Positions 1 to 64,000 of a DNA stretch of 64,000 nucleotides are shown piece by piece (the stretch's first letter is position 1; the number at the start of each line of letters is the position of its first letter). A program made the translations under genes and the position numbers. The stretch is from Mariniblastus sp. (lineage in GTDB: Bacteria > Planctomycetota > Planctomycetia > Pirellulales > Pirellulaceae): positions 1 through 64,000 of the forward strand of contig WTFU01000048.1 of NCBI GenBank assembly GCA_011523945.1. The letters run 5' to 3'. The notes beneath the pieces were generated by a model. The model searched no databases, was not told the DNA's origin, and was given only the letters and a program-made list of their open reading frames with translations.

Positions 1-2
1 GA

Positions 3-404
3 CTTGACTTCAGTTTTAGCGGATTGAAGACCGCAGTACGCTACGCGATCGGCGGTCCTGGAAGCAGTGATCTTTCAGGAATTGTACTTGACGAACAACA
101 AGTCGCTGACCTGAGCGCAAGCTTTCAACAAGCTGTGGTCGACTGTCTCGTGTCAAAAGCGGTGGCTGCACTACAACAGACGGGCTTGGACCACCTTTGC
201 GTCGGTGGAGGCGTGGCAGCCAATCGTGTCCTCCGAGAGCAACTGCAATCGCGATGCGAAGCAAACCACCTCCACCTCCACATTGCCCCACTCGAGCTGT
301 GCACAGACAATGCGGTCATGGGGGCAATTGCCGTCGAACGCTACAAAGCCGGCCTCTTTGAAGACCTCGATCTCGATATCAAGCCTGGACTCGTGCGGCA
401 CTGA
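3..404 (+). CDS. tsaD: tRNA N6-adenosine threonylcarbamoyltransferase, C-terminal part (partial)
   Basis: C-terminal 133 residues of TsaD, the Kae1-type protein that transfers the threonylcarbamoyl group to A37 of ANN-decoding tRNAs, working with TsaB and TsaE in the cytoplasm. The reading frame is open from base 3, before the first internal start codon, and begins with the family motif DFSFSGLKTAVR. Further on come the glycine-rich VGGGVAANRVLREQL segment and a C-terminal CTDNAVMGA motif, both typical of the ASKHA nucleotide-binding fold. The family is about 340 residues long, so roughly 60% lies before the window. The stop is TGA at 402-404. Nothing in the visible part looks degraded. Confidence 0.93.
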   Translation, partial: LDFSFSGLKTAVRYAIGGPGSSDLSGIVLDEQQVADLSASFQQAVVDCLVSKAVAALQQTGLDHLCVGGGVAANRVLREQLQSRCEANHLHLHIAPLELCTDNAVMGAIAVERYKAGLFEDLDLDIKPGLVRH

Positions 405-546
405 TTTTGCACAACGCTTCTAGCAAACCAAACACCATGGAATGCACCAACGAAGCGTCTGACTCGAATCAGGAACTTGGAAATCTAAACCAAGATTGAT
501 CGACGGGACGAGTTTAAAATTGGCACACCCAACACGAAATGTATTT

Positions 547-1284
547 TTAGTTGGCGATTTTGAGGCGATTTACAATCTTGTAAACGCCAGGCTCAAGTCT
601 CAACTGGCGGGCGAGTCGGTCGCTTTCTGCTTTACTGCCGACGGAGCCACTCAGCGTTGCCGTTCGATTTTTAATCGACACTGAATAACCGCGTGAAACA
701 GCTACTTTACTTGGCTGCAATTCCATCCGCCGGTCAAATCTTCCGGCGACCTGGGCTTCCGAAAGTTTAGGCGCTTCAAAACTAGGACGAACTCGGGATC
801 TCATACTGCGCCGGATCACCTGAACTCCATTAGAAGCCGCACCAAATCCTCCTCGGCCGCCCGCAGCGGCACCGCCGATGTTAACCTGGTTGCTGTTAAT
901 ATTATTAACGCCGCCTCCGAAACTGGCTCCTTCGGCTAACGGAGACCCGAGTAAAACACTGCGTCCGATAAACCCCGACTCCTGAATTTGATCAGCGGTC
1001 GCCCCGACGAATCCCTGATTTCGGGTGTCACTGAATTCCTCGAATTCGACGGCGTTGCCTAACTCTCCTACGCCGTTCTCCGCTCCAGACACATTTGAGC
1101 CGCCAAAAGAACCGGAGGTGTCTTGATCGAAGTTGGTTTCGACCTGTTCGAATTGTCCCGTTGAGCCACCCTCATCAGGCCGCGGTTCGCTGCCGCCCTG
1201 TCCAAAAGCGACTCCGCTGACAAAACAAAGCAAAGAGCAAGCACAAACGAATGACAATTTGAATGAGATTAATTTTGTAGACAC
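547..1284 (-). CDS. Exported BON-domain protein
   Basis: A 245-residue exported protein. The first 30 residues form a signal peptide: a lysine, a hydrophobic stretch and a cut site near AFG-QGG. The middle is low-complexity, rich in Gly, Ser and Asn, and probably disordered. The last 50 residues fit a BON domain, with a SVSIKNRTATLSGSV strand pattern and a closing VNRLKIAN strand. BON domains are known to bind phospholipid or sit in the envelope. I chose a GTG start at 1284 because GGGGA lies five bases before it. A TTG nine codons earlier is open but lacks a ribosome site. Envelope location is inferred; the precise role is unknown. Confidence 0.7.
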   Translation of the reverse strand: MSTKLISFKLSFVCACSLLCFVSGVAFGQGGSEPRPDEGGSTGQFEQVETNFDQDTSGSFGGSNVSGAENGVGELGNAVEFEEFSDTRNQGFVGATADQIQESGFIGRSVLLGSPLAEGASFGGGVNNINSNQVNIGGAAAGGRGGFGAASNGVQVIRRSMRSRVRPSFEAPKLSEAQVAGRFDRRMELQPSKVAVSRGYSVSIKNRTATLSGSVGSKAESDRLARQLRLEPGVYKIVNRLKIAN

Positions 1285-1723
1285 TGTTTTCCCCGTGTTG
1301 CAGAAAGCCAATGGACCCGCAATCCAACGTGCATTAGTAAATCAAAAGATTTCGAACATCCAGCGTGGACGTCATCTTCCCATTAAACCCAGCCGAAGCA
1401 AAAAGTTACCTAAAATAAACAAAATCGGCCTATTCCGTTTATCGACCTTCGCGAATCATTAGTCAAAACGATCTGGTCGGGGCGCCGAAACTCGGAAAAA
1501 CCAAGAGTCACTGACTGAAATAACAGAAAAAAGGACCCCATGCTAAAACTGAACGCAACTTGCAAACTCGCCGTAATCGAAAAAATTGCTTTTCCCCTGT
1601 TAGCTCCGAAACAAATTGCCGTTCAGACGGGTTTATAAAGCGGAGAGAGTCGATCAAACTGGTCCAATTCGCTATTTGGGCGATGACTCCGCGATAACAG
1701 CTAATTAAATCCCAGGAATAACC
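1285..1723. other. Intergenic region between divergent genes
   Basis: This 439-base gap separates two genes transcribed away from each other, so it must hold both promoters. I found no convincing -35/-10 or -24/-12 pair on either strand, no RNA gene and no repeat. Short open frames here have no ribosome site and no recognisable protein features. Confidence 0.5.
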
Positions 1724-3715
1724 ATGCTTTCCCGTTTGTGTATTTTTCATAACCGCTGTTTTTTCAAGTCATTCGTAAATGCCGGCATCCTCTTTACTGC
1801 AATCCTGACGTTGACGGTTGAGTCGAAGGTTACCGTTGCCCAGGAAGCGGATCCGGGCAATCGCCCGAGAACTCAGGAATTATTGCCGGAAACTACCGTA
1901 GCCTTGATTCAGATTGACGACTTCCGCGATATGGTTGGCAAGCTTCAGGAGACTTCATTCGGGCAGATGACTCGTGACGAGGCCATCGCGCCGCTCCTCG
2001 ACGGCCTCTGGGATGAAGCCAGACTCGCTTACAACGACGTTGAAGCCGACATCGGCGTTACGCTTGACGACATTCAAGAACTCCCTTCGGGAGAGATGAC
2101 CTTTGCCATTATCGCACCACGAAGGCAGAGCCCAGAATATATGCTGATCATTGAATTAGACACAGAGTCAGGGGCCGGAGAGCGGATACTCGAACGGGGA
2201 CGTGAGGTCATTGCAGCCGAAACGGGCGAGCCAATCACCACGGAAGAGAGCGAAGACGGGATCGAATACGAAACATTTAATGCAGCGGGAAAGAACTTTA
2301 AGTTCTTTGAAAAAGATGGGCTGATGGTTGGCTGTAGCTCAGCAGAAGAACTCGATGCCTTTGTCGATCGCTGGATGGAGCGCGAGGTCGAAAAAGTTCG
2401 CCCGCTCACATCGAACCGTAAATTTGTGACGATCATGAATCGCTGCTTAGGCAACAACGAAATTGAACCTGAAGCACGTTTCTTTATCGACCCCATTGGT
2501 TTAGCCCGCAGCGCGACCCGAGGTAATTTTGCTGCTCAGGCCGCCATCAATTTCCTTCCGATTATTGGCCTCGATGGGCTGCTTGGAGTTGGCGGAAGCA
2601 TGCTTTTGTCTGAAGACGATTTCGAATCGGTGGTTCACGGCCACATTCTTCTTTCAAATCCGCGAAAGGGAGTGTTGGAGATGTTGGCATTAAAACCAAC
2701 GGATTACCAACCTGAGCCGTGGTTACCGGCTGACACTGCCACTTACATGACTACCAGCTGGGATGTCGATCAACTTCTCGCCGAGTTATCTAAAATGGTC
2801 GACCTTTACCAGAATGGAGAAGGCTTGGTGGACGAGTGGATTGATGGCAACATTAACGAACGCATTCAAATGGATTTGAAAGAAGATGTGCTTGCTCATC
2901 TTACCGGGAGAGTAACCTATGCCGAGTGGATCGCCCCGCCAATGGCGCTCAACAGCCAGGTTCAGATGTTTGCGATGGAACTTTCTGATCCTGAAGCGTT
3001 TGAAGAGTCGTTTGAGTCGATTATCCAAATCACCACCAGGCAAAACCGCCGCGGTGATGATGACGAAGGAGACGACGACAACCAGGAAAGCTGGATGTCG
3101 ACTTCCGAATATAAAGGATTCAAAACCTGGACCATTTCTCAAGCTACGATGGACCGGCAACAGGAGCGACGCAGCGAAAGAAGAGCCCGATTTCGCGAAC
3201 AAAATCCAGAAAGAAATTTTCAAGAAGAAGAAAACCCGGAAGTTGAATCGATGAGAATGGAGATGAGACCCCGACCTGCGATGGCTATCGTAGGGAATTA
3301 CCTGCTCTTTTCATGGTCTTCGCGAAGCATGGACTTTATCGAGCACGCGATCGATACGGCAGACGGGGAGGAAATGCCGATGTCCGAAGATGATAAATTC
3401 ATGGAAGTTCAACGCAAGATGACGCGACTCCTTCGCAGCGACATGCCGTGTGCGATGACCTACCAAAACCCCGAACACGCTTTCCGAATGCTGTTCGAAC
3501 TCGCTGGTTCTGAGCAGACCCAATCGTTCCTTTCATCGCAAATCGAAGATAATCCAGTTCTGTCTGGGATCCAATCACGTTTTGCCGAGAATCCACTTCC
3601 CGATTTCGACGAGATGAAAGGCTATTTCCGCCCCACGGGTGGTTTCGTCGTGAGCGATGACACTGGCTATCATTTCCTGGCCTTCAGTATGAAGGCTGAG
3701 AACGAAGAAGAATAA
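1724..3715 (+). CDS. Large exported protein of unknown function
   Basis: A 663-residue protein with an N-terminal signal peptide: basic residues, a hydrophobic segment around residues 18-32, then VTVAQEAD. AGGA lies about six bases before the ATG at 1724, supporting this start. The mature part is acidic and starts with a segment reading LLPETTVALIQIDDF, like the opening of planctomycete proteins resembling DUF3352, which describe substrate-scale domains of unknown role. Residues around 430-510 carry an acidic DDDEGDDDN stretch and an Arg/Glu-rich stretch. No catalytic motif, lipobox or membrane anchor is apparent beyond the signal peptide. A periplasmic or surface location is inferred. The function is not recognised. 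Confidence 0.75.
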   Translation: MLSRLCIFHNRCFFKSFVNAGILFTAILTLTVESKVTVAQEADPGNRPRTQELLPETTVALIQIDDFRDMVGKLQETSFGQMTRDEAIAPLLDGLWDEARLAYNDVEADIGVTLDDIQELPSGEMTFAIIAPRRQSPEYMLIIELDTESGAGERILERGREVIAAETGEPITTEESEDGIEYETFNAAGKNFKFFEKDGLMVGCSSAEELDAFVDRWMEREVEKVRPLTSNRKFVTIMNRCLGNNEIEPEARFFIDPIGLARSATRGNFAAQAAINFLPIIGLDGLLGVGGSMLLSEDDFESVVHGHILLSNPRKGVLEMLALKPTDYQPEPWLPADTATYMTTSWDVDQLLAELSKMVDLYQNGEGLVDEWIDGNINERIQMDLKEDVLAHLTGRVTYAEWIAPPMALNSQVQMFAMELSDPEAFEESFESIIQITTRQNRRGDDDEGDDDNQESWMSTSEYKGFKTWTISQATMDRQQERRSERRARFREQNPERNFQEEENPEVESMRMEMRPRPAMAIVGNYLLFSWSSRSMDFIEHAIDTADGEEMPMSEDDKFMEVQRKMTRLLRSDMPCAMTYQNPEHAFRMLFELAGSEQTQSFLSSQIEDNPVLSGIQSRFAENPLPDFDEMKGYFRPTGGFVVSDDTGYHFLAFSMKAENEEE

Positions 3716-3755
3716 CGCGGCTTTTCTCAATGTCGCCCGCGAATTTCAGTGATGT

Positions 3756-3788
3756 GGCACTTTCCAGCCCTTTGGCCTGCGAAGTGCC
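3756..3788 (+). terminator. Possible terminator hairpin
   Basis: GGCACTT at 3756-3762 pairs with AAGTGCC at 3782-3788, 40 bases after the stop of the upstream gene. The loop contains a second, smaller GC-rich pairing. No T-run follows directly, only GTTCT, so this is either a weak intrinsic terminator or a 3-prime end-stabilising hairpin. Confidence 0.35.
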
Positions 3789-3925
3789 GTTCTAACCTCT
3801 ATTTCTCACGCCCGGCACGTCTGTTCCGATGGCGATGTTCCCCCCTTTCACTGAGGCTTGGGAACTACTCAAATAATTGGTCGTTTGTGTTGTCAGTATT
3901 TTAAATCTATTGATTAGGTGGCCTC

Positions 3926-5263
3926 GTGAATATTGCGATCCTCGGAGCAGGACGCGTCGGTTTTTCAATTGCTGATTTGCTTTGCCGAATGGAGCATAGC
4001 GTAACGGTGGTTGATAGCGATCCCGACAGAGTTGCAAAAATCAACGAGGAACTTGACGTCCGGGCGATCATTGGTTCGGCATCTGACTCGACCACGCTGT
4101 TTCAGGCTGAAGTCAACAACGCTGACATCTGTTTGGCTATGACCGGCAAAGATGAAGTCAATATCATCGCCGCCAGCATGGCGAAAAAGCTAGGTGTCCG
4201 CCGAGCGGTTGCCAGAGTTTACGCTCCCGTATTTCGAGACCTTAGTAGCTTTGATTACCTCAGCCACTTTGGAATCGATCGAATGCTCTCACTTGAGCAT
4301 CTTACAGCAATGGCGCTCGCGAGAGGGATTCGCGAACCTGGTTCAGTCGTTGTAGAACAATTTGCCCGAGGAGGACTGGAAGTCCAGGAGTTCGTAGTTG
4401 GTCAGGAAGGAAAATTAACCCGCAATACTCTGCGCGATATTGGAATTTCTTCTAACGTTCGAGTCGGTACGATCCAAAGAGAAAAACGGATGTGGATCGC
4501 TTCCGCAGATGATCAACTGTGTATCGGCGATAAGGTGACCGTCTTTTGTAGGCCGGAAGATATGAAATCAGTGCGGGCTTTATTTAAAACCGGCTCGAAT
4601 CCCACGCGGCGAATTGTGATTGCTGGAGGAGGGGAAACTGGTTTCCATCTTGCTCGAACACTGGAAAGGGAGAGCTTCAAAGTCACGGTTATTGAGCAGG
4701 ACGAACGGCGCTGCGTCGCGCTGGCTAACATGCTCAAGTCGACCTCTGTCATCAACGCGGTTGCGACCGATCCCGAGAACCTCGAAGAACAACGGGTGGG
4801 TAATTCAGATATTTTCGTCGCCTGCACCGGCGACGATGAAGATAACCTGATAATGGCAGTTAAGTCCAACGAGCTGGGCGCGAAACAGGTCATGTGCACC
4901 ATTGGTCGACCGGAATATGCAAGCGTCACTCAACGGCTGGGTATCGATGTCGCAATTAGTTCCCGCGACGTAATGGCAAAACAAATCTTATCCTACCTCC
5001 ATCAGGGAGTTGTGATCTCCAGAGTGAAAATGGAGGGCGGCTTGATTAACGTAATCGAAGTCGAAGTCATGGAAGGCTCGCCTGCAACGGAGGCAATCCT
5101 GGCTGAAATCGGAATACCTGAACGATGCTTGATTGTCGCAATCATACACCTTGACTACGTTCGCGTTCCCGGCGCTAAAGATCGATTAACCGCCAACGAT
5201 ACTGTCGTCCTGATTGCAGAAGACGACGTCGTTGAAGCGGCGCTCTCGCTTTTCTCTGCTTAA
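3926..5263 (+). CDS. trkA: Trk potassium uptake regulatory protein TrkA
   Basis: A 445-residue cytoplasmic NAD-binding subunit that gates a Trk-type potassium channel. It has the classical duplicated layout. A first Rossmann RCK domain starts at ILGAGRVGFSIA (residues 5-16), with an acidic VVDSD ribose-binding end. A TrkA-C domain lies at about 140-220. A second Rossmann starts near residue 230 (IVIAGGGETGFHLA), with a second TrkA-C at about 365-445. The start is GTG, with an AGGTGG ribosome site four bases ahead. No trkH or trkG channel gene is nearby, so the partner must be elsewhere. The length matches the family. Confidence 0.93.
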   Translation: MNIAILGAGRVGFSIADLLCRMEHSVTVVDSDPDRVAKINEELDVRAIIGSASDSTTLFQAEVNNADICLAMTGKDEVNIIAASMAKKLGVRRAVARVYAPVFRDLSSFDYLSHFGIDRMLSLEHLTAMALARGIREPGSVVVEQFARGGLEVQEFVVGQEGKLTRNTLRDIGISSNVRVGTIQREKRMWIASADDQLCIGDKVTVFCRPEDMKSVRALFKTGSNPTRRIVIAGGGETGFHLARTLERESFKVTVIEQDERRCVALANMLKSTSVINAVATDPENLEEQRVGNSDIFVACTGDDEDNLIMAVKSNELGAKQVMCTIGRPEYASVTQRLGIDVAISSRDVMAKQILSYLHQGVVISRVKMEGGLINVIEVEVMEGSPATEAILAEIGIPERCLIVAIIHLDYVRVPGAKDRLTANDTVVLIAEDDVVEAALSLFSA

Positions 5264-5385
5264 GCTTCCCCGTTAACCCAATCGCCCCCTGTCTTCGATT
5301 AGCGATTCAACACGCAAAATCACTTGATCGGCCTGGCCTTTTTTCCAAATCAACACTTCAGGGAAACGGGGATTCAGCCGACCCA

Positions 5386-5412
5386 AAATTCGTCTCATTT
5401 TGAGTCAAATTT
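5386..5412. promoter_or_regulatory. 27-base dyad, possible activator site
   Basis: A symmetric inverted repeat with the pattern AAATT-N3-CTCA-N3-TGAG-N3-AATTT, centred at 5399. It lies about 95 bases before the predicted sigma-54 transcription start, the usual distance for an enhancer-binding activator. The symmetry is read directly from the sequence; its use as a binding site is inference. Confidence 0.4.
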
Positions 5413-5467
5413 CTCATTACGAAACAAAAACACCGTTTTTTTCGGGTTTTTCACGTATCTTTTCATT

Positions 5468-5483
5468 GGGCACGCAGTTTGCA
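5468..5483 (+). promoter_or_regulatory. Sigma-54 type promoter (-24/-12)
   Basis: GGGCACGCAGTTTGCA matches the sigma-54 consensus TGGCACG-N4-TTGCA at every fixed position except the first. The invariant GG (5469-5470) and GC (5481-5482) are exactly ten bases apart. The expected start of transcription is near 5494, giving a leader of about 74 bases before the small exported gene at 5568. Confidence 0.6.
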
Positions 5484-5516
5484 ATCTCTTCTTGCAGCCA
5501 AAGTAAACAAAGTCAC

Positions 5517-5536
5517 GAAGCGGAGAAATCCGCTTC
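5517..5536 (+). promoter_or_regulatory. Leader hairpin with GAAA tetraloop
   Basis: GAAGCGGA and TCCGCTTC form a perfect eight-pair stem closed by a GAAA (GNRA) loop. It lies within the predicted 5-prime leader, ending 31 bases before the ATG at 5568. There is no T-run after it, so it is more likely a leader structure or mRNA stabiliser than a terminator. Its function is unknown. Confidence 0.5.
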
Positions 5537-5567
5537 AAAACTCAACACTCTAAAATGTGAGAATCCA

Positions 5568-5975
5568 ATGAATGCAAAACGAATGTTACTTAACGCTGTA
5601 ACCATCTGTGTCTTGGCAATTGCTGTACTACTTTCCCAATCGGTATTGTCGGGCTCCGCCTCTGCAACACCGGGGGACGCTCCAGGCAAAGGAGACAATC
5701 TCAGAGAAAGAGTAAAAATTCTTGAACTGCTTCAAGATGAGGATGACAAAGAATTTCTTCTCGTCGACGCATCCTTAAGCGATTTAAACGCGAGAGTCGA
5801 TGCCAACGAAGCTCGAGCCGGAAGACTCGGGAAACGGCTTACTGAAACTGAGGCGCGAGCGGGAAAAATGGCGAAGCAAATTAGTGAAAACCGATCCGGT
5901 GCACGGATGATTCGCGCAACCATTGACCGCCTCAAGGCTGACCTTCGCGCCAACGGAATCAAGTTATCCGACTAA
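5568..5975 (+). CDS. Small exported helical protein
   Basis: A 135-residue protein with a clear signal peptide: MNAKRM, then a long hydrophobic stretch, then a cut near SASA-TPGD. The mature part of about 100 residues is highly charged and predicted helical, with heptad-like runs such as LNARVDANEARAGRL and TETEARAGKMAKQI, so it may form a coiled coil. I chose the ATG at 5568 because the frame upstream runs through the leader hairpin and promoter and codes for nothing plausible. A sigma-54 type promoter and a GNRA-loop hairpin precede it. I do not recognise the family. A periplasmic role under regulated expression is inferred. Confidence 0.7.
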   Translation: MNAKRMLLNAVTICVLAIAVLLSQSVLSGSASATPGDAPGKGDNLRERVKILELLQDEDDKEFLLVDASLSDLNARVDANEARAGRLGKRLTETEARAGKMAKQISENRSGARMIRATIDRLKADLRANGIKLSD

Positions 5976-6040
5976 TGGCAATACTTACTTTTGTATGATT
6001 TTTGTTCTGTGAAAATACGGTTTGGCGAGGCTTTGATTCG

Positions 6041-7273
6041 ATGAAAACAACAACGATTGGCATCTTGTTTACCCTGTTAAGTCTGATCACGTACTTCGCC
6101 AAACCGATTTTCATTAGCCAGCCCGGACCAACGATGCTCTCGGACGTTGGCACCAAGATTAAACTGGTTGTCTGCAGTGCCACCAGCGCTAGGAAATCGT
6201 CTCTTCGAAATACCGAACTGGTTAACAATATTGTTAACGGACTCGACGATGACGTTCACGTCATGCTATTAGTCAACGACCGTGCAGCATTTAAGCAATC
6301 TTCCAACAATGGTCGGGTAACTTTTGTCGAAGTTCCAGAGGAAAGTGACATCACCATCTGGCCGCAAGATCCCTTTGTTGTCATCAACCACGAAGAAAAC
6401 ACTAAATTAATCACACCCGGTCTCTTTTCACGTAAAGACGACGAATTGATGGCGACCCAATTATCGACCATCCTCGGTGTAGAGGTCGTTCAATCAGAGC
6501 TCCTTTTTGAGGGGGGCAATATTGTTTGCGGTGAGTCGGAAGCATTCATCGGCTTCGATACGCTTTACGTCAACTCCAAAGTGTTTGAAACCTCGATCGA
6601 AGAAATAGAAAACCGATTCTCCCAGCTCTTCGGACGCAAGATTGTCACGATTGGTGATAAAACTCAGGAAATTGGCCATATCGACTTGATCCTCACCCCG
6701 CTCTCCAATAATCGAATTGCCGTTGCTGACAGTCGCGTGGGCGCAGAGATTGCGGAAACCACCCTTTCTCAATCGCCCGATCGCATTACTCGATTCGAGC
6801 GCAATTGCGAACGAGGTTTCTTCGGAAACGCGTCGATAAAAGCTCTAATCGACACGGATGGAAATTCAATCGACCGTCCGGACGTCGTCGGACAGACCGC
6901 GGCAGCGATTAAAGACAGTCAAAAACTCGCCGATTCGCTAGATGCAATTGCAAACCAATTGGCAGCAAGAGGCTACGAGGTCATTCGAATCCCCGCATTG
7001 ATCCCCAACCAGGCAGCCGATTCTGAATCTGAGGCGGAAAACAAACCGGCTCATGCCTTCCCATTCATGTCATACAACAATGTTTTAACTGAAACCGTTG
7101 CCAATCTCTCCATCGTTTACTTGCCGCAATACGGAATTGCTGAACTCGATTCAGCCGCGATTACATGCTGGGAACAAAATGGTTTTGAAGTTCGAGCAAT
7201 TGAAGGTTTTCAAACCAGTGCGATGCACGGCGGGGCACTTCGCTGCTGCACAAAGGTTCTACTTCGTGAGTGA
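6041..7273 (+). CDS. Membrane-anchored deiminase of the agmatine/peptidyl-arginine deiminase fold
   Basis: A 410-residue protein with the motifs of the guanidine-modifying pentein superfamily. It has WPQDPF (a variant of the usual WxRD substrate motif), FEGGN, a GHID catalytic His-Asp pair near residue 210, and a C-terminal GGALRCCTK holding the nucleophilic cysteine. An N-terminal hydrophobic segment (about residues 7-22) suggests a signal anchor, unusual for agmatine deiminase, which is normally cytoplasmic. ATG at 6041 is preceded by GAGG ten bases upstream; an earlier in-frame TTG is less likely. The Arg-to-Gln change in the first motif argues against a plain agmatine substrate. The true substrate is not known. 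Confidence 0.75.
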   Translation: MKTTTIGILFTLLSLITYFAKPIFISQPGPTMLSDVGTKIKLVVCSATSARKSSLRNTELVNNIVNGLDDDVHVMLLVNDRAAFKQSSNNGRVTFVEVPEESDITIWPQDPFVVINHEENTKLITPGLFSRKDDELMATQLSTILGVEVVQSELLFEGGNIVCGESEAFIGFDTLYVNSKVFETSIEEIENRFSQLFGRKIVTIGDKTQEIGHIDLILTPLSNNRIAVADSRVGAEIAETTLSQSPDRITRFERNCERGFFGNASIKALIDTDGNSIDRPDVVGQTAAAIKDSQKLADSLDAIANQLAARGYEVIRIPALIPNQAADSESEAENKPAHAFPFMSYNNVLTETVANLSIVYLPQYGIAELDSAAITCWEQNGFEVRAIEGFQTSAMHGGALRCCTKVLLRE

Positions 7274-7278
7274 TACAC

Positions 7279-8583
7279 CTAGGTTACCACTCCAATAGAT
7301 CTACCTGACAAAACTTGCTCGTAAAAATCTACGTGCTTTTGTGATTGAGCATTCTTTTCAAACTCCTGCTCCATCATTTTTCTTCCTCGGCTTCCCATCT
7401 GACGCCGCTCGTCAACGTGCGCGACAAGCCAGCCTATCTGCTTCGATAGATCCCCTGAATCTCCTACCTCAGCCAATAAACCCGTTTCGCCTGGCCGAAC
7501 ATATTCGGGAATTCCCCCGGCATCAAATCCAACCACAGGGGTTCCACAAGCCAATGCCTCCAGACCGACTTGCGGTTGGTTGTCTTCCAAGGACGGCACA
7601 GCCACAAGGTCGGCAGCAGAGTAAATCAGCAGTTGTCGCTTGAGTGAATCGACATATCCCATTTGATGAATGTGCGGCAAATCCTCGGAAGGCTGCAATC
7701 CCCCGGAGCCAAACATCAAGCATTCAACCGCCGACTTATCCTTCAAATTCATCAACGCCGGCAACAAGTGCTGAACCCCTTTTCTTTGGCAATTAATATC
7801 CTCTGCGCCAAAAGCGATCAATGTTTTGTCACCCGAAATTCCTAACTCATTACGAGCTTGCTGTTTGTCAACGGCATGAAACAAATCAAGATCGAGTCCA
7901 TAGTGAATCGTGTGAAAGGTCGTGCCTTCCGGCCAAACTTCACTCTGTTTCGCCAAATCACCAAGCCACTGACTGGGTGTTATGACGTGAATCGACTTCC
8001 CTCTGAGAGCACGGCGTTTCGTCCGAAAACTATAATCGGAAACATCACTCACATGGCGGTTCTCCACTTGAGGACAGTTCCCGCATCCCTTCACGAATTG
8101 ATTGCAACCACTTGAATAATGACAGCCGCCGGTAAAAGCGTTCATGTCATGCAACGTCCAAACCAAAGGCACATTGTCGGGGATTGATTTAAAAAAAGAA
8201 TGGTAGTCCGCGAAAAAAGAAATCCAATGTAAATGAACCAAATCTGCATGGATGGCTGACCAGTCAAGGACTGTCGGCTCAGGCAAATCGGCCATTGAGA
8301 ACGTTTCTAATCCGTCTTGGCGGCCAGCGATGTGAGCATCGTAGAGGCGGTGGATCTTCTTTTCGCGTCGGCGACCTAGGCGTTTATCAATGGCTCCCCA
8401 AATCCCACTGCGCGGCTTACAGAATCCCAAACAACGAAAGCTATCGTCCAACTGAATCTGTTTATCATTGAGGCAGTAGTAAAAACGGCTTTCAACATTC
8501 CGCTGAAGCAATTGTTCATGTAGCCGCTTTGCTGCAGTCGCCGCGCCACCATAGGGAAACGTGTTGAATTGCGCTATTTTCAA
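7279..8583 (-). CDS. Glycosyltransferase family 4 protein
   Basis: A 434-residue GT-B fold glycosyltransferase that moves a sugar from a nucleotide donor onto a growing glycan. The start MKIAQFNTFPYGGAATAAKRL is the typical glycine-rich acceptor-domain opening of family 4 enzymes, so the TTG at 8583 is accepted. The donor half has VAVPSLEDNQPQVGLEALACGTPVVGFDAGG, including the E-x7-E region. A segment near residues 150-190 holds several cysteines (GGCHYSSGC and KGCGNCP), as seen in colanic-acid type family members. The end is only five bases from the convergent deiminase gene. It probably belongs with the next glycan genes. Confidence 0.88.
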   Translation of the reverse strand: MKIAQFNTFPYGGAATAAKRLHEQLLQRNVESRFYYCLNDKQIQLDDSFRCLGFCKPRSGIWGAIDKRLGRRREKKIHRLYDAHIAGRQDGLETFSMADLPEPTVLDWSAIHADLVHLHWISFFADYHSFFKSIPDNVPLVWTLHDMNAFTGGCHYSSGCNQFVKGCGNCPQVENRHVSDVSDYSFRTKRRALRGKSIHVITPSQWLGDLAKQSEVWPEGTTFHTIHYGLDLDLFHAVDKQQARNELGISGDKTLIAFGAEDINCQRKGVQHLLPALMNLKDKSAVECLMFGSGGLQPSEDLPHIHQMGYVDSLKRQLLIYSAADLVAVPSLEDNQPQVGLEALACGTPVVGFDAGGIPEYVRPGETGLLAEVGDSGDLSKQIGWLVAHVDERRQMGSRGRKMMEQEFEKNAQSQKHVDFYEQVLSGRSIGVVT

Positions 8584-8633
8584 AGGCGTATTGTTTTCTC
8601 AAAAAGCAAACGGCTATTCCAGGCTCTTATTAC

Positions 8634-9545
8634 TTAAGCTGCTCGACTGTTGGGCCGGTAAAACATCTTTGGATTTTCAGACTCAAATTTCTGTTTTGCC
8701 AAAAACATATTTTCCAGCATTGCCCGGCGACCCTTGCGAACGAACTGAACGCGCAATTTTCGCTTGGCCGTCTCAATTTTATTTAGTATTGAATGCCAAG
8801 CACGCTGGTTCAACTCCTGAGCCGTCAGCGGCTTCAAGCACTGATCAATAAATAGATCTTTTTCCTGCATAAATCCATGCAGTAATACCTTACTGGAATC
8901 CGCAACATCCCGACGCACTCGCCCCAACGTCGAAAATGAAATCTGTTGAGTGAATCGGGCTCGATTTAACTGTTTCGCATACTGATAAACAGCCATATCA
9001 AAAACGCCTTGGCGAGCTTCATCTGGCATTTGATTTGCGAAGTCCATTGAATAACAAGCCCCGCCATTAATGTGCGGATGCAAAATTAGCTTCCGCTTCT
9101 TCAGTAGGCGATGTTTGTAGACCTCAGGGACGAAACAGCCCATCATCACGGGCACTTCATCTCCCGAATACCATTCTTCTGACAAACGGTCGAGCCAATC
9201 CGGCTTCACGGGAGCCATGTCTGATTCCAACCACAAACTGAAACCATCATTTCCCTCATAATTTTGACTGATGTACTCCATGCAATCCCAGAACATCGCC
9301 CCCGGGCCCTCGGGATAACCAAAAATCTGGGTTGGACATGCAAACGCAATGGTGTTGCCCAATTCAGAAAACGCAGCGACAAGCTCCTCACTGGTTTCAG
9401 TACGGGGACTCGATGCAAGTAAGAAATCACACGATACGCTAGGTGTCGGAAATGACTTCATTCGCTCCGCAATCGCAAGATATCGATCTACTTCTTCCTG
9501 ACAAAAGTAAGGGAGTATTACAATGTGCTTCTTTTTTTTCTGCAT
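8634..9545 (-). CDS. Putative glycosyltransferase, GT-A like
   Basis: A 303-residue soluble protein with a short basic N-terminus (MQKKKKHIVILPYF). The layout suggests a GT-A fold. An N-terminal nucleotide-binding half is followed by SLWLESDMAPVKPDWLD near residue 110, where ESD resembles the metal-binding DxD of such enzymes, and then by a glycine-rich HINGGACYSM segment. The C-terminal 60 residues are basic and helical. It lies upstream of, and in the same direction as, the family 4 glycosyltransferase with a 50-base gap, so co-transcription is likely. The assignment rests on motif shape and context, not on a firmly recognised family. Confidence 0.6.
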   Translation of the reverse strand: MQKKKKHIVILPYFCQEEVDRYLAIAERMKSFPTPSVSCDFLLASSPRTETSEELVAAFSELGNTIAFACPTQIFGYPEGPGAMFWDCMEYISQNYEGNDGFSLWLESDMAPVKPDWLDRLSEEWYSGDEVPVMMGCFVPEVYKHRLLKKRKLILHPHINGGACYSMDFANQMPDEARQGVFDMAVYQYAKQLNRARFTQQISFSTLGRVRRDVADSSKVLLHGFMQEKDLFIDQCLKPLTAQELNQRAWHSILNKIETAKRKLRVQFVRKGRRAMLENMFLAKQKFESENPKMFYRPNSRAA

Positions 9546-9776
9546 AAAACTGGCAACTATCGAGGGGATGATTCGTTCGAAGCTATGTTCTATTTCATCT
9601 TCCGGAAAACAGTCAATTCCAATCGCAAGACGACCGCTAGCAGTCTTTTGTCATCGCTGTGATGCCGGTTATTTGCAGCACCATTTCCCTTCGTTTCTAA
9701 GCTGTTTGGAATTGACTTCCATTTGCCCCTCGAATTAGATTTACCAGAGAAGAGTGAGGAGACCGTTGAGAGCAAG

Positions 9777-11663
9777 ATGCTTTCAGAGAGCGCCGAAGGA
9801 ATCACCGTGGCTAATTTTTACCTAATCGACCACTCGCTGCGAAAACGAGGAGGACATCATTTTGATTATGTCCGCTGCCTCGCCGAGATATCCATAGAAA
9901 ATGGTTTCCATACTCAAATCGGTACCCACCTAGCCTTTGGAAAGTTACGTCAGAATGAGGAAAATGAACTGAGCCAACTCGGCACAGTCAAAAGCGTTTT
10001 CCGGGACACAACCTATCAGTCAGACAGCTATCTTTCGGGGTTACAGCATCTAACCCGCGGAAACGCCCACCAAATTTTGACCGATCCGCCTGCTGGTTTA
10101 AACCAGCGCGTTCGACATTCGTTTAAAAAGCATCGACATCACCGACGCAGAGAAAAGTTTGTTTGCCGATTTGCAATGGACTGCGAACGTTTCTTCGAGG
10201 GAATTATTCATCGCCCGGGAGACCACGCATTCCTTACGACCATCTCCGAATTAGAGTTAATGGGGCTGGCGGTTTACTTATCCAGTCATCCTGAGACTAC
10301 CAAGACCCAATGGCACCTCCAATTTCACTACAACCTTTTCGAGGGTCGAACCCCGGAATATGAATCACAGTCAAACGTTGCTAAAGCCGTCCGTGCGTGC
10401 TGTGTTGCCGCCCTCTCTCGGCTTTCAGCCCATTCGATCCATTTGTATACAACTTCCACCACGCTCGCAGACCAATACAACCAATTAGGCATAGGTCAGT
10501 TCGAATCGCTTCCGTATCCCGTCGCCCCTGCTTTTCGTGGGGTGTCTAAACCCACCTCAATTCTAATCAATCAAAATATTTCCGAGCCTCACCTGAAGTC
10601 TATCGTGCCGGCTCCGATTAAAATTACATGTCCCGGTGAGATGAGGCGTGAAAAAGGACAGGTTTCCTACCTACAGACTTTGATTAACAACATTTCGGAG
10701 GATCTCTTAGTGACGGGGTTAGCTGAAATTGCTGTCCAACGCCCGAAGAAAAAACTCCTCTCTACAAAACAGAAAATAGAACTCAATGCTCCGATAGTTC
10801 AGCGCAAGCATGCCGCTGCAAGCGCCTCCGTTAAATATTACTCGCATCCGCTGCCTGACCAGCAATACGTAGATCTCATTAAGAACAGCGACTGCGGTTT
10901 GCTGTTTTACGACAGTCGCGCCTATTTCAGCAGAAGGGCTGGTGTTTTAGGAGAACTACTCGCTTCCGGCAAACCGGTCATTGTCCCTGCCGGTAGCTGG
11001 CTTGCCGAACAAATATCAGAACCCATTTTCCAACACGGTGAACGATTAATCCGAGAATTTAAAACTGTCCGTACAATCGAAACTCGGGATTTCGAGTGGG
11101 CGACGGCTAACGTCCCACTTCCAGGGAATGTTCTCTCGTTTGATCAAGGCAAGCACCCTTTTGAATTCCAGCTCAACAAGCAAGCGGACGAGGATTTGAT
11201 GATACTCGAATTCGATTGGCATTGGCCGGAATCACCGGGGACTTTTTGTCGGATTGATTTTACACAACGTGACGACGCCGGAAATACGCTCCAGACGGCA
11301 AGTCGCGTGGTTGGTCATCGTAGAAACAACAAAAAATCAAATACAACCTTTTCACTCGCCCCCAACACGGCGGTTGTTGAATTTAGCTTGTCCAACGCAT
11401 TCCATGAATCGACAGCCAGTATCCGCCGCACCAAAATAAAGACGATCAAATTAGACGCCGCCCACCTGCCGCAACCCGTCGGAGCAGTTGGGGTCATTGC
11501 GTCTGATGAAACGGATCTCGCTAGTTGCGTCCGGGAAATGGTGACGCACTTCGACCACTCCGCGATACAGCCATGCAATTTTCTGAACCCTGGCGAGCCC
11601 GACACGAACCGCAGGCGACTCTGGACTTTCTCGTTGGCACCTACCAACAACACAATTCGGTGA
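9777..11663 (+). CDS. Glycosyltransferase-like protein with beta-rich C-terminal insertion
   Basis: A 628-residue protein. The N-terminal half begins with NFYLIDHSLRKRGGHHFDY, a glycine-rich opening like family 4 transferases. Around residues 375-410 the segment LLFYDSRAYFSRRAGVLGELLASGKPVIV resembles the donor-binding end of that fold. Between about residues 447 and 555 there is a stretch of alternating hydrophobic residues that reads as a beta-sandwich, after which GAVGVIASDETDLASCVREM resumes a transferase-like ending. The start is probably the ATG at 9777; an in-frame TTG at 9723 is open but has no better site. It lies divergent from the other two transferases and upstream of galE. Confidence 0.6.
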   Translation: MLSESAEGITVANFYLIDHSLRKRGGHHFDYVRCLAEISIENGFHTQIGTHLAFGKLRQNEENELSQLGTVKSVFRDTTYQSDSYLSGLQHLTRGNAHQILTDPPAGLNQRVRHSFKKHRHHRRREKFVCRFAMDCERFFEGIIHRPGDHAFLTTISELELMGLAVYLSSHPETTKTQWHLQFHYNLFEGRTPEYESQSNVAKAVRACCVAALSRLSAHSIHLYTTSTTLADQYNQLGIGQFESLPYPVAPAFRGVSKPTSILINQNISEPHLKSIVPAPIKITCPGEMRREKGQVSYLQTLINNISEDLLVTGLAEIAVQRPKKKLLSTKQKIELNAPIVQRKHAAASASVKYYSHPLPDQQYVDLIKNSDCGLLFYDSRAYFSRRAGVLGELLASGKPVIVPAGSWLAEQISEPIFQHGERLIREFKTVRTIETRDFEWATANVPLPGNVLSFDQGKHPFEFQLNKQADEDLMILEFDWHWPESPGTFCRIDFTQRDDAGNTLQTASRVVGHRRNNKKSNTTFSLAPNTAVVEFSLSNAFHESTASIRRTKIKTIKLDAAHLPQPVGAVGVIASDETDLASCVREMVTHFDHSAIQPCNFLNPGEPDTNRRRLWTFSLAPTNNTIR

Positions 11664-11764
11664 CACGCCAATTCGCCTAAAACGACCGACCGCCGCTTTC
11701 CAACATAAACTCATCCAACCCACCGCGACACGACCTAACAACCACTACGGAACCTAACAGCTCG

Positions 11765-12757
11765 ATGAATATTTTAGTGATTGGCGGCGCAGGTTATATT
11801 GGCTCTCACATGGTTCGACAACTCGATCGAGCTGGTCATAACGTCATCGTCTTGGATAATTTGTCGACAGGTTTTTCTGAAGCTGTAACGGCAGGGCAGT
11901 TGATCATCGGGGATATGCAAGATCGTGCTCTGGTCCAACGAATACTGGGTGACCACCAGATTGAATCCGTAATGCACTTTGCGGCATGTGCCTTGGTCGG
12001 CGAATCCGTAGTTGAGCCGGCGAAGTACTATCAGAATAACGTCCTCGCCACCCTCGAATTGCTTGAAGCAATGCGGCATTGCGACGTCAAGAAAATAGTA
12101 TTTTCAAGTACCTGCGCGACCTACGGCCAACCCCGAATGGTCCCTATCACTGAAAATGAAAAACAGGAACCGGTCAATCCGTATGGGTTTACCAAACTAG
12201 TGATCGAGCGGGCTCTCGAGGACTATTCCCATGCCTACGGATTAAATTTCGCGGCCCTGCGGTACTTCAACGCGGCAGGCGCTTCGCCAGAGGGTGACAT
12301 CGGCGAGGACCACCAACCCGAATCACACCTCATCCCAATTGTGCTTCAAGTCGCCCTTGGCCAAAGAGAGAAAATCACTATTTTTGGAGACGACTGGGAA
12401 ACGCCCGATGGTACCTGTATTCGCGACTACATCCATGTTGATGACTTATGTACGGCACACTTACTTGCGCTCGAACGTCTCGACACGGGGGGCAACCTAA
12501 AACTAAACCTGGGGACAGGCAATGGCTACAGTGTGCGGCAAATCATCGAGTCCTGTCGCGAAGTTACGGACTGCGACATTGCAGAGGTCGTTGGCGAACG
12601 CCGACCCGGCGACCCTCCAAAACTGATTGCAGACCCATCTCTTGCGAACAATTTACTCGGCTGGGCGCCGGAATATCGATCGCCTAAAGCCATCATTGAA
12701 ACTGCGTGGGCGTGGCACAAGTCACACCCCAACGGATACGAAAGCGATTTCAAATAA
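11765..12757 (+). CDS. galE: UDP-glucose 4-epimerase
   Basis: A 330-residue short-chain dehydrogenase-fold enzyme that interconverts UDP-glucose and UDP-galactose using bound NAD. Visible features are the Rossmann motif GGAGYIGSHM at the N-terminus, an SSTCATYG catalytic serine/threonine region, the catalytic NPYGFTK (Tyr-x3-Lys), the RYFNAAGA segment, and CIRDYIHVDDL and GERRPGDPPKL near the end, all GalE hallmarks. The length is normal. It sits 100 bases after the glycosyltransferase-like gene, consistent with supply of UDP-galactose for the local glycan genes. Confidence 0.96.
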   Translation: MNILVIGGAGYIGSHMVRQLDRAGHNVIVLDNLSTGFSEAVTAGQLIIGDMQDRALVQRILGDHQIESVMHFAACALVGESVVEPAKYYQNNVLATLELLEAMRHCDVKKIVFSSTCATYGQPRMVPITENEKQEPVNPYGFTKLVIERALEDYSHAYGLNFAALRYFNAAGASPEGDIGEDHQPESHLIPIVLQVALGQREKITIFGDDWETPDGTCIRDYIHVDDLCTAHLLALERLDTGGNLKLNLGTGNGYSVRQIIESCREVTDCDIAEVVGERRPGDPPKLIADPSLANNLLGWAPEYRSPKAIIETAWAWHKSHPNGYESDFK

Positions 12758-12812
12758 TACAGCTGGAACGCCATCGAGATCAGCAACGCTCAATCCGTTC
12801 GCCTAAGAAATC

Positions 12813-13880
12813 TTAACCAAGCAACCAGAATGCACCGGCTAAAATAAGAACGCCGATTAAGATTGCGATAACATTTTGGATCATTCGGCGACGACTTTTT
12901 TCTTTGTCGCTACTTGCTACCAACGATACCTGCTCGCCAGCATGGCTAACCCGAACAACTCGGTTGTCCACTTGCTTTGTTCCACCGTCGCCATCCGGCA
13001 GCAAAACCTTAAATTCGCTTTCCTCGCGACTCATTTTCAAACGCGAAGGATCAAGAACATCGAATCGCGGCGGGAGCAAATGCTCAATTGATACTCGCGT
13101 ATCTTCTTTTTCCAGTACGGCAACCACTGGCGAGGTATCCAGCGGCACCGCACCACCCTGCACGTCTACCTCGGACGCGAGACCATCAAGTTCCGCTCCA
13201 AGATGTTCATTCGTTACGGTATCAGCAACCGTCGAGACATTTTTATCTAAATATTCTTTTGAAGGCGGTTCGCTCCGAGCAAGATCAACCGAATGGGTTT
13301 TCGCGACGCGTTTCTTTTTGGGTGGAACCAGGTCTGAACTTCCGACAGTTGCGTTATCATTCTCCTTACCAGATTTTCTAGGTGGCGAAGGAACATTTTC
13401 GTCAGGCAGTTTCCCGGGTTCCGCTCGATGCTGAGTTTCCGCCGGTGAATCCTCGACTTCATCACCGCCCTCAATTGGCTTTATTTTCGAAACTTTTTTT
13501 CGATATTTCGCCTTCGAAGACTTAACCCTGGAACTCGACTTCCAACGAGTCTTTTTGCTCTTAATCTTAAAATCAGGTTCAGGAGACGATGGAACCGATT
13601 CTTTTTCGCTGCCATCTGCTCCAATTTCAACAGTAGCTTGGCAGTGAGGACAGCCGACTGTCTGACCAAACATGCCGGGCGTAATGCCAAACTGCCCCGA
13701 GCAAGTGCCACAGGTTTGAACCTGCTGTGGCTGAGCAACCTCTTGCGGCTGAGCAAAAATGTCAGCGGGAATTTCGATCGGCTGCGCGCACGATGGACAG
13801 GCAACCACCTGCCCCGCTTGCGTTTCCGCAACCTGAAACGGTTGTTGACAAATCGGACACCCTAAAGCCTGGAGTTTCAT
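12813..13880 (-). CDS. Tail-anchored protein with two zinc ribbons
   Basis: A 355-residue protein. The first 90 residues hold two zinc-ribbon units, each a pair of CxxC motifs (CPICQ/CPSCA and CGTCS/CPHCQ), separated by Gln/Pro-rich linkers. These resemble the MJ0042-type ribbons often found in planctomycete proteins. A long Lys/Ser/Glu-rich, probably disordered, middle follows (about 100-270). The C-terminus ends in RRRMIQNVIAILIGVLILAG, a single membrane segment with basic residues before it, so the ribbons are likely cytoplasmic. The function is not recognised. It is convergent with galE. Confidence 0.75.
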   Translation of the reverse strand: MKLQALGCPICQQPFQVAETQAGQVVACPSCAQPIEIPADIFAQPQEVAQPQQVQTCGTCSGQFGITPGMFGQTVGCPHCQATVEIGADGSEKESVPSSPEPDFKIKSKKTRWKSSSRVKSSKAKYRKKVSKIKPIEGGDEVEDSPAETQHRAEPGKLPDENVPSPPRKSGKENDNATVGSSDLVPPKKKRVAKTHSVDLARSEPPSKEYLDKNVSTVADTVTNEHLGAELDGLASEVDVQGGAVPLDTSPVVAVLEKEDTRVSIEHLLPPRFDVLDPSRLKMSREESEFKVLLPDGDGGTKQVDNRVVRVSHAGEQVSLVASSDKEKSRRRMIQNVIAILIGVLILAGAFWLLG

Positions 13881-14006
13881 ATCTCGAAGTCCGCTAAAAT
13901 CTCAACCACTGAACGCCTTCATCTTAACAGTTACATCGGCGATTACGAAAACCAGAATGACCGGTTGACTCAATCGAAGGGAAAATAATCCCTCGAAAAT
14001 TCAGAT

Positions 14007-14636
14007 TCAATGCAATGTATTAAAAATCCGGTCACCAGCATCCCCGAGCCCCGGCACAATAAAATTGTCTTCATTTAACGCTTGGTCGATAACACAGGCA
14101 TGAATTTCGACGTTTGGAAACTCATCGTTAACTTTTTGAATGCCTTCAGGTGCCGCAATAATTGAGAGAAGTTTAATGTTGGAAACGCCCCAGTCCCGCA
14201 TTTGCTCACATGCAAGTGTCGCAGATCCGCCCGTGGCCAACATTGGATCTAAAACCAGCGCAACATCCACCGGAGCAGAAGCCGGCAATTTGCTGTAATA
14301 ATGCACTGGCATTGCTGTCTGCTCATCTCGATAAAGCCCCAAATGCCAAACCTCCGCTTCGGGAATCAAGCCTAAAACAGGCTCCACCATGGAGATCCCC
14401 GCCCGCATAATTGGAATCAAACCGACTCGACCTGAAATCGCTGCTCCTTGCATGCCCTGAATTGGTGTTTCGATTTGGTTCGCCGAAGTTGGGAAATCGG
14501 CCGAGGCGAAATAAGCTAAAATCTTTGATAATTCAGCGACCGATTGACGGAACACCGCTGGAGGGGTTTGCTTTTTCCTCAAATTCGTCAGATGACAATC
14601 GACTAGCGGATGATCAAGCACTCGGGTCTTACTCAT
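14007..14636 (-). CDS. upp: Uracil phosphoribosyltransferase
   Basis: A 209-residue cytoplasmic enzyme that makes UMP from uracil and PRPP in pyrimidine salvage. The N-terminal HPLVDCHLTNLRKKQTPP, the central IPIMRAGISM, the PRPP-binding DPMLATGGSA and the C-terminal IVPGLGDAGDRIFNT are all diagnostic. The length is as expected (about 208). The ATG at 14636 lies close to, and divergent from, the signal-peptidase-like gene. Confidence 0.96.
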   Translation of the reverse strand: MSKTRVLDHPLVDCHLTNLRKKQTPPAVFRQSVAELSKILAYFASADFPTSANQIETPIQGMQGAAISGRVGLIPIMRAGISMVEPVLGLIPEAEVWHLGLYRDEQTAMPVHYYSKLPASAPVDVALVLDPMLATGGSATLACEQMRDWGVSNIKLLSIIAAPEGIQKVNDEFPNVEIHACVIDQALNEDNFIVPGLGDAGDRIFNTLH

Positions 14637-14835
14637 TACGATGTTCCGATACTACGACTCGCTGATACAAAAATTTCCACCTAGAATCATAGTCCGAGAC
14701 CGACGATACTTAAACCCGCCCAGCCAGACCTGCTCAGTTAAGTCTCCCGATTGGCAAACACATTTCCAAACCTTACCCGTAAGCGACCCACTGCCGCTAG
14801 CCCTACGTAGAAACGAAGATCAAACTAGGAACTTA

Positions 14836-16113
14836 ATGCGAAATTTCGCCACCTCAATCCCGAAGATAGCTATCCTGATCGCCTTCCTAACTGGCGTCAT
14901 AGGCTGCAACCCTCCACCGCCTCGGTTGGGGAAAATTGTCGGCAGTTCCATGAGCCCCACTTTACGTGGCTCTCACTATTCCATCGACTGCCCCGAGTGT
15001 GGAATTCAATTTAGTTGCGACCTTGTTCAGGCTAACGAGCGAGCAACCGTTATTTGCCCCAACTGCGGTAGCGCTGCCGATCGAGAATACTGGACTCCGA
15101 TTGACGCAGATCCTGTATCGATCATACCTGAGTCAAAAATAAAGAGATGGGACATCATTGCGTTCAAGCGTGAACGTTCATCCGGAATGAATCCGGAATA
15201 TGAATTGATGACGAAGCGAGTTGTCGGCCTGCCCGGAGAAGCAATTCAATTCAAGAATGGAAATGTATTTGCGAACCAGGTTCTAATAAGCAAACCGCTC
15301 GAAATTCAAAAACAAATGCGTATCCTTGTTTGCGACTCAAAACACCAAGCAACTCACTCAAGGAATTGGATTCTAAGCCCTGAAAATCCGTGGGAGTCTG
15401 TCAACGGAATTTTTCAAATGCAATCTCCACCAGACGAAAATAAATTCACCTGGTTTGATTTCCATTTTCAAAAAAACTACTTTCAAACCAAAACTAGCCC
15501 CGACCAACCAGCTTGCGAAGATTATTACGGATACAATCAATCGCTTAGCCGGAAATTGAACCGGACTGATGAAGTTTTCGTAGAGCTAAACGCGGCGATT
15601 CAGAATGGAAGTCTTGGCTGGCGATTTGGAAATCAGGATGAACTGTATGAGTTTCGCATCAACCCGGCTTCGTCCAAATTTCAGATCTTTGTCGGGAAAC
15701 CCGGGGAGACTCCACAATCCATACTTTACGAAACAGAAATTTTACTCGACTTAAAGTCTTTGCAATCGACGAAGATTGAATTTTCCTCGTTCGATCGAGT
15801 CTTGCGAGTTATTGTCAACGGCACGGAACTCTGGGTCTACCGCCGTGATTCCATCAATTCTCCGGTAACTCAAACGCTGCTTTCATTCGGAGCAAGCAGC
15901 GACGGAGTAAAATTCAAACAAATTCGAATCTGGAGAGATATATATTATTTCGATTCCGACGCGGCTATCGAAACTCCCAACGCTTCCGGAGATTCCTCAA
16001 ACACTGGTATTTTCGTGATTGGCGATAATGTACCTCTGTCTCGCGATAGTCGACATTGGGATTCACCCGGTGTCGCCATCGATAGCATTCAGGGGAAGGT
16101 GATTTTTGAATAA
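14836..16113 (+). CDS. Signal peptidase I-like lipoprotein with zinc ribbon and beta-rich insertion
   Basis: A 425-residue S26 family protein. The N-terminus is hydrophobic and ends in VIGC (Cys24), a plausible lipobox. The catalytic Ser38 lies in GSSMSPTL and the catalytic Lys127 in TKRVVGLPGE. The closing GDNVPLSRDSRHW motif lies near residue 395. Between Ser and Lys there is a zinc ribbon (Cys52, Cys55, Cys74, Cys77). Between the Lys motif and the GDN motif, about 200 residues (175-375) look like a LamG or concanavalin-type beta-sandwich. I chose ATG 14836 because it gives a proper export signal; the upstream frame is Arg/Pro-rich with no signal. It is followed by a longer paralogue. It may process a special substrate set. 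Confidence 0.75.
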   Translation: MRNFATSIPKIAILIAFLTGVIGCNPPPPRLGKIVGSSMSPTLRGSHYSIDCPECGIQFSCDLVQANERATVICPNCGSAADREYWTPIDADPVSIIPESKIKRWDIIAFKRERSSGMNPEYELMTKRVVGLPGEAIQFKNGNVFANQVLISKPLEIQKQMRILVCDSKHQATHSRNWILSPENPWESVNGIFQMQSPPDENKFTWFDFHFQKNYFQTKTSPDQPACEDYYGYNQSLSRKLNRTDEVFVELNAAIQNGSLGWRFGNQDELYEFRINPASSKFQIFVGKPGETPQSILYETEILLDLKSLQSTKIEFSSFDRVLRVIVNGTELWVYRRDSINSPVTQTLLSFGASSDGVKFKQIRIWRDIYYFDSDAAIETPNASGDSSNTGIFVIGDNVPLSRDSRHWDSPGVAIDSIQGKVIFE

Positions 16114-16218
16114 ATCTACGGATTTTGATCCTCCCATCAACGTAGGCTTAAATCAAGATTAAGGTTACAATCGACTTTTTAAACGTATTATCAAACGAGT
16201 CAAATACTGCGGAACTCC

Positions 16219-18045
16219 ATGAGCCGACGACCGAAACGAACGAACTCTTTCCCGGATCGAAAACGGGCGAAGATGCCCCCGATTAAGGAGACCATTGTCG
16301 CCGACGAACCATCACGCGGTGTTTTCGGATTCATGCGTGACTTCGGCGTCCGTGAGACGATTGAGTCAATTATTGTTGCCATCGTTCTGGCGTTAATGTT
16401 TCGAGCTTACGAAGCTGAAGCATTTATTATTCCGACCGGCTCCATGGCGCCCTCCCTGCAGGGCCAGCACATGGACCTTGAGTGCCAAAACTGCAAATTG
16501 CGGTACCGCTCCGGCGCAAGTAAAGAAAATTCAGAGACGAATCCCAAACAGTTCGTCGACAGCACTTACTGCCCAATTTGTCAGTACAAAACCAAAGTTT
16601 ACAACACGAAAGATCCGGACCATAAGTCGAACAATGGCGATCGAATTTTAGTCAACAAGTTTGTTTATGATTTCAGCGAGCCGGAACGATACGACGTTAT
16701 TGTTTTCAAAAACCCAAACGACGGCAAACAGAATTACATCAAACGACTGATCGGGCTGCCCGGCGACAATCTCCTCATCGAAAATGGCGACATCTATGTC
16801 ATGGAGGAGACTGAGGAAGGGTACGAAAAATCAATCACTCGCAAACCGCCCGAAAAGCTAAAGAATGTCCTCCAGGCCGTAGACGACACCAACCATATTG
16901 GTGAACTGCTCAATGATATTAAGTGGCCTTCGCGCTGGCAGGCCTTCGACGGCTCGAATCAGTGGACTCTGGATACCACCGGAGACAATCCCGTCTTCCG
17001 CGCAAGCGCTCAACCGGATGCACACTGGCTTCGTTATCGCCACTATCAACCCTTTAAAAACGAATGGAGCACCATCAGTTCCGGTTTATTGCCGACACGC
17101 TTTCGAAATAATCAACTGCCACCGGGCAGACTCATTGGTGACCAGTATGGTTACAACGACGGTGTTTACCAAAACAACGAAGCACTCGTCAGCACGCAAA
17201 ACCTAGGATTGCACTGGGTCGGCGATCTTGGACTTGAATTTTGGGTTGACATCAAATCCTCCGAAGGCACGCTGATGTTCGATGTCGTGGAGGGAGGTGT
17301 GCATTTTGTCTGTGAAATTGACATTGCCACCGGCAAAGCCACTTTGAAAGCCCAAGACAAAGCGTCCGAATCGAAGGTCACATTTCGAGACGCGAATGGA
17401 ACACCAGTCGAGTCGCCATCTGGTAAAACGAGTATTAACGGTTCAGGCGCTCACCACATTATGTACGTAAATGCCGATGACCGTCTGAATCTTTGGATCG
17501 ATAATCAATACGTCGAATTTGATGCAGCTAACTTTACGAGGGATGGAATTCCTGTTCCCACCTATTCCTCAGAGGACGCGGGAGATGCTGAACCGGCCGG
17601 GATCGCTGCAAGAAATGCAGAGGTTGCAATTACTCGAATTAAAGTTCTTCGCGACCTGTATTACACCTCGGTAAAAGGGCAGGGGCCGCTTGGCAGTCAG
17701 GTTTCGACCGAGAACGAAACTGGAGAAAGCATTTCGATAATCGAAGCGTATCACCACGATCCGGAATCGTGGAGTTCTGACGGAGCCAAAGAATTTTTCA
17801 CCGCTAAAAAAGGGCAAACGGAGCCAATGTTTCGCCTCGAAAAAGGGAAAACGCGAGATAAAGACCAATTCCTTCCTATGGGAGACAATAGCCCTCGCAG
17901 CCTTGACGGCCGTGTTTGGGATGGAGAAAAATACGTCGAGCGTGATATGCTTATTGGTCGTGCGATGCTGATTTACTGGCCGCATACGCTAAATAAACCG
18001 GTTAAGTATTTCCCCAACTTCAGTCGCATGGGATTTATTAAATAA
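16219..18045 (+). CDS. lepB: Signal peptidase I with zinc ribbon and large insertion
   Basis: A 608-residue membrane protease that removes signal peptides on the outer side of the inner membrane. One membrane helix (about 49-62) precedes IPTGSMAPSL with nucleophile Ser75. The general base Lys175 lies in IKRLIGLPGDN, and MGDNSPRSLDGRVW lies near residue 552. A zinc ribbon (Cys89, Cys92, Cys118, Cys121) follows the serine, and a beta-rich insertion of about 250 residues (238-485) comes after the Lys motif. Typical bacterial enzymes have 180-320 residues. The insertion is similar in layout to that in the paralogue just upstream, so the two arose by duplication. It is likely the main LepB unless another exists elsewhere. 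Confidence 0.88.
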   Translation: MSRRPKRTNSFPDRKRAKMPPIKETIVADEPSRGVFGFMRDFGVRETIESIIVAIVLALMFRAYEAEAFIIPTGSMAPSLQGQHMDLECQNCKLRYRSGASKENSETNPKQFVDSTYCPICQYKTKVYNTKDPDHKSNNGDRILVNKFVYDFSEPERYDVIVFKNPNDGKQNYIKRLIGLPGDNLLIENGDIYVMEETEEGYEKSITRKPPEKLKNVLQAVDDTNHIGELLNDIKWPSRWQAFDGSNQWTLDTTGDNPVFRASAQPDAHWLRYRHYQPFKNEWSTISSGLLPTRFRNNQLPPGRLIGDQYGYNDGVYQNNEALVSTQNLGLHWVGDLGLEFWVDIKSSEGTLMFDVVEGGVHFVCEIDIATGKATLKAQDKASESKVTFRDANGTPVESPSGKTSINGSGAHHIMYVNADDRLNLWIDNQYVEFDAANFTRDGIPVPTYSSEDAGDAEPAGIAARNAEVAITRIKVLRDLYYTSVKGQGPLGSQVSTENETGESISIIEAYHHDPESWSSDGAKEFFTAKKGQTEPMFRLEKGKTRDKDQFLPMGDNSPRSLDGRVWDGEKYVERDMLIGRAMLIYWPHTLNKPVKYFPNFSRMGFIK

Positions 18046-18146
18046 ATCAGAATCAATGCCCGGCGGAGCTGAAACGCAAATCGCCAACGTCATTCACTTT
18101 TACTCATCGGCAGCCAACCCGACCCTAATGTTCACGGAGGAACGAA

Positions 18147-19223
18147 ATGCCAATACTTGAAGCAGAAGGCTTGGTAAAAATTTATGGCCGACGCAGGGTG
18201 GTGGACGGCGTGTCGCTGCAGGTGGATCCAGGCGAGATCGTTGGCTTATTAGGACCCAACGGCGCGGGTAAAACGACCTCATTTAAGATGATGTGCGGCT
18301 TAGTTCGCCCCGACCGCGGTAAAGTTTACCTTCAGGATGCGGATGTCACTCAGTGGCCCCTACATGAACGAAGTCGAAGTGGAGGCATGGGATATCTTCC
18401 GCAGCAAGCCAGTGTTTTTGGCAAACTTTCCGTTGAGAAAAACCTGAAGGGAGTCATGCAATTGCTTGGCTTCAGTCGAAAGCAACAAAAAAGACGAACC
18501 GAGGAACTGCTTGAGCAATTCAAAATTGGTCACATTCGAAAAACTCGAGCAGGGAAACTGTCCGGCGGAGAACGTCGTCGATTGGAAATTGCTCGCTGCC
18601 TGGTTTCTGAGCCAAAAATTATAATGCTGGATGAACCTTTTGCCGGGATTGACCCTGTTACCGTTCAGAGCATTCAGATTATCATCAAGTCGCTTGCCAC
18701 CGATGGTATTGCCGTTTTGATAACCGACCATGCGGCGCGCGAAATTCTTCAAATCACCGACCGCACCTATGTGGTCAGCGAAGGACAAGTTCTCTGTAGC
18801 GGGAGTCAGGAAGAGATTCTTTCCAACCCTGACGTTCGAAACAAATACCTCGGCGACATCGAAATTCAAGGGTCACAATCCGCTCCAACACAATCTACAC
18901 CGCCGAATTCAACTCCGAATACGCCAACCATAAACGAGAGACGTCTGGAGAATAATGCAGACGGCTTTCCCAGCGACGCAGATATTCCATCGAGTACACC
19001 GAAGGAAGAACAAAATGCGATGCCGAAGTTTTTGAAACTTAATCGCGAAGGTTCGGGTCTCGAACCCGCTGAGCAAGAGGTCGTTGCAGCCTTAAACGCG
19101 GCAGGCCGAGAGGCCGCTGGTGGATCTGAGCGAATTCCCAATAGACCTAAAATAGTCTTTGCTGACTCAGAGCAGACGGAAAAGAAGAGAAGCACCCTGT
19201 TCAAATCGAGCGACCTTGATTAG
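18147..19223 (+). CDS. lptB: LPS export ABC transporter ATP-binding protein LptB, extended
   Basis: A 358-residue ATPase. Residues 1-240 match LptB, which powers lipopolysaccharide transfer with LptF/LptG: Walker A GPNGAGKT, the Q-loop GYLPQQASVF, the signature LSGGERRRLEIARCL, Walker B IIMLDEPFAGIDP and the switch ITDHAAREIL. A strong GGAGG ribosome site lies six bases before the ATG. The normal protein ends near residue 240; here about 115 extra residues follow, rich in Ser, Pro, Asn and Glu, probably disordered, with LKLNREGSGLEPAEQEVV as the only ordered-looking piece. Signal peptidase genes lie upstream, which fits envelope biogenesis. The role of the tail is unknown. Confidence 0.9.
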   Translation: MPILEAEGLVKIYGRRRVVDGVSLQVDPGEIVGLLGPNGAGKTTSFKMMCGLVRPDRGKVYLQDADVTQWPLHERSRSGGMGYLPQQASVFGKLSVEKNLKGVMQLLGFSRKQQKRRTEELLEQFKIGHIRKTRAGKLSGGERRRLEIARCLVSEPKIIMLDEPFAGIDPVTVQSIQIIIKSLATDGIAVLITDHAAREILQITDRTYVVSEGQVLCSGSQEEILSNPDVRNKYLGDIEIQGSQSAPTQSTPPNSTPNTPTINERRLENNADGFPSDADIPSSTPKEEQNAMPKFLKLNREGSGLEPAEQEVVAALNAAGREAAGGSERIPNRPKIVFADSEQTEKKRSTLFKSSDLD

Positions 19224-19276
19224 CCCCATCTAAGCTCAATCAATCTCATTTGATTGCCTCAGGTAGAACTGGGAAT

Positions 19277-20404
19277 CTAGTTCGCCTTGGTCAGCTTTTG
19301 CGTTTCAGATTTAAGTTGTCCGCACGCGGCTAAAATATCCCTTCCGCGGGGTGTTCGGATGGGCGCAGGAAGTCCTTTTGAATTTAGATAGCCGGCGAAT
19401 TTCTCGATTGTTTTAGAATCGGAACACTCGTATTCAGTGCCCGGCCAGGGATTAAATGGAATTAAATTAATCTTGGCTGGTATTCCATCCAACAATTCAA
19501 CCAATTCCCGACCGTCACGCAGACTATCGTTTACACCTTTGAGCATTACATACTCAAAGGTAATCCGGCGGGCATTGGAAAGCCCCGGGTAATCTCGACA
19601 GGCCGTCATTAATTTTTCAAGCGGATACTTCCCGTTGATCGGAACCAATTCGTCACGTAACTCATCACGAGTTGCATGCAGTGAGATTGCCAACATGACT
19701 TTGATTTCTTCACCGGTCCGATATATGCCGGGCACAACCCCCGAAGTCGACAAGGTAATTCGCCTCCGAGAGAAACAAAGCCCCTCGCCATCCAATGCGA
19801 TCAGTAACGCACTCTTCACGTTCTCAAAGTTGAACAGAGGTTCGCCCATTCCCATCATCACGATGTTGGATATCTTACGTCCCTCTAACGGTGCGATCAT
19901 CCCAGGAACGGGATCCATTCCGACAAAATCTGCAAGTCGGTAACGCGCGAGCATGATTTGACCAAGAATCTCATCTGCCTGAAGATTACGTACCATCTTT
20001 TGCGTGCCCGTATGGCAGAAGGTACAGGTCAGCGAACAGCCGACCTGGCTTGAAACGCATAAAGTCCCTCGATCAGTTTCCGGAATATAAACCGTTTCAA
20101 TTTCCACGGGCGCTCCCGCCCCCCGTGGTGGAAAACGCAATAACCATTTCCGCGTCCCGTCTTTAGAGACTTGCTCTTCGACAATTTCCGGATGCGTTAT
20201 CGAGAAAAATTGGTCTAGCTTCGCCCTCAGCTCTTTGCCCAGGTTTAGCATCTCATCAAAATCAGTCACGCCACGGACATAGAGCCAATGCCAGATTTGA
20301 TGGACGCGCATCTTGGCTTGATTTTCAGGAACGCCAATCGCCTGAAGCTCTTCCTTCAACTGCATACGGCTCAAGCCGATTAAACGTTTCTTTTGCTCGT
20401 CCAT
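19277..20404 (-). CDS. rlmN: 23S rRNA/tRNA adenine-C2 methyltransferase RlmN
   Basis: A 375-residue radical-SAM enzyme that methylates C2 of A2503 in 23S rRNA and A37 of some tRNAs. The cluster motif CSLTCTFC (Cys123, Cys127, Cys130) is clear. It is preceded by the VSSQVGC segment and followed by [12 protein letters not shown] and [11 protein letters not shown]. The C-terminus has [17 protein letters not shown] with the second methyl-carrying cysteine. The N-terminal helical domain ([11 protein letters not shown]) is typical. The length is normal. It is convergent with lptB. Confidence 0.96.
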
Positions 20405-20542
20405 TTCCCATCAATTCTTGTGGCATTTAATTGCCTCGTAATCAACCACTCACCGTGCATTAGCGGAGCGAATCCACAACAACTAACCGCTCGCCCATTG
20501 CAAGCCAGCCAACCTTTCACGCGTACAAATTCAAAAATCCAA

Positions 20543-21619
20543 TCACTTATTAATCAAATTGTAGTCCGCGGGTTTCTTTCCCTTTTCAAAATTTCCAAAA
20601 CCGAAAGGCGTTGGTTTGTATTCATCTACGTAATTCACATTCGCCTTCGCAGGAATATCGTTTTCCATTCCAACGCACCAAAAACAGGCATTGACCACCA
20701 AGCGGCGAAGTCCCTCACTCTCGAAATCGGTCGAAGCCCCCATGGTAGTACAAAAAATACGTGATTTCCCCCCATCTTTTTGCGGATGGGACTGAACCCA
20801 CGCGATCGGCATCATTGGATTATTTTTAGGGCCGTCCACCGGTTTTGCATCAGGTGTCATCCCCGCCAGCACGGCGCCATCCAATAGTACCGTCGCGGTT
20901 TTCGGGAGATTTCGAATTCCATAGACATCCGATGGCCCCCAAACGTCCGTGACTCCTCGAAGAATGGGATTGGATTTATTGGCCTCAACAATTACACCCC
21001 GGCAGCTCTCAGACTTATGACGCCCGTGATGGTTGATCCATGTGTCTCCCAGAATTTGTTGGCCGAACCCACCCTTCCACTCCTTGGAGTTAAATCCGTA
21101 TTGCTTGTAGGAACTCTTGGAATCGCCACCAAAATTGAATGCATGAGTTGAAGTGCGGGTGCCAATGATTGGTTTACCAGCTTCCACATAATCCACAAAA
21201 TGCTTCATTTGCTCATCCGGAAGATTACGAAACCGAAGGCCGAGGATTAACAGATCAGCAGTATCAATCATTTCCATTCCGGGAATGTTCTTTTGGTAAG
21301 AAGGGACGATCTCACCTGATTTCGGATCAATGGGAAACAGAACGGTGCATTTGAAACCGAAACGAACCGCCAATATTTTCCCCAACATAGGCATTGTCTG
21401 CTCGCTTCGATATTCATCATCGCCAGCGATCAAAACGATGTGTTTCCCGTTACCCGGCCCTTCAAAACCGTCGTACTGACACCATAACGAATCCGTTGAA
21501 GCAACACCCCGATTTGTCTCATTGACCATCGCTTGAACTTGGGTCTGATTCGGAATCGCAACAAAACACATAACCGCCAGAGCGAAAACTTCCGTTGCTC
21601 GCCGTAAAAGATTGTTCAT
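20543..21619 (-). CDS. Exported ThuA-like domain protein
   Basis: A 358-residue exported protein with an N-terminal signal peptide (VFALAVMCFVAIPNQTQVQA) and a class I glutamine amidotransferase-like fold of the ThuA type. The core reads HIVLIAGDDEYRSEQTMPML, then DLLILGLRFRNLPDEQMKHFVDYVEAGKPIIGTRTSTHAF. ThuA was named from trehalose utilisation, and many planctomycete copies are secreted and of unknown substrate. The ATG overlaps the sulfatase stop by four bases (ATGA), so the two are translationally coupled. A joint role in breaking down sulfated glycans is inferred from this. Confidence 0.82.
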   Translation of the reverse strand: MNNLLRRATEVFALAVMCFVAIPNQTQVQAMVNETNRGVASTDSLWCQYDGFEGPGNGKHIVLIAGDDEYRSEQTMPMLGKILAVRFGFKCTVLFPIDPKSGEIVPSYQKNIPGMEMIDTADLLILGLRFRNLPDEQMKHFVDYVEAGKPIIGTRTSTHAFNFGGDSKSSYKQYGFNSKEWKGGFGQQILGDTWINHHGRHKSESCRGVIVEANKSNPILRGVTDVWGPSDVYGIRNLPKTATVLLDGAVLAGMTPDAKPVDGPKNNPMMPIAWVQSHPQKDGGKSRIFCTTMGASTDFESEGLRRLVVNACFWCVGMENDIPAKANVNYVDEYKPTPFGFGNFEKGKKPADYNLINK

Positions 21620-23196
21620 TTTTTATCCTTATCTTGCCTTGAGTTAAAATGAGGTAGGGGATTTTCGTCGCCTAATATTAATGCAAACTCGGTCTCCAAC
21701 TGCGACCCTTTCTCCGGATTCTTCAGCAACAGATCTATCTGTTCTTCCGGATCATCAGAGAGATTGTACAACTGATAGGGTCTTTGAAACGGCTTTCCCT
21801 TTGGTAACTGCCGCCCCCCGGAACCGTTTCCAAGAATCAACTTCCAATTCCCCTTCCGCACTGCAAAAACACCTGCGGCTGAATGATGAATCACCGCCTT
21901 TTTACGATGATACACTCGATCAGGCAATGCAAGCGCTGAAGGTAAAAAAGAAAAACTATCTTCCGAATGAGCCGAATCGACAGCCACACCCGCTGCTTCG
22001 CAAACGGTAGCTAGAATATCCGTCAGACAAATAACACTTGGGTTGCTGACACCCGATTTGATTTTCCCGGGCCACCGAACCAGAAAAGGCACACGGTGGC
22101 CTGCCTCGTAGATGTCAGCCTTCGTCCCTCGAAAAATACCGTTGGCTTGATGATGTTTTGATGAGTAGCCTTGAACCGTATCGTCATCTACATGATCCGG
22201 TACGCTAGCTTCCTCAGGCAATCGCTTCATAAAAGAACCATTATCACTCGTCACCAATAACAGTGTATTTTCCGCCACCCCCGCTTTATCCAAAGCATCA
22301 ACGATTCCTCCGACTGTCCAATCAACCTGAGCAACAAAATCTCCGTATGGGCCAAGACTTGTTTTACCTTGAAATTGTTCCATAGGGATAACGGGTTTGT
22401 GCGGAGCAGGCATCGGAAAATATAGGAAAAAAGGCTTTCCACGACTCGCACTTTGACGAATAAAACTCTTGGATTTTTCCAGCAAGTGCCCGAGACTTGC
22501 TTCATGATCGAAATCATCACTTATCTCGCCTATCCGTAAATACTGAGGGAAGCCACGTTTCTCAATTACCTTTTTCGGAATCGATGTGACGCTACCATTT
22601 TCTACATAGACGTAAGGACTCATATCCAGTGAAGCAGGTATGATGTACGAGTAACTAAATCCGTGTTCACCCGGACCGTCGGCAATAGGCTGGCGGTAGT
22701 CTACCCAGCGATCTTCTTCATCACGAAAGTGACCATTTTTTTTCGGGCGATCTGATTTACTACGCCAACCTAAACCAAGATGCCACTTACCAATGCAGGC
22801 AGTCTCATAGCCCGCGGAATGCAAGAGCGAGGCGATGGTTGGCTGACCTTCTTCGATCAAGGGCTCAGAGTAACCATTCAAGACTCCTTTTTTCAGGCGG
22901 GTTCGCCATGCGTAACGACCACACATCAATCCATATCTCGTTGGCGTACAAACGCTAGATCCAGTATGCGCGTCGGTAAATCGCATGCCCTCCCGAGCCA
23001 AACGATTGAAGGCAGGCGTCGGAATCCCCGACGAAGCATTGTTCGGCTCGATATCCCCAAAACCCAAATCGTCAGCCAGCACCAAAACCACATTGGGACG
23101 CTGTTCCACTTCGCCGGAATCTACAGCGAACACAACCGCAGAGAACTGCAAGCCAATTATCACCAGCGAGATGATTAGATTAGAAGACTGTTCCAT
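21616..23196 (-). CDS. Exported sulfatase
   Basis: A 526-residue type I sulfatase of the alkaline phosphatase superfamily that hydrolyses sulfate esters after export. The signal peptide covers about residues 6-25. NVVLVLADDLGFGD holds the metal-binding Asp42 and Asp43. The formylglycine motif CTPTR begins at Cys83, followed by GLMCGRY. LVTSDNGSF later holds the second metal pair. Activity needs an FGE-type maturase, not present here. I chose the ATG at 23196; a GTG four codons earlier is also open. It is coupled to the ThuA-like gene. Planctomycetes carry many such enzymes for algal polysaccharides; the substrate cannot be told. Confidence 0.92.
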   Translation of the reverse strand: MEQSSNLIISLVIIGLQFSAVVFAVDSGEVEQRPNVVLVLADDLGFGDIEPNNASSGIPTPAFNRLAREGMRFTDAHTGSSVCTPTRYGLMCGRYAWRTRLKKGVLNGYSEPLIEEGQPTIASLLHSAGYETACIGKWHLGLGWRSKSDRPKKNGHFRDEEDRWVDYRQPIADGPGEHGFSYSYIIPASLDMSPYVYVENGSVTSIPKKVIEKRGFPQYLRIGEISDDFDHEASLGHLLEKSKSFIRQSASRGKPFFLYFPMPAPHKPVIPMEQFQGKTSLGPYGDFVAQVDWTVGGIVDALDKAGVAENTLLLVTSDNGSFMKRLPEEASVPDHVDDDTVQGYSSKHHQANGIFRGTKADIYEAGHRVPFLVRWPGKIKSGVSNPSVICLTDILATVCEAAGVAVDSAHSEDSFSFLPSALALPDRVYHRKKAVIHHSAAGVFAVRKGNWKLILGNGSGGRQLPKGKPFQRPYQLYNLSDDPEEQIDLLLKNPEKGSQLETEFALILGDENPLPHFNSRQDKDKK

Positions 23197-23292
23197 GAAC
23201 GCACCCACATCTTCGCTAATAACTTTTGCCGTTCAAATTCCAACTGAGAACAGGGAGACTTCCGAAGTCAATCTCGCCACTACCCGATTTAA

Positions 23293-23829
23293 CTAATTGA
23301 AATCGATCAAACTGAAGACCGGATATTTCTCAAGCTTTTTGAGCCCCTCAAGAAATTGAAGGTGGATCAAAAATGCACAGCCCGCCACGTTTCCTCCGCA
23401 CGACTCAATCATCTCGCAGCAAGCCTGAACCGTGCCACCCGTTGCCAGCAAATCATCAATCACTAAAACATTTTGCTCCTCCTGAATGCCATCTACATGC
23501 ATTTCAAGAGTGTCCGATCCGTATTCAAGATCGTAACTGAAACTATGTTTTTCGAAAGGCAGTTTGCCCGGCTTTCGAATTGGAACCATTCCAACCCCTA
23601 AACGCATCGCAAGCGGCACTGCAAACAGAAACCCTCGCGCTTCAGCGGCGGCGATCACATCAATTTTTTCGTTTTGATACTTTGCAACAAACTGATCAAT
23701 ACACTCGGTTAACGCAGCATGACTGCCCAACAACGGAGTAATGTCTTTGAAAGTAATTCCCGGCTTGGGAAAATCAGGGACATCACGAATAAAGTCTACT
23801 AAATTGATCGAATTTGAGGTTTGCGTCAT
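23293..23829 (-). CDS. apt: Adenine phosphoribosyltransferase
   Basis: A 178-residue cytoplasmic salvage enzyme that makes AMP from adenine and PRPP. It begins with IRDVPDFPKPGITFKDITPLL, the classical Apt opening, contains AEARGFLFAVPLAMRL, and has the PRPP loop VLVIDDLLATGGT. The length is as expected. It is transcribed in the same direction as the sulfatase downstream but with a 96-base gap, so it is probably a separate unit. Confidence 0.96.
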   Translation of the reverse strand: MTQTSNSINLVDFIRDVPDFPKPGITFKDITPLLGSHAALTECIDQFVAKYQNEKIDVIAAAEARGFLFAVPLAMRLGVGMVPIRKPGKLPFEKHSFSYDLEYGSDTLEMHVDGIQEEQNVLVIDDLLATGGTVQACCEMIESCGGNVAGCAFLIHLQFLEGLKKLEKYPVFSLIDFN

Positions 23830-24139
23830 CAGGCTCTCAGCTAGTTTCTATGTGCTAAAACAATATGGTTTACATCATCTCACGAATCGCTTCTGCGGCC
23901 TCCAATTATATCCCTAAAACAAAAATGGCACTACCACTTGATCCGCAGAGAGCATTTCAATCAATTCACACCAAGCTTCCTGACACACATCGCATCATTA
24001 AAGTTGTGTGAGGCATTCCCAATGGGTTATTCCAGAGCGACAGCCTACCCTTTTGCCATCTCAGCCTCGACGCCACGTAGCTTAACAACTCTTTCACAGG
24101 TAAACTGTATTCGGTTCAGCAGACATCTGGGACTAAACC
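23830..24139. other. Intergenic region between divergent genes
   Basis: This 310-base gap separates apt and the DUF454 gene and should hold both promoters. A TGGCAC lies near 23926 but has no matching -12 half. I saw no clear sigma-70 pair, RNA gene or repeat. Confidence 0.45.
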
Positions 24140-24553
24140 TTGGCCAACTCAAAACTCAAACGTTACACCCTTGCCACGATTGGACTGCTATTCGTCATCG
24201 TAGCGGCAGTCGGAGCCGTACTTCCTGGCATCCCGACCGTCGGTCCTTTGATGCTGGCCTCATACTTTTTACTGAAAAGTTCACCGGCACTAGAAAAACG
24301 ATTGATTCGAAACCGCTTTTTTGCGAAATATCTTGCTTACATCGACGGCACAACTCCGATGACCCATCGCATGCGAATCACATCCATTTTGATGATGTGG
24401 ATCAGTATCTCGATCAGTGCGGCCGTCTCAATGGCCACTGGCAATCTCAAATTTTGGCTAATAGGCACTCTAGTCGTCGCCGGATTGATCGGCACGGTTT
24501 TCATTTGGCGGTATCGAAGAGGAACCGCGTCCGCCAAGTGCGATACTGAATAA
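24140..24553 (+). CDS. DUF454 (YbaN-like) inner membrane protein
   Basis: A 137-residue small membrane protein. The N-terminal helix LATIGLLFVIVAAVGAVLP is followed by the family motif GIPTVGPLMLASYFLLKSSP, then RNRFFAKYL and two closing helices. These match the DUF454/YbaN family of inner membrane proteins of unknown function. The start is a TTG with GGGA seven bases upstream; there is no earlier ATG in frame close by. It is convergent with smc, with 54 bases between. Confidence 0.85.
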   Translation: MANSKLKRYTLATIGLLFVIVAAVGAVLPGIPTVGPLMLASYFLLKSSPALEKRLIRNRFFAKYLAYIDGTTPMTHRMRITSILMMWISISISAAVSMATGNLKFWLIGTLVVAGLIGTVFIWRYRRGTASAKCDTE

Positions 24554-24607
24554 CGCGAAAAAAATGAAAGAAAGATGGAAACAAACAGGCCATCTAAACA
24601 TGACGAC

Positions 24608-27600
24608 CTATGCCGCGTCACCTTCGTTTCGCTGCAATGCTTCGTCTGAAATATGACCGTCTTCACTGACGTCTTCGAACCGAACACTGACCCGCTTTGA
24701 GACGCCAGATTCTTGCATCGTAATTCCGTAAAGTGTGGTGGCGGCTGTCATTGTCTTTTTTGAGTGTGTCACAATCACAAACTTGGTCCATCCGAGGAAA
24801 CTCTTTAGAACGTCCACGAAGCGTCCGATGTTCGCCTCGTCAAATGGAGCATCAACCTCATCAAGGACACAGAACGGGCTTGGGCGAAACTGAAAAATCG
24901 CCATCAATAATGACACCGCTGTTAAAGCTTTTTCACCACCACTGAGAAGACTGTTACTGAACTCTGGCTTTCCGGGCGGCGTTGCGATAATTTCAACGCC
25001 CGCCTCCAGTGGGTCGACATCCGCCTCAAGAATGATATCGGCCTTACCACCACCGAACGTCTGCCTAAATAACTTTTGAAAGTTGAGACGTATTGCCTCA
25101 AGCGTTTCGACAAATAACTTACGACTATCGTTATCAATTCGAACAATAATCTTTTCAAGTGTCTCCTTCGCCTGCACTAGATCCTGGTACTGCTCATCCA
25201 TTGCAAGGTACCGCCCCTCAAGTTCCTCCAGTTCCTTAAGGGCATCCAGATTGACCGAACCAATGGAGCCAATTTTTTTCCGTAGCTGGCTTATTTCAGC
25301 ATCAATCTCGTCGCGCTGTTCCTGCTCTTCGTCCGAAGGTGACTCTTCCTGAGTAGCGAGGTCGATTCCATAATCATCAAGCATTCTTTCAGCCAACTGC
25401 GAACGCTGCATACTGATTTTTTCAATTCGCACTTTAGCAGAATTGATTCGCTCTTCCGTTGTTCGCAACAGATCGCGTTCCGAATTTAACTCCGCGGACA
25501 TTTCGCGACGTGTCTTATCAACCGCAAGTCGATCTTCGGTGAACTGGGTCAATAAATCCGCGAGCTCATTTTTACGAGCACTCAGTTCACCCATCTCGGC
25601 ATTGGATCTTTCGATTTCTTCTTTCGCAGCCTGAGTTGCAGCCTCATCACCGACCCGCTGAGATTCAAGCTGGGCGTCGACTCGCTGTAACTCTTCATAC
25701 TCCTGCCGGATATGGTTGACGCGGGACTGTGCGCTCGACATAACCTGCTCAGCCTTCGCCAGCTTTACCTTAGCTGCTGTCAACAACTGTTCAACTTCCG
25801 AGCGCCTTTCAGCTGACTGAGTTGATTCAACTTCATCAGTGTCAATTGCATCTTGCAGTCGCTTGATTTCAGACTCACTCTCAATCAAACTCGCCCGGTC
25901 ATGATCCAACTTTTTGCCGACCGCCTGCATCTTTTCATCATGCTGAGCAAATTCCTGATTGGCAGTTTCCAGCTGAGCCTCAGTTTGATGGAACTGTTTC
26001 TCAGCAGCCATCGCCTGATTTTTTTGATCGGACAACCGATTCGAAAGATCACTGTTGGTATCGATTTGCGCCTGAACACGCTCCTGAGCGTCGGCTTCTT
26101 TGACGGTAAGATCCTGAACCTGATCTCGACACAAACTTATTTGCTCATCGAGTCGAATCAACTCTCGTTTCAATGCCCGCAGCTCACTACGTCGAGAGAC
26201 TAACCCGGAGGTAACTGACTTTGGCCCAACCACCAGAGCCCCATCGGACTCAACAATTTCTCCATCGAGGGTCACGAATCGAACTTTCTCAGCATTCGCA
26301 TGGTTACCGTGCAACTCGAGCGCGTCAGCAAGTGTCTTGACGACCCAGGTGCCTCCGAGCAATTGTCGAATGAAAGATGCGTATGGCGGCTCAACCTGCA
26401 CCAAACGATCAGCACGGCCGATCACGCCAGGTGCACCGTTCAGATTTACATTCGGATCCGTCCCAAACGTGGGAGGCGAGTCAAGCTGAATCAGTCCCAC
26501 CCGACCGTTCAGCTTTAGCTTCTCTTCTGCAATCTCATTAGTCAAAAGAAGACCGTCAACAACCACAAATTGTGCTAACTCACCCAGTGCCACATCAACA
26601 ATCGCCGCATGCTGAACATTAACCGAGACCAGATCTGCAACCAAACCGATAACATCCCCCATGGGACCCGTTGGGTTAAGTTTAGCCTCCTGTAGTAGCT
26701 CCTTCGCTCCCGCGTTGATCCCTTCGAGGCTTTTCTCCAACTCCTCAATTACTTCAGCTCTCTGAGCTAGACCGGATTGCTGGTTAGTGAGATCCGACAT
26801 CCGCTCCCGTCGACCGGCGAGTTCGGATTTAAGATGGTCATACTCCTTGCGTGCAATTGCCAATGCTGAATCATTTGATTCCGCTTCCTCTTGGAGCCGA
26901 TTCCATTGCGACGTGAACCCCTCCCACGAATCTCGATGCGCTCCCAGCGTTGCCTCGAGATCGATGATTAACTTGCCAGTTTTGGATTTCGCTTCACGCA
27001 AAGTTTCTACTTGGGATTCCGCTGCACTGACAGCGCGCCCAACAAGCGTGGCGGATTCTGAATATTCCGCGATCTTATTTCGTTTTTCTTCATTACCTGC
27101 CCGCCACCGTTTTATTTTTGAATCCAGTTCGATCAGTTCAGCTTCGAGCCCGGCAAGCCCGTCTGAAGCACTCTCAAAATTTTCATTTGCAGATTTCGCT
27201 TCTTCTTCAATCGCTTGAATTCTGTTTTGAAATTCCTTGGCGCGCTGACTAGACCGCTCCAACTGCTCCCGCATTTGCAATTCACGCGTATGAAGATCTT
27301 CAAGCCTCGAATGATTAAGAGTCAGACGAGATTCAACCTGAGCAAGAGATTCTCTCACCTGAGTCGCTGATTCCTGATGCTGCGTCAAATCGTTTGAAAT
27401 TTCGTCGAGACGATCTTCAATTGCTTTCGTTTCAACTTTTCGGGAATCGATACTCCTCGACAATTCCTCCGCCTTCTCCGAATCAGCCGAGTATTCCGTT
27501 TCAATCTTTGCGAGCTTTTCCGTAAACGTTCGGTAATCTTTTAGCCCCACAAACGTTCGCAACTGTTGCAGGCGATCGGAATACTCTTTGTAACGCGCTG

Positions 27601-28240
27601 CCTTAGAAGCTTGAGACTTAACACTGCGGTAACGGCTTCCAACCTCGTCAACAATGTCTGCCAAACGAACTAGATTCGCTTCGACCCGGGCGAGTCGCCG
27701 CTGAGCGTCTACTTTTTTAGCTTTAAAACGACTGATTCCGGCTGCTTCTTCAAAAATTGCGCGGCGATCTTTCGCATTGGTCGACAACATTCGCTCGACC
27801 TTGCCTTGCTCAATCAGACTGTAGGCATCGGTTCCAACTCCAGTCCCCCGAAAAAGCTCACGAATATCTTTCAGCCGACTCGTTTCGCCGTTAATTAGAT
27901 ATTCCGACTCTCCACTGCGATACACCCGGCGACTTACATGAACCTCGTCCGCATCATAAGCGAATCGATTGTCAGAATTTTCCAGGACAATGGTTGCTGT
28001 TGCAGAATTGGACGGACGTCGGGAATTGGCGCCGGACGAGCCTTTAAAGATGACATCCGACATGTCCTTACCGCGCAGACTTTTCGCACTTTGCTCACCC
28101 AGCACCCATTTGATCGCGTCGACAATGTTCGACTTCCCGGAACCGTTTGGACCCACGACAACCGTGATCCCGGGCGGGAACTCAAATCGGGTTTTGTCAG
28201 CAAAGCTTTTGAACCCACTGAGTTCAAGCGCCTTCAACAT
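24608..28240 (-). CDS. smc: Chromosome partition protein SMC
   Basis: A 1210-residue ATPase that organises and segregates the chromosome as a dimer with ScpA and ScpB. The N-terminal head has GFKSFADKT and Walker A GPNGSGKS (residues 29-36). Two long coiled coils (about 170-500 and 680-1020) flank a hinge with VIGLVADLVSVNVQHAAIVDVAL. The C-terminal head has the signature LLSGGEKALTA and Walker B FCVLDEVDAPFDEANI. The length is typical. It lies 34 bases after the FlgI-like lipoprotein gene and is probably co-transcribed with it. scpA and scpB are not in the window. Confidence 0.97.
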   Translation of the reverse strand: MLKALELSGFKSFADKTRFEFPPGITVVVGPNGSGKSNIVDAIKWVLGEQSAKSLRGKDMSDVIFKGSSGANSRRPSNSATATIVLENSDNRFAYDADEVHVSRRVYRSGESEYLINGETSRLKDIRELFRGTGVGTDAYSLIEQGKVERMLSTNAKDRRAIFEEAAGISRFKAKKVDAQRRLARVEANLVRLADIVDEVGSRYRSVKSQASKAARYKEYSDRLQQLRTFVGLKDYRTFTEKLAKIETEYSADSEKAEELSRSIDSRKVETKAIEDRLDEISNDLTQHQESATQVRESLAQVESRLTLNHSRLEDLHTRELQMREQLERSSQRAKEFQNRIQAIEEEAKSANENFESASDGLAGLEAELIELDSKIKRWRAGNEEKRNKIAEYSESATLVGRAVSAAESQVETLREAKSKTGKLIIDLEATLGAHRDSWEGFTSQWNRLQEEAESNDSALAIARKEYDHLKSELAGRRERMSDLTNQQSGLAQRAEVIEELEKSLEGINAGAKELLQEAKLNPTGPMGDVIGLVADLVSVNVQHAAIVDVALGELAQFVVVDGLLLTNEIAEEKLKLNGRVGLIQLDSPPTFGTDPNVNLNGAPGVIGRADRLVQVEPPYASFIRQLLGGTWVVKTLADALELHGNHANAEKVRFVTLDGEIVESDGALVVGPKSVTSGLVSRRSELRALKRELIRLDEQISLCRDQVQDLTVKEADAQERVQAQIDTNSDLSNRLSDQKNQAMAAEKQFHQTEAQLETANQEFAQHDEKMQAVGKKLDHDRASLIESESEIKRLQDAIDTDEVESTQSAERRSEVEQLLTAAKVKLAKAEQVMSSAQSRVNHIRQEYEELQRVDAQLESQRVGDEAATQAAKEEIERSNAEMGELSARKNELADLLTQFTEDRLAVDKTRREMSAELNSERDLLRTTEERINSAKVRIEKISMQRSQLAERMLDDYGIDLATQEESPSDEEQEQRDEIDAEISQLRKKIGSIGSVNLDALKELEELEGRYLAMDEQYQDLVQAKETLEKIIVRIDNDSRKLFVETLEAIRLNFQKLFRQTFGGGKADIILEADVDPLEAGVEIIATPPGKPEFSNSLLSGGEKALTAVSLLMAIFQFRPSPFCVLDEVDAPFDEANIGRFVDVLKSFLGWTKFVIVTHSKKTMTAATTLYGITMQESGVSKRVSVRFEDVSEDGHISDEALQRNEGDAA

Positions 28241-28274
28241 GCGTTGATACCGTTTTGACTAAAAAGCTGCGATT

Positions 28275-30149
28275 TTATTCTTCACTATCCGTGAACCAAT
28301 TTAACATCTTATCCCAATTGGAATCATTTTTACTTTTGATCTCAGCTTCAATCTCCCCCACCGTCTCCTCCTCAACCCGAGGAACAGACGTCACTCGTTC
28401 ATTGCCTGTCCGAAACAACTCAGGCAAAGCCTCGGCAACGTACTTTTCAGATTTTTCAGCTGGAATCTCGTCACCATCCGGCGAATATTCCCGACCTAGC
28501 TTAGGAACCGCATTCACAACCAAGCGCGTATTTAACATCTCGGATTTCTTCGCTGCGCGGAACATTTTCATCTGCGGACCATACCCATAGCCCATGTCGG
28601 CGAGCGTCTTAACCAAATCACCAATTCGGTTACTGCAAACCTTCTTCTCTTTTTCATCCGTCGTATAACGACTTACAGAGACTGTACCATTTCCATTAGC
28701 CCGCACTGTCAAACCAGTTTCCACATGGAGAAAGTTATCTGCGACCGTTTGGTTCGTACCAAAAACAATTATTTCAGGACGCTTTGAGCGAGAGAAATGC
28801 AACAGCGGCTCTGCTTCCGAAGGAACAACATGCAGGAAAAAATCGCTTGCCAACCAGTCTCCATCGACCAGCGAGTCGTTTGGCGACTGAGCTCGCAACG
28901 CCCGGAACGCCCCATATCTTGTCTCGGCACTCTGCAAATTCAATAGATCAGCAAGTGCAATCGAAGCACTCACATCATTGAGCGATGCCAACGCAGTCAG
29001 AGCATTCCAGCGAAACGCCGGTTCTTCTGCGGCGGCCTTTTTCAAAATATCAACACCATCGTCATGCTCCATGAATGCCAACGATTGAGCTGCATGAAAC
29101 TGAACCTCCAAATCGTGATGTCGCAAAGCCCGTTTTAACGCTGGAACTCCATCAGCACCCAATGCCTCCAATCGGATGGCGGCTAAACCTGACTTTGTCG
29201 GTTCGCCAATCTCTCGCTCTAACGTCTCCAACCGATTTACTCGATCTGAAGCCGACTCCGAATAGGCTATGTTTTTAATTACTCCCAAATAACGGCCAAT
29301 GTTCTGCCTGTAATTTTCAGGAACTAACAGCACGATATCTCGATTTGTCTTCGGTTCAGCGACGCCCTTTTTGCCTGTTACATCGTCGGTATCAAATCGA
29401 TCATTAATGGCTCGAGCGATCCGCATCGATGTACTGGCGGGCACGGTGTCTTCGCGAACTTTCAAGCCAAGAGGACGATCAACTTTCGCCCTTCCACCTC
29501 CGAGCACAACTCCACGAAGTCGATTGGAAGGGTCTTGCTCAGATTCGTACAGAGCATCTACGAGAATTCGGCCCTTGCCGTACCCCGTCGCCCGCCCTTG
29601 CTTTAATCCACCACCCAACCTCGCCATCGGCTGCATTCGGGTTTGCAAAATCATTCCATTTTCCAAACTTTTAGCTTCAGAACCACCGACTGTCACAACT
29701 TCCAGATCGTAATATTCACCTTTGCGAATCCCAGGCGGAAGCATGCCCTTAATAACCACAATTTCTGTATCCAAGCTCGCAATTAGCTTGCTAGGATTAT
29801 CGATACTTGAGTTCGAGCTTAACGATTTTAAGACCAGATCTCTCTGAACATTTGGCTTAGCACTACTACCAGTTCGATCCAAACCATACGCCAAACCGAC
29901 GCCCTCAACCTTTGCAAAATTTAAACCATAAATTCCGCAAAGATCCCCGATATATTTGGTTGTCGTCTCCTTGTCTTCATATAACTGACTAATCGAATTT
30001 GCTTCCGGACTCTGCCCTCGCTTAATTAAGTTTTGACAACCAACCAACGACATAACGACAGATGCTGCCAGACAACAAACTCCCCAACTCAGAAAACGTT
30101 CATTTCCTCTGGTCGCATCATTCGACTTAAATGCATTTCGAAATGTCAT
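28275..30149 (-). CDS. Lipoprotein with FlgI-like domain and HEAT-like repeats
   Basis: A 624-residue predicted lipoprotein; the lipobox SLVGC places Cys38 as the lipid site. Residues 60-260 resemble the flagellar P-ring protein FlgI: VEGVGLAYGLDRTGSSA, then MLPPGIRKGEYYDLEVVTVGG and SLENGMILQTRM. Residues about 300-420 carry helical repeats of HEAT type, for example GADGVPALKRALRHHDLEVQF. The C-terminus is charged. I chose ATG 30149 because AGGGAAGG lies six bases ahead; an earlier in-frame start lacks this. No flagellar gene is nearby and P-ring proteins are normally not lipidated, so a role in the rotating motor is doubtful. It lies just upstream of smc. Confidence 0.72.
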   Translation of the reverse strand: MTFRNAFKSNDATRGNERFLSWGVCCLAASVVMSLVGCQNLIKRGQSPEANSISQLYEDKETTTKYIGDLCGIYGLNFAKVEGVGLAYGLDRTGSSAKPNVQRDLVLKSLSSNSSIDNPSKLIASLDTEIVVIKGMLPPGIRKGEYYDLEVVTVGGSEAKSLENGMILQTRMQPMARLGGGLKQGRATGYGKGRILVDALYESEQDPSNRLRGVVLGGGRAKVDRPLGLKVREDTVPASTSMRIARAINDRFDTDDVTGKKGVAEPKTNRDIVLLVPENYRQNIGRYLGVIKNIAYSESASDRVNRLETLEREIGEPTKSGLAAIRLEALGADGVPALKRALRHHDLEVQFHAAQSLAFMEHDDGVDILKKAAAEEPAFRWNALTALASLNDVSASIALADLLNLQSAETRYGAFRALRAQSPNDSLVDGDWLASDFFLHVVPSEAEPLLHFSRSKRPEIIVFGTNQTVADNFLHVETGLTVRANGNGTVSVSRYTTDEKEKKVCSNRIGDLVKTLADMGYGYGPQMKMFRAAKKSEMLNTRLVVNAVPKLGREYSPDGDEIPAEKSEKYVAEALPELFRTGNERVTSVPRVEEETVGEIEAEIKSKNDSNWDKMLNWFTDSEE

Positions 30150-30496
30150 ATCGCGCCTTCCCTGGCTCGCTCTTGCTTTCACTCAATTTAGACGCAAATC
30201 GTGCGCTAAACTATTAATTTGTGTGTGGAAATTACGTTCATTCGCAAAACGGGTCAACGTCAAACATCCGTCACTGTAAAAGAGCGCTTCGAGACGGCGC
30301 TTTAGGCAAACAAGGGGTCCGCAGACGCTAGCATTCCCCCGCAACAGCAAGCCCAAGAACTAAATTGAAGTGAGCTAGAGTCTGAATCCGACCGGAGAAC
30401 GCCCGCCGCTTTTTTTGTCTTAAAATCTGCGATAGCATATAGCTTCGAGTCACTAACATTCTTTCTGCATTTCGAGCACCTAGAGATACTGAGCCC
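30150..30496. other. Intergenic region between divergent genes
   Basis: This 347-base gap lies between the FlgI-like lipoprotein and the esterase gene. It holds a small inverted repeat, AGCGC (30283-30287) with GCGCT (30297-30301), of unknown use. No clear promoter, RNA gene or small coding frame is seen. Confidence 0.4.
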
Positions 30497-32113
30497 ATGC
30501 AAGCACTGAAAACACTTAGTCTAATCCTGCTTACCTTTGCTTCCACACAATCAAGCCAGTTCATCGAAGCTCTTGATGCTCAAACGAATCAACGTCCAAT
30601 CGCCCGCGTGTTTATTCTTGCTGGCCAATCAAATATGCAAGGCCATGCTGTAGTCGATTTGGATCACCCCGAGTATTACAACGGTGGGAAAGGCATCCTG
30701 ACCACTGTAATGCGATCGCCGGAAAACCAATTACGAATGGCCCACCTTCTTAATCCGGACGACAGCTGGCGGGTGCGAGACGACGCATTTTGCTGGTATC
30801 GAACCGATAACGAACTTAAAACGGGTGGAATTTCAATCGGATTCGCGGCATACGGGGGTGAGCCCCATCATTTCGGTCCAGAAATGCAATTTGGACACGT
30901 GGTTGGCGATGCGTTCAACAGCCCAATCCTAATTATTAAAACCGCATGGGGAGGAAAAAGTCTTATGACTGACTTCCGCCCGCCAAGCTCCGGCAGGGAG
31001 GTCGGTCCGTTTTACATCCGAATGCTGGAACAGCTCGGGGAGGCGATGGAAAACGCGCCTGACAAAATTCTCGCACTTAAAAACCACGATCTTGTTATCT
31101 CCGGATTTGTTTGGCAGCAAGGCTGGAACGATATGTGCGACCAAGACGCAACCAAGGAATACACTGACAATTTAGTGAATTTCATTTCTGACATTCGTAA
31201 ACAAGTTGGTGTCCCAGACATGCCTTTTGTTTTTGGCGAACTAGGCAACGGAGGTCCAAAAGCGGATGGGAGCATGAAAAAATTTCGTGATGCTCAGGCT
31301 GCCGTTGCTGCCAAAGGAATTAAAAATGTTGCCTATGTGAAAACAAGTGAATTCGCCCGCTTACCCGAAAATTCGCCCAATCAAGGTCACGGGCACCACT
31401 GGTATGGCAACGCAGAAAGCTACTTTCTACTTGGCAACGCGTTGGGGGAAGCAATGCTCCAGCTGTTAAGCGACGATGTCGATGCAGCCCGAAAACAAAA
31501 GGCGCGTGTGCTGTTGCTGGGAGATTCCATTTCAATTGGTTACACACCTACCGTCCGGAGATTATTGGCAAATGACGCCGTTGTAATCCGGCCAATGCAA
31601 AGCGAAAAAAAGCCTGAGAACTGCGCCGGCACCGACAACGGGATTGCCAACATTGACCGTTGGTTAAAGATTGATGGTGGAAACTGGGACGTCATTCATT
31701 TTAATTTTGGACTGCACGATCTTAAGCATGTTGATGCTGAAACTGGGAAAAATTCAAACCTTGCTACCGATCCCCTGCAAACTAATCCGGAGGAATACCA
31801 ACAGCAATTAACAGAGATTGTGGGAAAGTTGAAAAAGACGAATGCCCAGTTGATTCTGTGCACAACAACGCCTGTCCCGGCTGGCGCCAGACCATTACGA
31901 GAAGAAACCTCACCTCCGATTTACAACGAAATTGCAATGAAAATTGCTCAGGAAAACGGCATCGAAGTTAATGATCTTTATTCATTTGCGTTAAGCCGCC
32001 TCAAGGAAATTCAACGTCCGGCCAATGTCCATTTCTCCGCAGAAGGGTCGCATGTGCTTGGCAAAAAGGTCGCGAAAGCAATCACTCAAGCGCTCGCCGA
32101 ACAAAACCGGTAA
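30497..32113 (+). CDS. Exported two-domain SGNH esterase (SASA plus GDSL)
   Basis: A 538-residue exported protein with a signal peptide in the first 25 residues. Domain one (about 35-320) is of the SASA/DUF303 type, sialate or carbohydrate O-acetylesterases, starting with VFILAGQSNMQGHA, where Ser is the nucleophile, and containing GFVWQQGWND. Domain two (about 335-538) is a second SGNH hydrolase: VLLLGDSISIGY (nucleophile Ser), HFNFGLHDLKH, and NVHFSAEGSHVLG with the catalytic His. Having both in one chain suggests removal of two acyl groups from one glycan. It stands alone, convergent with the kinase gene. Confidence 0.82.
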   Translation: MQALKTLSLILLTFASTQSSQFIEALDAQTNQRPIARVFILAGQSNMQGHAVVDLDHPEYYNGGKGILTTVMRSPENQLRMAHLLNPDDSWRVRDDAFCWYRTDNELKTGGISIGFAAYGGEPHHFGPEMQFGHVVGDAFNSPILIIKTAWGGKSLMTDFRPPSSGREVGPFYIRMLEQLGEAMENAPDKILALKNHDLVISGFVWQQGWNDMCDQDATKEYTDNLVNFISDIRKQVGVPDMPFVFGELGNGGPKADGSMKKFRDAQAAVAAKGIKNVAYVKTSEFARLPENSPNQGHGHHWYGNAESYFLLGNALGEAMLQLLSDDVDAARKQKARVLLLGDSISIGYTPTVRRLLANDAVVIRPMQSEKKPENCAGTDNGIANIDRWLKIDGGNWDVIHFNFGLHDLKHVDAETGKNSNLATDPLQTNPEEYQQQLTEIVGKLKKTNAQLILCTTTPVPAGARPLREETSPPIYNEIAMKIAQENGIEVNDLYSFALSRLKEIQRPANVHFSAEGSHVLGKKVAKAITQALAEQNR

Positions 32114-32126
32114 ACAACAATCCTGA

Positions 32127-33434
32127 CTATTTCACGCGGCGAGCTACCGCAAAGACCAACTGTTTCTCGACCACTGACTTTGCGGTCCAGTCGAACTCAA
32201 TCACCTCTTGCGTCTTCGTGATGTAACGGTTGGTAAACCCAAATACCGGCTCACCAAACTCCAGTTTCGCCATCGCCACTTTGGTCATCTCTTGGTCGTC
32301 CGGATGCACAAAATCTAAAAATGGCCGGGCCAGCAATTCGCGCTCGGTGTAGCCGAGAACCCGATTAAAGTTACCATTGATCCTGCGAAAATATCCGTCG
32401 AAACCGGCAATACAGAAAAGATCAAGCGACAATTCGAAAAACTGACTGATATCGTTTTTCAAACGGTCAAGCGCCGAGTCACTATAAATCGCCATTTCCT
32501 TTGCCAGAATCGCTGCGTCCCACGGGCGATCAGTTGGATTCGCCTGAAGGCACAGTTTCGCCAGCCGAATGAGTGCTTTGTCATAGACCGAACGATCCAG
32601 CCGAGCATACGCATCGGCCAGATTGGCGTCTTTCGCCAACTGCAAGACCTCCACCGCGCATTCTCCTAAATAGGGTGGATGACCGGTAAGGATTTCGCAC
32701 AGGATTGCTCCTAAACAAAACACGTCTGTTCGCTTGTTGACGCGTTCCCCATTAGCTTGCTCCGGTGCCATGTAAGGAAGCGTACCATGGACACGTCCGT
32801 TCTCAACTGTGGTTTGCTCCGAGTAATCAGTTACCCAAAACCCCGTCGCCGACGGATGAGACACCTCTTCTGAATCAACGGACCGAGCAAGCCCCCAGTC
32901 CATCAGGTGCACTTCACCAAATTCACCAACCATTATATTGGCCGGCTTAAGATCTAGATGTATGAAATGCTGGGAGTGAGTGTAGGCCATCACCTGGCAG
33001 ATATATGAAAAAACCCGCAGTAATCGTGCATCTGGATGCTCTCGATTCCTGCGTTCTCTAATCAGCGAGCCTAGCGTTTCTCCTTCAACGAGTTTCATGA
33101 CGTGAAAGGGGCGGCCACCCGCGGTTCTTCCAAACTCGTATATGCGGACGACTCCCGGATGCTGCAACCTACCCATGACCTTAGCCTCCTGAATAAAGGC
33201 TTTGACCGCTTTATCAGAAGTACCATGGGCACAACTTAGCAGCTTAACTGCGACATCCCGATTCAGATCAAGATCACGGGCTCGAAAAACCACACCCATG
33301 CCGCCCCGACCAATTTCGCCGCCAAGTTGATATCGACTGGTCGCTTCAATGTATTCATCCGGATCCGCATCGATAATTTCGAAATCGTCGGAGGTTTTCG
33401 TCTCCGATAAGTTTCCATGTCTTGTTGAATCCAT
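32127..33434 (-). CDS. Ser/Thr protein kinase with C-terminal PAS domain
   Basis: A 435-residue soluble kinase. The kinase domain covers about residues 36-300: glycine loop IGRGGMGVVF, catalytic Lys64 in VAVKLL, catalytic loop HLDLKPAN, metal motif DWGLA and APEQANGERVNKRTDVFCLG. The arginine of the usual HRD is leucine, so it is a non-RD kinase, and DFG is DWG, as in many planctomycete kinases. Residues 325-435 form a PAS domain (FDGYFRRINGNFNRVLGYTERELL), probably a sensor. No membrane segment is seen. Cytoplasmic sensing with phosphorylation of an unknown target is inferred. Confidence 0.9.
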   Translation of the reverse strand: MDSTRHGNLSETKTSDDFEIIDADPDEYIEATSRYQLGGEIGRGGMGVVFRARDLDLNRDVAVKLLSCAHGTSDKAVKAFIQEAKVMGRLQHPGVVRIYEFGRTAGGRPFHVMKLVEGETLGSLIRERRNREHPDARLLRVFSYICQVMAYTHSQHFIHLDLKPANIMVGEFGEVHLMDWGLARSVDSEEVSHPSATGFWVTDYSEQTTVENGRVHGTLPYMAPEQANGERVNKRTDVFCLGAILCEILTGHPPYLGECAVEVLQLAKDANLADAYARLDRSVYDKALIRLAKLCLQANPTDRPWDAAILAKEMAIYSDSALDRLKNDISQFFELSLDLFCIAGFDGYFRRINGNFNRVLGYTERELLARPFLDFVHPDDQEMTKVAMAKLEFGEPVFGFTNRYITKTQEVIEFDWTAKSVVEKQLVFAVARRVK

Positions 33435-33755
33435 ACGCAGCTCCGATTTTTTCCTGACAGGAATAATTAAAATCCCAAACGCTTGCCTATGAATAAAACC
33501 TGGCCGTGTGCTCTACCGACATTTTATGTGGCATAGTTTGCAGAGCAAAACAAAAACGGAAAAAACAAAATTAGCATCCCCAGCAGTCTAACTCGTTGCG
33601 CATGCTTCCCCAATCCCACACAACCAATCATAGAAATTGAGACATAGACAAATACCTATACCTCCGGTGGCAAAACTGCCGCAACAACCGGAGTCAAAGA
33701 CGTACCGAAGACATGCTTTACTCAGAAGCGGCAACCCAAATACTAAACGCCATCG
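33435..33755. other. Intergenic region with an inverted repeat
   Basis: This 321-base gap lies between the kinase start and the helicase end, both on the minus strand, and should hold the kinase promoter. CTCCGGT (33662-33668) pairs with ACCGGAG (33687-33693), with a small GGCA/TGCC pair inside. It lies about 60 bases after the helicase stop but has no U-tract, so it is only a weak terminator candidate. No promoter is obvious. Confidence 0.4.
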
Positions 33756-35747
33756 CTAAGTTCCACGTGGTTGCTGATAATTCGGGTGATCCGCTTTTCC
33801 CGTCAGTTCATATAGGAATCGACTCGGTTTGGTATCGCGGGGCTTTCCCCACTTCAATCGCGTCAGCGACATTGACAAGGTCAACCTTTCTTCCGCGCGC
33901 GTTACCCCGACGTAACAGAGCCGCCGTTCTTCGTCGATCGATGCATCATTTTCCAATGAACGATGATGAGGCAGAATCCCTTCCTCCAATCCCACAATAT
34001 AAACCTCTGGAAACTCCAAACCCTTAGCGCTATGCATTGTCATCAACGCGATGGCATTCTTTTTTAGCTGCTTTTCCTTTTCATCGTTCGCATCCTGTTC
34101 CCCAAGCAAGAGCTTGTCGAGAAAGTCATCCAGCCTAGGTTTTGCTGCCGTTTGTTCGTATTCGCTGAGTGCATTTACAATTTGTTCCACCACCGCCCAA
34201 CGCGACTCTCGCTCTTCGGGTTCGGAATAAATCCGATCAATTTCATTTCGATACCTAATATTTTGTATTAGATTTCTCGATAAATCGACTAGCGAATCAT
34301 CTCCGGTTTGGCAAAGCGTTTCCTCAATTTGGGAAGCCAGATCTTCCAGACCTCGCAACGTTTTGGCATTGAGAGCCGGTCTTTCTTCAGCTCCTGTTAC
34401 AAGATCCCAAAGCGAAACTTTATGGTCGATTGCGTGCTTAAGTAAAGTCTCGATCGACTTCTTACCAATTCCACGAGGCGGTGTGTTTATGATCCTCAAC
34501 ACAGAAACTTCATCCGGCGATCCACCGAGCAAACGCAAATAAGACAGCAGATCTTTGACCTCCTTCCGATCAAAGAACGACATCCCTCCAACCAGGATAT
34601 ACGGAAGCTTTGCCTTGCGCAGTTCGGTCTCAAAGATTCTTGGCTGCTCATTGGTTCGAAACAAAATAGCAAAATCACGAGGTTCACGCCCTTTTTGTTC
34701 AAGCCGTTTTCGGATGCTGTGAACAGTTTCCTGAGCCTCGACCGTTTCGTTTGGAAACTGAAGGATTGCGGGTTTCTCACCACCTGACCGAGCGGCTCGC
34801 AAAACTTTATCGTGCCTTGTCTTGTTGAACTTAATCAGCGTATTAGCAACCTCGATAATTGCCTCCGTGGAGCGGTAATTATCTTCCAGACGAACAACCT
34901 TTGCATCAGGCCAGTCACGATTAAAACTTAAAATATGCTCAACCTCGGCTCCCCTCCATCCGTAAATCGACTGATCATCATCGCCAACGACGCAAAGATT
35001 GCGATGTTCGGCCAACGCTTTGACGATCCGATACTGACTCGTGTTGGTGTCCTGATATTCGTCGACAAGAATATGATCAAACCGCGCCGCCTCGGCTGCG
35101 CGAACTGATTCATGTTCGTTGAACAGCTTTTCGGTCAACAACAACAGATCATCAAAATCAACGGCTCCCATCAACTTTAATTGCCGCTGATATCGCTTGT
35201 AACCAATCGCTGCGAGATGCTGCGCATCGGTTTCACTGGCAACCTCTGCCTGAGCTGGGCTCATCGACTTGCACTTCCAATGCCCAATCCAGTAGAGCAG
35301 TTGATTCGGCGCGAGCAGTTTATCCGAAACATTTATTTCCCGAAGTACATTTCTCGCCAGTCCTTCCTGATCGCCGCGGTTGTAGATCGCGAATTTAAGC
35401 GGATACCCAAGTGGCTCAATTTGCCGCCGTAGGATCCGGACACAAAGGGAATGAAACGTCGAAATAGTAGGGGTATGATCAACTTCATCCTTCCCCTTTT
35501 TTTTGACAGGATAAGACTTTCCCATGCTAACACCCAGCATCTTACCCAGTCGCTCTTTCATCTCGTTAGCCGCTTTATTCGTGAACGTCATTCCAAGAAT
35601 GCGTTCCCCCGGCACACCGGATTTAATCAGTTTTGCAATACGAAAGGTAATTACTCGCGTCTTTCCCGTTCCGGCACCTGCCAGGACCAAAAGTGGGCCA
35701 GATAGGGTATTTACGGCTTCATACTGATCGGGATTCAGTCCACTCAT
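33756..35747 (-). CDS. UvrD/PcrA/Rep-type ATP-dependent DNA helicase
   Basis: A 663-residue superfamily 1A helicase that unwinds DNA 3-prime to 5-prime in repair and replication restart. Visible are the Q motif LNPDQYEAV, Walker A AGAGTGKT, MTFTNKAANEMKERL, Walker B LVDEYQDTN, VVGDDDQSIYGWRGA, EDNYRSTEAI, and near the end TMHSAKGLEFPEVYI and EERRLCYVGVTRAEERL. The length fits Rep/PcrA, though it lacks the usual long C-terminal Tudor tail of PcrA. I cannot separate Rep, PcrA and UvrD by eye, so no symbol is given. Confidence 0.93.
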   Translation of the reverse strand: MSGLNPDQYEAVNTLSGPLLVLAGAGTGKTRVITFRIAKLIKSGVPGERILGMTFTNKAANEMKERLGKMLGVSMGKSYPVKKKGKDEVDHTPTISTFHSLCVRILRRQIEPLGYPLKFAIYNRGDQEGLARNVLREINVSDKLLAPNQLLYWIGHWKCKSMSPAQAEVASETDAQHLAAIGYKRYQRQLKLMGAVDFDDLLLLTEKLFNEHESVRAAEAARFDHILVDEYQDTNTSQYRIVKALAEHRNLCVVGDDDQSIYGWRGAEVEHILSFNRDWPDAKVVRLEDNYRSTEAIIEVANTLIKFNKTRHDKVLRAARSGGEKPAILQFPNETVEAQETVHSIRKRLEQKGREPRDFAILFRTNEQPRIFETELRKAKLPYILVGGMSFFDRKEVKDLLSYLRLLGGSPDEVSVLRIINTPPRGIGKKSIETLLKHAIDHKVSLWDLVTGAEERPALNAKTLRGLEDLASQIEETLCQTGDDSLVDLSRNLIQNIRYRNEIDRIYSEPEERESRWAVVEQIVNALSEYEQTAAKPRLDDFLDKLLLGEQDANDEKEKQLKKNAIALMTMHSAKGLEFPEVYIVGLEEGILPHHRSLENDASIDEERRLCYVGVTRAEERLTLSMSLTRLKWGKPRDTKPSRFLYELTGKADHPNYQQPRGT

Positions 35748-35924
35748 TAAAATTCAAATAGATTCAGGTTTTCTAATTACCAAGCCCACAATGACAGTGA
35801 AAAGCACATGGAATTAACTTCAATCCCCGCCTAACAAGCCGAAACCGAGCTTTTTGTCGCGCCCACGCTAATGTAACGCGCGATCTCTCTTTAGATGAGG
35901 GGGGCGGGAGATGCGGGGTCGCTA

Positions 35925-35954
35925 TTGACCATCAGTTCAAAACGCCCGTATACT
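35925..35954 (+). promoter_or_regulatory. Sigma-70 type promoter
   Basis: TTGACC (35925-35930) and TATACT (35949-35954) are separated by 18 bases and each match the housekeeping consensus at five of six positions. They lie 74 bases before the ATG of the TPR-like membrane protein at 36028. Confidence 0.55.
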
Positions 35955-36027
35955 GCGTTTTTGAAAAATTTCCCCCAAAGCATGCGGTCGAATTCCGACC
36001 CATCCACGAGACAGGCGACCAGCCCCA

Positions 36028-36894
36028 ATGGCCAAGAAAAATAAAAGAAAATTCGGAAAACCACCGGTTGAAGAAGTCGAAGAACTGACAGCAGCCGAGC
36101 AGTTCTACGAGAGAATCAAACCGCACATCACGACCATCGTTCTGGTTATGATCGCAGGAACCCTCGGTTTTATTGCCATCGTTTTCTTAATTAACAGTAG
36201 TCTCGCAAAATCAGAAGGGGAGTGGCGGGCACTCGCGCAGGCGTCTTCAATGTCGTACGTTTCAGGGGACTTCAACGCCCTCGATATTGTTTCGGACGAA
36301 TACGGCGACACCAAAGCAGGCCTATGGGCGCTGCAAATGTCGGCAGACAACCGACTGCAAAACGGCGTAACAGAAATGATGGTCGACAAGATTGCGGCTC
36401 AGCAACTTTTGGAAAAGGCTCGCGACGATTTTCAAAAAATAGTTAACGCGCCGCAGGCCAACAAGACTTCGATGCTGCACCTTCGTTCACTTTATTCTCT
36501 CGCTTATTGCCTTGAGACACTCGGAGATCTGTCCGCTGCAAACAAGAATTACGAAACGCTGATTGCTGAAGCAAACGAATCCGCATTCGCTGATTTAGCT
36601 CAGCAAGGACTCGAACGAACCGCAGATAAACGATACGCAACGCTTTATGAAAAGTTTAAGAATTACGAAAAAGTTGAAATAGGCGAAGCCCCGGGTGCAG
36701 AACTTCCCAATCGCCCTTCGCTCGAACTTCCTCCGGAATTAGAGGCACCCAATAATGATTTTGTGCCAAAAAATCTAGAGAAACCAGCAGAAGAGAAACC
36801 AGCAGAAGAGAAACCAGCAGAAGAGAAACCAGCAGAAGAGCTAAAGAAAGCCCAAGGCGAACAACCTGCCGCTGAAAAAGATAAAACACCCTAA
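36028..36894 (+). CDS. Membrane protein with TPR-like domain and EKPAE repeats
   Basis: A 288-residue protein. A basic N-terminus (MAKKNKRKFGKPP) and one membrane helix (about 34-54) are followed by helical repeats (about 60-200) with pairs such as AGLWALQMSADNRL and LHLRSLYSLAYCLETLGDLSAANKNYE, which read as TPR-like. The layout recalls the YfgM family of membrane-anchored TPR chaperones. The end carries four exact copies of KPAEE, then a charged tail. A sigma-70 type promoter lies upstream. A scaffold or chaperone role at the membrane is inferred, not shown. Confidence 0.72.
   Translation: MAKKNKRKFGKPPVEEVEELTAAEQFYERIKPHITTIVLVMIAGTLGFIAIVFLINSSLAKSEGEWRALAQASSMSYVSGDFNALDIVSDEYGDTKAGLWALQMSADNRLQNGVTEMMVDKIAAQQLLEKARDDFQKIVNAPQANKTSMLHLRSLYSLAYCLETLGDLSAANKNYETLIAEANESAFADLAQQGLERTADKRYATLYEKFKNYEKVEIGEAPGAELPNRPSLELPPELEAPNNDFVPKNLEKPAEEKPAEEKPAEEKPAEELKKAQGEQPAAEKDKTP
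36781..36840 (+). repeat. Four perfect 15-base tandem repeats
   Basis: AAACCAGCAGAAGAG is repeated four times without a mismatch inside the C-terminal tail of the TPR-like membrane protein, coding for KPAEE repeats. Identical codons in all copies suggest recent slippage or unequal crossing-over, so the copy number may vary between strains. Confidence 0.95.
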
Positions 36895-36981
36895 AATCGA
36901 CCAATCCATCGGTCGATCCGGCTTAAAAAAACCAAGGATTCGGTTCAACAGTGGAAACTGCTTGAATGGAGTCCTTTTTTT

Positions 36982-37440
36982 ATGAACTTTTTTCTCCGCC
37001 AATTGATCTTCCGAATTATTTTTTTTGAACCGGTTGCCCGCGTCTTTGACCGCTGTATCATCCACGACCCTCTCGGACTCTACGGCGAGCGTCTTGCTGC
37101 AAGACATCTATTGAAACAGGGGTATTATATTACTTCCCAACGGTTCTTAGTTCGTTATGGTGAGATTGACTTAGTTGCCGTCGATCGAAACACGATCGTC
37201 TTTGTTGAAGTCAAAACTCGCAGTCGGATCAACAACAGTATCCCCGCAGAATCTGTGGGAATAGCGAAACAGGCCCGAATCGTCCGAGCCGCCAAGCATT
37301 ATTTAAAGCAGTATCATCTCACGGAATGCCAAACCCGGTTTGACGTCATCGCAGTTCTTTGTTCGGCTCCGGGCGCAAGGGCGGTGACCACCCATTATAA
37401 ACATGCGTTCGAACCGCACGCCTCGTTTGAAATTTTTTAG
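36982..37440 (+). CDS. UPF0102 (YraN) family protein
   Basis: A 152-residue protein. After a hydrophobic, basic N-terminal stretch of about 30 residues comes the conserved core LGLYGERLAARHLLKQGYYI, RFLVRYGEIDLVAVDRNTIVFVEVKTRS, a restriction-endonuclease-like fold with the E-ID-VEVK motif. These proteins are broadly conserved, often near rnhB or rsmI, and of uncertain role, perhaps in DNA handling. The N-terminal extension is longer than usual for the family. It lies 87 bases after the TPR-like gene, in the same direction. Confidence 0.85.
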   Translation: MNFFLRQLIFRIIFFEPVARVFDRCIIHDPLGLYGERLAARHLLKQGYYITSQRFLVRYGEIDLVAVDRNTIVFVEVKTRSRINNSIPAESVGIAKQARIVRAAKHYLKQYHLTECQTRFDVIAVLCSAPGARAVTTHYKHAFEPHASFEIF

Positions 37441-37486
37441 CCAACAAAACATCTAAAAATACAAATTGCTCCTGCTCGAGAACCTC

Positions 37487-37876
37487 ATGCCTGAAAAACG
37501 TTATACTATTGAAAACTTCGAACAACTGAAAAGTCAGGATTGCCCCTGCGGCCTCGCAAAGAGAGCTTTCACTACTGAGCCAGAAAAAACTGCGACTATA
37601 CACCTCGTTGAAATCAGTCAAAACTCCCGCGTTCACTATCACAAACGAACAACTGAAATTTATTACATTCTAGAGGGCAGCGGACAAATTGAGTTGGATG
37701 GTGAGTTGTTTAATGTAGAAACTGGCATGACCATCATGATCAAACCGGAATGCCGCCATCGAGCCTTAGGTAAAATGAAAATACTCAACATACCCATCCC
37801 GGCGTTTGACCCGGAGGACGAATTTTTTGACACCGAATTTAACTCAGCCAACACGTTAAACAGAAACTCCGACTAA
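37487..37876 (+). CDS. Cupin domain protein
   Basis: A 129-residue single-domain cupin. Motif one is HYHKRTTEIYYILEGSGQIELDG, with the HxH and Glu metal ligands, and motif two is GMTIMIKPECRHRALG, with the closing His. It has no signal peptide. Small cupins of this kind bind a metal and act as dioxygenases, isomerases or sensors; the substrate here is unknown. I chose ATG 37487 over an upstream frame extension because the protein starts neatly there. Confidence 0.85.
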   Translation: MPEKRYTIENFEQLKSQDCPCGLAKRAFTTEPEKTATIHLVEISQNSRVHYHKRTTEIYYILEGSGQIELDGELFNVETGMTIMIKPECRHRALGKMKILNIPIPAFDPEDEFFDTEFNSANTLNRNSD

Positions 37877-37904
37877 CCCAAAACGGATGGCATCGAAAAC
37901 GCGT

Positions 37905-39593
37905 TCAAAACGGCTGGGTGAAGGAGCTATTGACGATCGTTGTTATTTGAGAAGCATTCAACTCCGTACCATCATTCATCAGATTGTTGCTAGTGGACAC
38001 GTGATTGAGACCTAAATTATGTCCAATTTCATGAGCGACTACTCGAGCCACTACATCTCTTCCCCCGAGAAAGCCTGGCAAATTATCACCAACATGCATC
38101 GTGATTCCATTACTTGCTAAATAGGCTAAGCCGTTCGCTGTATTTTCCGTCGTATCAGCAAATCCGGCGGCAATTTCAACGAAGTACATATCAATAATCA
38201 AACTGGATGAATCGCCAACCCCTGCAGCATCACCGGCATTAACAATTGTCGTAAGGTCGCTGTTCGGCCGAGTCCCGCCATTACCAATGTTCGCGAACGT
38301 ATTGTTATAAGTTTGTGGAGACAGCCACTCAACATCCACTTGAGCTTGCAGATAAATCTCATCAACCAACCGTTTGATCTCTGCTTCTTCTACCGCCGTT
38401 CCCAGGAACTCCGCGGTGTTCGAGCCATCTGTATTTGAAACAATGATTGGATTTATCGTAACGCGCTCGATCACATCGGCTTGAGCTACGCGATCGCCAT
38501 CTGTGAATCGAAAGTTTTCCGTAGCATTGGCGAGATCAGTCCCCTCGACGTCGAGGGTATCGTCGACCACCAATTCATCACCGTTTAAGGTGATATTGAA
38601 TCTACCAAACGCAAAACCAAAAACGACGTAATCAATACCGTCGCCTGCATCAACGGCGTCATCGCCAAATCCCGGGATAATGTAGTCATTGCCACCTCCC
38701 CCGGAAATTGTATCATCGCCCAACTGACCGGCTAAATAATCATTGCCAGCACCACTGATAAGAGAATCGCTCCCATTTTGACCGTGCATTCGATTTTCGC
38801 CGTCGCCGCCGGTTACCTGATCGTCACCATCACCGCCATAAAAAATATTCAATCCCAAGCCGCCCGAAAGAACGTCGTTCCCCGTCCCGCCAAGAACTAA
38901 ATCAGCGTCAGCAGGATCCGTAGCACCGGGCAATCCTCCATCACCTAAACTGACCACATCATCCCCGCCAAGAGGAAATACTTGATCGGCACCATCTCCC
39001 CCAAAAATTATATCTACCTCCGAACCGCCAAAAATCAAATCAGCGCCCTCATCTCCGAACAGCCGATTTAACCCTTCTCCTCCAAAAACCCTGTCATTTC
39101 CTATACCACCTTCTATTTCATCTGCGCCTGGCCCGCCTATCAAACGATCGTCACCGCCATCGCCGGCAATAGTATCGTCCCCGTCACCACCATTGACTAC
39201 ATCGATTCCAATGCCGCCTATCAGCGTATCGTTTCCACCGTTACCAAGAATCAGACTTTCGACCGGAGTTTCATTAACGAACTCATCATCTCCGTCAAAC
39301 CCAATAAAGATGACCTTGGATACAGCTGATTTGGAAAAACTTTGATCTTCAAAACCATCCAAGCGCGCTCGATAAGTTTCACCACTCGCCTCAAAAAACC
39401 CACCAACATTCGCCAGTGCATCTCCGGCAATCGTCACTTCGCCAGACGAAAAATAAATGCCGGCCAATAAGTTTCGAGATTCTAAGTGTTGAAAGCTCAA
39501 ATTGTTTAACTTGGCAGCACGCCTGCGATTTCCAGATTGTGTTCTTTGCTGTTTCGCTCGCTTAATCGCCGCCTTGAAAAAATTCATCATCAT
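37905..39593 (-). CDS. RTX-repeat protein with C-terminal metzincin-type peptidase
   Basis: A 562-residue protein. The N-terminus is basic and holds LESRNLLAG (about residues 37-45), a variant of the LEPR-XLL motif common at the start of large exported planctomycete proteins. Residues about 117-335 are calcium-binding RTX nonapeptides such as GGNGNDTLIG and GGDGDDTIAG. The C-terminal 190 residues carry a zinc-peptidase site HEIGHNLGLNH (His521, Glu522, His525, His531) with a Met-turn at Met539, the metzincin pattern. Usually in such proteases the peptidase comes before the RTX repeats, so the order is reversed. A secreted, calcium-stabilised protease is inferred. Confidence 0.82.
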   Translation of the reverse strand: MMMNFFKAAIKRAKQQRTQSGNRRRAAKLNNLSFQHLESRNLLAGIYFSSGEVTIAGDALANVGGFFEASGETYRARLDGFEDQSFSKSAVSKVIFIGFDGDDEFVNETPVESLILGNGGNDTLIGGIGIDVVNGGDGDDTIAGDGGDDRLIGGPGADEIEGGIGNDRVFGGEGLNRLFGDEGADLIFGGSEVDIIFGGDGADQVFPLGGDDVVSLGDGGLPGATDPADADLVLGGTGNDVLSGGLGLNIFYGGDGDDQVTGGDGENRMHGQNGSDSLISGAGNDYLAGQLGDDTISGGGGNDYIIPGFGDDAVDAGDGIDYVVFGFAFGRFNITLNGDELVVDDTLDVEGTDLANATENFRFTDGDRVAQADVIERVTINPIIVSNTDGSNTAEFLGTAVEEAEIKRLVDEIYLQAQVDVEWLSPQTYNNTFANIGNGGTRPNSDLTTIVNAGDAAGVGDSSSLIIDMYFVEIAAGFADTTENTANGLAYLASNGITMHVGDNLPGFLGGRDVVARVVAHEIGHNLGLNHVSTSNNLMNDGTELNASQITTIVNSSFTQPF

Positions 39594-39892
39594 CTTGAAC
39601 CCTGTTTCCGGTCGATTTCCATCAATTGCCTTTTCTCAAACGTACCATATTAAATAGAGGACGTTTAACAAATACTGGATTCCCCAGTGGATGCCGTGTG
39701 GAACAAAACTTGATCAATGCCAGCACCTCTTCCAACAACGCGACGTTTTTGTTCCCCCTTTTGAATCGCCAATAAAGCTCTTGCTGTCCATATCGCCTTC
39801 CCTATTGGTGGTAACAACCAGAGAGCTCGCAAAAATAATTGCAGCTATCGTCGCCTAGAACGCAACGAAAGCCAGTTCAGTCCAGTCTCTGT
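39594..39892. other. Intergenic region upstream of the RTX protein gene
   Basis: This 299-base gap lies between two minus-strand genes and should carry the RTX gene promoter and the end of the helicase transcript. I saw no clear promoter, hairpin terminator, RNA gene or small gene. Confidence 0.4.
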
Positions 39893-42712
39893 TTACAAAA
39901 ACAAACGTTTTTCATGAACGATTACTTGTCCATTACTTTTGCGAGCTCGATGCACCAGCTCCTCACCTTCTCCTCGATGTGCATAAACTGCCTCTCCGGG
40001 ACTAACGTGTCGATTCCAGTATTTCTGGAAAACGGTCACATCAGATTTATTTTTCGCCAAAGCGGTGGGGACAGCATGGTACATCGCTATTTCGGTTTTC
40101 GTCTTTTCAAAGTAGTGCCCCAGCAACTCAGGAAGAAGACTCGACAACCAAGTTTCGTAACGGCGTTTTACCTGCCGAGGGATTAGATAGCGGGGGCGGT
40201 CAATCGGCCCAAGCAGTTCTTTCATCGCTTGGCTAAACTGCCCCCCCTCGTTCGAATTAGATTCTTCTAGAAATACGCGAACATACCCGCCAGTCAATTG
40301 ACCTAATCGATATCGCAATCCAGATCGAAAATAACCAAGCTCAACAAAACTGAGCATGACCGCTTCGGCCATCGCAGACGTAAGTGACTCCTCAGTCCAA
40401 ATCTGTTTCTTTCTAATTCCGACAGGAAACCCAAATTCTCTATTTGAGGTTTTTATTTCAATTGCACTAATCGGCTTAGCAAGATAGGGATGACCAATCT
40501 TCCACAATTCCCGAACGTGATCCCGGTTTCGACTACGCATTAACATCTCGGAATTAATTACCGACGCGGCTCCAAGTACGCCTTCAGGTTTCACCTCCGT
40601 AAAAGCTGGATGAACATGCCCAACCCCCATTTCGATCACCCCATCATCACTCACTCCGTAAAGATGCTGATGCTTATCCTTAAAGCGTCGGTAATCATCA
40701 AACCCTTTATTGAATTCCGGTGCTAGACACACCACATCCCAATTGTTTGCCAATTTGTCTTCCCAAGCAGGATCAAGCCGAAAGGATCGGCCTCGCAACT
40801 GATTGATACTCATCTTGGTAGTGACGGTCGTTAAATCAATCAGGACGTTGATTTTGTTTGCGTCCCAACCTTCCCCCAATAATCCCCGAGTTCCAATTAA
40901 ACAGCGAGTCAATCCTTTTTGAAATAAACTAGTAATCATCTCAACGTATACTCGGGGCGCCCAGTCTGAACCCGCACCACTAATTTGACGAAACCCTGCC
41001 TTTTCCTCCGAGGATAATGAAACCGTCAAATCGCGACTCGCCAGCCAATCGCGACAGTCTTTAAGAAAGGCCTCTTCTATTTCATCATCAATCAAAATTG
41101 ACGTGCCTGTCAAAAGAATCGGATCTAAAAGGTCTGTCTTCGGGTCACTCAATACAGATTTAAATGCCGCGATTGCTCCTCCCGTTTCACGATCCATTAA
41201 GTCTTTTAATTCTGATGTGACTGCGGAAGACCTTTCGAAATCAGCGATAACAACGGCTCGCAGCTTTTTGTCCAGATTATCCATTTCCTGTTTGAGAATA
41301 GGCACTAACGCGTCAGACTTACTTTTCGAATAAGCAAGAACCCTGCCAACCGGCGAGACACAGGGACGGGTTCCTGTTTCAGTCACCTGAAAACCAAGCG
41401 TTCTCAGACTCTGGGTCAGCTTCTCGCCCACCTCCTGTAACGAAAGTTGACCTGAACGTCTCAAAAAATAACGAATGAATCGATCCAATACGGAAACCCA
41501 GTACTCCAATGGAGGTACAACCGACGGTAGCTCCTCAACACCCAATTCAGGCACATTGGGCGGTAATTCCATTCCGCGGCTAACCAAAAATTGTCTGGCA
41601 GCGAGCGAAAATACCGGATCACGGCGTTCAAAATTCGCCCAACTGGTCGCCGTACCAACAGGCAAGGTCAACTCCGAGAGTGTTCCTCTAATCCAATCCG
41701 GTAAATTCACGGGAACGGGAGCAGAGCAGGGGGGACTCTCTTCAGGTAAACGCTCTGACCGGCTCATTAAAAAATCGCAATCACAAACCTCGTCGATTAA
41801 TTCGCTCAACTGCTTATCTGCCGTCGCAATAAATTGTAACTCACTGTTGGTCGGACGTACAAAATAGGCCAAGTCCTGATAAGGAGCTAAGTAGCCATCT
41901 TTCACAACCGCAGGAACGGGCACGTCAAAATCAACTGGCCCAAAAAATTGATCGTACCGCTCAACGTCACGATCGTCTTTCCCCTTTCGATCTGGTGGAG
42001 TCGCAGTTAAGCCCAGAACAATCGGATCGCCAAGCATCGACATTGCATCGGCCAAAACCCGCCCCCAATGCCCGAGTAGATGATGGCACTCATCTAAAAT
42101 GATTAACCCCACGTCCAGCTCAACCAATCGATTTAGCGTTTCACGACTGGACCGATGCAATAACGAAACAGAATCTCCATCGCGGGCGACTTCGTCACGG
42201 ACTTTCTTTTTGAAACCACTGATCTGTTTTTGATAATACCCCGGGTTCTTTTCTCGAAGATCTTCGATCCACCAGTTCGCCTCCTCGAAGGTCGCAACTT
42301 GATTTTCTTCGATTAACTTATTCCGCCATAATTCAAGGCCCGATTGATCAATCTCACTCAGTCCACGCGAGGGCAACGTCACCGATTGATAGGTTAGCGA
42401 AGTCAGCAATTCAGGCTTTCGCGGATCAGTGGAAACATCGGCTACAGGATCGCCATTGATTTTGAAGAGATCGACGCGAGCGGCCCATTGTGATTGAATT
42501 GCAGAATTCGGCGATAGAACAAGACACGGCTTGCGCACCAACTCCGCCCACAAGTAAAGCCCCAGCACCGTCTTGCCGGATCCTGGTGGCGCGACGATAT
42601 GTAGACGACGCTGGCCTTGAGACAATTGCTTCTTAGCAATTTCAAATACGTCTTGCTGTGATGGCCTTAACTGGCCAGCAAACTCAATTTTTGGAAAAAC
42701 TGAATCGCCCAC
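39893..42712 (-). CDS. Superfamily 2 DEAD/DEAH-type helicase
   Basis: A 939-residue helicase-like protein with a GTG start. The N-terminal RecA domain has LRPSQQDVFEIA, Walker A APPGSGKT (41-48), LIILDECHHLLGHWG (motif II, DECH) and LGLTATPPDR (motif III). The second RecA domain has LIGTRGLLGEGWDA and QLRGRSFRLDP (motif VI). An insertion of about 230 residues sits between the two. The C-terminal 250 residues are not recognised. The fold resembles the helicase part of type I and type III restriction systems and phage UvsW, but no nuclease, methylase or other defence gene is next to it. DNA translocation or unwinding is inferred; the pathway is unknown. Confidence 0.8.
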   Translation of the reverse strand: MGDSVFPKIEFAGQLRPSQQDVFEIAKKQLSQGQRRLHIVAPPGSGKTVLGLYLWAELVRKPCLVLSPNSAIQSQWAARVDLFKINGDPVADVSTDPRKPELLTSLTYQSVTLPSRGLSEIDQSGLELWRNKLIEENQVATFEEANWWIEDLREKNPGYYQKQISGFKKKVRDEVARDGDSVSLLHRSSRETLNRLVELDVGLIILDECHHLLGHWGRVLADAMSMLGDPIVLGLTATPPDRKGKDDRDVERYDQFFGPVDFDVPVPAVVKDGYLAPYQDLAYFVRPTNSELQFIATADKQLSELIDEVCDCDFLMSRSERLPEESPPCSAPVPVNLPDWIRGTLSELTLPVGTATSWANFERRDPVFSLAARQFLVSRGMELPPNVPELGVEELPSVVPPLEYWVSVLDRFIRYFLRRSGQLSLQEVGEKLTQSLRTLGFQVTETGTRPCVSPVGRVLAYSKSKSDALVPILKQEMDNLDKKLRAVVIADFERSSAVTSELKDLMDRETGGAIAAFKSVLSDPKTDLLDPILLTGTSILIDDEIEEAFLKDCRDWLASRDLTVSLSSEEKAGFRQISGAGSDWAPRVYVEMITSLFQKGLTRCLIGTRGLLGEGWDANKINVLIDLTTVTTKMSINQLRGRSFRLDPAWEDKLANNWDVVCLAPEFNKGFDDYRRFKDKHQHLYGVSDDGVIEMGVGHVHPAFTEVKPEGVLGAASVINSEMLMRSRNRDHVRELWKIGHPYLAKPISAIEIKTSNREFGFPVGIRKKQIWTEESLTSAMAEAVMLSFVELGYFRSGLRYRLGQLTGGYVRVFLEESNSNEGGQFSQAMKELLGPIDRPRYLIPRQVKRRYETWLSSLLPELLGHYFEKTKTEIAMYHAVPTALAKNKSDVTVFQKYWNRHVSPGEAVYAHRGEGEELVHRARKSNGQVIVHEKRLFL

Positions 42713-42787
42713 TCGTTCCTCGAATTCTAAACATCCATTTCAATGAGACTGCCTGCAAGACAATCTACGAGTGACCTGGCCATCGGC

Positions 42788-45526
42788 TTAACCGTTCCTG
42801 ATTTTTTCAACTCTCACTGCACAAACTTTATATTCACCCGTACCCGTCACTTGATCCCCCGCATCGTTGGTTAAGAGATTGGCCCTGGATTCGGAAAAAT
42901 GCATCGGCATCCAGATACACCCGGGTCGCATACGTGGAGACACCCACACTTCTGCTTCTACCTCACCTCGACGAGACAATACGCGAACCGTTTCCCCGTG
43001 CACCAGATCCAACTTTCTCGCGTCACTGCGATGCATTTCAATAAAATTATTGCGTTGTTTTGCAACTGGACCTGCATCTCGCCGTGTCTGCGTAGCACTA
43101 TTGTAATGGTAAAGTGTACGGCCCGTCGAAAGCACCAATGGGTATTCGTTGTCTGGCAGTTCTGCACTCGGGCGATAGTCAACCACTTGAAATGGCGCTC
43201 GGCCGATCATGGGGCCATCGATATGTAACGTTGGCGTACCCGGATGTAATTCATCCGGACATGGCCACTGGAGCCCTGCCACATTATCCTCCAGTCGTTG
43301 GTGAGAAATTCCTGCTATCTTAGGTGTCAATGATGCGTACTCAGTAAAAACTTCACCCGCATCTTTATAATTTGGCATTGGATAACCAGCCGATCGAGCA
43401 ACGTCACACAAGATCTGCCAATCTTCGCGCGCCTCACCAGGCGGGTTCACTGACTTGCGAACTCGCTGCACCCTACGATCACTATTGGTAAAAACTCCAT
43501 CTTTTTCGGCAAAGCAGGCACCTGGCAGAATAACATCGGCAAACCGCGTCGTCTCATTGTGAAAGATCTCCTGACAAACGACGAATTCGCAATTATTTAA
43601 TCCGACTTCTACTTTGGTAACATTTGGTTCAGAAATCACAATGTCTTCACCCATCACATAGACGGCCTTAAGATTGCCGACCGCCATTTCCTTCATCATG
43701 ACATTGAGATTCATGCCGTTATTTGGCGATAAATCTACACCCCAGGCACTCTCAAATCTCTCTCGAACTTCAGAATCCGTAACGGGTTGATACCCCGGAT
43801 AAAAGATGGGGGTCGCGCCCGCATCATTGGCACCCTGGACGTTGTTTTGCCCCCTCAATGGGTTCATCCCCGCCGAACGAACACCTAGATGCCCGGTCAT
43901 TAGCACTAGATTCGCCAAACAATAAACGTTGTCGGTGCCGTGCGTATGCTCGGTAATCCCTAAAGTGTAGTAGATACCGGCATGTTTTGTAGTTGCGTAA
44001 AGACGCGCTGCCAGCCGAATATCGTCTGCGGGAACTCCCGTAATTTCTTCTGCCTTTTCGGGATTGTACTTCGCCACCTTTTCCGCCATCGCATCAAAAC
44101 CAACCGTATTGGCTTCAATAAAATCGCGATCATGAAGCCCTTCCGCAATAATCACGTGCGCCATTGATGACAACAGCCAAACATCTGTCCCAGGCTTCAA
44201 TTGAAGATGCAAATCCGCCATCTCCGCCAACCAGATTTCACGAGGATCCGCAACAATTAATTTCGCGCCTTTCTGCCGTGCCCGCTTCATTTCCATCGCG
44301 ATGATCGGGTGCGCTTCGGTCGTATTCGAACCGATCACAAACATTAACTCAGAGTCACGTATTTCATCGATCGAATTAGTCATGGCTCCCGCTCCGAACA
44401 TTGTCACCAGACCGGCGACGGTGGGAGCATGTCAGGTGGCTGCACACTGATGGACATTGTTAGTTCCAAAAACAGCTCTCGACAATTTCTGCATAAGGTA
44501 ATTTTCTTCTCCGGTACACCGTGAAGATGAAATGAAGCCAAGCGAATCTGCTCCATGCTTTTCCTTTACCGCATTTAAACCGCTGGCAACTGTTGTTAAC
44601 GCCTCCTCCCAGGTAGCGGGATATAATTCCCCGTCCGCTCCGCGTACTAAAGGCGTTGTGATCCGATCTTCGTGATGAATGAAATCATAGGCAAACCTCC
44701 CTTTCACACAGAGATTCCCGTCATTTAACGTCTCCCCCGGTTCCGGACTCGTAATTTTTACAACGCGATCATTGTGCGTATGCAGATCAAGCTGACAGCC
44801 AACTCCACAAAAATTACACGTCGAACGAGTCACTTCGGTTTCAAGCGTTACGAGATTCGCAGGCGCTTTCTTCTCAATCAAAGCTCCCGTCGGGCAGGTC
44901 GCAATGCAACCGCCACACAGCTCACAGGTGGTGTCAAGAAGCCCACGATTACCAGCAGTGGCAATCGTCGTCTCACCACCACGATTGGATAAGGTAATCG
45001 CGTTAACTGCTTCAACCTCATCGCAATAACGCGTACACCGGGCACATAGAATGCAAAGTTCCGGATTGAATTCAATATATGGATTCACGTCCTCTGGACG
45101 ACCTGCGCGAGGAGCGTTCACAGGCTCAAGTGGTAATGGATCAATCGCCTTGCACAGTTCTCTCAACTGGTTGCCGTTCCCTGTCGCTACGGGCAGACCA
45201 GTTTCATCCAACTGATGATCAGCCATATACATGCTGTAGAGAATCGTCCGGTGCTTCTCGATCCGATCCGATTCTGTTGTCACCTTCATTTCGGGCTGAA
45301 CTTTCCAAGCGCACCCAGGTTGTAATCTTCGCTGCCCCTCAACTTCAACTAAACAGACGCGACAGGCCCCCGCCGGCTCGAGTCGGGTGTCGTGGCAAAG
45401 CGTTGGAATTTCGATCCCCTCGCGCCGCGCAACATCGACAACGGTCTCTCCAAAAATCGCCCGGCAAGATTTGCCATTAATTTCAATTGAAAACGTCTCG
45501 ACGCGTTTTTGATTCGGATAATTCAT
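42788..45526 (-). CDS. fdhA: Formate dehydrogenase alpha subunit, selenocysteine-containing
   Basis: One 912-residue chain if the in-frame TGA at 44432-44434 is read as selenocysteine 365. The enzyme oxidises formate to CO2 at a molybdenum or tungsten bis-pterin centre. N-terminal 2Fe-2S ligands are Cys44, 55, 58 and 72. Two 4Fe-4S motifs follow (Cys158/161/164/168 and 201/204/207/211). The active-site 4Fe-4S ligands are Cys237, 240, 244 and 273. The TGA lies between NNVHQCAAT and HAPTVAGLV, exactly where relatives have the Cys or Sec metal ligand. The rest (AGAMTNSIDEI, GSNTTEAHPI, MRPGCIWMP) is intact on both sides. It lies 57 bases after the NuoF-like gene. Read without Sec it would look like two broken genes. 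Confidence 0.9.
44385..44434 (-). promoter_or_regulatory. Bacterial SECIS element with UGA-Sec codon
   Basis: Read on the minus strand, UGA (44434-44432) is followed 12 bases later by GUCGCC, loop GGUCU and GGUGAC, a six-pair stem (44403-44419). An outer GCUCCC (44428-44423) can pair with GGGAGC (44390-44385). The E. coli fdhF element has the same GGUCU loop and an upper stem 11 bases from UGA. This supports Sec insertion by SelB. Confidence 0.85.
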
Positions 45527-45583
45527 TGGCTTATTCTTGATGGTGATTAATTACAAACCGTCTCAATCTTAGTGATTACAAAT

Positions 45584-47098
45584 TCAATCTCTGGTTTTAA
45601 AGGCATCGGGAAAATGTTTCCGCGCCGATTCCAAGGGCTTCGCCGCTACCATACCAAGTCCGCAAATCGAGCCTTCTTCCATTTCCCAGCCGACATCGCC
45701 CGTTAATTCCAACGATACCGGATCCCCCAACTGGATAAATTGATCCACTTGCCGTCTGATATACTGCGTTCCAATTCGACAAGGCGCGCACTGGCCACAA
45801 CTCTCACGCTCAAAAAACTCCAATTGCCAGGCTGCCGCCTTGGCCATATCGACAGTATCGTTAATCACCACAACGCCTGCGCTGCCCAACATCGAACCCG
45901 CATCAGCAAGGTGTTTATAATCTAATGGCAACGCCCGCTCCGAGATCGGAAGAAACCCCGAAGATGCGCCGCCCGGCGAAAATGCAATTGGATTTCCTAC
46001 ATACCCTCCAGCGGCGTCCGCCAACTCATCGAGCGACACACCCAACGGCAACTCGTAAACTCCGGGGGCAACGACGTGCCCGGAAATACAATAGAGCTTA
46101 CTTCCGGCTTCGGTTTTCCCAAGCTTCCGAAACCATTCTCCTCCCCGATGAATAATCGCCGGCACGCACGCAATGGTCTCAACGTTATGAATCAAACTCG
46201 GCTTACCTCGAAAACCGGATTCGGTAGGGTAGGGCGGCTTCAACCGTGGCATTCCCCGCTTGCCCTCAAGTGATTCCAGCAAAGCTGTCTCTTCTCCACA
46301 GATATAAGCACCGTGCCCTTTAACGATTGTAAATTCAAAATCTTTAAGTGCGTCTTTTGACTCCTCCAATGCACGTTCGATCGCACGATATTCGTTCGTA
46401 TATTCTCCCCGTATGTAAATATAAATTTGGTTTGACTCGATCACGAAAGCGGCGATTGCAAGCCCCTCTAACATTTTGTGGCTTTGACGGAGAATCAATT
46501 CACGATCTTTGAATGTCCCCGGTTCGGCTTCATCCGCATTGCAAATAACATAACGCTCCGTTTCAGCTTGCTGGCGAACCGAAGTCCACTTGAAATGGGC
46601 TGGAAACCCGGCCCCGCCGCGTCCCTGAAGACCGGATGCTTCCAAAACTGCGATGACATCCTCGGGATTCATCTCTCTGACTTTTGCCAACGCCGAGTAA
46701 TTCAAATCGACGTCGCCCGCAAGATTCATAGCCAGGTCATTCGGTGGAGAAATAGCGGTTTGGTGTTTCGCGTAAGTCACCAATTCCATATCTTCGTCGA
46801 GCGAAGCGGGAGCTAAATCGCATTGCCCCAAACAACTTACCCGCTCCACCGACTTCCCCGCAGCGGCCAGTTCAGTTGCCAGAGAATCAGCACCAAACAT
46901 CTGACAGGTCAGGCCGTCACATAAACGAATCCTCTTCCCCGGTTCACGAAGCAGAGTATAAAACAAGCCGGTTCCCCAGATATCGGCTTCGGCTATTCCC
47001 GTCTGCCTGTGAACCTCTCTTACCGATTCCTCTGTTACTCCCCCCGCATGCTCAAGCAGTTCAATGATTTTCTCACGATTGGCATTCGGTTTTTGCAT
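45584..47098 (-). CDS. fdhB: NAD-linked formate dehydrogenase beta subunit (NuoE-NuoF like)
   Basis: A 504-residue fused electron-transfer subunit. The first 130 residues are NuoE-like, with a thioredoxin-fold 2Fe-2S site (RLCDGLTCQMFGA and SCLGQCDLAP). The rest is NuoF-like: NAD/FMN site GRGGAGFPAHFKW, VICNADEAEPGTFKDREL, GAYICGEETALLESLEG, and a 4Fe-4S motif SCGQCAPCRIGT. It passes electrons from the alpha subunit to NAD. The start ATG has AGGA six bases ahead. It is the first gene of the fdhB-fdhA unit and divergent from proB. The fused arrangement matches soluble NAD-dependent formate dehydrogenases. Confidence 0.92.
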   Translation of the reverse strand: MQKPNANREKIIELLEHAGGVTEESVREVHRQTGIAEADIWGTGLFYTLLREPGKRIRLCDGLTCQMFGADSLATELAAAGKSVERVSCLGQCDLAPASLDEDMELVTYAKHQTAISPPNDLAMNLAGDVDLNYSALAKVREMNPEDVIAVLEASGLQGRGGAGFPAHFKWTSVRQQAETERYVICNADEAEPGTFKDRELILRQSHKMLEGLAIAAFVIESNQIYIYIRGEYTNEYRAIERALEESKDALKDFEFTIVKGHGAYICGEETALLESLEGKRGMPRLKPPYPTESGFRGKPSLIHNVETIACVPAIIHRGGEWFRKLGKTEAGSKLYCISGHVVAPGVYELPLGVSLDELADAAGGYVGNPIAFSPGGASSGFLPISERALPLDYKHLADAGSMLGSAGVVVINDTVDMAKAAAWQLEFFERESCGQCAPCRIGTQYIRRQVDQFIQLGDPVSLELTGDVGWEMEEGSICGLGMVAAKPLESARKHFPDAFKTRD

Positions 47099-47200
47099 AA
47101 CTAGTCCTGTAATAGTGTTCCCTTTAGGATATAAGAATAATGCAGTTCATGCACCGTTAATTTGCCGCAATAAATTCGACCACCGTCGTGTTTTTCTCGA

Positions 47201-48334
47201 ATGGACGCCCCTTTGAATCGAAATCTAAAAAACTTCTCACGAATCGTCATCAAAATTGGCTCCGCGCTGCTGGTAGATTCAGACAATAATTTGCGAGAAA
47301 CCTGGCTAAACTCACTCGTCGATGACGTGGCGAGCCTTGTCCATTCTGGCAAGGAGGTTCTCATTGTTTCGTCGGGAGCCATCGCGCTCGGACGAAACCA
47401 ATTAAGCTCCCTCCAAAAACCCGAGCAACTAAAACTTGAAGAAAGCCAGGCCGCCGCCGCTATTGGACAAATCGAACTAAGCCGCGCCTACAACGAATCA
47501 CTCAACCAACATCAACTATCTTGCGGACAGATCTTACTTACTCTTGGAGATACCGAGACGCGACGGCGCTACCTTAATGCGAGAGCGACAATTAACACAT
47601 TACTGCAATCAAGAGTCATTCCGATCATCAACGAAAATGACTCAGTCGCGACTGCTGAAATTCGCTACGGAGATAATGACCGACTCGCCGCTAGAGTTGC
47701 TTCAATGGTCAACGCAGATTTGCTGATCCTGCTATCTGATATCGATGGACTTTACTCGGAACCACCCACTTCCAACCCCAACGCAACGTTCTTGGACGAA
47801 GTCACCACCATTACTTCCGAAATTGAGAATATGGCAGGGGATTCAACCAATCATAATTCCAGAGGAGGGATGAAAACAAAAATTGAAGCGGCAAAAATTG
47901 CGACGTCGTCGGGCACCACTATGCTCATCGGTTCTGGCAAGCCTCACAACCCAATCAATGCTATCGCCGAGGGGGCACGAGCGACATGGTTCGCCCCCGC
48001 CAACAACCCTATCAACGATCGAAAAAAATGGATCGCGGGTGGCCTCGATGCACTAGGTTTGATTGTAGTGGATTCCGGAGCAATTGACGCGTTGCGATCT
48101 GGAAAGAGCCTTTTACCCGCAGGAGTAACCCAAGTCACTGGAAATTTCTCACGTGGAGACACAGTCGAAATTGCCGACGTTGAGGGTACTCAAATAGGCC
48201 GCGGACTGATCGAATATGATTCAAAAGAAGCACGCGAAATAACGGGGCTTCAAAGCATTGAAATTCGAGAACTACTTCGCCAGCCCATTCGCTCGACGAT
48301 GATTCACCGTGACAACCTAGTGTTAAATCCCTAA
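47201..48334 (+). CDS. proB: Glutamate 5-kinase
   Basis: A 377-residue enzyme for the first step of proline synthesis, phosphorylating glutamate with ATP. It opens with [14 protein letters not shown] (amino acid kinase phosphate loop), then [12 protein letters not shown] and [25 protein letters not shown], and has [15 protein letters not shown]. The C-terminal 80 residues are a PUA domain ([22 protein letters not shown]). The length is normal for the PUA-containing form. The ATG at 47201 lacks a clear ribosome site. proA follows 190 bases later. Confidence 0.96.
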
Positions 48335-48527
48335 ATTCATCAAGCGGCGAAGATTATATGACGTCAACTGGCACCTCCTAGATCCTTCGGAACACTTCTT
48401 TTCACGCCCGTTCCATTCGCAAACTCATCACCACTGGATTACTGCACAAGTCTAAATAACTTAAGATGATGGTCGGAAAATTTTTCATTAATCGCGTTAT
48501 CATTTACCCCTTAGATAGTAGATCGCT

Positions 48528-49790
48528 ATGAACATTGTTCAAACGATGGAAGAATTGGGTCAGCGTGCCCGAGCCTCGGCAAGGATTCTGGCCACAACTG
48601 ACGACCTCGCCAAATCAAAGGCCATCCGGTCTGCAGCTACAATAATTCTAAAACAATCTAAGCAAATTTTGATTGCGAATCGACGCGACCAAGATGCGGC
48701 GGAAGAAGCTGATCTGCCGTCTGCGATGCTGGATCGACTAAAACTAAATGAAACGAGGATCGAGAGCATTGCAACAGGTTTGAACGCGATCGCCGATCTT
48801 CCCAATCCTGTTGGTGAAGTGATTTCTACGACGGAACGTCCCAATGGCCTCCGCATTGAACGCGTACGTACACCGCTCGGTGTCATCGGAGTCATCTACG
48901 AAAGCCGACCCAACGTTACTGCTGACGCGGGGGCACTCTGTTTAAAATCCGGAAATGCCGTTATTCTTCGAGGCGGTAGTGACTCCCACTATTCCTCTCA
49001 AGCAATCCACCAATGCCTTATAGAAGGTCTTCGCTCGGCGAATCTCCCCGTCGCCTCCATTCAATTGGTTCCCACCACTGATCGGGCTGCAGTCGGTGAG
49101 ATGTTAAAAGGTCTGAATAGCAACCTCGACGTTCTCGTTCCTCGCGGAGGTAAAAGCTTGGTCTCTCGAGTCCAAAATGAATCCCGCATACCTGTTTTCG
49201 CTCACCTCGATGGTATTTGCCACGTCTACGTCGACCGCGAAGCCACTCTGGAAATGGCTCTTGAGATTGTTTTGAATTCAAAAATGCGACGGCCTGGTAT
49301 TTGTGGAGCGGCGGAAACACTTCTGATCGACAAGTCTTGGCCTGACCAACATGTACGGGAGTTAGTCACAAGTCTCCAGCAGGCCGGGTGTGAAGTACGA
49401 GCAGACGCATTGATACGCAAAAACGTCGACGGTTGCCTGGCTGCCGACGAGTCCGATTGGAAAACCGAATACCTTGACGCAATCATCTCGATCAAACTCG
49501 TCAATGGTCTAGACGAGGCAATTGAACATATCAACCAATACAGTTCCCACCATACCGAATCGATCGTTACCGCAAACGATGAAAACGCTGCCCGATTTTT
49601 AAAAGAAATTGATTCAGCAATCCTTTTGCATAATGCTTCAACTCAATTTGCCGATGGTGGGGAATTTGGGATGGGGGCCGAAATCGGAATTGCAACCGGA
49701 AAGATGCATGCCCGCGGCCCAGTAGGTGTTGAACAACTGACTTGTTTTAACTACCGCGTGCATGGCTCCGGGCAGATACGCCCCAGTTAA
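48528..49790 (+). CDS. proA: Gamma-glutamyl phosphate reductase
   Basis: A 420-residue NADPH-dependent enzyme for the second step of proline synthesis, of the aldehyde dehydrogenase fold. Visible are [43 protein letters not shown], and the catalytic cysteine region [17 protein letters not shown], then [11 protein letters not shown] and [27 protein letters not shown]. The length is normal. It follows proB in the same direction. Its stop overlaps the convergent fdhD stop by four bases. Confidence 0.97.
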
Positions 49791-50650
49791 AAATCTGAAC
49801 CTAATTGATCTTCACCGGAGTATATATTGAATCGCTCTGCTGAAGTAAAGCCGATCAAGATCATATTGAATTCTCTAGCGAGTTCGACAGCCAAACTGGA
49901 CGGGGCGCCTACGGCCACCAGCATTGGAATTCTCGCGACAATCGCCTTTTGCATCAATTCGAAACTGGCTCTCCCGCTGACAACCAAGAGATGTCCGCTT
50001 AAACACAGCTCTCCCGTTTGGTCGGATTTCGCCAGAATCTGTGCCCCGATTAATTTATCCACTGCGTTATGCCGCCCCACATCTTCCCGAGCAGCCACAA
50101 ACTTTCCCTTAAGATCAAATAGCCCGGATGCGTGTAAACCACCCGTCACGTCAAACACTCCCTGATGTATACGTAACTTATCAGGCAGCTTAAAAATCAA
50201 ATCTCGTTCGATCGTTACAGATTCAGTAATGGGTTTAACATCTTGGTTTCTCAAGGTCTCCAAACTCGCCTTCCCACAGACGCCGCAACTGGAGGTTGCA
50301 TAAAAATGTCGCTGAAATTTCGCCGGATCGAATTCCGCAGATTCACTCAATTCCACAAAAATCGAATTGCCGACGTCGCCCCCCTCCGGGATTGCACCAT
50401 CGGATTCAAATCCAACCAAATCACTAGGCGATTTAATAATGCCCTCGGATAATAGAAAACCGGCAGCCAATTCTGAATCGTTTCCAGGTGTTCTCATCGT
50501 AATGGAAACATTTTTACTACGTCTCTCTCCGGCGGAGCCAAAGACGACACGTATTTCCAACGGCTCTTCCGTCGCAATTTTGTCACTGAATCGCACAACC
50601 TGGCCACGTTGAAATTTCGAGATCTCGAATTCTTTATTCTGCAATGCCAT
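49787..50650 (-). CDS. fdhD: Formate dehydrogenase accessory sulfurtransferase FdhD
   Basis: A 287-residue maturation protein that moves sulfur from the IscS desulfurase to the molybdenum cofactor, making the sulfido ligand needed by formate dehydrogenase. The key motif is [16 protein letters not shown], with the reactive CxxC pair. [28 protein letters not shown] and [12 protein letters not shown] complete the family pattern. Finding it two genes from fdhBA supports a functional formate dehydrogenase and argues against fdhA being a pseudogene. The ATG at 50650 is on the minus strand. Confidence 0.95.
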
Positions 50651-50723
50651 CAGCTTTTCACTTAATCATTGTTTTGCAAGAGTAACACCGCAACGCTCAA
50701 ATCCAACACTAAATATGCCAAGA

Positions 50724-52910
50724 CTATTGGTTCGCCTCATTATTATCTCCAAAATCGACTTCTACGGACGTTTCACTGGATTTCAGCGAGTCTTTCAAAT
50801 CCGCATTCATTTTTTCAAGATCGACTCCGACTGACCAATTTAACAATGCCGCCACACTCGAATAGTCATCACTCCAATGGACAGGTGAAATACCCTCCGC
50901 CCAATCCCGCTTTAGCGATTGCACCTTCTCCGAATTTGTAAAATCGCTACTTTTTGTCATCAATACCCAACGGGTATTCAGACGTCCGTCGGGCGATTGG
51001 TAATCAACCAAAATGGGTGTTAGGCCGTTTCTACGAGATTGGTCAAGGATAACCGGTCGTAAATCAATAAATCGATTCGTAATATGCGCGACCAAGACTC
51101 CGCCGGGTTTGAGTCGATTTAAATAGAGCTCGAAACATTCAGTTGTCAGTAAGTGAATTGGAATGGAATCACTTGAAAATGCATCAATAAAAATTAGATC
51201 GTATGGTTCACTATCACCCGAATCCATCTCCTTCTGCAATTGAAGGCGCCCATCACCAAGTTTAACCCGCGAATCTCCTGCCGAATTTTTTAGGAAACTA
51301 AAATGGTCTTCCGCAATATCAACTACCATTGGGTTAATTTCAAAAAAGACCATTTGATCACCCGGTTCCAGCCAAGTTGTCATCGCGCCTGCCCCTAGCC
51401 CCAGCACCGCAACGTTGAGACTTTCATCGGAAATTTCACGACTGGCCTCAAACGCGACACCTACGCCGCTTTCAGGAACATAATAGCTAATATGATCCAA
51501 TTCTTTTCCGGTCCCGACCTTCTGCCCGCCGTGTTCGACGCGTCCGTTAATGAACTGACGGTAACCATCTTTTTCTACAACAGAAACGAGACCATACTCA
51601 TTTCGACCTCGGAAAACTAACCCTTCCTGATAACTTGGATCCAGGAAATACACAGCGCTCGATAGGACGACAGCAAGCACAACAAAAACTGCCATTGCTG
51701 AGCCGTATTTTAAAAGTTTAATACTTGGAGAATTGGTCTCGGCTCCGGTTCCTGTCGGCAAGATGAGAACACAGAGAACGACGAGTAAACTTACGATTAG
51801 GCCGACGTGAAATTCTAAAAACCCTGAAAAAATCTGCGGTGCCAGAATACAGACGAAAACGCCTCCAGCAGCCCCACCAAAAGCAACCACAAGATAAAAA
51901 CTCGTTAAGTAATCGGGCGCCGGTTTGGAACGTTCGAGCTCGCCGTGACAGACCATACTTGCAGAGAAACAAACGGTAGATAACGCAATGATTTGAAACG
52001 CTAGACCAGTGAATAGCCCGAGATGCACCAGGCCAATAGCGACAACCGACCCAACAACAACCAGCGGCATAAAAACTAAACGCCGATAGATTGCCGGCCG
52101 GTCAAAACAGATAATAAACGACAACAGATAGAGACTTAGCGGCAATATCCACAGAAAGGGGATGGAGGCCACTTCTTGACACAATAAATTGGTGGTTGCT
52201 AACAACATGATCGAAGCGGTGCCTGCGAGAATGAACCAGACCAATGTCAGGATCAAACATGGCCGAGTGAGTTTAAACGACTTTCCGTCCTCATCGGCCA
52301 GTTTGGAAAAATCAGCACCAGGCCAAGTTTTCAAATGGACGGTCTGCCATCCGCTCCAACAACAAATGATCGAGAAACAATAAAAACCGATCGTCCAGAA
52401 TAGCGCCTGGCTGTCCATCGGCAAATATCTCTCCACGAGAAACGGATAGGTTACTAATGCCAAAATCGACCCTAAATTCGAAAGGGCATAAAGCCGATAG
52501 GGGGATTGCCCCTGATGCGAACACGCTTGCCACGCTTGAATTAACGGTCCCGTACTAGAGAGAACAAAGAATGACAGACCAATCGTGCATCCGAGAACCC
52601 GAATAATTTCAAGTGTTAGATTTCCGTCGCCGGTGGGTCGCAAACTGTCCGGTGGTATCACAGATACAGTTCCCGAAGCGATCAACAACAGCCCAAGATG
52701 CAACAACCAATTAATACGCGGAGAAACGAAGCGCCGCATTAAATGGGCGTAAAGATAACCAAGCAACAAGAGTGTCTGGAAGAACATCATACATGTCGTC
52801 CAAACCGCTGCCGTTCCACCAAACCAAGGCAAAATAAATCGTGCGATCATTGGCTGTATCTGGAACAGCAGGAACGCACTTAGAAAAATTGTCAGACAAT
52901 ACCGGATCAT
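50724..52910 (-). CDS. Spermidine synthase-like protein with N-terminal membrane domain
   Basis: A 728-residue protein. The first 430 residues hold about 10-12 membrane helices with a transporter-like look. Residues 440-728 form a Rossmann methyltransferase-like domain of the spermidine synthase type: VAVLGLGAGAMTTW, VFFEINPMVVDIA, DARLQL-like GDGRLQLQ, and DLIFIDAFSSDSIPIHLLT. Such fused proteins are common in planctomycetes and other bacteria, and true polyamine synthesis has not been shown for most. It starts with ATG at 52910. No polyamine genes are nearby. Confidence 0.85.
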   Translation of the reverse strand: MIRYCLTIFLSAFLLFQIQPMIARFILPWFGGTAAVWTTCMMFFQTLLLLGYLYAHLMRRFVSPRINWLLHLGLLLIASGTVSVIPPDSLRPTGDGNLTLEIIRVLGCTIGLSFFVLSSTGPLIQAWQACSHQGQSPYRLYALSNLGSILALVTYPFLVERYLPMDSQALFWTIGFYCFSIICCWSGWQTVHLKTWPGADFSKLADEDGKSFKLTRPCLILTLVWFILAGTASIMLLATTNLLCQEVASIPFLWILPLSLYLLSFIICFDRPAIYRRLVFMPLVVVGSVVAIGLVHLGLFTGLAFQIIALSTVCFSASMVCHGELERSKPAPDYLTSFYLVVAFGGAAGGVFVCILAPQIFSGFLEFHVGLIVSLLVVLCVLILPTGTGAETNSPSIKLLKYGSAMAVFVVLAVVLSSAVYFLDPSYQEGLVFRGRNEYGLVSVVEKDGYRQFINGRVEHGGQKVGTGKELDHISYYVPESGVGVAFEASREISDESLNVAVLGLGAGAMTTWLEPGDQMVFFEINPMVVDIAEDHFSFLKNSAGDSRVKLGDGRLQLQKEMDSGDSEPYDLIFIDAFSSDSIPIHLLTTECFELYLNRLKPGGVLVAHITNRFIDLRPVILDQSRRNGLTPILVDYQSPDGRLNTRWVLMTKSSDFTNSEKVQSLKRDWAEGISPVHWSDDYSSVAALLNWSVGVDLEKMNADLKDSLKSSETSVEVDFGDNNEANQ

Positions 52911-52964
52911 GGTTTTATCGTAAAGCTCTCAGCCATCCACCAAAAGATGCCTCGAAAACGATTT

Positions 52965-52997
52965 ATCAGAAATACTGAAAGAATCAGATACTGAAAA
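52965..52997. repeat. Short direct repeat upstream of the membrane protein gene
   Basis: ATCAGAAATACTGAAA (52965-52980) is nearly repeated as ATCAGATACTGAAA (52984-52997), one period of 19 bases, 55 to 87 bases before the ATG of the spermidine-synthase-like gene. It could be a tandem operator, but chance cannot be excluded. Confidence 0.3.
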
Positions 52998-53191
52998 ACC
53001 CATCGCAACCAGCAATTTCGATCGGCACGATAAAAATTGACTCCAATACAACAGCCGAACCGTTTGTGAACCTTATCACTTGTCTTAAAAAATGGTTTAT
53101 TCCCCGGTCATCCCCGCCGTTTTTTAGTCCCCCAACCAACGCCAGTCAGCGACACTCCGAAATCGCGACTGACGAAGGGGTTGAATCAAAA

Positions 53192-54310
53192 CTAATCAAC
53201 AAGTACCGGTGAGGTAAAAGCATTCTTAATTAGATTTTCAACTTCGCTTAGATCCGGATGGGGCCTTAAATCCCCGTCATATAGATAAGATTTTCGAACA
53301 GTGATTGATGAGGTTTTACTTCCATTCCACGACGAATTAACAACCTGCACGACGCCCCAGCCAACGATGTCAAAAGTTAAGTTCCCGCCCGAACCTTCCA
53401 GGTGATCAAATAACGGAACTAATTTACTCTCGCCATGCGCCGCAAGCACAGCGGATTTGATTCCTGCCGAAAAACCGGGGTCACCGGAAAGCGTAATTTG
53501 GTCCTGACTATCGATGTATTCATTCGTTGATATCCTGCCGTTTTCGGCGAGGCTATCCAAGTCCTCCTGCCTCAGACCGACGTTAATTTGATCTACCAAT
53601 TCCGACGTCGAATTACTGTCAGAACCGACATTGACGGTTCCCCAGTTGCCGGGAATTTCATTTCCGGCTTCATCTTCTATCCTTCCGTTACCATAGATCG
53701 ACCAAATCGACTCGTCCGCCTGCTGATCCCAAACTGAGACCGGAATCCCGACCGGCAGAATATCGGCGCCTTCGGTCAAGAGTTTTGCCTTTTGCAAAAC
53801 TGCTGTGCTGGTAACCGAAACGTCCGTTGTCTGGTTTCCAAAGAGCTTGGCAAAGAACAGCGACACTGATGAGTTAGCTAAATCGTCTCGCCGTAAAGTC
53901 AGCACCACCGTGTCGTAAACCCCATCATTTAGAATCTCGAAATCTGTATAAACCGTGACAGGATTGAAACGACCGATCTGAATATCCTCGTCCAAAATTG
54001 AAATACCATGCCCGGCATTTAGCTCAGCAAATTCCCTCAACTTCGCGCGTACGTTACTGAGATTCTGACTCCCATCTTCACTCGGCTCCAAATCTCTCAC
54101 CGCGGCCAAAACGGCGTGATCCGCCGAACGTTGCAGATCAGCCCGAATATAAAGCAAGAATCCATAATCCACTGCCAGAGCAATAAAACCGCACATCACG
54201 GGTAGCATCATTGCAACAAAAACAACGGCATTACCGCGACGAGCTCGGCCCGAACGCGCACGTTGGCTTTGACCAGCCCGCCCAGCGACTTCTATTCCAA
54301 TTCTCGGCAT
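53192..54310 (-). CDS. TadG-like pilus assembly protein
   Basis: A 372-residue protein. A basic N-terminus is followed by RRGNAVVFVAMMLPVMCGFIALAVDYGFLLYIRADLQRSADHAVLAA, the Tad-N type membrane segment of TadG proteins. The rest is exported beta-rich sequence of unclear function. Its ATG abuts the stop of the TadE-like gene upstream (TAAATG), so these three genes form a tight unit. Tad genes build Flp-type pili; the motor and prepilin genes are not in the window. Confidence 0.82.
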   Translation of the reverse strand: MPRIGIEVAGRAGQSQRARSGRARRGNAVVFVAMMLPVMCGFIALAVDYGFLLYIRADLQRSADHAVLAAVRDLEPSEDGSQNLSNVRAKLREFAELNAGHGISILDEDIQIGRFNPVTVYTDFEILNDGVYDTVVLTLRRDDLANSSVSLFFAKLFGNQTTDVSVTSTAVLQKAKLLTEGADILPVGIPVSVWDQQADESIWSIYGNGRIEDEAGNEIPGNWGTVNVGSDSNSTSELVDQINVGLRQEDLDSLAENGRISTNEYIDSQDQITLSGDPGFSAGIKSAVLAAHGESKLVPLFDHLEGSGGNLTFDIVGWGVVQVVNSSWNGSKTSSITVRKSYLYDGDLRPHPDLSEVENLIKNAFTSPVLVD

Positions 54311-54808
54311 TTACTCTCTCCTCCCAATCGCTTCGGAGCTAACCACCTCAAACCCAAAATATTCCCAGCCTTTAAGCCAGCGAATTGCGTTAAAGTCAAA
54401 TTGCAATTGAACACAGACAGGGTCACCCGAGTCGATCGTATCAAGCAATCCAGAACTAACCGGCTCACCGTCCAAATCAGTCACGGATACCACCAAGCCG
54501 GTTTGAAAATCTTCTTCAGAGCACTGTGGAAAAAGATCGGCGAATACACGTCCAACTTCATCTTCAACCTGGCCGACAGTCAGCGTTGAATCCTTCGCTG
54601 CAAACCTTGCGCCATGTCGGGCTGCATTAGTAATCGACTGAGCAAGATTGATATATTGGGCCACGTCAGTCGCACCAAGCGACACTAGAATTAGCAAAGG
54701 AATTAACATCGCTGTTTCAACCGTCGCAGCTGCTCTTCGATTTCTCTTGAAACGTAGAGTCCTACGGCGGTGACTAAATAAATAATTTTTCATAACCTCT
54801 CCAATCAC
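54311..54808 (-). CDS. TadE-like minor pilin-like protein 2
   Basis: A 165-residue protein. After a basic N-terminus comes NRRAAATVETAMLIPLLILVSLGATDVAQYINLAQSITNAARHGARFA, the TadE-type hydrophobic helix followed by the conserved NAAR segment. The rest is a small exported domain. A GTG at 54808 overlaps the stop of the gene before it; an internal ATG at 54793 has GGAG five bases ahead and is an equally good start. It is part of the three-gene TadE/TadG unit. Confidence 0.82.
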   Translation of the reverse strand: MIGEVMKNYLFSHRRRTLRFKRNRRAAATVETAMLIPLLILVSLGATDVAQYINLAQSITNAARHGARFAAKDSTLTVGQVEDEVGRVFADLFPQCSEEDFQTGLVVSVTDLDGEPVSSGLLDTIDSGDPVCVQLQFDFNAIRWLKGWEYFGFEVVSSEAIGRRE

Positions 54809-55368
54809 TCACGACTCATAGAGGCAGAGCCGCGAATTTTTGCTCCGCAAAGGAACATCTCTGGCAACCACGTAATATCAGAGCAAGCTACCTCAATTGC
54901 CATAACGATTTTTTCACCGGACTCAGGGGTTACTGTAAAGCTTGGCTCAATATCTATCGTTACAATTTCTGAGTCGTTACTATTTGCAATCGTTGGCTTG
55001 AGAATTTCACGCACAAAAGATTCAGAGTCATCCGAAGATTGCGTCGTTACCAACGTCGCGTGCCGGCAGCCCTCGCGCGCTGCGTTCGTCAACGCCTGCT
55101 TGACCATCATCATGCGTGCAAATTCAACCGCACCAAAAATGATGAACAGAATAAAAGGCGCGACCAGAGCAAACTCAATCGTGGCAACACCACAACGACG
55201 CAATCGATGAACACTGGAGACGTGGCCGCGCTTGATAAAATTACCGGTAACACAAGACGTGTTAAAGAATTTGCAAACGCCAGAGATTGAACGTGATAAC
55301 ATTAGCCCGATTCGGAATTCCCCAACCGGACGGCGGCCAACGAGTAAGTTTTTACTTAAGCAATACAT
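54805..55368 (-). CDS. TadE-like minor pilin-like protein 1
   Basis: A 187-residue protein with RRCGVATIEFALVAPFILFIIFGAVEFARMMMVKQALTNAAREGCRHA, the TadE helix with the ATIEFAL and NAAREG motifs. The 55-residue leader before this is longer than usual. I chose ATG 55368 because AGAGGGG lies five bases ahead. It is the first gene of the unit, so a promoter should lie just upstream, though none was obvious to me in 55405-55648. Confidence 0.8.
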   Translation of the reverse strand: MYCLSKNLLVGRRPVGEFRIGLMLSRSISGVCKFFNTSCVTGNFIKRGHVSSVHRLRRCGVATIEFALVAPFILFIIFGAVEFARMMMVKQALTNAAREGCRHATLVTTQSSDDSESFVREILKPTIANSNDSEIVTIDIEPSFTVTPESGEKIVMAIEVACSDITWLPEMFLCGAKIRGSASMSRE

Positions 55369-55648
55369 AGAAGCCCCTCTGGCGGACGAGCAAATCGCAC
55401 ACAATTCCAGTTTTTATTTTCAGGTAACCTGGCGATCTCGCATCGAGAGACCCATGGCTTTGCGTCCCGACCTCACGATCGGTTTGCCTTTATCTCAAAA
55501 CTCAAACGAGCTCCAAGTAAAATTTGTTTATTTAGTTGCTTTCAATCGACGCACTGACAGTAAATTTATGAATTAAGCAAAACGTTGGAAAATAGTATTT
55601 TTTGTGATTGTCTCCGTCATCAAGACAGCGTCGCAAACGACATTCGGA

Positions 55649-56044
55649 TCAAACAACTCCCTGATGGACATCGGTCATTTCTTCTCCACAATCAGCCGAA
55701 GCATCCACGGCACTCTCAACTTGTTGACGTTCGTAAAACTGGTTAACCTTACTCCGAAATCGACTTAAAGTCTGAGCTATTCGATTTGACATCCTTAAAT
55801 TATCCAACAACACGAGCGGTAAGAATACACTCGAACCGACAATCGCTGGCATAATGAAACGCCAAGGTGAAGCCGTTCCATCATACGGTTGGAGATCGGC
55901 CTGAGCTTCCAGTGCAAGGAACCCAAGCATGGTCGCGACCAGTGTTGTTTGGCATAGGAGCCAATAAAACGAAATCCGGAGACACAACGAACCCTGAAGT
56001 TTCCAATCTACGAGCAATCGGTTCTTGCGAGTTGAATCATTCAT
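55649..56044 (-). CDS. Small two-helix membrane protein
   Basis: A 131-residue protein with two membrane helices (about 20-45 and 62-82) joined by a short loop, followed by a charged helical tail (RMSNRIAQTLSRFRSKVNQFYERQQ). The tail resembles the region after the second helix of HAMP-linked sensors, but no signalling domain follows. I chose the ATG at 56044; a GTG five codons upstream is possible. The function is not recognised. Confidence 0.6.
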   Translation of the reverse strand: MNDSTRKNRLLVDWKLQGSLCLRISFYWLLCQTTLVATMLGFLALEAQADLQPYDGTASPWRFIMPAIVGSSVFLPLVLLDNLRMSNRIAQTLSRFRSKVNQFYERQQVESAVDASADCGEEMTDVHQGVV

Positions 56045-56251
56045 TTGCCATTCTCTCACGCAGATTTCTTTTCTACCGAGAAAGCCTAGCCCAGCAAATC
56101 AATAGAAGACGGCCATTTTTTCCAAACGAGCAAAACTTGGTTTCCCTAGACAACCTGAAACCGATTTCATTCCCCAGGGCTTATACCTAAAAACTGCAAC
56201 GAATAATTGAATCAAAATCGACAATCAATAATAGGGGAAGTCTATTTTGGC

Positions 56252-56686
56252 CTAATTTAAATCATGTCTCCCAAACGCCACGCTTAAAACAACATACCCT
56301 AGAGCGCCCCCAATAAAATAAGGTGGTATGTCAGACCATGTAAATGAACTTCCCAGTAACGCAGCTCCAAAGGGCGTTGCCCGAAACTCCACCAACCATC
56401 TTGGCTGCCATAGTTGCAAAATTTCTGCGGCACATGACCAGCCAACTGCCAGGCACGTGACAATTTTGAGAAGCCGTCGTTTCGGTGATAAAGCAAAAAA
56501 GAAAGTCACAAAAAATAACGTGTAGGGGATTCCGCCACCACTTTGTCTCCACCACTCTGGCAGGTCTTTCCGAAACCATGCATACGCCACGCACAGGACT
56601 ACCGCCAAAATGCAAATTAAAATTGAAATTCGGCGATCATGCCTTAAGGTTTGCTTTTCTTTTAGCCCGTTTTGAGTAACAGTCAA
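56252..56686 (-). CDS. DUF2809 family membrane protein
   Basis: A 144-residue membrane protein with four helices. The conserved segment CAAEILQLWQPRWLVEFRATPFGAALLGSSFTWSDIPPYFIGGALGY matches the DUF2809 pattern, in which the EflQLwhP and FsWsDip motifs are typical. The function is unknown. I chose the TTG at 56686 because GGAGGG lies six bases ahead; an ATG at 56734 is open but has no ribosome site. Confidence 0.78.
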   Translation of the reverse strand: MTVTQNGLKEKQTLRHDRRISILICILAVVLCVAYAWFRKDLPEWWRQSGGGIPYTLFFVTFFFALSPKRRLLKIVTCLAVGWSCAAEILQLWQPRWLVEFRATPFGAALLGSSFTWSDIPPYFIGGALGYVVLSVAFGRHDLN

Positions 56687-56981
56687 AATAATCCCTCCAC
56701 GAATCAGGCTACGCTGATTAATGCACCAAAACATTGTTGAAGTCTAAATCGTTCAAGTGCGAACAATTTTCAATCAAGATACCAGCGAGGACTTCCTTTT
56801 AATGGTTGCCTCCACCAACTCGAATGCAGTATTTTTTTAAAACAATGACGCACTTTAAACTGTACTCATCCCAAGTGCCAACCAACGATTATTATCGCTA
56901 GATGGGAACGCCACTTTCTACTCCCCGAATCTCTTGAGGCACCGTCTTACCAACTCGATTATCAAACGTTATCATCCGAAC

Positions 56982-58709
56982 ATGAACAACGAAAAAATCT
57001 CGAAAAACCTATCCCAGTTAGCCGACTTGTTGGAATTTACGGGGGCAAATGCGTTTCGCCTACGCGCCTATCGCAATGGTTCTCGGATTATCAAGGAACT
57101 CCCCGATCCAATTGCCAGTATGATTCAAGCGGGTGAGGACCTCACGAAACTGGATGGCATTGGCAAAGGAGTGGCCGAAAAGTGCCAGGAACTCGTTAGC
57201 ACGGGAAAACTCAAACAACTGGATGAGATTTTAGAAACAGTTCCCAAAACAGTTCTTGATTTATTAAACGTCCCAAAACTCGGCCCAAAGAAATGTGCCG
57301 CTCTTTTCAATGAACTGGGAATTCAATCCTTAGATCAACTGAAAGCTGCATGTGAAGCACAGCAAGTCAGGCTTTTGTCTGGATTCGGTGCAAAAACCGA
57401 GGAAGCCATCCTGCAAGGGATTGCAATCGCAGTGCTGGCGAATGAACGCATTCTTTGGGCACACGCAGATAAAATCGCAAGGCAGCTAAACGACCACATG
57501 AACGGCTGTACAGCAATTCGTCAGTGTGAATTCGCAGGAAGCTACCGGCGAGGCAAAGAAACCGTGGGTGACCTAGATCTGCTAGTCGATTCAGATGACA
57601 GCCAAACGGTCATGGATCATTTTGGAACGTTCGAAGATATCACCTCCGTAATTGTTCGCGGCGAAACAAAAATGTCGGTTCGTCTTGAGAATGAATTTCA
57701 AGTTGACCTTCGGGTTGTACCCACTGAATCCTTTGGAGCCGCACTTCAGTATTTTACTGGCTCGAAAGACCACAATGTCCTCGTTCGGGGCCGCGCGAAA
57801 CAAATGGGACTGAAGGTGAATGAATGGGGAGTGTTTGATCTGAATGATTCGAAAGAGTGTCAAATAGCCGGTCAGACTGAATTGGAAGTTTACGAGTCAC
57901 TTGACCTCCCCTTTTTTCCCCCGGAAATCCGCGAAGCGCGGCGCGAATTAGATTGGGCGGAAAAAAGTGAACTCCCGAAACTCATCGAACTCGCTGACAT
58001 CCGCGGGGATCTTCACATGCACACCACCGCGACCGATGGCAAAGCTTCTATCGAAGAAATGGCGGACGCGGCGAGAGCACTCGGACTAACCTATATCGCA
58101 ATCACTGATCACTCCCAGCGAGTCTCGATGGCCAATGGCTTGACACCGGAGAGGCTCTTGGATCAATGGAAACAAATTGACCAATTTAATGCTACCCGCG
58201 ACGATGATTTCGTCATCCTGAAAGGCATTGAATGCGACATTCTTGAGGCCGGTGGAATGGATCTACCCGACAAGGTTTTGGCTCAAGGCGATTTCATTAT
58301 TGCCAGTGTCCACTACGGACAAAACCAGCCGCGACAGCAAATTACAGATCGAATAATTGGTGCAATCGAAAACCCGCACGTTTCGATGGTTGCACACCCA
58401 ACCGGTCGACTCTTAAACAAACGTGAGGCGTACGATGTGGACATCGATGCCGTTTTCCAAGCGGCGAAGGCGAATCGGAAAATGATCGAACTCAATGCAA
58501 ACCCTATTCGCCTTGACCTCAACGACATTCACCTTTTAGCAGCTAAAACACACGGCATCCCCGTAGTAATTAATACCGACGCGCATCGGACCGAAGGTTT
58601 AACTAACATGCGTTACGGCATCAAACAGGCTCGCCGAGGTTGCCTATCCGCCGCGGATGTTGCCAACACACTCCCATTGGCTGAATTCTTAAAGAAGCTC
58701 AACCACTAA
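56982..58709 (+). CDS. DNA polymerase X family protein with PHP exonuclease domain
   Basis: A 575-residue bacterial PolX, which fills gaps and degrades 3-prime ends in base-excision or break repair. The order is an N-terminal HhH domain (ANAFRLRAYRNGSRII, LDGIGKGVAEKC, VPKLGPKKCAALF), a polymerase palm with GSYRRGKETVGDLDLLV (Gly-Ser and the Asp-x-Asp pair), and DLHMHTTATDGKASIEEM, the start of the PHP domain, with ITDHSQR, GIECDIL and NTDAH further on. The length matches the family (about 570). The ATG at 56982 begins the standard N-terminus MNNEKISKNL. Confidence 0.93.
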   Translation: MNNEKISKNLSQLADLLEFTGANAFRLRAYRNGSRIIKELPDPIASMIQAGEDLTKLDGIGKGVAEKCQELVSTGKLKQLDEILETVPKTVLDLLNVPKLGPKKCAALFNELGIQSLDQLKAACEAQQVRLLSGFGAKTEEAILQGIAIAVLANERILWAHADKIARQLNDHMNGCTAIRQCEFAGSYRRGKETVGDLDLLVDSDDSQTVMDHFGTFEDITSVIVRGETKMSVRLENEFQVDLRVVPTESFGAALQYFTGSKDHNVLVRGRAKQMGLKVNEWGVFDLNDSKECQIAGQTELEVYESLDLPFFPPEIREARRELDWAEKSELPKLIELADIRGDLHMHTTATDGKASIEEMADAARALGLTYIAITDHSQRVSMANGLTPERLLDQWKQIDQFNATRDDDFVILKGIECDILEAGGMDLPDKVLAQGDFIIASVHYGQNQPRQQITDRIIGAIENPHVSMVAHPTGRLLNKREAYDVDIDAVFQAAKANRKMIELNANPIRLDLNDIHLLAAKTHGIPVVINTDAHRTEGLTNMRYGIKQARRGCLSAADVANTLPLAEFLKKLNH

Positions 58710-58714
58710 AGCGT

Positions 58715-58764
58715 TTGCAAAATTCTTGCGTAAATCCTACAAATCGACCGTTGCAAGAATGCAA
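58715..58764. promoter_or_regulatory. Imperfect inverted repeat, possible activator site
   Basis: TTGCAAAATTCTTGC (58715-58729) is matched in reverse by GCAAGAATGCAA (58753-58764), with one three-base gap. Its centre lies about 125 bases before the predicted sigma-54 transcription start, within the usual range for an enhancer-binding protein. It also lies just after the polX stop, so a 3-prime hairpin is an alternative. Confidence 0.4.
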
Positions 58765-58838
58765 CGCCCATTCATTCAATGGTTGTGTTTTAGCAACTTC
58801 TGACTCGCAATCTCTTAAAACACCCACATTTTATCCAA

Positions 58839-58854
58839 TGGCACGAGGCTTGCT
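58839..58854 (+). promoter_or_regulatory. Sigma-54 type promoter, perfect consensus
   Basis: TGGCACGAGGCTTGCT fits the sigma-54 consensus TGGCACG-N4-TTGCW at every fixed position, with GG (58840-58841) and GC (58852-58853) ten bases apart. Transcription would start near 58865, leaving a leader of about 105 bases before the ATG at 58971. Confidence 0.75.
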
Positions 58855-58872
58855 ACTCTTAAAGCCTAACTA

Positions 58873-58929
58873 GGTGCGGGTACCGAATAGAATGCCGCAC
58901 GGACAGTTTCACTGGTCGTGACTCGCCAG
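58873..58929 (+). promoter_or_regulatory. Leader with two short hairpins
   Basis: GTGCGG (58873-58878) pairs with CCGCAC (58894-58899), and ACTGG (58910-58914) pairs with CCAGT (58925-58929). Both lie in the predicted leader of the small membrane protein mRNA. A run of C follows. Possible roles are stabilising the message or hiding the ribosome site; this is inference. Confidence 0.4.
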
Positions 58930-58970
58930 TCGCCCCCCCCAAACGAAAACCTACCCAAAAAACAGACACC

Positions 58971-59189
58971 ATGCCCAAGCCAAAATCTCTTTCGACCGTT
59001 AAATACTATTTACCCGTCCTGCTTAAGGAACAAGAAGCGATTCAGAAGGCGAACAGGAAAAAGCGAAAAATCGTATTCGCGAACACGTTCGCTGCTGTGC
59101 TCGTCTTTCTGGTCACACTAGCCATCATTAATTCGATGGGACTTACGCAAGGATTTAACTCTGAAATTCAGTCGCTAATGAACCGGTAG
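58971..59189 (+). CDS. Small single-helix membrane protein
   Basis: A 72-residue protein. A helical, charged N-terminal half (KYYLPVLLKEQEAIQKANRKKRKIV) is followed by one membrane helix (about residues 40-54, FAAVLVFLVTLAII) and a short outer tail. By the positive-inside rule the basic N-terminus faces the cytoplasm. A perfect sigma-54 type promoter lies 105 bases upstream, giving good support that this short frame is a real gene. No ribosome site is clear. I do not recognise the family. It is unrelated in sequence to the other sigma-54-linked small protein at 5568. Confidence 0.62.
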   Translation: MPKPKSLSTVKYYLPVLLKEQEAIQKANRKKRKIVFANTFAAVLVFLVTLAIINSMGLTQGFNSEIQSLMNR

Positions 59190-59311
59190 GCGAATTGCTT
59201 AAGGATGCCATGTTTTGAAAGAAACCGCCGGAAAGGCGTGCGGGTTAGAATTTGGCGACAGAACGAGCATTCAACCCAAAGGAATCAACAAGGCTAATCG
59301 AAAATCAAAGA

Positions 59312-60220
59312 TCAATAAGAAGCACCAGATTCTGTAATTTGTTCAATCGGATGCCACGTCGTTTTCACTTCACAAAAGTCTTGAATGAAATATGGGCTCG
59401 CCGCAGCATCAGTTGACCAATCTTGATGATAAGTTTTCACGCGCTTAATATTTTCCGACGCGAACTCCTGAATTTTCGTAATCAACTCCGAATCAAGCCG
59501 ATCGCAGGCAATCGCGTTGACATCTAAATGACGACTAAAGTGTTCGGATAATTCTTCGATTCGTCCAGTCAAAATATTGACCACACCACGAGGGACATCC
59601 GATGTCGCTAAAACCTCGGCAAATGTAATTGCAGACAAAGGACACGTCTCCGAGGCGAGAACAACACACGTATTCCCCGACGCAATTACCGGTGCAATCA
59701 ACGAGACCAGCCCCAAAAGCGGACAGGTCCGGGAAGCAACCGTGAAGACCACACCCACCGGCTCAAGCGTAGAGAAATTAAAATGCGACGATGCCACTGG
59801 GTTGACGGAACTGAACACCTGCTGATATTTATCGCACCAGCCCGCATAATAAATCAGACGGTCAATGCTCTCGGCGACCTGTTTTTCAGCAGTTACCTTA
59901 TCGACTCCCTGCCGCGCCAGTTCATCAAGAAACTGCTGGGATCGCCCCTCCAGCATTTCTGCTATCCGATAAAGAATCTGAGCCCGATTGTAAGCCGTAC
60001 GCCTTGCCCACGCCGCCTGCGCTGAGCGAGCCGCAACCACCGCATTACGAACATCTTTTCGCGACGCCAGGCAGACGTTCCCTAACGACGAACCATTGAC
60101 AATGGGCTGATAATATCTTGCGGACTCCGTTCGCGGGAACTTGCCATCGATATACATCTTATACGTTTTCAAGACCTCAAGCCGCTCTGATTTGCTTGGG
60201 TTTTTATTTGATTCTTCCAC
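59312..60220 (-). CDS. Shortened aldehyde dehydrogenase paralogue, catalytically dead
   Basis: A 302-residue protein with the N-terminal, NAD-binding part of an aldehyde dehydrogenase: YIDGKFPRTESARYY, VVAARSAQAAWARRTAYNRAQILYRIAEMLEGR, YYAGWCDKYQQ, and PVIASGNTCVVLASETCPLSA. The chain ends near where the catalytic Glu and Cys would lie, and neither the LELGG nor the GQxC motif exists. Full enzymes have about 480-500 residues. The frame is intact with a GTG start and ribosome site, so this is a maintained pseudoenzyme rather than a broken gene. It lies 65 bases after the complete paralogue and resembles the non-catalytic half of ALDH16 proteins. Confidence 0.78.
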   Translation of the reverse strand: MEESNKNPSKSERLEVLKTYKMYIDGKFPRTESARYYQPIVNGSSLGNVCLASRKDVRNAVVAARSAQAAWARRTAYNRAQILYRIAEMLEGRSQQFLDELARQGVDKVTAEKQVAESIDRLIYYAGWCDKYQQVFSSVNPVASSHFNFSTLEPVGVVFTVASRTCPLLGLVSLIAPVIASGNTCVVLASETCPLSAITFAEVLATSDVPRGVVNILTGRIEELSEHFSRHLDVNAIACDRLDSELITKIQEFASENIKRVKTYHQDWSTDAAASPYFIQDFCEVKTTWHPIEQITESGASY

Positions 60221-60285
60221 TGTAGTTCCACCCGATTAAACGAACTGTTCCGTTTTCAATTCCGTGACCAACAAGAATGACCTGC

Positions 60286-61734
60286 TCAAAAATCCAGATA
60301 GGCAGAGAGGCCATGCAGACCACCCTCTCGTCCAAACCCACTCTCTTTAAATCCCCCGAAAGGCGAGGTCGGATCAAACAGATTGTAAGTATTCGCCCAA
60401 ACCACCCCCGCTTTCATTTGTGAGGTCATGTTAAAAATCTTCGACCCCTTATCGGTCCACACGCCTGCCGATAATCCATAAGGCGTGTTGTTAGCCTTGT
60501 TGATTACCTCGGCAACCGTTCGGAAAGTCTGAACGGCTAACACGGGTCCAAATATTTCTTCCTGTGCGATCCGATTAGACTGAGCAACGTCGGTGAACAG
60601 CGTTGGCCGGCACCAAAAACCATTCGCGGGCAAATCACAATCCGTTTGGTAAAACTCCGCGCCCTCTTGCTTACCCACCTCAATATATTTTTCGATGGTC
60701 AACAATTGTTGCTGAGAATTAATCGCTCCAACATCTGTGTTCTTATCCAGCGGATCACCAACGATTAATGTGCCCATACGATGCTTGAGCTTTTCAATCA
60801 GTTCGTCATGAATGGATTCCTGAACAAACAATCGACTGCCAGCACAGCAAACATGCCCTTGGTTAAAATAGATACCATTGACAATGCCCTCGACTGCCTG
60901 ATCGATAGCAGCATCATCAAACACGATATTTGCCGCTTTACCGCCTAATTCGAGCGTACACCGCTTGTTAGTGCCTGCGATCGATTTTTGAATTAGTTTG
61001 CCAACCTCGGTCGATCCGGTAAACGCGACTTTGTCAACATCCTCATGATTGACAAGGGCGGCACCAACGTCGCCGTGCCCGGTTACAATATTGACGACAC
61101 CGGGTGGAAAACCAGCCTCCTGAATTAACTCTGCCAACTTCAATGCGGTCAAGGAAGTTGTCTCGGCCGGCTTCAGGACTACTGTGTTTCCGGTTGCCAA
61201 TGCGGGCGCGATTTTCCAGGCCGCCATCAACAACGGAAAATTCCAGGGAATAACTTGGCCGGCTACACCGATTGCCCGAGGGTTTCGATTGGGGAACGCA
61301 TAGTTCAGCTTGTCCGCCCAGCCCGCATAATAAAACAAGTGAGCAGCTGCTAATGGCACATCAACATCCCGAGACTCCCGAATTGGCTTACCGCCATCCA
61401 ATGATTCGATGACCGCAAACTCACGGGATCGCTCCTGCACCATCCTTGCCAGACGGTATAGATATTTCCCCCGTTCTCTTCCTCCCATTTTGGACCACTC
61501 ACCGGCATATGCAGCTCGAGCTGCCGCGACCGCCTGTTCAACCTCTTGCGAAGACGACTCCGTAATTTCGGCCAACACCTCTCCGGTCGAGGGATTAATG
61601 GACTGAAACCGATTTCCATGGTCGGGCGTTCGAAATTCACCATTGATGAATACGCCATAGTGTGCTTTCAGAGAAATATGACCAGTGTCCTCGGGGGCCG
61701 GTGATAAATCCCATTTACTGTTCTTACGAGTCAT
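60286..61734 (-). CDS. Aldehyde dehydrogenase
   Basis: A 482-residue NAD(P)-dependent enzyme that oxidises an aldehyde to its acid. GQVIPWNFPLLMAAWKIAPALATGNTVVLKPAE (cofactor binding), FTGSTEVG, LELGGKAANIVF (general base Glu) and FNQGHVCCAGSRLFV (catalytic Cys) are intact, as is EEIFGPVL. The start is set at ATG 61734; a GTG 12 codons upstream is open. It lies between deoC and the shortened paralogue, all in one direction, so it may remove acetaldehyde released from deoxyribose 5-phosphate by DeoC. Confidence 0.93.
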   Translation of the reverse strand: MTRKNSKWDLSPAPEDTGHISLKAHYGVFINGEFRTPDHGNRFQSINPSTGEVLAEITESSSQEVEQAVAAARAAYAGEWSKMGGRERGKYLYRLARMVQERSREFAVIESLDGGKPIRESRDVDVPLAAAHLFYYAGWADKLNYAFPNRNPRAIGVAGQVIPWNFPLLMAAWKIAPALATGNTVVLKPAETTSLTALKLAELIQEAGFPPGVVNIVTGHGDVGAALVNHEDVDKVAFTGSTEVGKLIQKSIAGTNKRCTLELGGKAANIVFDDAAIDQAVEGIVNGIYFNQGHVCCAGSRLFVQESIHDELIEKLKHRMGTLIVGDPLDKNTDVGAINSQQQLLTIEKYIEVGKQEGAEFYQTDCDLPANGFWCRPTLFTDVAQSNRIAQEEIFGPVLAVQTFRTVAEVINKANNTPYGLSAGVWTDKGSKIFNMTSQMKAGVVWANTYNLFDPTSPFGGFKESGFGREGGLHGLSAYLDF

Positions 61735-61819
61735 AATTATTTTCTGTTTCGAAATTAATCGCTGATGCACAAACCAGCTAGTGATTTGATTCCAAAAGTT
61801 TAGCCGGAAAAGTTTTGTC

Positions 61820-62728
61820 TCAATCTATCGCAAAATAGTTAGCCGCTTGATAGGCTCCCGTCTGCTGTTTGGCGATCTGCATTAAAACGTCATTCGCTAA
61901 GGAACTGGCACCAAACCGAAACCACTTGGGATCGAGCCAGTGATCACCAAGTGTTTCCTTCACCATGATCAAGTAATGAAGTGCAAGTTTGGATTTCGAT
62001 ATTCCCCCGGCAGGTTTCATGCCCACCATCAACCCGGTTTTTTGAAAATGGTCCCGAATTGCCTCCAGCATCACCAACGTTACCGGCATAGTCGCGGCCG
62101 GTTGGATCTTCCCTGTCGAAGTCTTAATAAAATCTGCTCCTGCCACGATTGCGATATCACTCGCAAGACGTACTTTATCAAGCGTTCCCAATTCACCAGT
62201 TTCAAGGATGGTTTTTAATCTTGCCTCACCACAGGCGGCTTTAACGGCGGCAATTTCATCGAATACGAAATTGTAATCACCTCGATGGAACCGCCCTCGC
62301 GAAATCACCATATCAATCTCATCTGCCCCCTCAGAGACTGCCATCGACACATCCGCCAACTTAATTTCCAAAGAAGAATTTCCACTTGGAAACGCGGTCG
62401 CCACCGACGCGACTTTGATGCCGGAGCCAGCGAGGCTGCGCTTCGCCAATCCAACATAGTTGGGATAAACACAAACGGCAGCAACATTCGGCAAGCCTTC
62501 GATTGAGTCATGAAGATGTTGCGCTTTGTAACACAACTGTTTAACCTTGCCCTCCGTATCCATTCCTTCGAGGGTCGTGAGATCAATCATGCTGAGAACC
62601 ATTTCAAGTCCCCGCATCTTTGCCTCGTTTTTGATACTTCGTGACGTAAACCGCTTCGCCCGCTCCACCACTCCAACCTGATCAATTACAGGAGAGCTAA
62701 ATACCATTGGTGTTCGTGGTTGATCCAT
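61820..62728 (-). CDS. deoC: Deoxyribose-phosphate aldolase
   Basis: A 302-residue TIM-barrel enzyme that splits 2-deoxyribose 5-phosphate into acetaldehyde and glyceraldehyde 3-phosphate through a Schiff base. GADFIKTSTGK holds the reactive lysine, and MKPAGGISKSK holds the second conserved lysine. LIDLTTLEGMDT is the usual N-terminal strand, and VATAFPSGNSSLEIKL follows. The length is closer to the longer, animal-like form than to the 250-residue E. coli form. Its ATG has AGGA nearby. It heads a three-gene unit with two aldehyde dehydrogenase paralogues. Confidence 0.95.
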   Translation of the reverse strand: MDQPRTPMVFSSPVIDQVGVVERAKRFTSRSIKNEAKMRGLEMVLSMIDLTTLEGMDTEGKVKQLCYKAQHLHDSIEGLPNVAAVCVYPNYVGLAKRSLAGSGIKVASVATAFPSGNSSLEIKLADVSMAVSEGADEIDMVISRGRFHRGDYNFVFDEIAAVKAACGEARLKTILETGELGTLDKVRLASDIAIVAGADFIKTSTGKIQPAATMPVTLVMLEAIRDHFQKTGLMVGMKPAGGISKSKLALHYLIMVKETLGDHWLDPKWFRFGASSLANDVLMQIAKQQTGAYQAANYFAID

Positions 62729-62930
62729 ATTCCTACTTCAAAAAAGAAAATTTAAGGACATGAACGTGCCTTATAATGCGGCTGAATTCACTTAAACGGA
62801 TGCCTCTGACGTATCAATCTAAGCGATAGGCACCATCTTTAACCAGCCCCTCAATTCTGGCCTATAAACGATCGTTCTTTACACCTTAACGACAGACCAA
62901 CGATGAATTGCCGGCACAGCTAACGCGCAA

Positions 62931-64000
62931 TCAATCGTCAAAACTGGGAGCCACGGAAATTGCAGGGTTATATTCCGTCCGTTCAGGTTCGAAGGACTTG
63001 GTCAGTTTCCTTCGTGATTCTGCCAACAACCGCCTTACAAATAGCAGCATAGCGATAACGAAAACGAAACCGCCCAAACCGGCCATCGCACCAAGGTTGG
63101 CTAGTTTGGAAGCAAGCTGAGCGACAACCGTTAGTTCGTTTTCGTAATTTAGTACGGCCCACACTTCAATTCCCTTGACCGTATCCGGCAACTCATTTTT
63201 ACGCGTTCCAATCACCAAGTCACCTAGAGGTATCCTCTCAATAATTGCGGCAAATTCAAATTCTCCCTGACTGCCCGCGAAGGAAACTTCACCTGCAAGT
63301 GCAGATTCTCTATTTTTCGAATCTCCGTAAAGCAATCTTTTGGGGGACAACGGATCACCGCTGTCGGGCAGCATTACCTTTGCGAAACCGATATCTAATT
63401 CCTGTTCGTCAGAATTTCGCCAAACCTGTTCCATGGCCGGATGCTCAAGAATCAATCCCTCCTGGCCCCCCTGCTCAGTCACAGTCGAACCTCGCGTATC
63501 CACGAGCATCATATAATGAGTTTCAATCTCAGCTTTGGTCGCCTCAGATCGGTTACCTTCGGTTGCCTTCAAATCAAATTCCGCGATATCTCCCAGATTG
63601 ATGGTCAGGGCAACGACGCCAACAACCTCACCATCCACTTTAATCGGAACAGAAAAAGCAACTTTGAGTCCGTCCGTTTGTGTACTCAAAAAACCCGAAG
63701 AAAGGTGTGCACGCGAAATCACTTTCCGATTATTTAGTGCATAATCATCGTCGCTGGCTGCCCCCGTCGAAAGTGACGGCGCTGAGATCTCGAGATCATC
63801 GTAGTTTCCTGTAAAGTAACTTCGATAACTAAAATTTTTCCCGCGAGTCGTATTAATCTTTTGGCCTGCAAAAACAGAAGCGACCTGATTCCCCCATCGG
63901 TCACAGACGAACCAACTATCGACATTGGAAGGATATTGATTGTCTCGGTCGGTCAACCTCGATCGCAGAATAGCTTCGATCTTGAGGACATCCTTATCGC
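62931..64000 (-). CDS. Membrane sensor protein with cache-like domain (partial)
   Basis: The C-terminal 355 residues of a longer protein; the frame stays open to the window edge, reading KDVLKIEAILRSRLTDRDNQ before the first internal start. Most of it is an exported ligand-binding region with a cache-like pattern: SWFVCDRWGNQVASV, GKNFSYRSYFTG and VAFSVPIKVDGEVVGVVALTINLGDI. One membrane helix lies near the C-terminus (AMAGLGGFVFVIAMLLFVRRLL), followed by a short cytoplasmic tail with no signalling domain. The output domain, perhaps a kinase, would therefore lie before the window. The family is inferred from the shape of the motifs. Confidence 0.7.
   Translation of the reverse strand, partial: DKDVLKIEAILRSRLTDRDNQYPSNVDSWFVCDRWGNQVASVFAGQKINTTRGKNFSYRSYFTGNYDDLEISAPSLSTGAASDDDYALNNRKVISRAHLSSGFLSTQTDGLKVAFSVPIKVDGEVVGVVALTINLGDIAEFDLKATEGNRSEATKAEIETHYMMLVDTRGSTVTEQGGQEGLILEHPAMEQVWRNSDEQELDIGFAKVMLPDSGDPLSPKRLLYGDSKNRESALAGEVSFAGSQGEFEFAAIIERIPLGDLVIGTRKNELPDTVKGIEVWAVLNYENELTVVAQLASKLANLGAMAGLGGFVFVIAMLLFVRRLLAESRRKLTKSFEPERTEYNPAISVAPSFDD

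Follow-up and report, generated by a model that had tools for sequence, protein, structure and literature searches.

FdhA and SelD are the most widespread bacterial selenoproteins, according to parts of two studies (PMC5029168, PMC1794560), and a passage of the second states that no change from cysteine (Cys) to selenocysteine (Sec) was seen in FdhA (PMC1794560). In planctomycetes, sections of a 2016 paper describe full sets of Sec-insertion genes in P1, P2, G. obscuriglobus and I. pallida (PMC4807772). In P1, presented there as an undescribed genus with 8.5 Mb, a Sec-type fdhA and nuoEF form an operon, which is also conserved in Plesiocystis pacifica, and the authors of those sections infer a transfer between P1 and this myxobacterium (PMC4807772). 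A literature search of open-licence full texts retrieved no paper whose title or abstract treats the fdhA of the genus considered here.

The window, i.e., the whole stretch of 64,000 nucleotides that was analysed, carries an fdhA with an in-frame TGA (Table 1). With a probability of about 0.96, we consider its product to be the catalytic subunit of a molybdopterin formate dehydrogenase linked to NAD, with Sec as the metal-binding residue, inserted through a GGUCU hairpin and SelB. The initial annotation had already proposed a Sec formate dehydrogenase, and this interpretation is supported by the sel genes of the genome, the alignment of the residue and the SECIS of the relatives.

Table 1. Location of the formate dehydrogenase genes and of the elements associated with Sec in the window.
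Feature	Position	Strand	Evidence or domains
fdhA, formate dehydrogenase alpha subunit, 912 residues, Sec at 365	42788..45526	-	TIGR01591, Pfam, dN/dS
In-frame TGA, codon 365, read as Sec	44432..44434	-	Frame; alignment to E. coli fdhF; relatives
SECIS apical hairpin in the mRNA, 6-bp stem (44414-44419 / 44403-44408), GGUCU loop 44409-44413	44403..44419	-	Covariance model, covariation
Possible outer 5-bp stem (44424-44428 / 44391-44395)	44391..44428	-	Predicted fold of the window
fdhB, NuoE-like [2Fe-2S] and NuoF-like FMN/NADH fusion	45584..47098	-	PF01257, PF01512, PF10531, PF10589
fdhD, accessory sulfurtransferase for formate dehydrogenase	49787..50650	-	TIGR00129, PF02634

The fdhA reading frame and codon 365

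The sole interruption of the 912-codon frame is the TGA of codon 365, flanked by NNVHQCAAT and HAPTVAGLV, and the frame is open on either side, as initially described. Read with Sec, the product reaches 796.1 bits with TIGR01591 (curated cut-off 666.25), and its Pfam content runs from N-terminal Fe-S domains to C-terminal molybdopterin domains ([2Fe-2S], ferredoxin-like, Fe4S4, molybdopterin and dinucleotide-binding). The TGA was proposed to occupy the Cys/Sec site, in agreement with the alignments, in which codon 365 stands opposite TGA codon 140, the Sec codon of E. coli K-12 fdhF, and residue 365 opposite a Cys of the solved chain 6tg9_A, number 386 when counted along the alignment. We take this chain to be Rhodobacter FdsA, from an enzyme that is presumably NAD-linked, and its Cys 386 to be the metal ligand.

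The relatives share this arrangement. In 24 of the 28 same-genus genomes (the window's own included), a full-length fdhA is found, 77-100% identical and with exactly one inner stop, a TGA; some records of this genus-level group are labelled uncultured Pirellulaceae or Mariniblastus sp. The four other genomes provided a fragment (G023), distant matches only (G005 and G020) or no match (G021). The presence of this single TGA at codon 365 in 24/24 full-length orthologues, together with the covariation of the inner stem described below, places the observation beyond chance. A wider set comprised 104 distinct rows, consisting of the 24 same-genus genes, six distant genome loci and the best 80 of 582 named loci, minus six duplicates. 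In these rows, including the best 80 of 582, we find TGA at codon 365 in 74 (the window's own copy among them), TGC in 17 and TGT in 13, and no other residue is encoded; TGA stands where homologues have Cys or Sec. Two rows were scored with two stops, the second being the end of the gene.

As anticipated, automatic calling splits the gene: a mechanical ORF caller returns two ORFs, of 364 and 539 aa. This outcome is what a true stop would produce, if a mutation or an assembly error had broken fdhA or divided it into two separate proteins. Nevertheless, the same lone TGA recurs in all 24 orthologues from separate assemblies, and dN/dS is low on both sides of it (0.017-0.049 against seven same-genus orthologues, with dS >1 in six of the seven). 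By this measure both halves are under purifying selection, and a true stop has a practically negligible probability. A further speculation, from the domain layout, is that the UGA acts as a switch, so that without selenium translation would stop at 364 and release a truncated Fe-S fragment with a role of its own. Such a product would retain the N-terminal Fe-S and Fe4S4 domains, but no sign of a separate role for the fragment was found here, and we give this idea next to no weight compared with a single Sec enzyme.

Among the matches listed, five distant partial homologues (G031:C46, G035:C66, G035:C688, G036:C701 and G046:C45) also contain one in-frame TGA each; these could possibly be other selenoproteins or plain stops.

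A constrained hairpin downstream of the TGA

The 6-bp stem with a GGUCU loop, reported to start 12 nt past the UGA, was recovered. With the T of TGA taken as position 0, positions 15-20 pair with 26-31 and the loop occupies 21-25. Among the 74 Sec rows (here and below, rows that include the best 80 of 582), the loop reads GGTCT in 70 and GGGCT in four, whereas just 2/30 Cys rows have GGTCT. This bias is not owed to the encoded protein, since the rows encoding Ala-Gly-Leu at the loop still differ (GGTCT in 69/73 Sec vs 1/15 Cys). All six stem pairs are formed in 68/74 Sec rows, six rows having at least one unpaired stem pair. As for relatives that might share the TGA and lack a SECIS, 65 of the 74 TGA rows (best 80 of 582 included) combine the perfect stem with GGUCU, and the other nine have a GGGCT loop or one to two unpaired stem pairs, a single one (L085) having both.

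Positions 17 and 29, which face each other in the stem and are both third codon positions, are paired in 74/74 Sec rows (best 80 of 582 included), while shuffles, which take no account of relatedness, give a mean of 35.9 and reach 74 in 0/5000 cases. The pair is found as C-G, G-C, U-A, A-U and U-G, represents the largest excess among the 231 third-position pairs tested and changes state at least 13 times on a quick, unrooted tree. Covariation signal is absent from stem pairs 15/31 and 16/30 in the Sec rows because one side is invariant. In the Cys rows, drawn from the same set with the best 80 of 582, 17/29 is paired in 16/30 (shuffle mean 11.2, reached by 196/5000), and 15/31 and 18/28 also exceed most shuffles (reached by 21 and 57 of 5000, respectively). 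This residual pairing perhaps reflects Sec ancestors or shared descent. In the sequences compared, the constraint on loop and stem is far stronger where codon 365 is TGA than where it is Cys, which also stands against a true stop at codon 365.

A divergent case is L085, an Actinomycetota fdhA with TGA but with the GGGCT loop and one broken stem pair, in a genome with selB; its near relative L080 has Cys at codon 365 and almost identical downstream letters. The L085 site may be a decaying Sec, a newly gained Sec or an error.

A covariance model was trained on 36 diverse rows, chosen from the 49 Sec rows (best 80 of 582 included) below 76% identity, with the window and all 24 loci of its genus held out; the training rows include two Planctomycetaceae, L053 and L069, that are 75-76% identical and may or may not belong to the same genus. 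In the window, the hairpin scores 64.7 bits with this model (E 6.4e-13) and the second-best site 10.9 bits; in the whole genome, the hairpin is retrieved with an E of 5.4e-11. No second significant SECIS of the FDH type was found in the genome among the 150 of 1707 first-look candidates that were scored, the next one having 19.1 bits (E 0.7). The Rfam model SECIS_3 (RF01989) places its top match in a 1001-base stretch at the hairpin, with 31.4 bits (E 6.8e-5) against a gathering score of 63, and at the gathering threshold Rfam finds no SECIS in the window. The folding energy of the single sequence is similarly unremarkable (z = -0.75; 36/200 shuffles fold as well). Over the 36 relatives, in contrast, the whole structure is paired in 83.8% of cells, vs 27.5-52.0% when shifted by one to three columns. 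Indeed, it is the comparative data, and not single-sequence folding, that carry the case for the hairpin.

The second, outer stem suggested by the initial annotation forms in the predicted fold of the window, but its pairing over the 36 relatives reaches 66.7% of cells vs 98.1% for the inner stem, and RNAalifold predicts the inner stem alone. The outer stem was therefore rejected as a well-conserved part of the SECIS.

Decoding genes, neighbouring genes and distribution of the locus

The assembly of the window genome comprises 5.4 Mb (91.87% complete, 1.39% contaminated). The search for the four decoding genes called for by the initial annotation found all of them above their cut-offs: tRNA-Sec (selC; 67.4 bits, anticodon tca), selA (588 bits), selB (369.7 bits) and selD (259.3 bits). 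They are spread over four contigs, none of which is the contig of the window, and selD sits in a 740-aa fusion frame without inner stop whose N-terminal half resembles, by eye, an NADH dehydrogenase. We counted tRNA-Sec only at 62 bits or more because the Rfam tRNA-Sec family also yields further matches, of about 47-54 bits, that exceed its cut-off; in 14/14 controls it gives matches, above the cut-off in five. Judging from this gene content, the genome is able to decode Sec.

Of the 24 same-genus genomes that carry the TGA gene, 22 have selB above the cut-off, 20 have selA and 22 have a tRNA-Sec at or above 62 bits, the three occurring together in 19/24. In G004, a genome 80% complete that has the TGA gene, selD is present and selA, selB and tRNA-Sec are all missing, likely due to its incompleteness. 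In another same-genus genome, a 370-aa SelD (G027:C267:877-1803) itself contains an in-frame TGA.

These genes bear on the possibility that the UGA is read as Cys or another residue, at least under scarce selenium, which would make the protein a part-time Cys enzyme. Cys is indeed the sole alternative at codon 365 (30/104 rows, including the best 80 of 582), but tRNA-Sec, SelA, SelB and SelD are all encoded and the hairpin is strongly constrained in TGA genes, making such a reading very improbable. Under the Sec reading, SelB with Sec-tRNA-Sec would bind the GGUCU hairpin within the coding sequence when the ribosome meets UGA 365, and would deliver Sec in place of termination, Sec being formed on tRNA-Sec by SelA with selenophosphate from SelD. 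FdhD would then ready the cofactor and FdhB would hand electrons to NAD. The open frame, the aligned residue, the constrained hairpin and the decoding genes can be read from the DNA itself, while Sec incorporation itself, what SelA, SelB, SelD and FdhD do, the partnership with NAD and the reaction's direction are inferred from what is established for these families.

Upstream of fdhA lies fdhB, whose 504-aa product is probably, from its domains and position, the partner subunit of FdhA. It adjoins fdhA and bears the FMN/NADH-type domains (PF01512, PF10589 and PF01257) of the partner in NAD-linked, complex-I-like formate dehydrogenases. The fdhD gene, which the initial annotation had placed nearby, is present, with two opposite-strand ORFs between it and fdhB-fdhA; it exceeds the cut-off of TIGR00129 (158.4 vs 140.9 bits) and falls slightly below that of NF001943 (266.2 vs 269 bits).

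Elsewhere in the window, a c-di-GMP-I-GGC riboswitch (RF03167; 55419-55497, minus strand; 68.8 bits vs a gathering score of 59) is located directly upstream of an ORF (54805-55404, minus strand) whose product resembles, by eye, a TadE-type pilus protein. Also by eye, the product of 37905-39593 (minus strand) has many GGxGxD-type repeats, and a motif resembling HExxHxxGxxH stands close to its end.

In the tree, which is quick and unrooted with several long branches that meet, the window falls within a 45-row clade in which 45/45 rows are Sec, and at least 12 changes between Sec and Cys are required over the whole tree (rows including the best 80 of 582). The record labels of this clade, from the best 80 of 582, comprise Planctomycetota, Myxococcota, Acidobacteriota, Rhodobacterales, Deltaproteobacteria and Neomarinimicrobiota. 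With relatives taken from the best 80 of 582 plus the genome loci, fdhB has a tblastn match (<=1e-8) in 41/45 loci of the Sec clade, and in one further locus (L027, genome G025) it was found in a longer stretch, about 2 kb further on. Of the remaining three, L069 is cut at fdhA by the contig end, and L064 and L072 have no fdhB match by tblastn in 3 kb of flank. In L133 (9190-11104), from the single-contig genome G025, transposase-like ORFs (by eye) part fdhA from fdhB.

These distributions might suggest that fdhB-fdhA is a laterally shared module, with Sec in all 45/45, that would move among Sec-decoding phyla without sel genes and stay locked to Sec while neighbouring groups repeatedly switch between Sec and Cys. 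We regard this idea as tentative and rather doubtful. In G025 (C1), selB (3.893 Mb), fdhA (3.928 Mb) and selA (3.967 Mb) are non-adjacent and lie inside 76 kb (3.893-3.969 Mb), with tRNA-Sec at 3.476 Mb; the proximity of the first three suggests some linkage and therefore lowers the odds of a module moving without sel genes.

Comparison with known systems

The initial annotation considered the locus a close match to E. coli fdhF. This stands for the loop, which has the same GGUCU letters at the same distance from the UGA, and for TGA codon 140, which corresponds to codon 365, but not for the surrounding sequence, as the 48 nt agree at 27/48. Moreover, in the stem predicted for E. coli, which closes on GGUC, one U is left unpaired, whereas the stem of the window consists of six continuous pairs. 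The match of FdhF (FDH-H; 1aa6) starts at residue 235 of the window protein, and FdhF therefore corresponds to the protein without its N-terminal Fe-S part. The alignment of 6tg9_A, in contrast, covers window residues 14-907, and its difference lies in the Cys of chain residue 386, opposite Sec365.

Another group of known relatives is formed by 21 loci (L052-L072, from the best 80 of 582) with Sec FdhA, among them Enhygromyxa, Polarisedimenticola and Acidobacteria bacterium Mor1; their proteins are 57.7-76.7% identical to that of the window. All 21 have TGA at codon 365 and 18/21 have an fdhB match; they differ in belonging mostly to other phyla, and in the GGGCT loop of L052 and L054.

Our results correct an annotation that would divide one enzyme into two, show the same Sec-type fdhA in 24 of 28 genomes of one genus-level group and add comparative evidence, in the form of third codon positions that covary, for a bacterial SECIS, leaving the knowledge of Sec coding unchanged. 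The expectation that the use of Sec by this lineage might be overlooked holds for naive ORF calling, but not for the literature, as sections of the 2016 paper already describe a Sec fdhA next to nuoEF in a planctomycete (PMC4807772). According to these sections, P1 resembles the window in its phylum, in its Sec fdhA accompanied by nuoE and nuoF and in having its Sec-insertion genes elsewhere; in the window, unlike P1 as described there (PMC4807772), NuoE and NuoF form one fused protein. Therefore, given the published Sec fdhA-nuoEF of P1 and the wide distribution of FdhA and SelD, the fdhA of the window is a well-supported but ordinary case within an enzyme family already known, and genes of its kind have been described before in planctomycetes.
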